In this document: in pieces, positions 1-43,127 of the stretch | Position numbering within the stretch: the stretch's first letter is position 1 | How the letters are laid out: each line of letters starts with the position of its first letter | Source: an uncultured Bacilli bacterium | GTDB taxonomy: Bacteria > Bacillota_I > Bacilli_A > RF39 > UBA660 | DNA: 43,127 nucleotides | Assembly: GCA_944358945.1 (NCBI GenBank) | Contig: CALVSH010000028.1 | Coordinates: forward strand, 1 to 43,127 | Reading direction: 5' to 3' | Notes under the pieces: generated by a model | Databases searched by the model: none | Seen by the model: only the letters and a program-made list of their open reading frames with translations | Told to the model about the DNA's origin: nothing | Position numbers and translations under genes: made by a program

Positions 1-37
1 TATAGTAAAAATCTAAAGAATGTTTGTTGTTCGTTAA

Positions 38-91
38 TAAAAAGACAGGTGGTAGATTTCTAATGTCATACTACTATTCTGCCTTTTTTAG
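38..91 (-). terminator. possible terminator of the cupin operon
   Basis: An imperfect hairpin with A-rich and T-rich flanks lies just past the cupin stop. AAAAAG, CAG and GTAG on the left can pair with CTAC, CTG and CTTTTT on the right. It would end the minus-strand operon. The stem has mismatches, so the call is tentative. Confidence 0.4.
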
Positions 92-110
92 TTTCATAAC
101 ATTTTAAATT

Positions 111-536
111 TTATAAGTTATTGTACTCTTCATCATTTACTGGCTCACACCATTCATTTTCAGTTCCTTCTCCAGGAACTTCTATTGCGATATGACTAAA
201 CCAAGAATCTTTTTTAGCTCCATGCCAGTGTTTTACATTAGCAGGTATTGTAATTACTGTTCCTGGTTCTAGAGAAACTGCTTCTTTTCCTTCTTCTTGA
301 TACCAACCAGATCCTGCTGTGCAGATTAAAAGTTGTCCTCCACCACTTTTAGCATGATGGATATGCCAGTTATTTCTACAAGATGGTTCAAACGTAACGT
401 TTGCTAGAAATACATTTGTCTTAGATGGGTCAGTTAAGGGATTTAGAAAACTTTTTCCTGTAAAATATTTTGCATAAGCATCATTAGGATTTCCTAATCC
501 AAATACATTTATTTTATCAAATTCTTCTTTTGTCAT
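111..536 (-). CDS. single-domain cupin protein
   Basis: This 141-residue protein is a small cupin. The first cupin motif is seen as WHIHH followed by a glycine-rich turn (about residues 57-66), and the second as PGTVITIP...HWHG (about residues 91-106). The usual glutamate of motif 1 appears to be glutamine, but three or four histidines remain to bind a metal. It is the last gene of a four-gene run (MerR, decarboxylase-like, flavodoxin, cupin), 9 bases after the flavodoxin. Similar cupins often sit with carboxymuconolactone decarboxylase-like genes and may act on small carbonyl or aromatic compounds. The substrate cannot be read from the sequence. Confidence 0.85.
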   Translation of the reverse strand: MTKEEFDKINVFGLGNPNDAYAKYFTGKSFLNPLTDPSKTNVFLANVTFEPSCRNNWHIHHAKSGGGQLLICTAGSGWYQEEGKEAVSLEPGTVITIPANVKHWHGAKKDSWFSHIAIEVPGEGTENEWCEPVNDEEYNNL

Positions 537-545
537 ACTTTCCTC

Positions 546-1049
546 CTAATTTAATTTTTCAATCCACTTATCAATCTCTTCCTGTGTCGTTAGCATTTTA
601 TCTCTTTCCTGTTCATTTGATGAAAATACTAAGTCTAACTCCCCTTTTATATTAGAGTTTGGAAGAAGAGTTTTATAGTCTCTAAAACAATGTCCTAACC
701 AACCAGCATTAGAACTTGCTACTATGATGTCTTTACCAGATAAGTCATAATCTTTTAAAAATCTTTTCATAACAGGGCTTATTCCGTACCACCAAGTACA
801 AGTAATTAAGACTATTTTTTTATATTTTGATAAGTCGATAGTTACCTCTTTTATTTCAACATCCTTTTTAATATCATTGTTTTGCCATTCTTCTACTACT
901 TCGTCATAGTCTGTAGAAAATGGTACTTTAGGTTCTAATTCTAAAATATTGGCTTTTCTATCTTTTTCATTTAGTTTTTCTTTTACATATTCACTAACTT
1001 TTTTACTATTACCTGTAAAACTATAATAAATTACTAAAGTATCGGTCAT
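546..1049 (-). CDS. flavodoxin family protein
   Basis: The protein (167 residues) opens with a beta strand and the FMN phosphate loop YSFTGNSK (about residues 9-16). The later TCTWWYGISP and SSNAGWLG segments fit the flavodoxin loops around the isoalloxazine ring. The length is typical of short-chain flavodoxins. A clear GGAGG lies nine bases upstream of its ATG. It lies in the MerR-controlled operon, 5 bases after the decarboxylase-like gene, so it probably supplies low-potential electrons or reduces quinone-like compounds in the same stress response. The partner is not identified. Confidence 0.9.
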   Translation of the reverse strand: MTDTLVIYYSFTGNSKKVSEYVKEKLNEKDRKANILELEPKVPFSTDYDEVVEEWQNNDIKKDVEIKEVTIDLSKYKKIVLITCTWWYGISPVMKRFLKDYDLSGKDIIVASSNAGWLGHCFRDYKTLLPNSNIKGELDLVFSSNEQERDKMLTTQEEIDKWIEKLN

Positions 1050-1054
1050 TGGGA

Positions 1055-1378
1055 TTATTCCTCCTCATATACTTCCTTGGCAATTCTAAAAGTTGCCCAG
1101 GCATTTGGCCAGCCTGCATAAAAAGCGGCATGGGTTATGATTTCTGCCATTTCTTCTTTTGTAATTCCATTCTTTTTTGCATTTATTAAATGACTTTTTA
1201 ATGAAGAATCTAAGATTCCTTTACTCATTAACGCAACGACTGTAACTAGTGAACGGTCTCTTAAAGATAATTTGTCTTCTCTTGACCATACCTCTCCAAA
1301 TAATACATCATCATTTAACTGAGCGAATTTTGGAGCAAATTCTCCTAATTGATCTCTTCCTGCAGTTTGTTTTACCAT
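1055..1378 (-). CDS. carboxymuconolactone decarboxylase-like (YraC/AhpD-type) protein
   Basis: A 107-residue helical protein with the family signature around DRSLVTVVAL (about residues 41-50) and ITHAAFYAGWPNAW (about residues 81-94). It lacks the CxxC pair of AhpD, so it is closer to the gamma-carboxymuconolactone decarboxylase/YraC branch than to peroxidase partners. In B. subtilis the AdhR regulator controls an alcohol dehydrogenase gene and yraC in the response to aldehydes (established knowledge). The AdhR-like gene directly upstream here suggests a similar carbonyl or electrophile role, which is inference. Confidence 0.88.
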   Translation of the reverse strand: MVKQTAGRDQLGEFAPKFAQLNDDVLFGEVWSREDKLSLRDRSLVTVVALMSKGILDSSLKSHLINAKKNGITKEEMAEIITHAAFYAGWPNAWATFRIAKEVYEEE

Positions 1379-1415
1379 TATTCATCATTCCTTTCTATTA
1401 TAAAGAGGGTGCTAA

Positions 1416-1766
1416 CTATTTTATTTTCTTTTGATATAAGTCTATCTTATAATTTAGATAGTCTAATGTCTTTTGTTTTTCAACTAACTCATTTTTTAGT
1501 TTTTCTTGTTGGTGTAGTAGGATTTGTAACCTTTCCCTGGCCGTTTTATCTCCTTGTTTGGATAACTTTATAAAATTCGTAATATCTTCTAACATTAGAC
1601 CAGCATTTTTCATACAAATAATAAAATCCAATTGATTTAGGTCGCTTTCTTGATATACTCTTTTACCATTTACTTTTTTTATAGGATCTAAAAGACCAAT
1701 TCTTTCATAGTATCTTAATGTATCGGTTGTTAGATTGTATTTTTTACTTACTTCTCCAATAGTCAT
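1416..1766 (-). CDS. MerR-family regulator, NmlR/AdhR-like
   Basis: The N-terminus (IGEVSKKYNLTTDTLRYYER) is a classic MerR winged-helix DNA-binding motif, followed by a wing (GKRVY) and a C-terminal dimerising coiled coil. I place the start at the second ATG (1766), which has AAGGAGG six bases upstream; the ATG at 1772 touches the Shine-Dalgarno. A single cysteine at residue 51, in FIICMKNAG, sits where AdhR and NmlR carry their electrophile-sensing cysteine. The gene heads the operon and its promoter has the 19-bp spacer expected of a MerR-activated promoter, so it probably activates itself and the three downstream genes. Confidence 0.9.
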   Translation of the reverse strand: MTIGEVSKKYNLTTDTLRYYERIGLLDPIKKVNGKRVYQESDLNQLDFIICMKNAGLMLEDITNFIKLSKQGDKTARERLQILLHQQEKLKNELVEKQKTLDYLNYKIDLYQKKIK

Positions 1767-1786
1767 ATACATCCTCCTTCTATTTC

Positions 1787-1817
1787 ATTATACTACTTAG
1801 TGCTAACTTCAGGTCAA
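1787..1817 (-). promoter_or_regulatory. MerR-type promoter with 19-bp spacer
   Basis: On the minus strand TTGACC (1812-1817) and TATAAT (1787-1792) are separated by 19 bases, longer than the usual 17. The spacer carries CCTGAAGTTAGCACTAAG, an imperfect dyad resembling NmlR/AdhR/SoxR-type operators. The predicted start is only about 15 bases before the regulator's start codon. Confidence 0.8.
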
Positions 1818-1842
1818 CAATTAAAAAAAGATTTTTTATAAT

Positions 1843-1870
1843 AAAAGCACTACTTTTTGTAGTGCTTTTT
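1843..1870 (-). terminator. rho-independent terminator
   Basis: A perfect 11-bp stem, AAAAGCACTAC paired with GTAGTGCTTTT, lies directly after the stop of the membrane-protein gene and is followed on the minus strand by a T-rich run. It could also act on the plus strand. Confidence 0.85.
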
Positions 1871-1872
1871 TC

Positions 1873-2835
1873 TTACCAGTCTTTTCCGGCTTTAACTGCT
1901 TTTTTATATTTTTTTAATTCTTCTTTTTTGTGTTTTTTCTTTCTTTTACGAGATTCTTTTTCTATATCTCGTTCTTGTTTTTCTATTTGTCTTTTTCCTT
2001 TTTTTAATTTATGTTCTACATGCATATTAAGAACAAATAAATCATGACCACATCTTACGTTATATTTGTCCACTATTTTTAAGTGTGTCTTTAATTTTTT
2101 AGATAGGCAATCAATCAAAGTAAGACGCATTAATGGTTTTAAATTGGAATAACCTAGTCTTTTAAAGGAAATCATAGTTTGTATTTTTCTATTCATATCA
2201 TAAAACTCGATTTTTTCTGGATATACCTGCATATACCAAGTGTGTTCTCTGATATTTTCTTCTTCATTAAACTCTAATATTTTTTGCCAAGGGATAGTTT
2301 TCTTTATTCTAAATGATTTTATAAAATAAATGGTTTTATATATTATAAAAGATAATATACTGCCGATTACTACTACAATAATTAATTGACATAATGTTAC
2401 TAATGGTGTTGCGATTAATAATAAGATTGTGTTTAGTATTAATGTCTTTAATAAATCCATCCATTCAAAGGTGATTGTTCCATGTACACTATAATATAGT
2501 ATAACTGGTACAATAATTGATGATAAAACCATGAGAATAGCACTAGCACATAACATTACTTTGCCACTTAGTGGAATAGAATCTTCATATCCTTCTATCC
2601 ATTTATAGATAAATACAAAAAGTCCAATACAGGTTGATAAAAATATTCCAATTAATATTCCAAGTACTTCTGGATCCATCGTTTTCAAGTCGTTTAAATG
2701 TAAGATGTTTTCTCCTAATGATTTAAAAATAAAATAATTAATTAAAACTATGATGCCAATTAGAATGATTCCACCAAGAATCGTTTTGAGAATATCTTCC
2801 CCCTCGATTTCTTCTACTAAATATCTTTTTCCCAT
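1873..2835 (-). CDS. multi-spanning membrane protein with basic C-terminal tail
   Basis: I do not recognise this 320-residue protein. It has about four hydrophobic spans (roughly residues 17-38, 57-77, 93-113 and 132-172, the last possibly two). A cytoplasmic-type domain follows, and the last 50 residues are extremely rich in Lys, Arg and Glu (RKRKKKHKKEELKKYKK), probably a charged coiled coil able to bind nucleic acid, ribosomes or lipid headgroups. It stands alone, with its own promoter and terminator. Function unknown. Confidence 0.8.
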   Translation of the reverse strand: MGKRYLVEEIEGEDILKTILGGIILIGIIVLINYFIFKSLGENILHLNDLKTMDPEVLGILIGIFLSTCIGLFVFIYKWIEGYEDSIPLSGKVMLCASAILMVLSSIIVPVILYYSVHGTITFEWMDLLKTLILNTILLLIATPLVTLCQLIIVVVIGSILSFIIYKTIYFIKSFRIKKTIPWQKILEFNEEENIREHTWYMQVYPEKIEFYDMNRKIQTMISFKRLGYSNLKPLMRLTLIDCLSKKLKTHLKIVDKYNVRCGHDLFVLNMHVEHKLKKGKRQIEKQERDIEKESRKRKKKHKKEELKKYKKAVKAGKDW

Positions 2836-2863
2836 AAATATAAACTTCTACACAATTTTCTTT

Positions 2864-2892
2864 ATTATATACTAGTTTGTTAAATTTGTAAA
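2864..2892 (-). promoter_or_regulatory. sigma-A promoter of the membrane-protein gene
   Basis: TTTACA (2887-2892) and TATAAT (2864-2869) on the minus strand are separated by 17 bases, about 30 bases before the start codon. Confidence 0.75.
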
Positions 2893-2956
2893 TTTTCATC
2901 TATGGTTAAAGAAATTTGATTTAGTTAGTTTTATTTGTTAATTTTTTCTTGTACTG

Positions 2957-3412
2957 TTATTTTATAAATTTTTTTTGGCATTCATTTGATCTGTCAGAGT
3001 TAAAATATCGCTTGATTTCTATTTCAGCATTTTCTATGGAGTCTGATGATTGCATTAAATTATAAATACGAAGGTCTTTACTATTATGGTAATCTATGTG
3101 ATCTCCACGTATTGTATTGATGGGAATGTATCCTTCTTCTATTGGTCCTATTAATGATTGTGTTTTAGTAATTGCATTTTCTCCTTCTACTATCATTGCG
3201 ATTATTGGTTTTGATAACATAAATTCTTCTAAAATTTGATAACATGGGTCGTCTACTAAATATTCATATTGTTCTTTAATTAACTCTTTTGTTAGTTTTA
3301 TTTCCTTTATGTTTGTAATTACTAGGTTGTTTTCTGCAATTTTTCTCATAGCCTTTAATAATATTATGTCCACTCCGTCTGGTTTAATTATCACACATGT
3401 ACGCTCTTTCAT
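2957..3412 (-). CDS. nucleoside diphosphate kinase-like protein lacking the catalytic histidine
   Basis: The family fold is clear: CVIIKPDGV (residues 6-14, with the conserved Lys), TIRGD (100-104), and an equivalent of the active-site NxxHGSDS segment. That segment here reads NLMQSSDS, so the phosphate-accepting histidine is glutamine (Q121, codon CAA). The arginine normally before the LMG/LIG motif is also glutamine (Q85). Length (151) is normal. I chose the ATG at 3412, which has AGGAAG about ten bases upstream; an in-frame GTG at 3421 is too close to it. By known mechanism it should not transfer phosphate through phosphohistidine. It may be a nucleotide-binding or regulatory pseudoenzyme. 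Confidence 0.85.
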   Translation of the reverse strand: MKERTCVIIKPDGVDIILLKAMRKIAENNLVITNIKEIKLTKELIKEQYEYLVDDPCYQILEEFMLSKPIIAMIVEGENAITKTQSLIGPIEEGYIPINTIRGDHIDYHNSKDLRIYNLMQSSDSIENAEIEIKRYFNSDRSNECQKKFIK

Positions 3413-3568
3413 ACTACTCACACTTCCTACTATTAGTATATCATTTTATGTAATAAGGGAAAGTAAATTTGACATAATTTGATATTTTTTTGTGGATTTA
3501 TGAGTAATTTTTGGGACATCATATCTAATTATTTAAAAATTTTTTTCTTCCCTGGTTATTAGCATATT

Positions 3569-3594
3569 ACCTTTTTTGTCTTTTTCATATGATA
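3569..3594 (+). promoter_or_regulatory. possible sporulation (sigma-K/E-type) promoter
   Basis: CATATGATA (3586-3594) matches the mother-cell sigma-K -10 consensus CATAnnnTA, with an AC at 3569-3570 about 15 bases upstream as a minimal -35. The start would fall almost at the Shine-Dalgarno, which is tight. The call rests on this motif and on the spore-surface character of the next gene. Confidence 0.4.
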
Positions 3595-3612
3595 TATTGA
3601 AAGGAGGAAAAA

Positions 3613-4362
3613 ATGAATCAAGATAATTTAGAAGACATCAAGAGAAATTGTTGTCACGAGCAAAAAGATGATTGCTTATGTAGAGTCTTAGATTGTGTCT
3701 GCAAAAAAGGTGTTACTGGTCCAACAGGACCTACTGGACCTACGGGGCCTGCTGGCTGTTGCGGGGAAATGGGTGCGACTGGACCTCAAGGTGTAACTGG
3801 TCCAACTGGTGCGACCGGACCTACTGGGGCAACTGGTATTCAAGGACCTACTGGACCTACGGGTGCAACGGGAGCAAGCGGTGCGACTGGGCCTACCGGA
3901 CCTGCTGGAGAACCTGCTACTAACTTAGATAGTTACGCTATGGTACATGATGAAACCAATTCTACTATTTCTCATAATCAACCTATTTTATTCCAAACTA
4001 CTAATATTTCAAATAAAATTGCTTATAATCCTGCTACTGGAGACTTTACTATTCCTGAAGAAGGAATTTATATTATTCACTGGTGGATTAATGTAAGACA
4101 TAGTGATAGCGAATTGTCTACTTGTGAACCTAGAACACTAGGAGTAGAATTACATCAATTCTGGCCATCAGATGTTCTAATCGCTCACTCTTCAACACAT
4201 AATAAACTTACTTGTTGTGATACTGGTACCATCAGTGGTAATGCAATATTTGCAGCACTTCCTGGAGCTAGTTATCGTTTAATTAATACATCAGGAATTG
4301 ATATTAGCTTAGTACCAAATGACTTATACTCAGCAGCTGTTTCTATTACTAGGATAGTGTAA
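3613..4362 (+). CDS. cysteine-rich collagen-like (BclA-type) surface protein
   Basis: Residues 1-32 form a short head with six cysteines (13, 14, 21, 23, 28, 30). Residues 33-101 are 23 unbroken Gly-X-Y triplets, mostly GPT and GAT, as in BclA-type exosporium filaments; one triplet is GCC. Residues 102-249 form a compact beta-rich C-terminal domain of the kind that trimerises BclA stalks, with more cysteines (STCEP, TCCD). AAGGAGG precedes the ATG by five bases. No signal peptide is present, which fits mother-cell expression and self-assembly on spores. The threonines could be glycosylated. Spore location is inferred from family and sporulating context. Confidence 0.88.
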
Positions 4363-4365
4363 TCT

Positions 4366-4393
4366 AAAAAGGAGTTTTATGACTCCTTTTTTT
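4366..4393. terminator. bidirectional terminator
   Basis: AAAAAGGAGT and ACTCCTTTTT form a 10-bp stem around a short loop and are followed by T residues on both strands. It ends the collagen-like gene and overlaps the 3' end of the convergent minus-strand gene. Confidence 0.85.
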
Positions 4394-4856
4394 CTTTGTT
4401 ATTGCTTTCGTAAATAATTGCTTCATACAACAAATCTACTAAATGATCAGATGGTTCTAAATTATATTTTTTTATAATTTCATTAAACACATCATAAGAA
4501 TGTTCCATATTTAAATAAGGGTAAATCATCTCTTTTTTGTTTTCAATATCTTTTAAATAATCCAATGTATAAGTATCTTCTAATATTAATATAGGATAAT
4601 CTTTTATCCAGTCTTTAAATTTTTCTATTATGAAATATGGATTATCTATATAAGTAAAACTTTTTTTATCATATTGAATCATATTTTTTAAATCTTCATT
4701 TTCAATTAATTCATCTTTTAGACGATAATCAAAACGGTCTATTAATTTTAGACCCTCTAATTTTAAGGCAGATATTTGAGCAATTGTTCCTTTTTCTGCT
4801 TTCGAATGAGTTGGTATAATTTCTACAATGATATATTTATCTTTTTCTAAGTTCAA
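4377..4856 (-). CDS. DnaQ-fold exonuclease-like protein, active site degenerate
   Basis: The order of strands and helices resembles a DEDDh 3'-5' exonuclease: a first strand YIIVEI, the ISALKLEGLKLIDRF hairpin typical of ExoI, a LILEDTYTLDYL segment in place of HNxxFD, and HLVDLLYEAI in place of the last His/Asp motif. The DxE of motif I is absent, so it is probably inactive as a nuclease. I place the start at a TTG (4856) with GAGGTG six bases upstream, giving 159 residues; the ATG at 4919 has no ribosome site. The homology is my reading of a weak pattern. Confidence 0.6.
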   Translation of the reverse strand: MNLEKDKYIIVEIIPTHSKAEKGTIAQISALKLEGLKLIDRFDYRLKDELIENEDLKNMIQYDKKSFTYIDNPYFIIEKFKDWIKDYPILILEDTYTLDYLKDIENKKEMIYPYLNMEHSYDVFNEIIKKYNLEPSDHLVDLLYEAIIYESNNKEKKES

Positions 4857-4939
4857 TTTTCTCACCTCTTTGTTTATTGTAACAAAAAATTTATTTATTG
4901 CAAATGATGAATTGATCACTTGGTTATTTGTAAAATTTA

Positions 4940-4980
4940 AAAAACTTACTATTTCTTATTATGAGAAAAGTAAGTTTTTT
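4940..4980 (-). terminator. rho-independent terminator
   Basis: AAACTTAC pairs with GTAAGTTT around an inner, partly paired TTCTTATTATGAGAA loop, with T runs on both sides. It lies just past the stop of the following minus-strand gene (4992-5408). Confidence 0.8.
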
Positions 4981-4991
4981 TAGTATCGACT

Positions 4992-5408
4992 CTATCTTTT
5001 TACTTTTATAGGATGAAGTCTTTTCCTTCCACCAATTACATTTAACACTTCTACTTGTTCATTTGTTATAGTCATCGTTGTTTCCCAGGGGAATAAATCC
5101 TCTTCGATTCCGGCAGATAAAGCGGCTTTGTTTAGAGTGTTTGTTGGATATAATTTTGTTTCTAATTTACAAATACCATTATCTTGTAATTCTTCTTGGA
5201 TATATTCTGATAAGTTTTTATGAAATTTCTCTATTTGCTTCTTTGATAGTTTTTCACTTTCTTCCTGGGCTAATATAAATGCAATATTTCCTGCTGTTGT
5301 GATTGAGTCATTCTTTTTTTTACTTGTGAAAAACTCACGAGTAGGATTTGTTATTCTATCTACCCACCATTCTGTTGCGATTTCGATACTTTTTACTTTA
5401 GAATTCAT
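4992..5408 (-). CDS. uncharacterised small soluble protein
   Basis: This 138-residue protein is not assigned to a named family. The start IEIATEWWVDRI and the later IEEDLFPWETTM segment recall a widespread unnamed family in Firmicutes and mobile elements whose members share an ATxWW...FPWxT pattern; that link is from memory and weak. The protein is mixed alpha/beta with no membrane span. It is transcribed alone from a consensus promoter, so it is probably well expressed. GAGGTG lies nine bases before the ATG. Confidence 0.7.
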   Translation of the reverse strand: MNSKVKSIEIATEWWVDRITNPTREFFTSKKKNDSITTAGNIAFILAQEESEKLSKKQIEKFHKNLSEYIQEELQDNGICKLETKLYPTNTLNKAALSAGIEEDLFPWETTMTITNEQVEVLNVIGGRKRLHPIKVKR

Positions 5409-5429
5409 TACTACACCTCTTAGTTATTT

Positions 5430-5458
5430 ATTGTATGAGTTGAAAGATTGATTGTCAA
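5430..5458 (-). promoter_or_regulatory. strong sigma-A promoter
   Basis: TTGACA (5453-5458) and TACAAT (5430-5435) on the minus strand have a 17-base spacer, upstream of the 138-residue gene. Confidence 0.85.
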
Positions 5459-5625
5459 GTTCTTTGTGTTTATTTGGAATTCAATAAATTAATTAAAGAA
5501 TTATTTAATATTAAGTGAGTAAGAATCAGTATTACTTTTATTAGAAATAATTTTTTAAATTTTAGTAGAGTTATACTGTGTTTATATTAGTTAACACTTA
5601 ATTATAAAAATACTATTTTATATAC

Positions 5626-6008
5626 TTATCTATATATTTTTTTTACTGGTGGAAAGATATCTGTTTTGATATCTCTTTTTATTTCTTCTTGTCCTTTAAA
5701 ATCAGTTTCTAAAACTTCATTATAATTTAGTATTTTAATATTTCCACCTACATATTTACATAGAAAATAAGTTATGTTCATATTTGTATCAGGATGAATT
5801 CTTTCTCCTATTTTATCCACAACAACTACATGGATACCTGTTTCTTCAAAAACCTCTCGAATGCAAGCTTCTTCCTCTGTTTCGTTTTCTTTAACTTTTC
5901 CACCAGGGAAAACCTATTCTAACTCGCCTTCCTTTTTTGCGCGCTTGATCATTAAAATTTTATCATCTTTGTTTATAATCCCAATAACAACAACTTTATT
6001 TTTTTCAT
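5626..6008 (-). pseudogene. broken Nudix hydrolase gene
   Basis: The reading frame holds a full Nudix box (GGKVKENETEEEACIREVFEE, split here by description only: GG, E, REV, EE and TGI are in place). Two lesions are seen. After the ATG at 6008, which has AAGGAG at 6016-6021, a run of seven A puts the start out of frame; eight would restore it. At 5914-5916 a TAG replaces the tryptophan expected in the LEWVFPGG motif. Only a C-terminal 64-residue fragment stays open from an ATG at 5820. An intact Nudix gene lies at 32827-33246. Confidence 0.82.
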
Positions 6009-6275
6009 AGGTATTCTCCTTAAAGTTTATAATCCATTTCTTATTTATAATAACTTTATTTCATCATAGCACGGGAATTTTTTATTAAGTTCTTTTAAAA
6101 TAATTTATCTATTTTTGTGTTTTATCTTGTAATGTTTTACTACCTGAAATAATTTTTTTATAAATAAAACTTAATATTATTTTAACATATATAAAAAATA
6201 TTTCATTAAAAATAAAAAGCTAACCAATGTTAACTTTCATATATTTAACGTCGATTGCCTCGACTAATTTATCTA
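6009..6275. other. AT-rich intergenic region
   Basis: Apart from the ribosome binding site of the broken Nudix gene (6016-6021), I see no gene, hairpin or clear promoter in this stretch. Confidence 0.6.
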
Positions 6276-6352
6276 TGGTGTCCTCGGGCAGATTTGAACT
6301 GCCGACCTATCGCTTAGGAGGCGATTGCTCTATCCAACTGAGCTACGAAGAC
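6276..6352 (-). tRNA. tRNA-Arg (anticodon CCT)
   Basis: A complete cloverleaf is readable on the minus strand: acceptor GTCTTCG with CGAGGAC, D arm GCTC...GAGC, anticodon stem ATCGC/GCGAT around loop CTCCTAA, T stem GGCAG/CTGCC, discriminator A and an encoded CCA. Anticodon CCT reads AGG. Confidence 0.95.
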
Positions 6353-6366
6353 AATTGGCAAAGAAA

Positions 6367-6837
6367 TTAATTCTTTGCTCTTTTTTTACAATTGCAACCA
6401 TTATCTTTATACATTTGTTGTAAATCGTCTATATTTACTTTACCATCTTTTATCATATTGGCATTACCATCATCAATTTCTATTAATTTGTCAGTATCTA
6501 CTTTACTATAATTAATATTTGTTGTACTAGTTAAGGTATTCCCTTTAATTGAGGTTTTATTCTCATAATAATCTAGTCCTTGATATCCTTGATATAGTTC
6601 TTCTATTTTTTCTTGGTATGTTTCTAAGTTGTCTTTGTCTTCCGCAATTACTTGTTCTTCTGTTTTTAAGTTTGTGACAATGTTATTTTTGTACTCTGCA
6701 GTATAAGTAGAACGTAGAGTAATTCCGTCTGTTGGATAAGAACTCATGGTACATGTTAGAGTACCTGTTGTGGGATTACAAGCTGTCGTTAGTAATAAAG
6801 ACACTAAAATAACAAATATATATTTTATCTTTTTCAT
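6367..6837 (-). CDS. small lipoprotein, resembles the YehR/DUF1307 family
   Basis: A 156-residue protein with a lysine-led signal peptide and lipobox LTTAC (Cys20), so it is predicted to be membrane-anchored outside the cell. The mature part has strands and a helical EDKDNLETYQEKIEELYQGYQGL stretch followed by a YSKVDTDKL segment, a pattern seen in YehR-like lipoproteins of unknown role; the family link is tentative. It ends in a Lys-rich tail with CNCKK. Its start abuts the stop of the RNase J-like gene, so both are in one transcript. Confidence 0.78.
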   Translation of the reverse strand: MKKIKYIFVILVSLLLTTACNPTTGTLTCTMSSYPTDGITLRSTYTAEYKNNIVTNLKTEEQVIAEDKDNLETYQEKIEELYQGYQGLDYYENKTSIKGNTLTSTTNINYSKVDTDKLIEIDDGNANMIKDGKVNIDDLQQMYKDNGCNCKKRAKN

Positions 6838-6838
6838 T

Positions 6839-8491
6839 TTACACTTCCTGAATTACAGTAATAATCATTGGTTTTGAACCAGTTTCTTGATAGAAGAATT
6901 TGCCAAGATGGTCTCTTACATCATTTTTAATTTTTGCGTAGTCTACTCTCTTAGTATTTTTTTCGATATTTGCTTCTATCGTTTCTCTTGCTAGTTGCTT
7001 TGTCTGTTCTAATAAGTCTTGACTTTCTTTTACATAGACAAAACCTCTAGTTAGTATTTCAGGTCCTCCTAAGATATCTTTTGATTTCTTATCTAGAGTA
7101 CAACTGATAATTACAATACCATTTTCTCCTAACATTTCACGGTCTTTTAATACTAGATTACCAATATCTCCTTGACTTTTTCCATCAATTAGAATTTGAT
7201 CTGTTTCTACATGTTCGTTTGAATTTGTTAGTTTTCCTCTAATAAATTCCGCTACATCACCATTTTCTTTTAGTATGATGTTTTCTTTTGGAATTCCTAA
7301 TTCTTCAGCTACTTCAGCATTGGCGTATTGATTACGATACTCTCCTTTTACAGGGAAATAATATTTAGGATTCATCAAATTAATCATCAACATTAAATCT
7401 TCACGTGATGCATGATGTAGAAGATGTTTTTTACTTGATAGACTTACTGCATTCGCTCCTAGCATTGCGATTTCGTCCATAATTAAAGCCGAACGTTTTT
7501 CTATTCCAGGATAAGCAGGTTCTGTAATAAATATGGTATCTGACTCTTTAATCTTAATATATTTGTCATATCCTTTGATGATTCTTTCTAAGTTGTTGAA
7601 TGGTTTTTCTTTTTCGTCTGAAATTAGTACGACTGTATCTTTGTTTTCTAAGTCAGATAATGTACCTATTCTTTTTTTATCTATGGTTAAGTAACCTTCT
7701 TCTACTGCTTTATTAATCATGTCTTGTAGACCTTTGCCCATGACTACCATCTTTCGATGAGTTTTTGATACCTCATTAAATATTTCTTGAATACGATAAA
7801 AATGTGCTGGGAAAATAGTAGCGATGATTCTATTAGGATTCTTGGCTAGTACTTCTCTTATAAAACCAGCTATTCTATTATTTGGTGAAGTATGTCCCTC
7901 TTTTTCGGCATAGAATGATTCAGCCATTAAACATAGCACTCCTTGTTTACCAACATAAGCAAGTTTTCCAATATCGGTTTTAAAAGCTCCTTGCATTGTT
8001 GCGTCAAAGACAAAGTCTCCTGTATAAACAATGGCTCCATCTGGTGTATATAATACATAACATACTGCATCTGGTATCGAATGGGTTACACTAATTGGAA
8101 AGATTGAGTTCTTTCCAAAATTAATCTTTGTATGTGGTTTTATTTCTTTTAATTTTGCTTTTTTTACTTGGTTAGGTTCTAAATCTTTTCTAACCATTTC
8201 TAATGTTAACTTAGTACCATAGACTGGAATTTGTGGTAGTTGTTCTAAGATATCTGGAACTGCTCCCATATTACTTTCATGTCCATGTGTTAAAAATATA
8301 CCTTTGATATTTTTTTTGTTTTTTATTAAATAATCAAAATTGGGAATAATGTAGTCTATTCCTAAATTCATATCGTTATCATATTTTAGTCCGGCGTCAA
8401 ATACAAATATATCTTTATCTACTTTAACAATATACATATTCTTTCCGTTTTCATTTAATCCACCAAGACTAAATATTTTGATTTTACTCAT
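6839..8491 (-). CDS. rnjB: RNase J2-like protein with degenerate metal site
   Basis: The protein is a beta-lactamase/beta-CASP RNase J with the C-terminal domain (GGPEILTRGFVYVKES, a J-type signature). The start is the ATG at 8491, with AAGGAG seven bases upstream, giving 550 residues. The metal-binding HxHxDH is here HGHESN (residues 69-74), so Asp and the last His are lost; the HTSGHG region reads HHASRE and the IHGEYR histidine is lysine. B. subtilis RNase J2 also has a weakened site and works as a partner of J1 (known). I infer a structural or regulatory subunit of an RNase J complex with little activity of its own. Confidence 0.88.
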   Translation of the reverse strand: MSKIKIFSLGGLNENGKNMYIVKVDKDIFVFDAGLKYDNDMNLGIDYIIPNFDYLIKNKKNIKGIFLTHGHESNMGAVPDILEQLPQIPVYGTKLTLEMVRKDLEPNQVKKAKLKEIKPHTKINFGKNSIFPISVTHSIPDAVCYVLYTPDGAIVYTGDFVFDATMQGAFKTDIGKLAYVGKQGVLCLMAESFYAEKEGHTSPNNRIAGFIREVLAKNPNRIIATIFPAHFYRIQEIFNEVSKTHRKMVVMGKGLQDMINKAVEEGYLTIDKKRIGTLSDLENKDTVVLISDEKEKPFNNLERIIKGYDKYIKIKESDTIFITEPAYPGIEKRSALIMDEIAMLGANAVSLSSKKHLLHHASREDLMLMINLMNPKYYFPVKGEYRNQYANAEVAEELGIPKENIILKENGDVAEFIRGKLTNSNEHVETDQILIDGKSQGDIGNLVLKDREMLGENGIVIISCTLDKKSKDILGGPEILTRGFVYVKESQDLLEQTKQLARETIEANIEKNTKRVDYAKIKNDVRDHLGKFFYQETGSKPMIITVIQEV

Positions 8492-8559
8492 ATCAATCTC
8501 CTTTCTTTTTTTCGTTTTATACAAAGTATTTAGGTGTTTCCCACCGATAAGCAGAGTTT

Positions 8560-8589
8560 ATTATATCATATTTTTCACTATTATTTCAA
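8560..8589 (-). promoter_or_regulatory. sigma-A promoter of the RNase J-like gene
   Basis: TTGAAA (8584-8589) and TATAAT (8560-8565) on the minus strand have an 18-base spacer. The leader then holds a small hairpin, GGTG-GGAAA-CACC (8533-8545), before the ribosome site. Confidence 0.7.
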
Positions 8590-8593
8590 CTGA

Positions 8594-9259
8594 TTAGACA
8601 GCAAGTTTTTCTAAAGCTACTTTGGCAGCTTCTTGTTCTGCTTCTTTTTTGGAAGTCGATACTCCAGTACCGTAGATGATATCATCAATTTTTACTTGTA
8701 CTGTAAAGATACGGTTATGAGCTGGACCTTCTTCTTTAATTAACTCATAATGTAGGTTTTTTTGATTTGTCTGAACATATTCTTGTAAGGCAGATTTGTA
8801 ATCACTAAAAAAGATAATATTGGGATCTTCAATGTAAGGAACAATGATGTTTAGTACTACTTTTCTTGCAGTTGCATAACCTAAATCTAAGTAAATTGCT
8901 CCTACTAAAGCTTCAAAGATATCTGCAACAATTGCTTTTTTGAATTTTCCGCCTTCTTTTTCTTCTCCGTGACCTACCTTAATATATTTATTTAATCCTA
9001 GGGACATTGAATATTCATAAAGAGCATTTTCACATACATAACTTGCTCGTACCTTAGTCATTTCGCCTTCGCTTTCTTTTTTATTGGAATAAAGATAATC
9101 AGCTACTACTAAGTCTACTACCGCATCGCCTAAAAATTCTAAACGTTCATAATCCTGTCTTGCTTTATGTTCATTAGCATACGAACTATGTGAAAAAGCG
9201 GTTTTGTATAACCTAATATCCTTTGGTTTAATATTCAGTTTTTTAAATAATGCGTCCAT
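8594..9259 (-). CDS. rnc: ribonuclease III
   Basis: The 221-residue protein has the RNase III signature ERLEFLGDAVVDLVVADYLY (about residues 39-58) and the second acidic pair in VADIFEALVGAIYLDLGY, so the catalytic Asp and Glu residues are intact. A C-terminal double-stranded RNA-binding domain runs from about residue 150, ending in KKEAEQEAAKVALEKL. It cleaves double-stranded RNA in rRNA maturation and mRNA decay. It is just upstream of the RNase J-like gene, a local cluster for RNA processing. GGTGAT precedes the ATG by five bases. Confidence 0.97.
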   Translation of the reverse strand: MDALFKKLNIKPKDIRLYKTAFSHSSYANEHKARQDYERLEFLGDAVVDLVVADYLYSNKKESEGEMTKVRASYVCENALYEYSMSLGLNKYIKVGHGEEKEGGKFKKAIVADIFEALVGAIYLDLGYATARKVVLNIIVPYIEDPNIIFFSDYKSALQEYVQTNQKNLHYELIKEEGPAHNRIFTVQVKIDDIIYGTGVSTSKKEAEQEAAKVALEKLAV

Positions 9260-9310
9260 ATAATCACCATACTAAGTATATCAAAAAACTGGAAATTAGT
9301 ATACTTATAA

Positions 9311-9339
9311 TTGCTATTTTGTGGTCTTTATAGTAAAAT
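9311..9339 (+). promoter_or_regulatory. sigma-A promoter of yidD
   Basis: TTGCTA (9311-9316) and TAAAAT (9334-9339) have a 17-base spacer and lie about 30 bases before the yidD ATG. Confidence 0.65.
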
Positions 9340-9369
9340 GAAATAGTAATATTAGGACTGGGGGCCATC

Positions 9370-10467
9370 ATGAAAAAGATAATTATTGGGCTTATTCGTC
9401 TGTATCAAAAGATACCTAGTCGTATTCATTTATGTTGTAGATTTACTCCAACCTGTTCTGAATATATGATTGAGGCAATTGAGATACATGGTACGTTATA
9501 TGGTGTTTGTCTGGGGATTTATAGAATTTTACGATGTAATCCTTTTTGTAAAGGTGGATATGATCCAGTTCCTAAAGTAAGGAGAGATAGAATGAAAAGG
9601 AAAAAATTATTATTACTATTCTTATTTTTTATTATGGCAATATTTACTACTACTGGGTGTAAACAAGATGATATGGATGATATTCGTATTTTAGTTACTA
9701 ACTATCCTAATGAGTATATTACGGAAGAATTATATGGAAATCATTCTAGTATTACAGCGGTTTATCCAGATGGTGTAGATACAGAAGAATATGAATTTAG
9801 TAATAAACAGAAAAAAGATTTTAGTAATTATGATTTGTTTATTTATAATGGGCTAATTGAAAAAGAAAGTGATCTAGCGTTTGATTTACTAGATTTAAAT
9901 CCTGATTTAAGAATTATTGATACGGCATATGTTTTAGAGACTGATTATGCACCTGAAGAATTATGGTTAAATCCTTCTTCTTTGCTTATGATGGCTCAAA
10001 ATGTAAGACTGGGCCTTGAGGAATATGTTACTAGTAGTTATATAAAGAAAGATATCGATGAAGCTTATGAGGATTTGAAGGTGGAACTTTCGGAGTTAGA
10101 TGCTGATTATCGGTTGGCTATTGAAAATACTGAAAATAAAACTATTGTGGTAGCAACTTCTACTTTGCAGTATCTAGAAAAATTTGGATTAGATGTTATT
10201 TGTGTTGATGAGGATTCTACAGCAAAGACAATTAGTGATGCTGAAGCACTTATTCAAAATGGAGATATTAATTATATTTATACATTTGAAGGAAATACTA
10301 TCAATGATAGAGCTCAGGAACTATTAGATACTTACCCTGATTTGCAAGAAGCATCTTTACATAAATTAGATAATTTGAGTGATGAAGATAGAACAAACAA
10401 GCTTACTTATCTTAATATTATGAATAATAATTTAGATTTGATTCGTCAAGAATTATATCAAGGATAA
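9370..10467 (+). CDS. yidD: YidD-type membrane protein insertion factor read in frame into a lipoprotein
   Basis: Residues 1-70 are a complete Yid[19 protein letters not shown], the G...RILRCNPF block and GGYDPVP. YidD proteins are normally 70-85 residues, help YidC-dependent membrane insertion and sit near rnpA-yidC. Here no stop codon follows; the frame runs straight into a ZnuA-like lipoprotein whose own signal peptide starts at residue 75, making a 365-residue fusion. A good ribosome site (9579-9584) before that Met suggests the lipoprotein is also, or mainly, started separately. The gene's site away from rnpA/yidC is unusual. Confidence 0.85.
9592..10467 (+). CDS. ZnuA-like substrate-binding lipoprotein without metal-ligand histidines
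   Basis: This is the probable independent product: AAGGAG seven bases before the ATG, a signal peptide and lipobox TTGC (Cys23), 291 residues. The fold pattern is that of cluster A-I (ZnuA/TroA) metal-binding proteins: a first strand IRILVTNYP, then [24 protein letters not shown], a long linker helix and [17 protein letters not shown]. The four usual metal positions are changed: HxYE is here DTEEYE, DPHxW is PEELW, and the HDAF histidine is Thr. No permease or ATPase genes are adjacent. It probably binds something other than zinc or is a structural lipoprotein. Confidence 0.75.
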
Positions 10468-10476
10468 TCTAGTTAA

Positions 10477-10506
10477 TAAAAGTAGCGATTACTGGTCGCT
10501 ACTTTT
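10477..10506. terminator. bidirectional terminator
   Basis: AAAAGTAGCGA and TCGCTACTTTT form an 11-bp perfect stem with a 7-base loop between the convergent lipoprotein gene and the 98-residue minus-strand gene. Confidence 0.92.
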
Positions 10507-10795
10507 CTTCTATGTTATTTAAAACACTAATATCTTCATTTATTAATTGTACTAAGATTTCTAAATTATAGTTTTCAAATGTTCTTTTTATTTTTTCTAT
10601 TGGTAATAAGAAGAACTCTACTCTATTAATTAATAATTGATCTATTGTCTCTACTTTGATTAATTGTAGATACTTTATAATATCTATTACATTTTGTCTT
10701 TGGGTTTCTAGTAAGAAAATAGTGCTTGGTTCATTATTTTCTTTTATTTTGTTTATCGTTTCTTGTGTTATGTTATAGTTTAGTAAAAAATTCAT
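10499..10795 (-). CDS. small helical protein, last gene of an unknown three-gene cluster
   Basis: A 98-residue, all-helical protein I do not recognise. It has the look of short repeated helix pairs (NVIDIIKYLQLIKVETIDQLLI, then VEFFLLPIEKIKRTFENYN), slightly reminiscent of mTERF-like or other alpha-solenoid units; this is a weak impression. Its ATG overlaps the stop of the preceding gene (ATGA, 10792-10795), so the two are translationally coupled. It has GAGGTG before its start and ends at a strong terminator. Confidence 0.75.
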   Translation of the reverse strand: MNFLLNYNITQETINKIKENNEPSTIFLLETQRQNVIDIIKYLQLIKVETIDQLLINRVEFFLLPIEKIKRTFENYNLEILVQLINEDISVLNNIEEK

Positions 10796-12528
10796 AGTAC
10801 CACCTCTTTTAATCCTGTTAGCTCCTGTATTGTTTGTTTTAGGTTGTTGTATTCTTTTTCTGTGATTATTTTGTTGTAGCAGATGGCATATAATAAAGCA
10901 TCTAGCGTATTTCCAAGATTATTCTGACATAGGGCATTATAAATTCTTAGTACTTTTAGTTTTGATATTTTTAATCCGTCAATATTATATAGTAATGTTT
11001 CCTTATCACTATACTTATTTAAACTAATAATATCTGAGTTATCAAATATTTGATCTGATATTTTATCATATAAGGCTTTCTTTGCTACTTTGTCATATTC
11101 TTTTTCTAATCTAAATATTGGTTTTTTATATGATGTTTCTAAAAATGCACTTGGAATATCTTTTATTTTTTCGTATTCATAGGCATCATTTGTTAGCTCT
11201 TTTCTTAGACTTAGTTTTTTAACTCCATTTGACATTGTTAGTCGGAAAGCATTATTTAAGTTTTTATGTTCTGCTTGATATAGTTTAAAAAACAATAAGG
11301 TTTGATCTGATAGATATGTCGATAAAGCACTTAAGTTATTTTTAATATAAAGGGTACCTAAAGAGTGATTTTCTATCCATAAATCTATAATTTCTGGAAT
11401 GTTTTTTGATTTTAAAGCTGATAGAAAATCGTCTAATAAATTATTTTCTGTATTTGTTCTATATAAGCCATAGCACTCTAACCATCTTAGACTTTGGTTT
11501 AATTGATTGTTTGATATAATTAATAAATCTTTTTCTTTTTCAGCTACTCTAGCGATATTGATACCATGTTCTGTTAATAGAGATAAATTGTTTTTAAAGT
11601 CTTCCATTCTAGATAACTCTTTATCATCTTTAATAAAAGCTGGTACTAATTCTTCTAAAATAGAAATATCCATCTTTTTGCTTAAGGCTAACTTGGTTAT
11701 TTCTTCTATAGTTTCCTTAGTTGTTTTTAATAAGTAGGTTGTTAGTAAGAGTCCCTGAGTTTTTTCATCTATTTTAGGAAAGTTTAGTTTTTCCATTGTG
11801 GATAAGACTTCTTCTAGGTTTATTCTAGTGGCATTATTTAGTAAGTCTTTTTGATAGATAGTATCTAAGTTTTTATATATATAATTATGTTTTTCTAATA
11901 TCGAGGTAATTTCTTTTGTTGTTAGTTTATGTTCTTGTTTTTTTTGCTTTTTTACTATTTCTTGGTTGTATTTCATTAGTGATAGTAGTATGGCTTGCTT
12001 TTCTTCTTCTTTTATATTTTCTTCTTCAAAAAGTTCTGATATCGTATCTAATTCTGTGATTAATTGATTGGTATTAGGATTTATAATGTTAGATAATAAG
12101 TTTTTGTATTTATTAGTTACTGTTATGATGTGATGATATTCTGGATCAATTGCTTGCTGGGCACTATTTTGTTTATCGATGTAGCTTGTTAAATTATCTA
12201 TCAATGCTGATAGTATTTGTAATTGATGTGGCGATAAAGTATAACTTGTTTTTTCAGTTTGATTTAATGTCAATACTGCCTTAATTACGTCTAGCTCGCT
12301 TTTCATTTCGTCTTTCTTTTCTTCTGTTATGTTAAAAGTATCTACTATCATATTTAATTGATTCATATCTATCGTAGTGATTTCATTTACATCTTTTTTT
12401 AGCTTGTCTAGAATATCTATTTTTTGAGATAAGTTTTGATCCATACGAAGATTATAATTTTTAGTTACTTTTTTCTTTTCGTTAATAGCGTCTTTTAACC
12501 ATGTAATTAATTCCTTTTGTTCTGTCAT
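10792..12528 (-). CDS. large alpha-helical protein of unknown function
   Basis: The protein (578 residues from the ATG at 12528, which has AGGTG six bases upstream; an earlier GTG at 12537 overlaps the ribosome site) is almost entirely helical, soluble and charged, with no recognised catalytic motif. A segment near residues 160-200 (LFEEENIKEEEKQAILLSLMKYN) resembles one in the upstream gene, so the two share a domain. The C-terminal half has repeated helix pairs such as LLTEHGINIARV and LDDFLSALKSKNIPEIIDL, suggesting an alpha-solenoid scaffold. It is coupled to both neighbours. Confidence 0.8.
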   Translation of the reverse strand: MTEQKELITWLKDAINEKKKVTKNYNLRMDQNLSQKIDILDKLKKDVNEITTIDMNQLNMIVDTFNITEEKKDEMKSELDVIKAVLTLNQTEKTSYTLSPHQLQILSALIDNLTSYIDKQNSAQQAIDPEYHHIITVTNKYKNLLSNIINPNTNQLITELDTISELFEEENIKEEEKQAILLSLMKYNQEIVKKQKKQEHKLTTKEITSILEKHNYIYKNLDTIYQKDLLNNATRINLEEVLSTMEKLNFPKIDEKTQGLLLTTYLLKTTKETIEEITKLALSKKMDISILEELVPAFIKDDKELSRMEDFKNNLSLLTEHGINIARVAEKEKDLLIISNNQLNQSLRWLECYGLYRTNTENNLLDDFLSALKSKNIPEIIDLWIENHSLGTLYIKNNLSALSTYLSDQTLLFFKLYQAEHKNLNNAFRLTMSNGVKKLSLRKELTNDAYEYEKIKDIPSAFLETSYKKPIFRLEKEYDKVAKKALYDKISDQIFDNSDIISLNKYSDKETLLYNIDGLKISKLKVLRIYNALCQNNLGNTLDALLYAICYNKIITEKEYNNLKQTIQELTGLKEVVL

Positions 12529-12543
12529 TATCATCACCTACTC

Positions 12544-13320
12544 TTAGATTATAAATAAGAAACGTTCTTCTCTGTTTTGTTTTTGTTCTGGCGTTGTTAC
12601 TTTGATAGAGAATTTATCTTGTAATTTTACGATGGCATCTCTTAATTTTTGGATATTAGCTGGATTTATCTTTCCGATTTTTCTTTCTATTGTATTAGAT
12701 TTTGAAACATTGTAATCATTTAGTTGTTGTTTTTGCATTTTTAAATTATTCTCTAGTACAAAAAATAATACTTGTGTTTTTTCACTTTCAGAAAGATTTG
12801 AGTACTGTAAGCTTTCATAGAAGTTATCTATATTTTTTACTTCTTTTTGTTCTTCTAGAGATTTTTCTAGTTTTTCTAGCTGCTTTAATATGTTTTTATT
12901 ATTATTTGTTTGTGTTTTTTGGCTTTTTTCTTTTTGCAATTCTAAATATGCAGCTTTTATTTTTAGACGATATTCCTCTAATTTTTTTATTGTTTCTTGA
13001 TATTGTTCTGCATGGTAATACCCTATTTTTTCTAGAAAATATAGATTTTTAATTTCTGATTTAAAAGATGAGATAATTTTGTCCTCTTTTAGGGTATATT
13101 TTAACATGGTGTTAAAGTGTTCTTCGGCTTCTTTATCTTCCTTGGTTACTTTATCATAGTAAGGAAAGTTACTGACGTTATTTTCTGTAATATCTAACAT
13201 ACCTTTTATGTAGTTTAATAAGTCCGTTTCTTTCTCCATTTTTTGTAATTCTTTATTATAATTGGCTTTTTTGATATTAATATCTGATTTTAATTTTTCT
13301 AGGATTTCTACTATATCCAT
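12544..13320 (-). CDS. coiled-coil protein, first gene of the three-gene cluster
   Basis: I place the start at 13320, where GGGTGAT is well spaced; upstream ATG/GTG codons at 13326 and 13329 overlap it. The 258-residue product is helical with long coiled-coil stretches (residues 5-40 and 115-160) and a segment, NLSESEKTQVLFFVLENNL, that matches part of the downstream 578-residue protein. No membrane span or enzyme motif is seen. The next gene starts 15 bases after its stop. A structural partner or scaffold role is possible but unproven. Confidence 0.78.
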   Translation of the reverse strand: MDIVEILEKLKSDINIKKANYNKELQKMEKETDLLNYIKGMLDITENNVSNFPYYDKVTKEDKEAEEHFNTMLKYTLKEDKIISSFKSEIKNLYFLEKIGYYHAEQYQETIKKLEEYRLKIKAAYLELQKEKSQKTQTNNNKNILKQLEKLEKSLEEQKEVKNIDNFYESLQYSNLSESEKTQVLFFVLENNLKMQKQQLNDYNVSKSNTIERKIGKINPANIQKLRDAIVKLQDKFSIKVTTPEQKQNREERFLFII

Positions 13321-13394
13321 GGCCATCACCCTATCTTTTTATTCTATATTAAATTATAGCATAGTTTCTTTTGTTAGAAAAGTGTTTTTCATAG

Positions 13395-13418
13395 AAAAAA
13401 GTAGCCTCTGCTACTTTT
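13395..13418 (-). terminator. rho-independent terminator
   Basis: AAAAGTAG and CTACTTTT form an 8-bp stem with a CCTCTG loop, just after the stop of the zinc-ribbon membrane protein gene, with T-rich sequence on the minus strand. Confidence 0.85.
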
Positions 13419-13429
13419 GTTTTTGTTGT

Positions 13430-14941
13430 TTATACAGATGAATTTCTGCTGGTAATGGCTAGAGAATTTTCTAGTAATGGTACTGCAATATTATATTCTA
13501 GCGTGTCTGTTTCATCATAGATATCATGTTCCATGTAGACATAATATATCTTGTTTTCTTTTTCGGCAGCGTAGTATGTACCTGATAAGTATGTACCTTC
13601 ACAGTGATAGGTATCCCAGCTATGATTATTAATGGTTTTTGTTTCTATTTCACTACAGGTTGTAAAATAATCTAGGTTACTGTTTTTATCCTGTGTCATA
13701 TAATCTCTTAGTGTTGCACTACTCTTTTCAGTTATTTCTGCACTAATTTGTGCATCATATTCTTCAGACCAATATCTTTCCCAAGCATTTTCTGTTATAG
13801 ATGACTTATAATAGTCGTAGGGAATATATAAACTTAGTTCCCCTATGGTTACTTCTCCTTGCGTTTCTAATATTTCTTCTTCATAATCATCATAGTCATC
13901 GTAATAATCATCGTAATCGTAATCGTAATCATAATCATCATTATAGTCATCATAGTGGTAATTGTCTTTTAGATTATCACTTGCATTTGATAATTTTGTG
14001 GAAACAAGGAAGAAAGAAATTGCAAATACAATTATAATAATACCAACTACACCAACGATTGCAGATATAACAACAACTGAAGTATCACTTAATCCTGAAG
14101 GTTCCGTGTTATATACTTTTTCTTTTTTTAGTGATAAATAAAAGTTAGATAAAGCTGTTGTTTGATATGGTACTAACCATAGAAGAATTAATCCTAGTGT
14201 TGGTATTGCTAGTAAGTACCATCCTATAAAACTAGCTATTAAAGCATAATATGCTATTCTTTTTTTTGTTACTAAGTTGTTGGCTTGTTTTATTAGTTCT
14301 AATATATTAGTGTTTTTATCATCTATTATCATAAATGGTAAGATAGCTAGTACTGGTGTTACATAAATTATTATAACTAAGTAAGCTAGGCTACCTACTA
14401 TTGGAATTTGTTGTAGTATGGTCATTATTAAAGTGAAAACGATATTTACTACTAATAATTTCATTAATTTTGAAAAATTATGAATGGGATAGGAAAAAAG
14501 ATTTCCTAATGAACTTGGTTGATCTCTACTGATATCTAGGGCTATTTTGAATATTCCTAGATTACATAAAGTAGTGATTACTTGCATTATTATGGAAAAT
14601 AATAGTCCAATTCCTAATGATGATACCAATAAAGTGGCTAGTTTCTGTACTTCGTTTGATGATGTTGATGTTGCTGTTTGGAATAATATTGCTCCTAGTA
14701 TTACCAAGAATATTATCACGACTGCAACCGTAATTATCACTTGTAAAATATAAGCTAAATATAAGGGACCTTTCTTTTTATTTAAAGCATCTTTTTTGAG
14801 ACTTTTTCTAGTAATGGAAGAATCTACTGGTCCTCCGGAAGATTCTTTATTTGGTGGTGGAGTTTTTCCTAACTCTCTTCCACATTCCGAACAAAATTTG
14901 TTCCCTTCTTCATTTTTATGCCCGCAAAAACTACAAAACAT
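13430..14941 (-). CDS. zinc-ribbon multi-spanning membrane protein with acidic Tyr/Asp tract
   Basis: Residues 1-25 form a zinc ribbon (CSFCG...CSECG). A conserved SSITRKSLKKDA block follows, then about six transmembrane spans (roughly residues 60-260) as in DUF975-like membrane proteins, and a further span near 290-312. A strikingly acidic Tyr/Asp tract (about residues 330-358, coded by near-repeating GAY/TAY codons) links to a C-terminal domain of about 140 residues, predicted extracellular. The Zn ribbon would be cytoplasmic. I do not know its function. A shortened paralogue with a similar leader lies just upstream. Confidence 0.82.
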   Translation of the reverse strand: MFCSFCGHKNEEGNKFCSECGRELGKTPPPNKESSGGPVDSSITRKSLKKDALNKKKGPLYLAYILQVIITVAVVIIFLVILGAILFQTATSTSSNEVQKLATLLVSSLGIGLLFSIIMQVITTLCNLGIFKIALDISRDQPSSLGNLFSYPIHNFSKLMKLLVVNIVFTLIMTILQQIPIVGSLAYLVIIIYVTPVLAILPFMIIDDKNTNILELIKQANNLVTKKRIAYYALIASFIGWYLLAIPTLGLILLWLVPYQTTALSNFYLSLKKEKVYNTEPSGLSDTSVVVISAIVGVVGIIIIVFAISFFLVSTKLSNASDNLKDNYHYDDYNDDYDYDYDYDDYYDDYDDYEEEILETQGEVTIGELSLYIPYDYYKSSITENAWERYWSEEYDAQISAEITEKSSATLRDYMTQDKNSNLDYFTTCSEIETKTINNHSWDTYHCEGTYLSGTYYAAEKENKIYYVYMEHDIYDETDTLEYNIAVPLLENSLAITSRNSSV

Positions 14942-15041
14942 ATATACCTCTCCTACTCTCTTCTTTTATATATTGATTTTAACATAGGTATGATTGTTTA
15001 TAAACTATTTTTTTAATAATTACATTATTTTACATATAAAA

Positions 15042-15347
15042 TTATTCAGTAAATGTTAAAGATTTTTCTACTTGGTTTAGATATTTTATAAATTCAGAGT
15101 CATCATATGTATTATCAAATTGACTTAATTCTAAGTTATAGATAACGCCTTGTTTTTTGATTATGTAAGCTATATATAATGGGTTTTTTTGTCTGTGATA
15201 AGCATCTTTTTTGATACTTCTTCTGGTAATGGATGATTCTAATGATTTTAATTGTTTATTACTAAGATGTTTCTTTAATTTTTTACCACATTTTGAACAA
15301 AGACTTTGATTTTCTTCATTTTTGTACAAACAATTACTACAATACAT
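15042..15347 (-). CDS. internally deleted paralogue of the zinc-ribbon membrane protein
   Basis: Only 101 residues. The N-terminus matches the neighbour: zinc ribbon (CSNCL...CSKCG), SSITRRSIKKDA and KNPLYIAYI. Where the neighbour's membrane region begins, this protein jumps to a segment ending in EFIKYLNQVEKSLTFT, which resembles the neighbour's C-terminal end (LLENSLAIT). The untranslated leaders of the two genes also match (AGAGAGTAGGA before the start, GTTAAAAT further up). This looks like a tandem duplicate that lost its middle in frame. It may be a remnant, or a small soluble zinc-ribbon protein that still works. Confidence 0.75.
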   Translation of the reverse strand: MYCSNCLYKNEENQSLCSKCGKKLKKHLSNKQLKSLESSITRRSIKKDAYHRQKNPLYIAYIIKKQGVIYNLELSQFDNTYDDSEFIKYLNQVEKSLTFTE

Positions 15348-15427
15348 AAACTTTCCTACTCTCTTACCCTATTTTATATTTTAATTTTAACACATATATT
15401 TTAGTTAAGAAAGTATTAGTTTTTTCA

Positions 15428-15751
15428 TTAATTATTACTTATCGTTTTAGATATTTCATTAAATAGTCCATTCATGGCTTTATTGAAACCTTTTTCTATT
15501 AGAGATGATAGTTTCATTCCTATATTGGATAAGGCGTTGTTGTAGTTTATTTCTTCTTGTAGATAGTCCTTGGCATTGATTTCTTTTCCTTCTTTTACAT
15601 CTTGTTCAAACCTTTGGATAGCATCTTCTGTTAGGGCCTGTTTTTTACTTTCACTATATTCATAGTAGCCGGTCATTTGGCTTACATATAGTCCTAGAAA
15701 TAGAACAATTAATATAACCATGATAAAACCGGCGATAGATTTATAATTCAT
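15428..15751 (-). CDS. small single-span membrane protein coupled to spoIIP
   Basis: A 107-residue protein with one N-terminal transmembrane segment (about residues 6-26) and a charged, helical outer or intermembrane part. Its start lies inside the last 11 bases of spoIIP, with GGAGGTGATT upstream, so it is translated together with it. I do not recognise a family. Coupling to spoIIP suggests a role in forespore engulfment or spore formation, which is inference. Confidence 0.78.
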   Translation of the reverse strand: MNYKSIAGFIMVILIVLFLGLYVSQMTGYYEYSESKKQALTEDAIQRFEQDVKEGKEINAKDYLQEEINYNNALSNIGMKLSSLIEKGFNKAMNGLFNEISKTISNN

Positions 15752-16685
15752 ATTCGCTAATCACCTCCAAGAAACATTCTGAAAAAGCTAGAGATGTATT
15801 TAGTATTTCATCAATTGTATTTTCTGGCCCTCCCATTTCTACTAGTATTGTAAATGGTGAGAAATCTTGATTATAGACTCCGTTTACTCCTGGTCCTGAC
15901 TTTTGATAGATTCCCTTGGATAAATCTGGGTACTTTTCATTTATTTTTTGATTAATCTTTTCAGTAAAAGCTAAATTTTCTTGATAGTTGGGATTTTCTA
16001 GACCAATTAGAAATAAGATCTTGGCATAACTTTTATCATTGATTGTTACCGTGGTCTTATCTCTTGATAGACTGTCTCTATGAACATCTATAAAATATTT
16101 TAAGGTTGGATAATTTTTTCTTACATCTTCTAAGAAGTTTCTACTTGCTTGATAACTACCGGCATAGTTTAGATTATTTTTATTTAGTTCTTCTTTGATA
16201 CTACGTTCTTCTACTAACGTAGGGTATGATGCTTCTTCAAACTTTTCTTCTAATATATAATTATTCATTTGAACAGTAGGTATTACACTGTACTCTACAA
16301 AACTACTTGGTGTATACTCTTCTGTTTGATGGGAGTTATATATATAGATTACGGGATCTTTTTTAATATCATTATTATTTTTTGTATTACTTACTTTCTT
16401 TACTTCTTCTTGTGTTACTAGACCTTGATAATTTACCTTTATTAATGTTTTTATTGCTTCTTTTTTACTGGGAAATAAAATATTAGAAAGCTTATTTAAA
16501 ATTTTTGTTTCTTCATCTTGAGATAGTAGTATTTCTACTAGTTCTTTTTGATTTAGATTTATATTTTTATTATCTAAATATTGATATGTTTCGTAAATAC
16601 TCCATATAAAAAGAAGTAAAAAACAGATTCTTTTTACTTTATTTTGCTTCTTTTTTGCAGGATGTGAAAAAAATCTTTTTTTCAT
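15741..16685 (-). CDS. spoIIP: stage II sporulation protein P
   Basis: The 314-residue protein has a membrane anchor near residues 20-37 and the SpoIIP amidase/endopeptidase motifs: YIYNSHQTEEYT (metal-binding His), IDVHRDS, and the late ILVEMGGPENT with the conserved Glu. SpoIIP cuts peptidoglycan stems with SpoIID and SpoIIM to drive engulfment of the forespore. It follows gpr by 36 bases, an arrangement also known in Bacillus. GGTGAT lies six bases before the ATG. Confidence 0.95.
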   Translation of the reverse strand: MKKRFFSHPAKKKQNKVKRICFLLLFIWSIYETYQYLDNKNINLNQKELVEILLSQDEETKILNKLSNILFPSKKEAIKTLIKVNYQGLVTQEEVKKVSNTKNNNDIKKDPVIYIYNSHQTEEYTPSSFVEYSVIPTVQMNNYILEEKFEEASYPTLVEERSIKEELNKNNLNYAGSYQASRNFLEDVRKNYPTLKYFIDVHRDSLSRDKTTVTINDKSYAKILFLIGLENPNYQENLAFTEKINQKINEKYPDLSKGIYQKSGPGVNGVYNQDFSPFTILVEMGGPENTIDEILNTSLAFSECFLEVISEYEL

Positions 16686-16721
16686 ACAATCACCAAGGAC
16701 AGTTTACCTTATAAAAGATAA

Positions 16722-17756
16722 TTAATTTGTCGGATTAAAGTTTTTGTGAAGACTTTTATTAATTGTGTTTGCCAGTAATAGAGATAATTTCTCTATTAAG
16801 AAGTCTATTTCTTTTGGAGTTACCATCATATTATAGTTTACTGGCAATAATACTTCTAGAAGAAGTTGTTTTAATTCTTCTTCGGTTAGTAGTCCAACCA
16901 TTCCTAATAGATCTTCTTTTTGATCTATGGTTAATATATTTTCTTGGTCTTTATAATCTTGGTTGTTGGCAGATACTAATTTGGTTTTGTAATTATTTTG
17001 ATTGGTAAGCTGGTAACTTATCTTTTTTAGGAGTAATTCTAGAGTGTTTTGTACAATAGTGGCACCATCTACTACCGTGGGTATACCGATTGCGATTACA
17101 GGAATATTTAGAGTATCTTTACTGATTTCTATACGATTGTTTCCAATACCACTTCCTGGAGATATTCCGGCTGTTGTGATTTGGATTGTTTTGTTTAATC
17201 TTTCTAAGGAAGAAGATGCTAGTGCATCAATTACAATTAGTAAATCTGGTTTTATTTTGTCTGTAACTCCTTCTATTAAATCCTTGGTTTCTATTCCTGT
17301 TACTCCTGTTACACTTGGTTTAAAACTTGCGACATTCCTATAACCTTCCTCTACTTCTCCTAAGGTAAATAAATGTCTAGTTGTTAATACATTATCTGTT
17401 GCCCTGGGTCCTAGAGAGTCTGGTGTTGATTTGGAATTACCTAAACCAATTACTAGAACTTTACTATCTTTTGTTATTTTTACTTCCTCTAAAGCCTTTT
17501 TTAAAGCTTTGATGGATGCTTGTTCTACTTGTTTAAAATTATTTTTGTCTGTAATATCTTCAAAGGTTACTGTTAGGTAGACTCCTTCTTTTTTCTTCCA
17601 GGATGAAGCTTGTTCTTTTGTTATTTTTACTTCTTCTACTTGAACTGTTTTTTCTTGAAATAAAACTTGCTTTTCTATTGCTTCATTTTCTCTTACAATA
17701 TCGTCAATTACTAAGTCAGTTCTAAGCCCTTTATTTTTTAAATCTATTGTATGCAT
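16722..17756 (-). CDS. gpr: GPR germination protease
   Basis: This 344-residue protein matches the spore protease that degrades small acid-soluble proteins on germination. The N-terminus has the propeptide (RTDLVIDDIVRE) cut during activation. The core shows the expected VLVIGLGN, TPDSLGPRA, GVTGIETKDL and LLIVIDALAS motifs with the two aspartates thought to be catalytic. TAGGTGATTAG precedes the ATG. It is the first gene of the gpr-spoIIP-small membrane protein operon. In B. subtilis gpr is forespore-specific; I could not find a clear sigma-G promoter here. Confidence 0.96.
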   Translation of the reverse strand: MHTIDLKNKGLRTDLVIDDIVRENEAIEKQVLFQEKTVQVEEVKITKEQASSWKKKEGVYLTVTFEDITDKNNFKQVEQASIKALKKALEEVKITKDSKVLVIGLGNSKSTPDSLGPRATDNVLTTRHLFTLGEVEEGYRNVASFKPSVTGVTGIETKDLIEGVTDKIKPDLLIVIDALASSSLERLNKTIQITTAGISPGSGIGNNRIEISKDTLNIPVIAIGIPTVVDGATIVQNTLELLLKKISYQLTNQNNYKTKLVSANNQDYKDQENILTIDQKEDLLGMVGLLTEEELKQLLLEVLLPVNYNMMVTPKEIDFLIEKLSLLLANTINKSLHKNFNPTN

Positions 17757-17798
17757 CTAATCACCTATTATTAATATTTACAAATAAAGAAAAAATAT

Positions 17799-17827
17799 TT
17801 GCTTTTTATATAATTATTTGGTAAAAT
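17799..17827 (+). promoter_or_regulatory. sigma-A promoter of rpsT
   Basis: TTGCTT (17799-17804) and TAAAAT (17822-17827) have a 17-base spacer, about 30 bases before the rpsT start codon. Confidence 0.75.
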
Positions 17828-17856
17828 TAATGTGTTTATAAAAGTGAGGTGAAATT

Positions 17857-18117
17857 ATGCCAAATATAGCAAGTGCTAAAAAGAGAGTACGCTCTAATGC
17901 AAAAAAAGCTACTGTAAATACTTTCGTAGTATCTAGTATGAGAACTGCTATTAAGAAATTCGAAAAAGAAGTAAAAGCAGGTAACAAAGAAGCAGCAAGC
18001 ACTAATTATAATATCGCTATTCAAAGAGTTGATAAAGCAATGTCTAGCGGTAAAATTCATGCTAATAAAGCTGCACGTTTAAAATCAAGATTAACAAAAA
18101 TGAAAAATGTTATGTAA
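17857..18117 (+). CDS. rpsT: 30S ribosomal protein S20
   Basis: An 86-residue, lysine-rich helical protein starting MPNIASAKKRVR with the S20 signature through IKKFEKEVKAG and a C-terminal NKAARLKSRLTKM. It binds 16S rRNA early in 30S assembly. GAGGTGAAATT precedes the ATG. It is transcribed alone and oppositely to gpr, from its own promoter to its own terminator; rpsT next to gpr is a familiar Firmicutes arrangement. Confidence 0.98.
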   Translation: MPNIASAKKRVRSNAKKATVNTFVVSSMRTAIKKFEKEVKAGNKEAASTNYNIAIQRVDKAMSSGKIHANKAARLKSRLTKMKNVM

Positions 18118-18143
18118 ATCAATCCTTTGTCGATTGGTTTTTT
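18116..18143 (+). terminator. rpsT terminator
   Basis: AAATCAATC and GATTGGTTT form a 9-bp stem (one G-U pair) followed by a T run directly after the stop codon. Confidence 0.9.
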
Positions 18144-18205
18144 ATTTACTTTTTTTCTTTCGTAAGGTAGAATTAATTTAACAGATACTATATACTGGAG
18201 GAATT

Positions 18206-19123
18206 ATGAAAAAAAGTGTTTTTATACTGGGTATTACTATTGTTCTTGTAGGATTCTTATTTTTTTATCAGGATGAGTTGCAGAAGTTATATTATTCTGT
18301 TTTACGTAGATTTACTGAAAATGAAATTGTTTTAGAAAAAAATGAATATTTTAGAGATTATGATTTTCAGTTTGTACAAAATACAGATGATTTTGAACCT
18401 AATAGTAAGCAAGATTTATATAATATTTTTTATACTGTAATTAATTCTGGAATGGATAATTTTACTTTTTATTGTCCAGATAGTTATAGTAGTTGTTTGG
18501 ATGAGGTTGAGGTTTTAGCAAATGATCAAGATATGCTTTCTCATATTAATAATTATGTTCATCCTTTTAATGGATTTAATCATATTGAAACACAGTATGA
18601 TTCTCTGGGAAAAGTTAATATTCATATTGAAAAAAGCTATAGTGAGAGTGAAATAGATGATGTTGAAAGAGAAGTTGAGAGATTATCTAGTGAATTAATT
18701 GTTGCTGGTGATACTGATATTAACAACATTAGAAGAATTCATGATTATATCATTGATCATAGTGTTTATGATTCTAATCGAAGTGATTATAATGATACAA
18801 CATATCGTTCTGATATTGCTTATGGTCCCCTACTTCAAGGTTATGGAATCTGTGGTGGATATACAGATGCAATGGAATTATTTTTAGAAGAGCTGGATAT
18901 AGAAAGTTATAAAATATCTAGTGAACAACATGTATGGAATGCTATATATCTTGATGGAGAGTGGTACCATTTAGATCTTACCTGGGATGATCCTGTTACT
19001 TCTACTGGAGAAAATTTAATAGAACATAATTTCTTTTTAATTGATACTCCTACTTTGTTAGAGTTGGAACAGACAGAACATAATTTTAATCAAGATATTT
19101 ATCCAGAATTAAAAGAAGTCTAG
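18206..19123 (+). CDS. membrane-anchored transglutaminase-like protein
   Basis: The protein (305 residues) starts with a hydrophobic anchor (residues 5-22), then a charged stalk, and a C-terminal transglutaminase/cysteine-protease-like domain. The catalytic triad is visible: Cys216 in GYGICGGYTD, His242 in EQHVWNAI and Asp257 in YHLDLTWDDP. The same core occurs in many Firmicutes surface proteins that may crosslink or cut cell-wall proteins. GGAGG lies before the ATG. It lies between rpsT and the miaA-mutL run, alone on the plus strand. Confidence 0.88.
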   Translation: MKKSVFILGITIVLVGFLFFYQDELQKLYYSVLRRFTENEIVLEKNEYFRDYDFQFVQNTDDFEPNSKQDLYNIFYTVINSGMDNFTFYCPDSYSSCLDEVEVLANDQDMLSHINNYVHPFNGFNHIETQYDSLGKVNIHIEKSYSESEIDDVEREVERLSSELIVAGDTDINNIRRIHDYIIDHSVYDSNRSDYNDTTYRSDIAYGPLLQGYGICGGYTDAMELFLEELDIESYKISSEQHVWNAIYLDGEWYHLDLTWDDPVTSTGENLIEHNFFLIDTPTLLELEQTEHNFNQDIYPELKEV

Positions 19124-19140
19124 TTAGATGACTTCTTTTT
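19111..19140. terminator. bidirectional terminator
   Basis: AAAAGAAGTC and GACTTCTTTT form a 10-bp stem at the convergent ends of the transglutaminase-like gene and miaA; the stops of both genes lie inside it. Confidence 0.9.
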
Positions 19141-20005
19141 CTATGTCGTTATAAATTTCATTTATGGTACTCTCAAAGTCTGTAAAATTTACTTGATACC
19201 AATTTGTATCTAGTTGATGATTAAAAAATGTATATTGTCTCTTAGCATAGTGTCTAGAGTTTTGTTTTATTTTGTCTTTTACTTCTTCTAATGGTCTATT
19301 GTTGAAGAGATAATCTTTGAACTCTTTATAACCGATAGCCGTATTTAATACTCTTGAAGATTTATAATCTTCTTTTAGGAAGTTGATTTCTTCTAATAGT
19401 CCCTCTTCTATCATGGTATCTACTCGTTGATTGATTCTGTCATAGACTACTTCTCTTGGGGCTGTTAGACCAATTACCGTAATAGGATATAAACATTCAT
19501 CTTTTTGATTGGTGATTGGTTCATTATTTTCATATTTATTTAGTAGTCTTGTTAATCGTTTACGGTTATTAGGATGAATGTCTATTGTCTTATCATAGGA
19601 TTTTACTTTTTCTAATAATTCTTCATTGGTTAAATTATCATAATCTTTATAAGTGGTTTTTTCTTGGAAGATATAGTTATATAATGCTGCTTTAATATAG
19701 AGACCAGTTCCTCCAACCATGATTACTCTTTTGTTTTTCTTAGTAATTTCTTCAATCTTTTTTCTGGCATCTTTCTGATAGTCATAGACACTATAGTCTT
19801 CTTTAGGGTCTTTGATATCTATTAAGTGATGAGGGGATTGTTTTTGTTCTTCTATAGTTGGTTTAGCACTTCCAATGTTTAATTTTTTATATATCGCAAC
19901 AGAATCCGCATTGATAATTTCAGCATCTAATTTTTTGGCAAGTTCAATACTAAGTTTAGTCTTTCCTACTCCAGTAGGTCCAACGATTACAATAATTTTT
20001 TGCAT
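19124..20005 (-). CDS. miaA: tRNA dimethylallyltransferase
   Basis: The 293-residue enzyme has the P-loop VGPTGVGKTKLS at its start, the DSVAIYKKLNIGSAKPT segment, and the HHLIDI and GGTGLYIKA motifs of MiaA. It transfers a dimethylallyl group to A37 of tRNAs reading UNN codons. It is the last gene of the uvrC-pilin-mutL-miaA run, 11 bases after mutL, matching the common mutL-miaA order in bacteria. Confidence 0.97.
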   Translation of the reverse strand: MQKIIVIVGPTGVGKTKLSIELAKKLDAEIINADSVAIYKKLNIGSAKPTIEEQKQSPHHLIDIKDPKEDYSVYDYQKDARKKIEEITKKNKRVIMVGGTGLYIKAALYNYIFQEKTTYKDYDNLTNEELLEKVKSYDKTIDIHPNNRKRLTRLLNKYENNEPITNQKDECLYPITVIGLTAPREVVYDRINQRVDTMIEEGLLEEINFLKEDYKSSRVLNTAIGYKEFKDYLFNNRPLEEVKDKIKQNSRHYAKRQYTFFNHQLDTNWYQVNFTDFESTINEIYNDIEKEVI

Positions 20006-20016
20006 AGTGCCTCCTT

Positions 20017-21789
20017 TTAGTCTAGAGAACGTTTAAATAGTTTTTCTAAATCATACTTGGTATAAGTAATGATAGTTGGTCTACCATGGGGACAAGTAAA
20101 GGGATTTTCACAGTTTCTTAAAGCATTTAGTAACCATACTTGGTCATCATATGATAAATAATCATTGGCTTTTACTGACATTCTGCAGGCCATAGTAGAG
20201 GCCATTCTCCAAACGAATTGGTCAAAGTCAAAGTTTTCTTTACTGATAATGATATCTACAACTTTTCTGATACATTCTTCGGCTATATCTTCTTCAATCC
20301 AGTTTGGATGAGAACGAATAATGATGGTATTGGTACCAAATTCTTCGGCTAGGAAACCATATTGTTGTAGTGTTTGTAGGTGGTTTTTGATGATTAGAAA
20401 TTCATTTGCTGTCAGTTCTATTTTTACTGGTATTAATAAATCGATGGGAATTACTTTTTCTTTTAGTGATTTTAAGACTTTTTCATAGTTAATTCTCTCG
20501 GCAGCGGCATGTTGATCAATAATATACATTCCGTCTTCATTTTCAGCAATAATATATGTTGAGTAGACAATCCCTCTAGGAATCATTTCTTTGATTCGTG
20601 GTTCTTTTTTTTCTTCTTGGTCTTCTGTTTTATCATCGGCGTTAACAGTCTTTATAGTACTTGGTTCTGCTGCAGAGAAATCTAATACTACTTCTTCATA
20701 ATTTTGTTTTGGAGGAATATCCTCTTCTTTTTTAAAGGCACGATATAGAGGAATTGTTGTTTCTCTTAAGGCTTCTTCTGTTCTAGTTGAAATCGTTGGT
20801 ATTAAAGTTAATTTTTCTAATTGTTTGGTGATTAATTCATAAACTAGTGTCTTTAATGTGTCCATTTTAGAAAATTTAATATCCATTTTTGTAGGATGAA
20901 TATTGATATCGATTAGGATAGGATCTACATCAATATTTAATACGATAATCGGAAATTTATCTTTAGGTATATAAGTGTGATAAGCCTCTGTGATAATTTT
21001 ATTTAAATCATTATTTTTAATAACACGACCATTCACTAGGGTTGTGATGGCAGAACGATTACTTTTTTGCATTTCTGGATAGGAAATAAATCCGTGAATA
21101 TAATAGTCATCATTTTCACCAGATATTTCTATCATTTTCTTAGTAATATCAGCACCATAGATTTCATAGATTACTTTTCTTAAGTCACCTTTTCCATCGG
21201 TAGAAAGTAGAGTTTTTCCATTGTTTATTAAAGTAAATTTTATATTTGGATAAGATAGAGCCATTTTATTTATATATTCTGTAATATTGGCTAATTCTAC
21301 ATAGAGATTTTTTAAATATTTTAGACGTACTGGTGTATTGTAAAATAAATCTTTTACAACGATTGTCGTTCCTTTTTGTAGATCACTTTCTTCTACCTGC
21401 ATATTTTTTCCGCCAGATAGAGTTAAGTATGTGCCTACTGTTCCATTAGATGTTTTTAGTTCAATATTAGAAACTGAGGCAATCGATGGTAGTGCTTCTC
21501 CTCTAAAACCTAGAGATTCAATGTTAAATAGGTCATCTAAGTTTTTTAACTTAGAGGTTGCATGCCTAGAAAATGCTAGGGTGGCATCTTCTCTATCCAT
21601 ACCGATTCCGTTATCCTCTACTCTTACTTCTTTTACTCCAGAATCAATTAATTCTATTTTGATTTCATCACTTTCGGCATCAATTGAATTTTCTACTAAT
21701 TCTTTTACTACATTCATGGTTTTTTCGACTACTTCTCCAGCGGCAATTTTATTGGCTAGAATTTCGTCCATTACTTTTATTTTACTCAT
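20017..21789 (-). CDS. mutL: DNA mismatch repair protein MutL
   Basis: The N-terminal GHKL ATPase is intact: IAAGEVVEKTMNVVKELVENSIDA, DNGIGM, RHATSKL and GFRGEAL. The C-terminal part has the endonuclease motif DQHAAAERINYE and the late CPHGRP, so this is a nicking MutL as in bacteria without MutH. Length (590) is normal. MutS is not in the window. Its start follows the pseudopilin stop by three bases, so the two are in one transcript. Confidence 0.97.
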   Translation of the reverse strand: MSKIKVMDEILANKIAAGEVVEKTMNVVKELVENSIDAESDEIKIELIDSGVKEVRVEDNGIGMDREDATLAFSRHATSKLKNLDDLFNIESLGFRGEALPSIASVSNIELKTSNGTVGTYLTLSGGKNMQVEESDLQKGTTIVVKDLFYNTPVRLKYLKNLYVELANITEYINKMALSYPNIKFTLINNGKTLLSTDGKGDLRKVIYEIYGADITKKMIEISGENDDYYIHGFISYPEMQKSNRSAITTLVNGRVIKNNDLNKIITEAYHTYIPKDKFPIIVLNIDVDPILIDINIHPTKMDIKFSKMDTLKTLVYELITKQLEKLTLIPTISTRTEEALRETTIPLYRAFKKEEDIPPKQNYEEVVLDFSAAEPSTIKTVNADDKTEDQEEKKEPRIKEMIPRGIVYSTYIIAENEDGMYIIDQHAAAERINYEKVLKSLKEKVIPIDLLIPVKIELTANEFLIIKNHLQTLQQYGFLAEEFGTNTIIIRSHPNWIEEDIAEECIRKVVDIIISKENFDFDQFVWRMASTMACRMSVKANDYLSYDDQVWLLNALRNCENPFTCPHGRPTIITYTKYDLEKLFKRSLD

Positions 21790-21792
21790 GTA

Positions 21793-22212
21793 TTACTCCT
21801 TTGGATAAGTTTGATCTAGGGTGTGGTCGGAACTACATTCTACATGTACTTCATATTTATAGTCTTCTAGTCCAGTTGTGGTACTTGTTGTTTCATTTGT
21901 TACCTTTACGGTTCCTTCACACATAGCAACAGAATTATATGGATCACTTGGGCGGTCGATATAGTCTCCCTCATATAAATCAGCGATACTTACTTCAATA
22001 AATTCTCCACTGTTTAATAATGTATTTCTGTCCATTAAATACATAACTGCTCCATCATAAGAAGTAGAAGCAATGGTTTCGATTGTTTGTGTTCTCGAAC
22101 GTTCAAGATAAATTAGAACTGCTCCTCCAGCTACTGCCATTAAAATACCTAGTATCGTTATTGTTGTTAGTAACTCTACTAAAGTAAACCCCTTTTTATT
22201 TAATTTGTTCAT
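21793..22212 (-). CDS. type IV pilin-like (pseudopilin) protein
   Basis: The first 30 residues hold the prepilin cleavage and methylation site KKGFTLVELL (cut after Gly8, then Phe) and a hydrophobic helix. The rest (about residues 35-139) is a small pilin-like head with two cysteines, C101 and C127, that could form a disulfide. It resembles competence or secretion pseudopilins (ComGC/GspG-like), but no pilus ATPase, membrane platform or prepilin peptidase gene is near. Three bases separate it from mutL. GGGTGATTAG precedes the ATG. Confidence 0.88.
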   Translation of the reverse strand: MNKLNKKGFTLVELLTTITILGILMAVAGGAVLIYLERSRTQTIETIASTSYDGAVMYLMDRNTLLNSGEFIEVSIADLYEGDYIDRPSDPYNSVAMCEGTVKVTNETTSTTTGLEDYKYEVHVECSSDHTLDQTYPKE

Positions 22213-22238
22213 CTAATCACCCTTTCTTATTCATTATA

Positions 22239-24002
22239 CTACAACTCTTTTAAATACGTGGCAAGATTTTTCGCAACATCCTTGGAAACTACTTCTGCTA
22301 GTTCTTCTTCGGTTGCTTCTTTTAGTCTTTTTAGAGAACCAAATTTCTTTAATAACTCTTTTTTTCTTACTTCTCCAATTCCTGGAACTACATCTAAAAC
22401 ACTTGATAACATTCCTTTTGCTTTGATGTTTCTGTGATAAGTAATAGCGTATCTATGTACTTCTTCTTGAATCCTTGTGAAGAATAAGAATAAGTTAGAA
22501 TCTTTTTTGACATCTAGTATTTCGTATTTGTCATTCATAATATAACTAGTTTTATGATTATCATCTTTTACTAGTCCTATGATTGGAATATTTAGTCCTA
22601 GGGAATCAATGATTTCTTTTGCGACACTTATTTGTAGTTTTCCTCCATCCATAACGATTAAATCTGGTTTTTGAAGGTTTTCCATTAGAACTTTGAAGTA
22701 TCTTCTATATAGCACTTCTTTCATGGCAGATAAGTCATCTTTTACCTCGGTAGAAATCTTAAATTTACGATATTCATTTTTTAATGGTAAAAAGTCTTCA
22801 AAGACTACCATACCTCCTACATAAAAAGTTCCAAATAGATGTGAGTTATCGAAAGATTCCATTCTAGATACTTGGTCTAGATTTAGTAGTTGTTTTAACT
22901 CTTTGATGGCATCTTGTCTTAGAGTATCATCTTTCTTTAGTGTTTCTTCTTGTAAATCTAATTGTTCCTTAGCATTTTCCTTGGCAAGATCTAGAAGTTT
23001 TTTTAGTTTTCCTTTTTGTGGACTATGGGTCTTTATTTGGAAATAATCACTTAGTAGTTCACTATTTAAATTACTTGGTAGATATAATTCTCTTGGTAAT
23101 ACTCCTTGCTTTTCATAAAACTTAATTAAGTACTCTACCACTTCTTCGGTAGGATCTATCATCGTTTGAATAATTTCATTATGTCTTCCAAAAAGTAGAC
23201 CATCTCTAATAAAGAAGATTTCTATTGATAAGTAGTTTTCATCCTGATAGTAATTTACTAAATCAAAGTTATAGTTTTTATTTAAGTCAATTTTTTGTCT
23301 TCTTAAGGTAATGTCAATATCTTCTAACATTGTCTTTAATTCTAGGGCTTTTTCATAGTTCATAGCCTCGCTTGCTCGGTGCATTTCCTGGGTGATTTTT
23401 TCGACTATTTCTTTAGAGTCACCTTTTAGAAATGAAGTGATTTCTTTTTTCATTTTATTCATTTTTTCTTCATCGACTTCTTTTACACAGTATCCTAGGC
23501 ATTCGTTAATGTGATAATATAGACATAATTCTTTTTTTAGTTTATCACACTTTCTTAAGGGATAGATGCGATTGATCATATTGACGGTTTTTCTAGCAGC
23601 CGCAACATTAGGATATGGTCCATATAAATGGTCTTTTGTTTTTTTTCTCTTGGTATTTCTTACGATTTTTAGTCTAGGATATTTTTCCTTGGTTAATTCA
23701 ATATAGGGGTACGTTTTATCGTCTTTTAACAAAATATTATATTTCGGATCATATTTTTTTATTAGGGTGATTTCTAGTATTAAACTTTCTAACTCGCTAG
23801 AAGTTACAATATATTCAAAGTCATCTATTTCTTCTACTAGTCTTCTTGTTTTACCGGTTGTTGTTCCTGTAAAATAACTTTTTAATCTATTTTTTAGATT
23901 TTTAGCTTTTCCTACATAGATAATTACTCCATCTTTATTTTTCATTTGATAACTACCAGGCTTGGTAGGAACTAAAGCAAGTTTTTCTTTAAAGTTTTTC
24001 AT
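22239..24002 (-). CDS. uvrC: excinuclease ABC subunit C
   Basis: This 587-residue protein has the N-terminal GIY-YIG nuclease (PGSYQMKNKDGVIIYVGKAKNLKNR), a cysteine-bearing insert, the UvrB-binding UVR domain (about residues 195-235), the RNase H-like second nuclease (ESFDNSH...MVVF, VMDGGK) and C-terminal helix-hairpin-helix motifs (VVPGIGEVRKKELL). It makes both cuts in nucleotide excision repair. It is the first gene of the uvrC-pilin-mutL-miaA run, 26 bases before the pilin. Confidence 0.97.
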   Translation of the reverse strand: MKNFKEKLALVPTKPGSYQMKNKDGVIIYVGKAKNLKNRLKSYFTGTTTGKTRRLVEEIDDFEYIVTSSELESLILEITLIKKYDPKYNILLKDDKTYPYIELTKEKYPRLKIVRNTKRKKTKDHLYGPYPNVAAARKTVNMINRIYPLRKCDKLKKELCLYYHINECLGYCVKEVDEEKMNKMKKEITSFLKGDSKEIVEKITQEMHRASEAMNYEKALELKTMLEDIDITLRRQKIDLNKNYNFDLVNYYQDENYLSIEIFFIRDGLLFGRHNEIIQTMIDPTEEVVEYLIKFYEKQGVLPRELYLPSNLNSELLSDYFQIKTHSPQKGKLKKLLDLAKENAKEQLDLQEETLKKDDTLRQDAIKELKQLLNLDQVSRMESFDNSHLFGTFYVGGMVVFEDFLPLKNEYRKFKISTEVKDDLSAMKEVLYRRYFKVLMENLQKPDLIVMDGGKLQISVAKEIIDSLGLNIPIIGLVKDDNHKTSYIMNDKYEILDVKKDSNLFLFFTRIQEEVHRYAITYHRNIKAKGMLSSVLDVVPGIGEVRKKELLKKFGSLKRLKEATEEELAEVVSKDVAKNLATYLKEL

Positions 24003-24129
24003 TTTATCACCAACAATTCTAATTTATTATACCGTATTTTTTGAAAAAGAAAAAGAAGATTTCTCTTCCTAATCACTGTTTATATTCTTTTTTTGTTCTT
24101 GTTTTGCGAAACTTTTTACTCTGGTTCTT

Positions 24130-24636
24130 CTACTTGTTATATTTTTTTGATAGACTCTTTACATTTTTTGGTGCTTTATTAACTTGTTCTTGAATTCTGG
24201 GTGATACTGGAGTTTGTAAAGTTGGATCTATTCCTATAAACAACGTGGTGTAGTCATTTAATATTTGACTTTGATTTGAAAGAATAATTACATTTTCTAC
24301 TGTAGGATTATTCTTGGTTATTTCAAGACCTTCTGTGATAGCTTCATTAATTTTTTCTTTTCCATTGTTGTATTTTATGTTGAAGTTATCAAAATTTCTG
24401 ATAATTGTTTTTTGTCTTGCATTTAGATTATTATGTTGGATTAAGTAGTTTTTTACTTCATCTACAGATGCAAATATTTCTTTGATTTCCTCATTTGCTT
24501 TTATCTTCTCTTGTATATTTTCTTCTAAATAAACTATTATTGTATTTAGAAGTTCTTCCTCTACTATTTCCTTGTTTTCTTTCTTGTCTTCTAGAAACTC
24601 TATTATCTGTGTTACACTTGGTTTTTGTTCTTTCAT
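24130..24636 (-). CDS. small helical protein of unknown function
   Basis: A 168-residue, soluble, helical protein, the last of three small genes in a row. It is not recognised. A charged N-terminal half (EDKKENKEIVEEELLNTII) and a C-terminus ending KSLSKKYNK recall the two upstream genes, whose products also end in short lysine-rich tails, but similarity is much weaker. AGAGGGGGA precedes the ATG and the previous gene ends 15 bases upstream. It may be a diverged third copy. Confidence 0.7.
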   Translation of the reverse strand: MKEQKPSVTQIIEFLEDKKENKEIVEEELLNTIIVYLEENIQEKIKANEEIKEIFASVDEVKNYLIQHNNLNARQKTIIRNFDNFNIKYNNGKEKINEAITEGLEITKNNPTVENVIILSNQSQILNDYTTLFIGIDPTLQTPVSPRIQEQVNKAPKNVKSLSKKYNK

Positions 24637-24651
24637 ATTATTCCCCCTCTT

Positions 24652-25188
24652 TTACTTATATAGTTTTTCTGTTAGACGATTTTTGATAATTCTTTTTGGT
24701 AATTCATCAATTGATACATGCATCTTAACAGGCAAGGTAGTTTCTTTTGTAGTGTATTGTCCATAATCGTTTTCATAATTTTTGATTAGTCGATATTCTT
24801 CTAATAATTGTTTCATATTTACATTCGTCAAATCTTCTTTAACAAGTGTAATATCTTGGCTAAAGTAATCATATATATTCTCCATATTTTGACTAATATT
24901 TATAATGATTGCTGTTCTAGATGTAATAACATTCATATCTTGATTACTTATGTTATTAGTGGAATTTTCTTTTATTGCAGCAGCTTGTTCTTTCTGAGCA
25001 TTTTCTTGTATTATTTTATATATATCTATTTTTTCGACTGATTCATTTTTTAAAAAATCTAATAAAATATTGGTATCTTCTTCTGTTAATTGTCTTTTTC
25101 TCTTGATACACTTTTTAATTCGTTTATAGGCTTCTTTAATTTCTCCTGTTTGATCGTTTTCAAAAGTTAAATCATAATTATTGTACAT
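24652..25188 (-). CDS. small helical protein, paralogue of the upstream gene
   Basis: The 178-residue protein shares with its neighbour an N-terminal block (LTEEDTNILLDFLK here, LTKQDTEILLNYLK there), a middle block (NMENIYDYFSQDITLVKED versus NIENLYNYLGQDIKVVKTD) and LLEEY. No catalytic or membrane motif is visible. TGAGGAAAG precedes the ATG. The pair is a tandem duplication of a lineage-specific gene of unknown function. Confidence 0.75.
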   Translation of the reverse strand: MYNNYDLTFENDQTGEIKEAYKRIKKCIKRKRQLTEEDTNILLDFLKNESVEKIDIYKIIQENAQKEQAAAIKENSTNNISNQDMNVITSRTAIIINISQNMENIYDYFSQDITLVKEDLTNVNMKQLLEEYRLIKNYENDYGQYTTKETTLPVKMHVSIDELPKRIIKNRLTEKLYK

Positions 25189-25208
25189 ACTTTCCTCACT
25201 AGCTTCCT

Positions 25209-25730
25209 TTATTTATTGAATTTTTTTCCAAAAATTTTCTCACTTGTTTTTTTAATTTGCTCAGACTGATCATTGATAATTGGTAATAAGTCTGTGGATA
25301 ATGGCGTATTTATTTTCATATAGTCTGTGATATTTTCTTCATATTTTTTTATGTTGTCATATTCTTCAAGTAAGTAATTTATTCTTGTTGGTGTTTTATC
25401 AGTCTTTACTACTTTAATATCTTGTCCTAAATAGTTATATAGATTTTCTATGTTTTCATCCATTGATATTTTGATATTTGCCTGGGTAATGATAAAATCT
25501 TTTTCTTCCGTTGACATATCTTTCGCTATTCCATTAAAAATATCCGTGTTGCGTTGTTTTCTTTTTAGCCACTTTCCTTCTTTATAAGTATCCTCTTTTT
25601 CCTTAGCTTCTTGTTTTAGATAATTTAATAGAATTTCTGTATCTTGCTTTGTTAAATCTTGATTATTTTTAAGATTTGTTCTTATTCTTTCAAAATCTGC
25701 TTTCGTATTACATTGTGATTCTTTATACAT
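25209..25730 (-). CDS. small helical protein, paralogue of the next gene
   Basis: First of the three tandem genes, 173 residues, soluble and helical. It aligns along most of its length with the 178-residue gene downstream, including the DT.ILL..LK motif near residues 34-42 and LYNYLGQDIKVVK near 117-129. It ends in a basic tail (KIFGKKFNK). The strong AGGAGG site and the terminator before it (end of yneF lies upstream) suggest its own transcription start. Function unknown. Confidence 0.75.
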   Translation of the reverse strand: MYKESQCNTKADFERIRTNLKNNQDLTKQDTEILLNYLKQEAKEKEDTYKEGKWLKRKQRNTDIFNGIAKDMSTEEKDFIITQANIKISMDENIENLYNYLGQDIKVVKTDKTPTRINYLLEEYDNIKKYEENITDYMKINTPLSTDLLPIINDQSEQIKKTSEKIFGKKFNK

Positions 25731-25774
25731 ATTTTCCTCCTAGCAAAATTACCATTACTATAACAAAGGTGCTA

Positions 25775-25811
25775 AAAAAAGCAATGTTTATTGATATTTT
25801 TGCATTGCTTT
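25775..25811 (-). terminator. terminator of the tkt-sirA-yneF run
   Basis: On the minus strand AAAGCAATG and CATTGCTTT form a 9-bp stem followed by a T run. The hairpin begins inside the last codons of yneF. Confidence 0.8.
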
Positions 25812-25997
25812 CATCATTTGATTAATTTGCTTTTGATTAGGTTTTCTACCCATTTGCATCATTAATCCTTTTAACATTTCCTCTGTAATAGGAGGATTTT
25901 CTTTTAAGTATTTTTTCATTAATTTTCTAGCTACAACGACTCCGATAATTAAGCCGATAATTAGTCCTATTAATACCATTAATATATCATGCCACAT
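25788..25997 (-). CDS. yneF: YneF/UPF0154 family small membrane protein
   Basis: A 69-residue protein with one N-terminal span (about residues 5-24, rich in Ile, Gly and Val) followed by the UPF0154 signature RKLMKKYLKENPPI and a C-terminal MGRKPNQKQINQMMKAM. Function is unknown in all species. Its place after a sirA-like gene and tkt repeats the B. subtilis order tkt-sirA-yneF, which supports both calls. Confidence 0.93.
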   Translation of the reverse strand: MWHDILMVLIGLIIGLIIGVVVARKLMKKYLKENPPITEEMLKGLMMQMGRKPNQKQINQMMKAMQKYQ

Positions 25998-26049
25998 AAT
26001 TTCATCTCCTTACTTCTTCATTTTACTAAAAATTTATGTTTTCTACAAG

Positions 26050-26481
26050 CTATATTGTCTCTTTTTCTGCAAATTCTCGAAGAAAAAAGTAATCTTGATA
26101 TTTAAACTCACAGACAAATAATCGTTTATTTAGTTCATCTAAATATTCGAAGAAGGATGATGATAATTGTTCTGCTTCTATTTTTATATAACTTTTTTTA
26201 ATAGTTAATCTACTTACTTCATCACGATATAAATTATTATAATAGTGGACTTCATTTCTTTTAGAGTATGGTATATCTTGGTGGAGTTTTAAGAATAAGT
26301 AACGATCCATTTTGTTTTTATCAATAGGATTGATTAGTTGTTTAAATAAATGATAACCGTATTCTACTTCATCTTTTTCTAAATAATAAATTTGTTTTAG
26401 AATGTTATATAGAACTCTTTCGTTTCCTTTATATAAGTTAATAAATTCTTCTTTAATATCAAAAATAAAATAGACTCTCAT
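26050..26481 (-). CDS. sirA: probable sporulation inhibitor of replication SirA
   Basis: The protein (143 residues; B. subtilis SirA has 148) starts with YFIFDIKEEFINLYKGNERVLY, close to the SirA start with its IKEEF...G.E pattern, and ends with a similar strand-rich FFEYLDELN...FVCEF segment. The rest is diverged. In B. subtilis SirA binds DnaA domain I and blocks new rounds of replication on entry into sporulation. Position between tkt and yneF is the same as in B. subtilis, which is the main support. AGGTGATACT precedes the ATG. Confidence 0.78.
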   Translation of the reverse strand: MRVYFIFDIKEEFINLYKGNERVLYNILKQIYYLEKDEVEYGYHLFKQLINPIDKNKMDRYLFLKLHQDIPYSKRNEVHYYNNLYRDEVSRLTIKKSYIKIEAEQLSSSFFEYLDELNKRLFVCEFKYQDYFFLREFAEKETI

Positions 26482-26530
26482 AGTATCACCTAGTATTACT
26501 ATAGTCTATTTTAGAGTCTATTTTTGTCGA

Positions 26531-28522
26531 TTATTTTAATAAGTTTTCTACTTTTTCTTCTAGTGAGTCTACATCAAAGCCATATTTTTTATATACATCA
26601 TCTTTAGGGGCACTGCATCCATATTCATCTAATGTAATTAGGTTCTTTTTGTTGAAGACAATACTATTCCATGACATGGATGAGGCTGCTTCTATAACGA
26701 TTTTTCTTATTTCTACTGGTAAGACGTTATCGATATATTCTTGGTCTTGTGATTCAAAACGTTTGATACATGGCATAGATACTACTCGGATATCCATACC
26801 TTTTGTCATTAATCTCTTGGCGACTTCAATAGCGAGATGAACTTCTTCGCCAGTGGCGATTAAAATTCCTGATGGTTTTCTTTCTGTATCGTAGACAATG
26901 TAGCCACCTTTTTGAACTTCGTTAATCTTAGTTGTTTCTAGTATTGGTAGTGTGTTTCTAGATAACGTTATTACGGCTGGACCACTCTCTTTTTCAAAGA
27001 TAGTTCGATAAACACCAATTACTTCATTAGCATCGGCTGGACGGAATACTTCTAGATTTGGTGTTGCGCGAAGGGAAGTTAACTGCTCCACGGGTTGATG
27101 AGTGGCACCATCTTCTCCGACACTGATAGAGTCATGACTATAAATATAAGTTACTGGTAGATTCATTAAAGCAGATTGTCTGATACTTGGTTTTTGATAG
27201 TCACTAAATGTTAAGAAAGTTGAACCATAGGGATGATAGCCACATAAAGCAAAACCATTTAGGATAGCTCCCATTAGATTTTCTCTTACTCCGAAGAAGA
27301 TATTTTTACCGGAATAGTTGTCGGCTGTGAAGTCCCCTACTTCCTCTACATAAGTCTTGGTAGGTTTAAAGACATCGGCACTTCCACCAATGATAGTTGG
27401 ATTACTTTGTACAATAGAAGAAAGTATTTTTCCTGATGTTACCCTAGGAGACTCTTTGTTTTCTTCTGGAGGATTGTAGATAATATCTTTTATATCAAAG
27501 GATTTCTTACCTGTCATAAAATCTATTAGTACTTTTTTATCTTCCTCTTCTAAGGTGTCTACTTGTTTTTCAAATTTACTACTTATGTTTTTACAACGAT
27601 TTCTTATTAACATTTGAAAATCGTCCATTGTAATTTGGGAAATTGTAAATGGAATATCTCTGATTTGCATTTTTTCTTTGATAGAAGTTATATCTTCTTT
27701 TTCTAATGGTCCACCATGAACTGCGGCTGTTCCTTCTAGTTTAGAGTATTTTCCAATTGTTGTTTTTACTTCTATTAACGTTGGTTTATCCGTTGATTGC
27801 TTAGCATCTTCGATAGCTTTTGTGATTGATATTACGTCTTCTCCATCTGGTACTGTAATTACATTCCAGCCCTGGGAAATAAAGCGCATGGCTACGTTTT
27901 CTGTAAAACATTTAGACGTTGGTCCATCTAAACAGATATCATTAGAGTCATATAAAACAATTAGTTTATTTAATTTTAATGTTCCAGCAAGTGATGCTGC
28001 TTCATAGGTGATTCCTTCCATTAGGTCACCATCTCCACCTAAAACATACGTATTGAACTCTATTAATTCTTTTTTTCCTTTGTTAAATCTTGCTGCTAGA
28101 TTTCTTTCAGCCATAGCAATACCTACGGCAGTGGCAAAACCTTGTCCTAGTGGTCCTGTTGTTACTTCTACTCCTGGCGTTTTTTCATACTCAGGGTGCC
28201 CCGGGGTGATAGAATCCAGTTGTCTAAAGTTTTTTAAATTCTCTAAATCCAATGGATATCCTGCCATATATAATGTTGCATATAATAATGCCGAACCATG
28301 ACCTGATGACATAATAAATCTATCACGATTATAAAACTTAGGGTTAGATGGATCAATTTTTAAATGATGGGCATACAAACTATAAAGTATTGGAGCCGCT
28401 CCTAGGACAATTCCAGGATGACCACTATTTGCTTGCGCAATCATATCAATTCCCAGTGACCTTATTTGGTCCACTATTTTTTCTTCGTTAATTTCGCTCT
28501 CATCTCTTTTAGGACTTACCAC
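26531..28522 (-). CDS. tkt: transketolase
   Basis: A 663-residue thiamine-diphosphate enzyme of the non-oxidative pentose phosphate pathway. The N-terminal part has the ANSGHPGIVLGAAP and GPLGQGFATAVG motifs and the GDGDLMEGITYEAAS cofactor motif; the middle has FGVRENLMGAILNG and HDSISVGEDGATHQP. I place the start at a GTG (28522) with AAGGAG eight bases upstream; the GTG at 28531 lies inside that ribosome site. Its own consensus promoter is just upstream. Confidence 0.97.
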   Translation of the reverse strand: MVSPKRDESEINEEKIVDQIRSLGIDMIAQANSGHPGIVLGAAPILYSLYAHHLKIDPSNPKFYNRDRFIMSSGHGSALLYATLYMAGYPLDLENLKNFRQLDSITPGHPEYEKTPGVEVTTGPLGQGFATAVGIAMAERNLAARFNKGKKELIEFNTYVLGGDGDLMEGITYEAASLAGTLKLNKLIVLYDSNDICLDGPTSKCFTENVAMRFISQGWNVITVPDGEDVISITKAIEDAKQSTDKPTLIEVKTTIGKYSKLEGTAAVHGGPLEKEDITSIKEKMQIRDIPFTISQITMDDFQMLIRNRCKNISSKFEKQVDTLEEEDKKVLIDFMTGKKSFDIKDIIYNPPEENKESPRVTSGKILSSIVQSNPTIIGGSADVFKPTKTYVEEVGDFTADNYSGKNIFFGVRENLMGAILNGFALCGYHPYGSTFLTFSDYQKPSIRQSALMNLPVTYIYSHDSISVGEDGATHQPVEQLTSLRATPNLEVFRPADANEVIGVYRTIFEKESGPAVITLSRNTLPILETTKINEVQKGGYIVYDTERKPSGILIATGEEVHLAIEVAKRLMTKGMDIRVVSMPCIKRFESQDQEYIDNVLPVEIRKIVIEAASSMSWNSIVFNKKNLITLDEYGCSAPKDDVYKKYGFDVDSLEEKVENLLK

Positions 28523-28544
28523 GTTAATCACTCCTTATATTTTC

Positions 28545-28573
28545 ATTATAACAAACAATTGGTTTTTGTACAA
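28545..28573 (-). promoter_or_regulatory. sigma-A promoter of tkt
   Basis: TTGTAC (28568-28573) and TATAAT (28545-28550) on the minus strand have a 17-base spacer. Confidence 0.8.
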
Positions 28574-28598
28574 ATATAGTAATATTATTTGAAAAAGA

Positions 28599-28629
28599 AA
28601 AAGAATTTATGTATTTTATAAATTCTTTC
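28599..28629 (-). terminator. rho-independent terminator
   Basis: AAAGAATTTAT and ATAAATTCTTT form an 11-bp stem followed on the minus strand by TTTTCTTTTTC, just after the stop of the 282-residue gene. Confidence 0.85.
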
Positions 28630-29477
28630 TAATTTAACTTACTCATTACATATTTTTTGTCTGTATTTTTAGTAGGAGCATCTGTAAATAACTTAAACTC
28701 TTTTGTTGTGATTTTTTTTGCCATTTCTTCTACTAAGTCTTTTTGGAATGATGGGTAACACTCATTTAGTTTATCTCTAAAAGCTTGGAATGTCCCAGTA
28801 CTTAGATGCCTTTGCTTAATACTTTCTTCAAATATTTGATTAGGTGGGTAAAAAGTATTGTTTGTTATTACCATATCATTTATTCTGCCAATTTGTTGAT
28901 TTATTATTACACCATTTTCTTCATGAGAAAATTCTTCAACTATTATAGTTTCATGATTGCCTAATGATGGAATAGGCGTTGCGGCAAATTGGTATTCAAA
29001 TTTTTTAGGTACTTCTGAATTATTATTTAACTCTACTAATATTTTTTCATTTAAGATTAAATCCAATTTTTTTCCTTTTTCAGACATCTTATTCTCTATA
29101 CTTGTGTTATCCAAGAGAAACTGTTCTTTGTCCACTATACTAAATATTGTATATCCAAAATCATTACTATCTACGGTTAAGAATGGATTTTTATTCAAAG
29201 ATAATTCAAATGTATCCATATTTCCACGGATATTTCTTACTTCTAGTTTATAATAGTAATTATTATCTTCATCTTTACTACTTTGGTAGACTACGTTTTC
29301 ACTAATTATTCTAGTGATATATCTTTCTTGATCTGAATTATTTAGTTTTTCTTTTACTATAGTACCTACTTTTGTATTTTCATTATCTACAATTAACCAT
29401 TGATTAGAATCTGATAAATTTATTGCTTGATAACCTAGAATATCTAGTAGTTTTTGTTCGCTTTTTATAAGTTTCAT
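28629..29477 (-). CDS. unknown protein, member 1 of a local three-gene paralogue family
   Basis: A 282-residue soluble protein. Its first 40 residues carry the family motif, LLDILGYQAINLSDSNQWLIVD...VGTI, shared with the genes at 29497 and 34621. A beta-rich middle with the RNIRGNMDTFELSLN block and an acidic C-terminal helical part follow. I recognise no enzyme or binding motif and no signal peptide or membrane span. It lies 19 bases after its paralogue, so they form a pair. It ends the run. Confidence 0.78.
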   Translation of the reverse strand: MKLIKSEQKLLDILGYQAINLSDSNQWLIVDNENTKVGTIVKEKLNNSDQERYITRIISENVVYQSSKDEDNNYYYKLEVRNIRGNMDTFELSLNKNPFLTVDSNDFGYTIFSIVDKEQFLLDNTSIENKMSEKGKKLDLILNEKILVELNNNSEVPKKFEYQFAATPIPSLGNHETIIVEEFSHEENGVIINQQIGRINDMVITNNTFYPPNQIFEESIKQRHLSTGTFQAFRDKLNECYPSFQKDLVEEMAKKITTKEFKLFTDAPTKNTDKKYVMSKLN

Positions 29478-29496
29478 TTATTTTCCTATTTTCTTA

Positions 29497-30426
29497 TTAT
29501 TTTTTTGTTAGTTGTTTAGGGCTGTTTGTTGTTTTGTTTCCTTGTTTTATGCTTGATACTAATAATGATAGTTCTTCTTCTATAGAACTTCTATTTTCAA
29601 GCATAGCTTCCATGATATCTTTTTCTAAGCCATAGTTTTCATTTATTAATGTTTTTACTTTGTTAAAAGTATTTATTGCTTTTTGATCTTTTGCTATTAC
29701 TTCTAGGATGGAATCACAATTTGCATCTCCTTTTTCCATATATTCTTTTTTATTGTTTATATATATTTGAAGATTAGACTCTATATATGGTTCACCATTC
29801 TCATCCAACTGATAAGAATACTCGTGTATCGCTGTAGTCGTAGATTTCTCTTGCGTATCTTTGTCTAAAAATTCTTTTACTAATGTATAACTGTAGTCAG
29901 GACTGTAATCAAAACTATGAGATATGTTGTCATTATTAAATTTTACAGTTACAATTTCTGATGATACTTGATCTTTACCACTTGGTTGATAATTAAGATG
30001 ACAGTAATAATCAGAAATATAAAAAACAACCTTTCCGAAAGTCTTACTATCTAATTCAAGGCGGGATGTCTCATCCAACTTTAAAGTGATTTTATCCATA
30101 TTACCATTTTTATTTTTCATTTCAAACTCATAGTAGTAGTCATCATTTACATAATATACATTTTTGGAATTTCTTTCTTGCCTAGTACCATGATATTTTA
30201 GTTTGTTACTATTGATTTCCATTGTATACATTGAAAATTCATTTGAAAACTTATCTTTTTCTTTTGTTTTTCTTATGTTACCTACTGTTTGTCCAATACT
30301 ATTTACAATATTATAATGATTAGAATCTTCGGTATTTAAAGCTTGATAACCAAATAATTCTAATAATCTTTCTTCACTTTCTATGTTGTTTTTTTCTGTT
30401 TGATTACTTATATCCGTTTTTTTCAT
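29497..30426 (-). CDS. unknown protein, member 2 of the paralogue family
   Basis: The 309-residue protein begins with a short charged leader, then LLELFGYQALNTEDSNHYNIV...VGNI, the family motif, and KNKNGNMDKITLKLDE, which matches the block in the downstream paralogue. The middle is beta-rich with many tyrosines, and the end is helical with a Lys/Thr tail. No transport signal or catalytic motif is seen. GAGGAA lies before the ATG. Function unknown. Confidence 0.78.
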   Translation of the reverse strand: MKKTDISNQTEKNNIESEERLLELFGYQALNTEDSNHYNIVNSIGQTVGNIRKTKEKDKFSNEFSMYTMEINSNKLKYHGTRQERNSKNVYYVNDDYYYEFEMKNKNGNMDKITLKLDETSRLELDSKTFGKVVFYISDYYCHLNYQPSGKDQVSSEIVTVKFNNDNISHSFDYSPDYSYTLVKEFLDKDTQEKSTTTAIHEYSYQLDENGEPYIESNLQIYINNKKEYMEKGDANCDSILEVIAKDQKAINTFNKVKTLINENYGLEKDIMEAMLENRSSIEEELSLLVSSIKQGNKTTNSPKQLTKK

Positions 30427-30507
30427 ATAAATTCCTCTTTTCCATAGATTATTTTATCATAATCTTTGTTATATGAATATCATATTTTGATATATTGAGG
30501 GGGATTT

Positions 30508-31356
30508 TTATTTAACTTTTAATTTTTCTTTACATTTTATATTTCTTAGTTCTCTTCTTCTTATCTTGTATAAGTCTTTTTGTGCCCAGGGAGGACATTT
30601 TCTTATTTCTACATATGTACTTTTGAATATATTTTGTTCTAATCCTTCTGTTACTGCTTTTACTATTTCATTATTTCCAAAAGTGTATGTGTAATCTGTT
30701 ACTTCTTCCCCTTTAAAACTAGTAGGATAGAAGGTATTTGATTGTATTTCAAATAATTTTTGCTGAGTTTTGTTAGTCATCGTAAAAATACTTACTCCAT
30801 CAAAGTTAAAACCTACTAAAAGAATAGAATTTATGGCATTCATAATATAATTTTTTTCGGTTAGTTGAAGATACTCTCGTCTATTTTTCATATATGCATC
30901 ATAAAGCTTAGAGATATCTTTTTTCATTGTAGGATATTCTTTTATATACGTTCTTATTACTTCATCGGCTGCGGTTGCATTTTCTAGTTGTTCTTGTATT
31001 GGTCCATAAGAATTTTTAGGATAGTAATCTTTTACTAGCATATCACCTTTTCGGTCTTTTATAAGTTGTAGATTGATTAATAACCCGTTAGATGCCTCAT
31101 ATTCTAATATTAGCTCTTTTTTGTTGTAGTCTACCATGTTACTTTTTATTGAAGATAATTTTTCTTGGCATGCTTTATTAAATTCTTCTGCAGCAAAACC
31201 ATTATCTGTCGATAGATTTCTTCTTTTTTTTCTTTGATACTGGGTAAGTTCATATAGAGAAATTACATTTTTATCTGTAGGTGGTTCTTGAGATAAAATA
31301 TTCATTACCTCATCTTGTAATTCGATTGCTGTTGTTAATGGTTTGTTTATTATCAT
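30508..31356 (-). CDS. unknown soluble protein
   Basis: A 282-residue protein I do not recognise. The first half is helical and charged, the middle is more hydrophobic (NAINSILLVGFNFDGVSIF), and the C-terminus is very basic (KIRRRELRNIKCKEKLKVK). A QSNTFYPTSFKGE stretch faintly recalls TNNTFYPPNQIFE of the 28629 gene, so the two may share a small domain. GAGGTGATATT precedes the ATG. It appears to be first in a run with the two paralogues downstream. Confidence 0.72.
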   Translation of the reverse strand: MIINKPLTTAIELQDEVMNILSQEPPTDKNVISLYELTQYQRKKRRNLSTDNGFAAEEFNKACQEKLSSIKSNMVDYNKKELILEYEASNGLLINLQLIKDRKGDMLVKDYYPKNSYGPIQEQLENATAADEVIRTYIKEYPTMKKDISKLYDAYMKNRREYLQLTEKNYIMNAINSILLVGFNFDGVSIFTMTNKTQQKLFEIQSNTFYPTSFKGEEVTDYTYTFGNNEIVKAVTEGLEQNIFKSTYVEIRKCPPWAQKDLYKIRRRELRNIKCKEKLKVK

Positions 31357-31547
31357 AATATCACCTCACAAGTGGTGCTATTGTATCATATTTTAGTAAA
31401 AATTAAAAGACTGTCTTTCTATCTCCTGTTTTTTTATGAAGAAATTTATTTTGATTCCTTGGTATTTTATATGTTTGTCTAAATTACTGAGTTTGTGTTT
31501 TTATTTAGAACCGTTTGTGTTACAATATGAGACAAGGAGTGATAGTT

Positions 31548-32267
31548 TTGAAGATATTTAATAAAGAGAACGGGGTTAAGAAAGTTTATGTGCAGACTAG
31601 AGATATTAAATTATTAAAAATGATACCCGGTACTCCACCTTCTATTTTAAAGACAAATGTTGATGATATTTTAGATGATTGTTTTATAGAATTTAATAAC
31701 TATCCTGATGTTTCTTTCTTTCAACAGACAGATTTTATTCAGGATTATCATCAGTTGAAGAAAGCTAGTGTTGATGAACTCAGAGATATGGCACATAATG
31801 TATGGGATTTGATTGAAGAGGAAGAAAAAGGCCTTCATTTAGATGAAAATCGTTTTATTAGACTAGAACAATTACGATATCAGTTGAATGATTATCATGA
31901 TGTTTTTGTTTATAAACAAGGGAGAAAAAAAATTCCTTTCCCGGTAGTACCAGATTTTTCTTCTAATTTTTCGTTACGAAATGATAAAGATAGATTGATT
32001 ATTAGACCTGGGTTTGATGATGATAGACTTTTTGTTTATCGTACAGATGGTGAAAGATTAGATATGCAAAGCAAAGTAAATGAATTCTTTATTAGGAATG
32101 GGATTATGTTAGCGATGATGAAGAAGACGGATGATGATATTTTTTTCTGTGATTGTAATATGAAGTTATCAGATAACGGCTACTTAATTATAGATTTATG
32201 TTCTAATCAAGGTTACCAACTATCTGATGAGGATTCTAAAATATTTAAAAAAAATTATAGTAAGTAG
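31548..32267 (+). CDS. unknown protein, first of a plus-strand pair
   Basis: I place the start at a TTG (31548) with AAGGAG eight bases upstream, giving 239 residues that begin KIFNKENGVKKVYV; an earlier ATG at 31515 has no ribosome site. The protein is soluble and acidic, with a helical middle (DELRDMAHNVWDLIEEEE) and strand-rich end. No family is recognised. The next gene starts 13 bases after its stop. The pair lies divergently from the 30508 gene. Confidence 0.75.
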   Translation: MKIFNKENGVKKVYVQTRDIKLLKMIPGTPPSILKTNVDDILDDCFIEFNNYPDVSFFQQTDFIQDYHQLKKASVDELRDMAHNVWDLIEEEEKGLHLDENRFIRLEQLRYQLNDYHDVFVYKQGRKKIPFPVVPDFSSNFSLRNDKDRLIIRPGFDDDRLFVYRTDGERLDMQSKVNEFFIRNGIMLAMMKKTDDDIFFCDCNMKLSDNGYLIIDLCSNQGYQLSDEDSKIFKKNYSK

Positions 32268-32280
32268 TTGGAGGTTATAT

Positions 32281-32817
32281 ATGGATAAATTTTATACAGA
32301 AAAAGAATTGAATCAAATTCTGTTATCTAAACCTTTAGATGAATTCTATGGAGTTATTTTACAACTGGTTAATCAAGAAATTATATTTGAAAATGATGAA
32401 GATTTTGAACAAATTGATTTATCTGATACCGTTATCGATTCATCTTATGACTTTATAGATAAAAACAAAGATGATGAGACTAGTATCCTTTTTACTATCA
32501 ATAGTATTGTGACTGTTATAGATAATCAGATTTATGATGTTATAAATAAGACTTTTTTAGATAGTGATTTCTGTCATGTTATATTTTATTTAAATGCGGC
32601 TCAAGTCTACTCTTATCAGGATTTCTCTAGTAAAATTTTAAATGAGATGGAAGATGGAATTGAAAAGGAGAAGTTTTGTTGTGATTTTGGAGATAATAGT
32701 AAAATTTATCGATTTTTAGATAATTATTTTATTTCTTGTACTAATTATAATGATATTACGGATGAGTTTTTAAAAAACGCCAATTCTTCTTATGGGTATC
32801 AAAAAAAGTTGAACTAA
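32281..32817 (+). CDS. unknown acidic protein, second of the pair
   Basis: The start is the ATG at 32281, with GGAGG six bases upstream; the longer reading from 32227 overlaps the previous gene and has no ribosome site. The 178-residue product is very acidic (many Asp and Glu) with alternating strands and helices and no membrane span. It is not recognised. It ends at a terminator shared with the convergent Nudix gene. Confidence 0.78.
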   Translation: MDKFYTEKELNQILLSKPLDEFYGVILQLVNQEIIFENDEDFEQIDLSDTVIDSSYDFIDKNKDDETSILFTINSIVTVIDNQIYDVINKTFLDSDFCHVIFYLNAAQVYSYQDFSSKILNEMEDGIEKEKFCCDFGDNSKIYRFLDNYFISCTNYNDITDEFLKNANSSYGYQKKLN

Positions 32818-32819
32818 AT

Positions 32820-32844
32820 AAGCACTCTACTTTGAGTGCTTTTC
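32820..32844. terminator. bidirectional terminator
   Basis: AAGCACTC and GAGTGCTT form an 8-bp stem with flanking A and T runs between the 178-residue gene and the Nudix gene. Confidence 0.85.
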
Positions 32845-33246
32845 GTTTAGATATTTATCTATTATCAAATTTTTTATTACTGATGGTATTAACTCTATTT
32901 CTTCTAATTTAGCTAAAGGAATGGCAATAGGAATGTATTGGCCTTCTCCTTCATAGTTTGGATCTGTGTACTCCGGTCCTGTTCCTGTTCCTAATATGCC
33001 ACTTTGATAAGTGCAATCAAAGAAATAGTGTCTCGTATTTTGAAAATCATCGGTACCTATTAGATTCCCAACGGAAACGGTTATTCCTAATTCTTCTTTT
33101 ACTTCTCTGATAACACCTTCCTCTAATGTTTCATTTTCTTCTAGTCCTCCACCTGGAATAACATAATAGGTTCTTTCTTTTTTTATTCTCTTTATCAATA
33201 AGATGTTTTTATCTTTTATTACAATCCCTCGTACGCTTTTTTTCAT
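32827..33246 (-). CDS. Nudix hydrolase
   Basis: The 139-residue protein carries an intact Nudix box: GGGLEENETLEEG followed by REVKEELGI (about residues 32-54), with the Glu residues that bind Mg2+. Flanking strands (KNILLIKRIKKERTYYVIPGGG) are typical. It hydrolyses a nucleoside diphosphate linked to some other group; the substrate cannot be told. It follows the GT4 glycosyltransferase by 11 bases, so they are co-transcribed. Confidence 0.93.
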   Translation of the reverse strand: MKKSVRGIVIKDKNILLIKRIKKERTYYVIPGGGLEENETLEEGVIREVKEELGITVSVGNLIGTDDFQNTRHYFFDCTYQSGILGTGTGPEYTDPNYEGEGQYIPIAIPLAKLEEIELIPSVIKNLIIDKYLNEKHSK

Positions 33247-33257
33247 GGGTTTCTCCT

Positions 33258-34439
33258 TTATTTTTTCTTGGTATTATATTTTTCAATTACTCGGTTATAG
33301 ATTGTTAGAACTTTCTTGGCATAGGTTTCCATACTATACTCTTTCATAACCTCTTTTAATTTCTTTTTTGTTGTTATGTGGAGAAGGGGTAAATTCATAT
33401 TACTTAGTACTTTATTTATGTAGTCATCTTGATTAGTAAATATACAATCTTTTGGAAGTAATTTAGTAAATACGGCATCATCTATACAAAGTGGTATGAT
33501 ATCTGATGCGATGGCTTCGATTACCGTTAACCCCTGAGTTTCTGATCTTGATGCAGTTGCGAAGATATTGGCACAGTGGTAATATGTCTGTATTTCTTCC
33601 TGTGGTATTGCTCCTGTGAAAATTACTTTGTCATAGATATTTAGTTCTCTTGATAAGTCAATATATTTATCTTTATCTGGTCCATCCCCTACTATTAAGA
33701 ATTTGATAGGCTTTTTTGTTTTTGTTAATAGTTGTTGATGGGCCTTTAGTAAAAATTCGAAGTTTTTTTCTTTCGCAAGGCGACCTACTGAAATAATTAC
33801 GTAATCACTTGGTAAAATATTATACTTTTCCTTGATTTCTTTTACTGCATGTTTTGAAATATTGACTTTCAAAAATTTATCTAGGTTAATACCGGTTGGA
33901 ATAACACTAACATTTTCTGTAATATCATATTTTTCTTTAAATAATTTATCAATTTTGTTTGTTGGGACAATCGTATGTTGAACTGTTTTTTTACAAAAAT
34001 ATATCGTTAGTTTTTTTACTACTTTTTTGCTGAATTTATTAAAGTGCCCTTTTGTTACATAATGTGTATAGTCTTCATATAATGTATGATAAGTATGGAC
34101 TAGTGGTAGTTTGTTTTTCTTAGCAATCTTTCTTGCTAGCATACCAATACCAAACTCGGTATGAGAGTGAATGATATCTAGATTCCAAGACTTTATTAAT
34201 TTGTATATTGAGTGTGAATAGTAATTACATAAGCGATAATCATATATTCTGGTTGGTACTCCTGGGATTCTTAATATTTTTGTATTCTCATCATATTTCC
34301 ATTTCGTTAGACTGTTGTTTACTGTCACTACGTAAACAGTATGTCCAAGTTTTGTTAGAGCATTTCTTAAATTTTCTACACTAGTTGATACTCCATTGAT
34401 ATATGGTGGATATGAATCTGTAAATAGTCCAATTCTCAT
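33258..34439 (-). CDS. GT4 glycosyltransferase, probable diacylglycerol glucosyltransferase
   Basis: The start, MRIGLFTDSYPPYINGVSTSV, is characteristic of GT4 enzymes that make glycolipids such as monoglucosyldiacylglycerol (Acholeplasma alMGS type). A GRLAKEKNFEFLL donor-site segment and the EX7E motif (ETQGLTVIE, about residues 305-313) are present. Length 393 is normal. It would transfer glucose from UDP-glucose to diacylglycerol at the inner membrane face, as an anchor for lipoteichoic acid or as a bilayer lipid. Acceptor is inferred. Confidence 0.9.
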   Translation of the reverse strand: MRIGLFTDSYPPYINGVSTSVENLRNALTKLGHTVYVVTVNNSLTKWKYDENTKILRIPGVPTRIYDYRLCNYYSHSIYKLIKSWNLDIIHSHTEFGIGMLARKIAKKNKLPLVHTYHTLYEDYTHYVTKGHFNKFSKKVVKKLTIYFCKKTVQHTIVPTNKIDKLFKEKYDITENVSVIPTGINLDKFLKVNISKHAVKEIKEKYNILPSDYVIISVGRLAKEKNFEFLLKAHQQLLTKTKKPIKFLIVGDGPDKDKYIDLSRELNIYDKVIFTGAIPQEEIQTYYHCANIFATASRSETQGLTVIEAIASDIIPLCIDDAVFTKLLPKDCIFTNQDDYINKVLSNMNLPLLHITTKKKLKEVMKEYSMETYAKKVLTIYNRVIEKYNTKKK

Positions 34440-34620
34440 ATTTGATTCTCCAATTTCTATCTTGATATAATAATTCTTTTTTATATATACATATATTATA
34501 CGACAAAAAATAGGATTTGGTTGGATTTTTTTTGGAATTATTTTTTGATGAGATTCATTTTTTGTTTTATAAAAGTAAATTCATAATATATAAAAAATCA
34601 GCATTTCTTTCTTTTTCTTG

Positions 34621-35532
34621 CTAATTCTTTTTGCTTGGTGTTAGCTTTTTTTGCATCCCGGGTTTTGATATTTTCTTTTCATAATCTGGGAAAAATATTG
34701 ATAAATTATATTGTCTAATATTCTCGTCGCTAACGATTACACTTATTACATCTTCGTTAAATGGAATAAGTTGATTTACTAAAAGTCTAAAGCGATTAAA
34801 ACAGTCTATTCCCTTTCCATCTTTAATAGCCATTTCTTCTACTGTATCATTGGTAGAATACTCATGATCAGCTATTTCTTCTCCATCAACCCAGATTTTT
34901 TCAGATATTTCTAGTTGGTCTTCACAATAACGCTTAGTTCCACTTATTTCTTTTATTGTTTTACCTTTATTAGTATGTTCCGATAAGTCCATGACTTTAT
35001 CACAGGATGTTTCTTGGTATACATATTTCTTTTTATCATAGTATTCATTCGTGTTTCGATAAATCAATAATTCTTCAATATTAAGCTGTTCTGTTTTCCT
35101 TTTAAAAGCTAGATATAGTCCTTTATCATCAATCTTAAATTCCAAAAATCCATACTTTTTACTCCATATATATAACGAAGGTATATCTCCCGTATTTATT
35201 TCAACATGATCAATTTCTTGATTATCTCTTTTTATATCAAATGAGTAGTCAAAATCTGTATTAGTAATAACATTCCCATCTTTATCATTATTTTTTCTTT
35301 CACACGTATAAGTAATATTGGAACTGTTGATTACCGTATGATATCCAAAGATTTTAGAATATCCTTTTTTTGAATTACCATTATACATTTTTTTGTATTG
35401 AATGTGGCCAACTTGATTTTGATTTTCGTCTAATATAATCCAACGGTTTGACCCATCTGGACCTAGTAGACTATATCCTAATAATTCTATTAATCTTTTT
35501 TCTTTCTCTAAATTATGTTCTATTATTCCCAT
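34621..35532 (-). CDS. unknown protein, member 3 of the paralogue family
   Basis: The 303-residue protein has the family motif near its start (LIELLGYSLLGPDGSNRWIILD...VGHI), a beta-rich tyrosine-heavy middle and a helical C-terminus with KKLTPSKKN at the end, similar to the KQLTKK end of the 29497 gene. It sits apart from the other two, 4.2 kb away, behind a clear AGGAGG. No signal, membrane span or catalytic motif is visible. The family looks lineage-specific. Confidence 0.78.
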   Translation of the reverse strand: MGIIEHNLEKEKRLIELLGYSLLGPDGSNRWIILDENQNQVGHIQYKKMYNGNSKKGYSKIFGYHTVINSSNITYTCERKNNDKDGNVITNTDFDYSFDIKRDNQEIDHVEINTGDIPSLYIWSKKYGFLEFKIDDKGLYLAFKRKTEQLNIEELLIYRNTNEYYDKKKYVYQETSCDKVMDLSEHTNKGKTIKEISGTKRYCEDQLEISEKIWVDGEEIADHEYSTNDTVEEMAIKDGKGIDCFNRFRLLVNQLIPFNEDVISVIVSDENIRQYNLSIFFPDYEKKISKPGMQKKLTPSKKN

Positions 35533-35899
35533 GAAGACCTCCTATTACCGATTTACTGATATCTTAATATCTATTGATGATTTTGTCAATGTGGTTGAAT
35601 AGAGAGAACTTTTCTTAATACTCTAAATTCATAAATTTTGATTACTGTTATGATTGTAATTTTTTTATAGATTATTAATCTTATACTTAGAATACTTTAC
35701 TAGTAAAAAAGAATTTTTTATAAGATGTTAGCTTTACTAGCTTTACTAGCTTTATTAACTTTTGATTTTTAAAGTTGATAAAGTTTTATTTTAAGATTGT
35801 TATTCATTTTTATAATTAAGTTTTTTTCTAATAGTTTATATTAATGACTTTTTCATGAAAAGTTGGTACAATTATTTTATGATTATTGGAGGAATTATT
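35533..35899. other. AT-rich intergenic region with short repeats
   Basis: No gene is seen in these 367 bases between divergent genes. A perfect 12-bp palindrome, TTTACTAGTAAA, lies at 35696-35707, and TTACTAG recurs at 35734-35740 and 35743-35749 within a 9-bp direct repeat. These could be operator sites for one of the flanking genes. Confidence 0.5.
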
Positions 35900-36121
35900 A
35901 TGCCATATTTAAAAGTAGGATATTTATTTCAGAAGAAATACGTAACTTATCAAGAAAGAAAATATGAAGTTTTTGAATTTATTGATTATGCAGTTGGCAT
36001 TCACTTTACAAATAGAAATTACAATGATATGTGTAATATAATTAGCGGAAACTATGATGGAATAAATGCAAGTATTATTAATAAAAATGCAAATGAGGGT
36101 GAATATGTTTTTTTTGACTGA
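35900..36121 (+). CDS. small protein upstream of and overlapping the ClpX-like gene
   Basis: The ATG at 35900 has GGAGG eight bases upstream, giving 73 residues; an earlier ATG at 35855 has no ribosome site. The product is a small mixed alpha/beta protein with no known motif. Its 3' end overlaps the start of the ClpX-like gene by 17 bases, so the two were co-translated. It may be a partner or adaptor for the AAA+ protein, which is inference. Confidence 0.65.
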   Translation: MPYLKVGYLFQKKYVTYQERKYEVFEFIDYAVGIHFTNRNYNDMCNIISGNYDGINASIINKNANEGEYVFFD

Positions 36122-37269
36122 TGATATTAATATGGCTATAAAAAATAATGGTAATAGTGTGAATTTTGCGAAAGTCCGGAAAAAACGAATTCAATCAACT
36201 GCAAAATATTATTTAAGAAATAATGGTAACGGATTAACAAAATTGTTAAATAAAGATTTAATATCATTTATAGAAAATAATAATAAAGGTCAAGCTGAAT
36301 TTGATGAAGATGTATTTGATAAGGATACAGATATATCGACTATGTATAAAAAAATTAAAAAAACAATAATTTCCCAGGATGAACAAATAATGCAGATACT
36401 TACAGCTTTATTTAAAAATCAAAAAATTGTGAACTCTGATTTCGATATGGACTTGATTGCTAAATTAAAAGAAAATATCTTAATTTATGGTTCTACAGGT
36501 ACAGGTAAAACAGAAATATTAAAAAGAATTTCTAGATTATATAATATTCCTATAGTTATTGAAGATGCCACCTCTCTTTCTGAGACTGGGTATCAGGGAA
36601 GAAATATTACTGATATGTTGGAAGATTTGTATCTAGCTGCCGGTAAAGATATAAATTTGGCTGAAAAAGGAATCTTGGTTATTGATGAGTTTGATAAACT
36701 TGCAGAAAAATCAGGTGACACACAATCTCATGTTTCTAGATTAGGAGTTCAAAGATCTTTATTAAAATTACTTGATGGTTCTTTATTCTATTTTGATGAT
36801 AAAAAATTTGATACATCAAGACTTTCAGTTGTTGCTTTAGGGGCATTTACAGGAATAGTAGATAATGACGATTATTCAAATGTATCTTCCGTGGATTTTG
36901 TAGATTATGGAATAATGCGAGAGTTAATGGGTAGATTCTCAAAACAATTTCTATGAATCCATTAGAAAAAGAAGATATAATTAAAATATTAAGGGAATCT
37001 GATTTTAGTCCATTAAATATTTATAAAAAATTATTTGAAATGTTAGATGTAAATTTTAAATTCAATGATGATTTTGTGGAATATGTTGCAGAGTTGGCAA
37101 TTTCAAAAAAAGTGGTGCGCGAAGTTTAAAAACTGTTTTTGATGACTGCATTAGTAGTGCTTTGTTTAGAATTTTTGCTGGTGAATATTCAAGTATTTCA
37201 TTAGTAAAACCTGATGAAGATAATAATAAAGCTTATGTTTTAACTAAGAAAAAAGCAAACAAAATATAA
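36105..37269 (+). pseudogene. ClpX-like AAA+ ATPase gene with two frameshifts
   Basis: The first part encodes a ClpX-type AAA+ core: ISQDEQI, Walker A GSTGTGKT, GYQGRNI, Walker B GILVIDEFDKLA and a late MRELMGRF. The N-terminus lacks the zinc-binding domain of true ClpX. The frame stops at 36954, but the ClpX C-terminal domain continues in a second frame from 36953 (MNPLEKEDIIKIL) and, after the A run at 37105-37111, in a third (SGARSLKTV) to 37269. Each break is repaired by adding one base, in a T run and an A run. It is either a decaying paralogue or an assembly artefact. Confidence 0.85.
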
Positions 37270-37340
37270 CTATATTACATATTAAGATATTTAAAATAAG
37301 AAATAACAATTATATAGATTAAATAATTGATTGTAAAAAT

Positions 37341-37369
37341 AGTAGTGAAAATTAACTACTGTTTTTTTT
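37341..37369 (+). terminator. terminator of the ClpX-like region
   Basis: AGTAGT and ACTACT form a short stem around GAAAATTA, followed by an eight-T run. Confidence 0.7.
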
Positions 37370-37488
37370 GTAAAAAATTATATAGAACTTTAGAAGAAAT
37401 TAGGTGGATAAACTAATTATATATACTTGTTCCTTTACTCAGTTGAGCATAGTAACTTTTTTTAGAATTGTTATGGTGGTCACTGGTC

Positions 37489-37515
37489 AAAAAAAAAGAC
37501 CTTAATAGGTCTTAC
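37489..37515 (-). terminator. terminator of the tRNA pair
   Basis: On the minus strand AAGACC and GGTCTT form a stem with a TATTAA loop, followed by a long T run, just past tRNA-Leu. Confidence 0.85.
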
Positions 37516-37525
37516 ATTCATAAAT

Positions 37526-37608
37526 GGTGCGAGTAACAGGAGTTGAACCTGCACGTCTAAGACACTAGATCCTAAGTCTAGCGCGTCTGCCAATTCCGCC
37601 ATACTCGC
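37526..37608 (-). tRNA. tRNA-Leu (anticodon TAG)
   Basis: Minus-strand cloverleaf with acceptor GCGAGTA/TACTCGC, D arm GCG...CGC, anticodon stem CTAGA/TCTAG around loop CTTAGGA, a long variable arm as in leucine tRNAs, discriminator A and an encoded CCA. Anticodon TAG reads CUA. Confidence 0.93.
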
Positions 37609-37627
37609 ACATAGCAAATTATATAAA

Positions 37628-37704
37628 TGGTGGACCCTACTGGACTCGAACCAGTGACCGCCCGGTTATGAGCCGGATGCTCTAACCAACTGAGCTAAGG
37701 GTCC
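37628..37704 (-). tRNA. tRNA with CAT anticodon, probably tRNA-Ile2
   Basis: Complete cloverleaf on the minus strand: acceptor GGACCCT/AGGGTCC, anticodon stem CCGG around CTCATAA, T stem CTGG, discriminator A and an encoded CCA. GGACC at the 5' end and the CGGCTCATAACCG arm match Bacillus-type tRNA-Ile2, whose CAT anticodon is changed to lysidine to read AUA. Elongator tRNA-Met cannot be fully ruled out. Confidence 0.85.
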
Positions 37705-37772
37705 ATGACTTTTTAATCATACCATATTTCTGGGCGGTCTGCAAGGATTTTTTTATATTTTTTTAAAGTCTT

Positions 37773-37880
37773 TTATTTATTTTTGGTTTCTTCATCATCA
37801 TAGACACTAGAAAGTTTTAAGGCACAGAAAAGAAATAAAATTAGTATAAATAAAATTATTCCTATTATAATATACCACAT
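37773..37880 (-). CDS. 35-residue single-span membrane peptide
   Basis: A short frame starts at an ATG (37880) with AGGGGAAG about six bases upstream and stops at 37773. The product is one hydrophobic helix (MWYIIIGIILFILILFLF, residues 1-18, continuing to about 22) followed by an acidic/basic tail. Length, site and composition suit a real small membrane protein, but no family is known to me. It lies between the tRNA pair and the antitoxin gene. Confidence 0.55.
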   Translation of the reverse strand: MWYIIIGIILFILILFLFCALKLSSVYDDEETKNK

Positions 37881-37979
37881 TATATCTTCCCCTTTTTTAT
37901 TAGTATATCATTTTATGTTTCTTTTTAATCATAATAAGATTGAAAAAACTATACTTTTCATGTATAGTTTACTTTAAAA

Positions 37980-39014
37980 TTAGAGTTCATTTTTTATTAA
38001 CGGATTATAGTTTTGATATAATTTATCACTATATTTAATAATATTATCTTTTGCTAGTCGATAAACATAAAAACTTTTAATAACATCTAATTCATCTATT
38101 TTTTTGTAATCATATTTTATATTTTCATATATCTTATCTGATACCATCCAATCTAGAGTTTTTTTGTCTGCTTTTATTTCATAATCTTCTGTTTCTTTGT
38201 CATCTAGCAGTGTAATAATACTTCCACTTTTTGCTCTATTAAAATCACTTTTACAATGAGCAAGTTCATGCAATAAAGCAAAATATATATCAGCATATCT
38301 TTTATGTTTTTTGGTAATAAAAATCGCAGGTTTATCATTTAATACTTTAAAGGCACCTCTTACCTTAGTTCCTTTTAAATCGTCTTCTATGGCTAAGAAA
38401 ATACCGTTCTCATTAAATTTTAGAATTAATTTATTTTCATCAAATAAGTTATTACTTGCCTCTTTTTTAATAAATTCTACCAATTTATCTATATTTTCTT
38501 TTGTATATTTTTCTACTTTTTGATTTTCAATAATTCTATTACATCTTTCTAACCATAAAGCTAATAATTCTGGCTTATCATTTTTACTTTTATAAAAAAT
38601 TACATTATTTTCTTTTGTTAATGAATTGGGATTTGTAATTCTTAAATATTTTAATATATCTTTTGCAATCATGTAATCATTTCTAGGGTCTCTATATACT
38701 AAATGGTATTTTTCAGATAATTCTTTATAACTAAACTTATTAATATAATTTCTAATAGTTATATGTTCCTCATCTAAATAATCTTTTATAATCTTATCCA
38801 TTTTGTAGTTTTGCTCTACATTTTCGATATAACTTACTGGAATACTAGTAATAAAAGATATGTTGTATATCATATTTTGAGATAGTTCAACATTACCCTT
38901 TATAATATCTATTAAGTTTTTAGAGGTTGTATTAATTCGATCAGCAAATTCTTTTATACTAATATTTTTGTATTCTAAAAATTCACCAAGTTCTTTACCA
39001 AATTTATTCATCAT
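37980..39014 (-). CDS. XRE-family regulator with ImmA/IrrE metallopeptidase domain (antitoxin)
   Basis: The N-terminus (about residues 4-60) is a helix-turn-helix of the XRE/HigA type, and the C-terminal half has the ImmA/IrrE zinc-protease site HELAH with a downstream acidic helix (DYEIKADKKTLDW). I start it at 39014/39011, where two ATGs overlap the stop of the upstream toxin gene (ATGATGAATAA); the ATG at 39056 lies deep in that gene. Such HTH-ImmA proteins act as antitoxins next to RelE/HigB-type toxins. The 344-residue frame is intact. Confidence 0.85.
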   Translation of the reverse strand: MMNKFGKELGEFLEYKNISIKEFADRINTTSKNLIDIIKGNVELSQNMIYNISFITSIPVSYIENVEQNYKMDKIIKDYLDEEHITIRNYINKFSYKELSEKYHLVYRDPRNDYMIAKDILKYLRITNPNSLTKENNVIFYKSKNDKPELLALWLERCNRIIENQKVEKYTKENIDKLVEFIKKEASNNLFDENKLILKFNENGIFLAIEDDLKGTKVRGAFKVLNDKPAIFITKKHKRYADIYFALLHELAHCKSDFNRAKSGSIITLLDDKETEDYEIKADKKTLDWMVSDKIYENIKYDYKKIDELDVIKSFYVYRLAKDNIIKYSDKLYQNYNPLIKNEL

Positions 39015-39341
39015 AAAATTTGAGTTTATCAGGAGAAAAGTCTTTATAATGGTCATAGCTCACATATACAAAGATTATGGTTTTTTCATCTTCTGATGGC
39101 ATTACAATTAACCTGATTACTCCTCCGTTTTTTTCTAAATTTAAAGACCAAGACCTTTATTTTGATGTTTTAATTGTTTAAATTTATATATCGTTGTCAT
39201 TATTGGATTGTTTTGTAACTCTTGAAACGTATTATGATTCGTAATCTTTTCTGTTATATCTTTTAGATTGGCTAATTCTTTTCTATACCTTTTTAATTTC
39301 TTTGCTGACTTATCAAAATTCTTTGTATATTCTATGTTCAT
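39004..39341 (-). pseudogene. RelE/HigB-like toxin gene with a frameshift
   Basis: The first 63 residues (MNIEYTKNFDKSAKKLKRY...) look like a RelE/HigB/YafQ-type mRNA interferase. The frame then stops at 39141 in sequence reading GLGL. Adding one base near 39147-39156 restores KGLWSLNLEKNGG, RLIVMPSEDEKTIIFVYV and HYKDFSP up to a stop at 39004, a normal toxin C-terminus of about 112 residues in total. The gene order toxin then antitoxin is that of HigBA. GGAGGG lies ten bases before the ATG. The toxin is probably inactive. Confidence 0.78.
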
Positions 39342-39394
39342 TAATTTTAAACCCTCCTTCTTTTCTCATCCACCTCCTTATCTCATTTATTTTT

Positions 39395-39423
39395 ATATTA
39401 ACATATAGGTTAATATATGTAAA
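39395..39423 (-). promoter_or_regulatory. autoregulated promoter of the toxin-antitoxin pair
   Basis: TTTACA (39418-39423) and TAATAT (39395-39400) have a 17-base spacer on the minus strand. An inverted repeat (TTAACATATA at 39398-39407 against TATATGTAA at 39414-39422) overlaps both boxes, as expected for an operator bound by the HTH antitoxin. Confidence 0.6.
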
Positions 39424-39460
39424 TACTAATTTCAAAAAAAATAAAAGATTTATTCATCTT

Positions 39461-40627
39461 TTACTTTTCTTCTAATAGAGTATTTATTTTATTTCTGGCA
39501 TTATCTACACTTTTAGTGTCTGGTATCATAGCAAATCCATAGTCATTTAATATAGATATGTAAGCATCATTTGTATCTGTACCATCGACTGATTGTGTAA
39601 TGAATTTCCATTCTGCACTATCGATTGTGTCTTTTGCAATACTAGTAATTAATTCTCTTGGGATAGATGTTTCGTATGTGTTTTCAAGGGACGTTAGTAT
39701 TTCGTTATAATTAACTATAGAGTTTGTTGTTTTTAACTTATCAAATATTGCGATAATTATCTTCTGACAATTTTGTTGTCTTACTCTGTCTCTTCCTACA
39801 AAAGCGTTTCTTTCGCGAGCAACTGTTAGTGTTTCAATACCATTTAATTCTTGGCATCCCTTTTTAACATATAGTTTCTTTTTACCAGAATCATTATAGT
39901 CGTTTTGAATTAAAGCATGAGTAGTTGTATATGCTTGATCAGAACAATAAGTAATTCCTCCTACAGCGTCTACTAGATCTACTAGACTTTCTGTATTTAT
40001 ATTAATGTCGTAATCTAGTGTTATACCAAGTAGATTTTCTAATGATTTTTTGCTTGTCTCTGTACCATAGGCATACATATGACTTAAAGAATCTTTTTTA
40101 CCATTAGTTCCAGATATTTCCATATAATAGTCTCTTGGAATACTTGTTAGTAATATTTCATGAGTATTTGTATTCACTGTAATTATGGCATTATAATCAA
40201 TTAAGCCTGCAAAATCTTTTCCAGCTGCATATATATTAAAGGTTTCTTTTATTTCGGTTAAAACATCTTTTTCTTCTTCTAAATCAAATTCATAAATTAC
40301 TTTTAATTTATCTTTATCTATTGTTGTATCTAGGTTTAATATAACATCATAACTAGCCTTATCCATTAACATAAAATCTATTTTGTTATCAATTACATCA
40401 TTTATCATGGATATAACATTATCATAAGATGATGTTTTTATAAAAAACTCATCTTCTATCTTTTTTAAAGCATCTTTCATACCTGAACTATTCTTATAAT
40501 AATAAATATTACCTTTAATATCTTTTTTGTTAAAATTATTTTCTTTAGAGGTAATGATATGATAAGTGGATACTTCTTTTTTTGTAGTACTAAAAGATTT
40601 ATTTAAAAAGTTATTAGCATAATATAA
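39461..40627 (-). pseudogene. LytR-CpsA-Psr (LCP) family gene, 5' truncated
   Basis: The LCP core is intact: TSIPRDYY, DSLSHMYAYG, LVDLVDAVGGITY, and RERNAFVGRDRVRQQNCQ with the conserved arginines. LCP enzymes attach wall polymers to peptidoglycan. Upstream an accessory domain of the CpsA type is open in the same frame back to about 40627, but there is no N-terminal membrane anchor and no ribosome site. The longest ATG start (40480) lies inside the accessory domain. A deletion seems to have removed its first part together with the 3' end of the Wzz-like gene. Confidence 0.75.
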
Positions 40628-41149
40628 ATTACGTTATCTTTTATATAATTTACATTATATGGTGATTTTGCTAGTTCTGCTTTATCAATTATCGCAACGT
40701 TTTCTAGATTGTAGATATCTTTTATTTCATCTGAAAATACTTCCGCTACTTCATCTGTTATTTTTCTAGCAGTCTTAGCATTTTTATTGCTTACTGTAAT
40801 CTTAATTAGTTCTGTATCTTCTACTGATGATGTTGTAATATTTTGAGATAATTCTTCGGTTGACATTTTTAAATCTAAGTTGTCAATTACTTGAGATAAT
40901 ACTTTTCTACTTTTAATAATTTCACTATAAGTACTTATTAAATTTTGATTTAATACAGAGTCTGTTTGACTGTATTCTTTTTTTACTTTCTCCTACTAAG
41001 ACAATTGTTGTGTTACTTTGATACATTGGTGTTCTTGTAAGTATTGTATAGATATTACCTATTACTACAATTACTATAACAGCAAGAAGTATCCAAAGTA
41101 TTTTTGTTTTAAAATAACTATACACTTCTTTTAAATTTATTTCTTCCAT
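40603..41149 (-). pseudogene. Wzz/CpsC-like chain-length gene, frameshifted and 3' truncated
   Basis: The start (ATG at 41149, with GGGAGGG upstream) encodes MEEINLKEVYSYFKTK, a first membrane span and a YQSNTTIVLVG segment typical of Wzz/CpsC polysaccharide co-polymerases. After a seven-A run (40978-40984) the frame is lost; removing one A restores SYSEII-type helices, STEELSQNITTSSVEDTELIKI and KAELAKSPYNVNY. The gene then ends just as the second membrane span begins (VIYIML), fused to the LCP gene. It is a broken envelope or capsule polysaccharide gene. Confidence 0.78.
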
Positions 41150-41183
41150 AAAACCCTCCCTAAAGACGTATAAATCGTTTGCT

Positions 41184-41212
41184 ATTATATAATAATTGTC
41201 GAACAGAGTCAA
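41184..41212 (-). promoter_or_regulatory. consensus sigma-A promoter of the Wzz/LCP pair
   Basis: TTGACT (41207-41212) and TATAAT (41184-41189) on the minus strand have a 17-base spacer, about 35 bases before the Wzz-like start. Confidence 0.82.
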
Positions 41213-41237
41213 TTAAAACTGTAAAAAGTCATGTGCA

Positions 41238-41265
41238 TAAAAAAAGCATATCCTTAGATACGCTC
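41238..41265 (-). terminator. gltX terminator
   Basis: On the minus strand AGCGTATC and GATATGCT form an 8-bp stem (one G-U pair) followed by seven T. Confidence 0.85.
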
Positions 41266-42924
41266 TTATCTATTACTATATTTTTTATATAGTTCTATTC
41301 TTTCTTTAATTCTATCTTTACCTAATATTTTCATAATTGAGAATAAGTCAGGTGACTTTGTTCTTCCTGTTATCATTACACGAGCTGCTTCACAGATATC
41401 TCCTACGTGTCCTTTATAAGAATCAGGGTTTTTCTTATAGTCTTTAGGTTTTTCAGCATAACCGTGTTTTACAGCAAATTCTTTTGTTTGGTTGAACCAT
41501 TCTTCGTTTGTAGTATCTAGATTGATATTGTTGATATATTCTGTTATTAAGTCTACATCATATACTTTATCTCCTTCATATTTTGAATAAAATTCCTTTT
41601 CAAACATGGAATCTATAGCATATGAGAATTCTTCTTTAACATCAGAATATTTGGCGATATCTTTTCTAGGTCGAGGGCCATCTTTTTCGATACTTAAAAA
41701 CTGAATCATATCATCTTTATTTTCTTTTAACAATTTGTTATAGTCTTTATCAAATTTTTCTGTATATATTAATGTTTCATTATATACTTCTTCTCCACTC
41801 TTACGTGAGAAGTATGTTTTACAAAGATTATTTAACTTTGCTTCATCAAAAGAAGTTCCTCCGATTGCTTGTTTATCAAAAGAGAATGTAAAGTCATTGA
41901 TTGTTTTATCTTGATTATTTAGATACCATTCTTCAAAGTTAGTATTGGCAATTGTTGCGAGATAAAGATGTAGTGCTTCAATTGGGATACCACTTTCTTC
42001 ATAGAATTTAGCTCCTGCCCAGGGATCTTTTCTTTTTGATAGTTTTCTGATTGCTCCTGTTTCTTGGTCTTTAATTGTAATTGGGGCAATATGAGCATAC
42101 TTTGGAGGAGTAAATCCTAAAATTTCAAATAATTCAATATGTAGAGGTAGACTTGATACCCATTCGTCTCCACGGATTACATGAGTTGTATGCATTAGAT
42201 GGTCATCAATAACATGAGCAAAATGATAAGTTGGGGTTCCATCCTTTTTTAATAGTACTGTATCCATATCATGTTCAGGGAATTTCATTTTACCTTTGAT
42301 ACAATCTACTACTTCAATTTGCTTATTTGGATTTCCCGGAGACTTTAGACGGATTACGTATTCTTCTTTATTTTCTAATTTTTCTTTTATTTCTTCTAAA
42401 GATAAATCTCTATCTACCGCATACATTCCATAGATACCAATTTTAGTTTTATTAATAGCTTGTTCTTCCTTAATATTATTTTGTTCTTCTTCCGTCATAA
42501 AACAAGGATAGGCATAACCTTTTATAATTAAATCTTTGATATAAGTTTGGTATATTTCTGTTCTTTCACTTTGTTTATAGGGACCGTACTCTCCACCGAA
42601 TGTATATCCTTCATTTGGAGTTATATCAAAACCTTTTAAAACACCTGTGATGTTTTCGATTCCACCTTCTACTGCTCGTTTTTGATCTGTATCTTCTATT
42701 CTTAAGAAGAATACACCATTACTTTGTTTTGCATATACCATATCACAAAAGGCAGAAAATAGGTTTCCAAGATGAACACTTCCGGTTGGACTTGGACCAT
42801 ATCTTGTTACCATTGCACCATCTGGTAGATTTCTTTCAGGATACTTTTCTTCGTAATATTCTCTTGTCTTTTTAATATTTGGAAATAATAGTTCTGCTAG
42901 TTCTATACGTTCTTTTTCTGTCAT
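41266..42924 (-). CDS. gltX: glutamyl-tRNA synthetase
   Basis: This 552-residue class I synthetase has the HIGH-type motif GPSPTGSVHLGNL (about residues 43-55), FFLRIEDTDQKRAV, the RGDEWVSSLPLH segment and the KMSKS-type KLSKRKD. It charges tRNA-Glu and, in bacteria without GlnRS, often tRNA-Gln as well, which would then need GatCAB; which applies here cannot be told from the window. GAGGAGT precedes the ATG. It lies beside a tRNA-Gln gene. Confidence 0.96.
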   Translation of the reverse strand: MTEKERIELAELLFPNIKKTREYYEEKYPERNLPDGAMVTRYGPSPTGSVHLGNLFSAFCDMVYAKQSNGVFFLRIEDTDQKRAVEGGIENITGVLKGFDITPNEGYTFGGEYGPYKQSERTEIYQTYIKDLIIKGYAYPCFMTEEEQNNIKEEQAINKTKIGIYGMYAVDRDLSLEEIKEKLENKEEYVIRLKSPGNPNKQIEVVDCIKGKMKFPEHDMDTVLLKKDGTPTYHFAHVIDDHLMHTTHVIRGDEWVSSLPLHIELFEILGFTPPKYAHIAPITIKDQETGAIRKLSKRKDPWAGAKFYEESGIPIEALHLYLATIANTNFEEWYLNNQDKTINDFTFSFDKQAIGGTSFDEAKLNNLCKTYFSRKSGEEVYNETLIYTEKFDKDYNKLLKENKDDMIQFLSIEKDGPRPRKDIAKYSDVKEEFSYAIDSMFEKEFYSKYEGDKVYDVDLITEYINNINLDTTNEEWFNQTKEFAVKHGYAEKPKDYKKNPDSYKGHVGDICEAARVMITGRTKSPDLFSIMKILGKDRIKERIELYKKYSNR

Positions 42925-42973
42925 ATACTCCTCACCATTCTTTCTTTTTTATCTACTTTTTCTTACACGCATA

Positions 42974-43002
42974 ATTATATTAAAATTTTATCTATTCGTC
43001 AA
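42974..43002 (-). promoter_or_regulatory. sigma-A promoter of gltX
   Basis: TTGACG (42997-43002) and TATAAT (42974-42979) on the minus strand have a 17-base spacer. I see no T-box leader in the short untranslated region. Confidence 0.82.
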
Positions 43003-43026
43003 CTTAATGATAATTACATATGTATA

Positions 43027-43052
43027 TAAAAACTCTTGACTAGCAAGAGTTA
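43027..43052 (-). terminator. terminator of tRNA-Gln
   Basis: AACTCTTG and CAAGAGTT form an 8-bp perfect stem with an ACTAG-type loop, followed on the minus strand by a T run. Confidence 0.85.
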
Positions 43053-43059
43053 ATTTCCT

Positions 43060-43127
43060 TGGCTGCCCTGGTTAGATTCGAACTAACGCATCGTGCGGTC
43101 AGAGCGCACTGCCTTACCACTTGGCTA
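43060..43127 (-). tRNA. tRNA-Gln (anticodon CTG), 5' end cut by the window
   Basis: The D arm GCC...GGC, anticodon stem GTGCG/CGCAC around loop CTCTGAC, T stem GTTAG/CTAAC, the 3' acceptor strand CAGGGCA, discriminator G and encoded CCA are all readable. The seven-base 5' acceptor strand lies beyond the last base of the window. Anticodon CTG reads CAG. Confidence 0.9.

Follow-up and report, generated by a model that had tools for sequence, protein, structure and literature searches.

The window, by which we mean the whole stretch of 43,127 nucleotides that was analyzed, holds on its minus strand an ndk-like gene (window 2957-3412) whose 151-residue product is a member of the NDP kinase (NDK) family. 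The gene is read from an ATG at 3412, which is enclosed by a longer minus-strand open reading frame with a GTG start (2957-3421) and is preceded, 10 nt upstream, by an AGGAAG ribosome-binding site recognized by inspection; no promoter was detected immediately upstream of the gene in a consensus scan. The inferred product matches the Pfam NDK profile at 93 bits (1.9e-26, against a cut-off of 27) over profile positions 1-133 of 135, which places it in the family, and it exhibits the KPDG, TIRGD and SSDS motifs. It did not reach the NCBIfam ndk equivalog cut-offs, its best score being 91 bits versus 155. An AlphaFold2 model of the protein had a pLDDT of 87.5, the 50 PDB matches listed for this model were all NDKs, with a best E of about 1e-12 and TM-scores of 0.74-0.80 by query length, and the protein is predicted to adopt the ferredoxin-like fold of NDKs. 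The initial annotation, which described a well-kept NDK scaffold and an intact frame with a good start, was right on both points. The features discussed below are as follows:

2894..3552, no strand: segment of about 660 bp with the ndk-like gene, absent in G012 (blastn of the window versus L130)
2957..3412, minus strand: NDK-family gene, 151 aa; ATG at 3412, stop at 2957-2959 (Pfam, ribosome-binding site, AlphaFold2)
3050..3052, minus strand: Gln121 (CAA) for the catalytic His, NME2 H118 (alignment, codons)
3116..3118, minus strand: Asn99 (AAT) for an invariant Gly, NME2 G102, before TIRGD (alignment, codons)
3140..3142, minus strand: Ile91 (ATA) for Thr, NME2 T94, a phosphate ligand (alignment, codons; role from PMC7554756)
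3158..3160, minus strand: Gln85 (CAA) for Arg, NME2 R88, a phosphate ligand (alignment, codons; role from PMC7554756)
3242..3244, minus strand: Cys57 (TGT) for the base-stacking Phe, NME2 F60 (alignment, codons; role from PMC7554756)

Replacements in the active site

We aligned the window protein with more than 100 NDK genes of public genomes and, as references for residue numbering, with human NME2 and the Ndk of E. coli. The alignment confirmed that Gln replaces both the catalytic His and an active-site Arg, as had been proposed, and identified the latter as NME2 Arg88; at the two CAA sites the sibling genes have CAT (His) and AGA, CGT or CGC (Arg88). The damage to the active site is wider than the initial annotation saw, which made no mention of T94I, F60C or G102N, nor of two further replacements, H51Q and G119S (NME2 numbering). 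Retained are Lys12, Tyr52, Arg105, Asn115, Ser120, Asp121 and Glu129. Altogether, 9 of the 31 near-invariant columns of the alignment are altered in the window protein and 22 (about 70%) are kept.

The catalytic His is present in every other aligned NDK (more than 100 genes), including divergent homologues with Pfam scores of 52-119 bits, and the His-to-Gln change is thus shared by none of these relatives. Divergent family and class homologues with low scores, other than the weak G992 and G998, were read as well, and no wider clade of His-less NDKs emerged from them. It had been suggested that the presence of His in all close relatives would point to a recent error. All of them do have His, but several independent replacements and a long branch (see below) speak against that reading, and a single base error was rejected, as at least seven conserved sites differ. 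An artefact of sequencing or assembly is most improbable: the host genome, which was assembled from a metagenome, is fragmented (1.30 Mb in 102 contigs, 69% complete) and the gene is found in no second genome, but the conserved sites differ together with the frame intact, and the flanks are collinear with G012.

Other departures from the canonical active site were also seen. The NDK-like genes L121 (G396) and L166 (G805), which come from two other genera of the family, represent another degenerate type, missing the whole Arg88/Thr94 segment and keeping the catalytic His, the opposite loss, and the ndk gene L112 (G344) has Met for Arg88 and HRADS for HGSDS, again with His kept.

Relatives, rate of change and distribution

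The nearest genes, L101 (G066; 47% identity) and L111 (G297; 41%), belong to genus g49 of the same family. Like the genes of genus g3, they encode canonical NDKs, and they have in common with the window protein an insert of the KDDENCRTYN type before the active site. Because the nearest relatives are canonical and share this insert, the active-site losses, as judged from these sequences, arose on the window lineage, on a very long branch. The window gene was grouped with L101 and L111 in the tree (support 86/94, drawn open), inside a wider set of nine rows (support 97/95). Its end branch measures 5.96, versus 0.12 and 0.43 for the sisters, a length that leaves its exact position uncertain. When eight outgroups were used in relative-rate tests, 23-38 changes were unique to the window gene and 4-11 to the sister (p 0.02 to 1e-7). 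The window protein is 30% identical to E. coli Ndk, and L101 and L111 are 41-43% identical to it. As a control, RNase J of the window lineage is 56% identical to that of the same two genera (g3 and g49), which are 65% identical to each other in RNase J and 65-71% identical in their NDKs; therefore the gene ran fast, and not the lineage alone. A phage origin was rejected: a scan of viral contigs revealed no relative, and the matches in a phage collection were less than 35% identical.

The second, normal ndk gene for which the initial annotation had proposed a search was not found in the 69%-complete assembly, where the His-less gene is the only NDK. The genus is represented by 15 further genomes, none of which has an ndk gene, and ndk is rare in the class, with NDK matches in 38 of 386 family genomes and in 26 of 395 class genomes. 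(A weakly matching ndk fragment at G914:C3:110196-110429, interrupted by two stops, is possibly a decaying second copy, as the same genome has an intact ndk gene about 6 kb away.) In G012, the closest relative compared (94% identity in RNase J), the genes that match window 1873-2835 and 3613-4362 adjoin without the 660 bp, with a short intergenic gap of about 80 bp between the flanking alignments. None of the neighbors of the ndk-like gene recurs beside an ndk gene of g49 or g3. Horizontal gain within the family would be the simplest explanation for the lone ndk gene, with repeated loss of ndk in the genus as a possible alternative history.

Because the 15 other genomes have no ndk, bacteria of the genus evidently live without it. 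In mycoplasmas that lack ndk, pyruvate kinase phosphorylates all nucleoside and deoxynucleoside diphosphates (PMC6609329), and a pyruvate kinase gene was found in the host genome; a profile match to anaerobic ribonucleotide reductase was also seen, below its cut-off. The NDK enzyme is probably dispensable in the group to which the host belongs.

Probable loss of catalysis, and maintenance versus decay

The nucleotide contacts of NDKs are a base-stacking Phe, the phosphate ligands Lys, Tyr, Arg, Thr and Arg, a ribose-binding Asn and the nucleophilic His, the conserved phosphate ligands in M. tuberculosis NDK being Lys10, Tyr50, Arg86, Thr92 and Arg104 (PMC7554756). Four of these eight contacts (Phe, the first Arg, Thr and His) are gone from the window protein, which among the phosphate ligands keeps Lys, Tyr and the second Arg and has Gln for the first Arg and Ile for Thr. 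In mycobacterial NDK, replacement of the His by Gln (H117Q) nearly abolishes phosphotransfer, although residual activity was reported (PMC4668074). Because His, Arg88, Thr94 and Phe60 are all lost, and because H117Q alone has so strong an effect, the window protein very probably no longer works as an NDP kinase. Continued activity as an NDP kinase or another phosphotransferase, by way of another nucleophile or of residual in-line transfer, would draw on the kept Lys12, Tyr52, Arg105, Asn115 and Glu129, on the residual activity of H117Q mutants and on two His residues that follow TIRGD (DHIDYH); given that Arg88, Thr94 and Phe60 are lost as well and that no other aligned NDK is without His, we regard it as improbable.

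Nucleotide binding is likewise expected to be weakened. The initial annotation had seen in the gene a candidate nucleotide-sensing pseudoenzyme, for which an intact pocket would be looked for. The pocket is instead incomplete, lacking the base-stacking Phe60 and, of the five conserved phosphate ligands, Arg88 and Thr94, while Lys12, Tyr52, Arg105 and Asn115 are retained, and the proposal of a sensor is unsupported.

The further proposal, that the gene is maintained rather than decaying, holds up in part: frame, ribosome-binding site and predicted fold are kept, but neutral drift can leave the frame open, and the losses do not fall preferentially on the nucleotide contacts (lost at 3 of 7 contacts versus 6 of 24 other near-invariant positions, p=0.38). 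In simulations of neutral drift that started from the canonical sister and allowed substitutions only, with indels left out, drift sufficient to change nine near-invariant residues introduced 2.8 stops on average, and 7% of the runs were stop-free; this fraction rose to 18% when six of the losses were charged to drift and to 31% when four were. Indels would make an open frame less likely still. Differences between the window gene and its sister at codon positions 1, 2 and 3 are 0.35, 0.29 and 0.52, and thus a bias toward position 3 persists; the GC content by codon position resembles that of the neighboring genes. The open frame and kept fold speak only moderately against free decay.

It is nonetheless quite possible that the gene is an early pseudogene, a useless acquisition drifting unselected that has yet to meet a stop or a frameshift. 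The lack of ndk in congeners, the occurrence in a single genome, the long branch, the scatter of losses across active-site and other conserved positions, the direction of several replacements toward A/T (R27K, H54Y, T94I and G102N) and the open frame in 7-31% of neutral simulations are all in keeping with such a history. Against it stand the intact frame, start and ribosome-binding site, the 22 of 31 near-invariant columns that are kept, the persistent position-3 bias, the cut that indels would make in the chance of an open frame, and the confidently predicted fold.

We favor, with a probability of roughly 55%, the view that the window gene encodes a catalytically dead but still folded NDK-family protein, sporadic in its occurrence, in a host for which phosphotransfer by NDK is dispensable. 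A canonical ndk gene of the g49/g3 type would have been gained horizontally by one species of the genus, a host that would not need NDK, to judge from its congeners without ndk and from pyruvate kinase, which, by analogy with mycoplasmas, may phosphorylate nucleoside diphosphates. Constraint on phosphotransfer would then have lapsed, and His, Arg88, Thr94 and Phe60 would have been replaced along one accelerated branch. Because the gene has kept its frame and ribosome-binding site, and the protein its predicted core fold and some 70% of the near-invariant residues, the protein is probably still folded and produced, and any remaining role would be non-catalytic, such as the surface of a folded NDK oligomer or weak ligand binding. 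Counting against a dead but folded NDK are its occurrence in one genome, losses as unfocused as plain relaxation would give, the 7-18% of stop-free drift runs (for six to nine losses), the lack of an upstream promoter in the consensus scan and the residual activity of mycobacterial H117Q. More tentatively, the gene may encode a non-catalytic bacterial NDK that is maintained for a new role in one lineage, a counterpart of the inactive human NME domains; the His-less form was found in one genome only, rather than being conserved among relatives.

Known NDKs and the surroundings of the gene

The window protein resembles bacterial Ndk (PF00334; G066 and G297 of g49) in fold, in length, in the KPDG, TIRGD and SDS motifs and in the insert, with 41-47% identity, and differs in the replacement of His, Arg88, Thr94 and Phe60 and in evolving much faster. 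Like NME10/RP2 and other inactive human NME domains, it is a natural NDK fold that appears to be without kinase activity, and the NME10 domain also lacks the catalytic His (PMC2777172). The inactive NMEs are eukaryotic, however, and NME10 is a partial domain in a larger protein, whereas the window protein is bacterial, full-length and stand-alone. The Mycobacterium H117Q mutant bears the identical residue change at the equivalent site (PMC4668074) but is an engineered protein whose pocket is otherwise intact, whereas the change in the window protein is natural and is joined by others. Neither among the sequences compared nor in the open literature that we searched did we find another bacterial NDK that is naturally His-less, stand-alone and full-length, and the literature search yielded no paper on bacterial NDK pseudoenzymes.

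NDK is among the most conserved of enzymes. Many non-kinase roles have been reported for it, which are difficult to disentangle from its catalytic activity. An NDK that has naturally lost its phosphohistidine would provide a clean test of such roles in bacteria, and the case illustrates a possible fate of ndk in bacteria with small genomes that mostly live without it. If the gene is merely decaying, it represents ordinary relaxed selection.

Several features of the surrounding DNA are of note in their own right. Beside the ndk-like gene, at window 3613-4362, lies a gene for a collagen-like protein with GPTGPTG repeats and a C1q/BclA-like end, which several genomes of the genus have retained amid changing neighbors. 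A tRNA-Arg(cct) gene (window 6276-6352) borders a region of changing gene content, and in G005 partial copies of tRNA-Arg(cct) (L138 3791-3851, 8872-8921 and 9132-9172) flank an integrase-like gene. Finally, window 9370-10467 is a frame of 365 aa that fuses YidD to a ZnuA-like domain; at the same place G012 has a stand-alone YidD of 77 aa.
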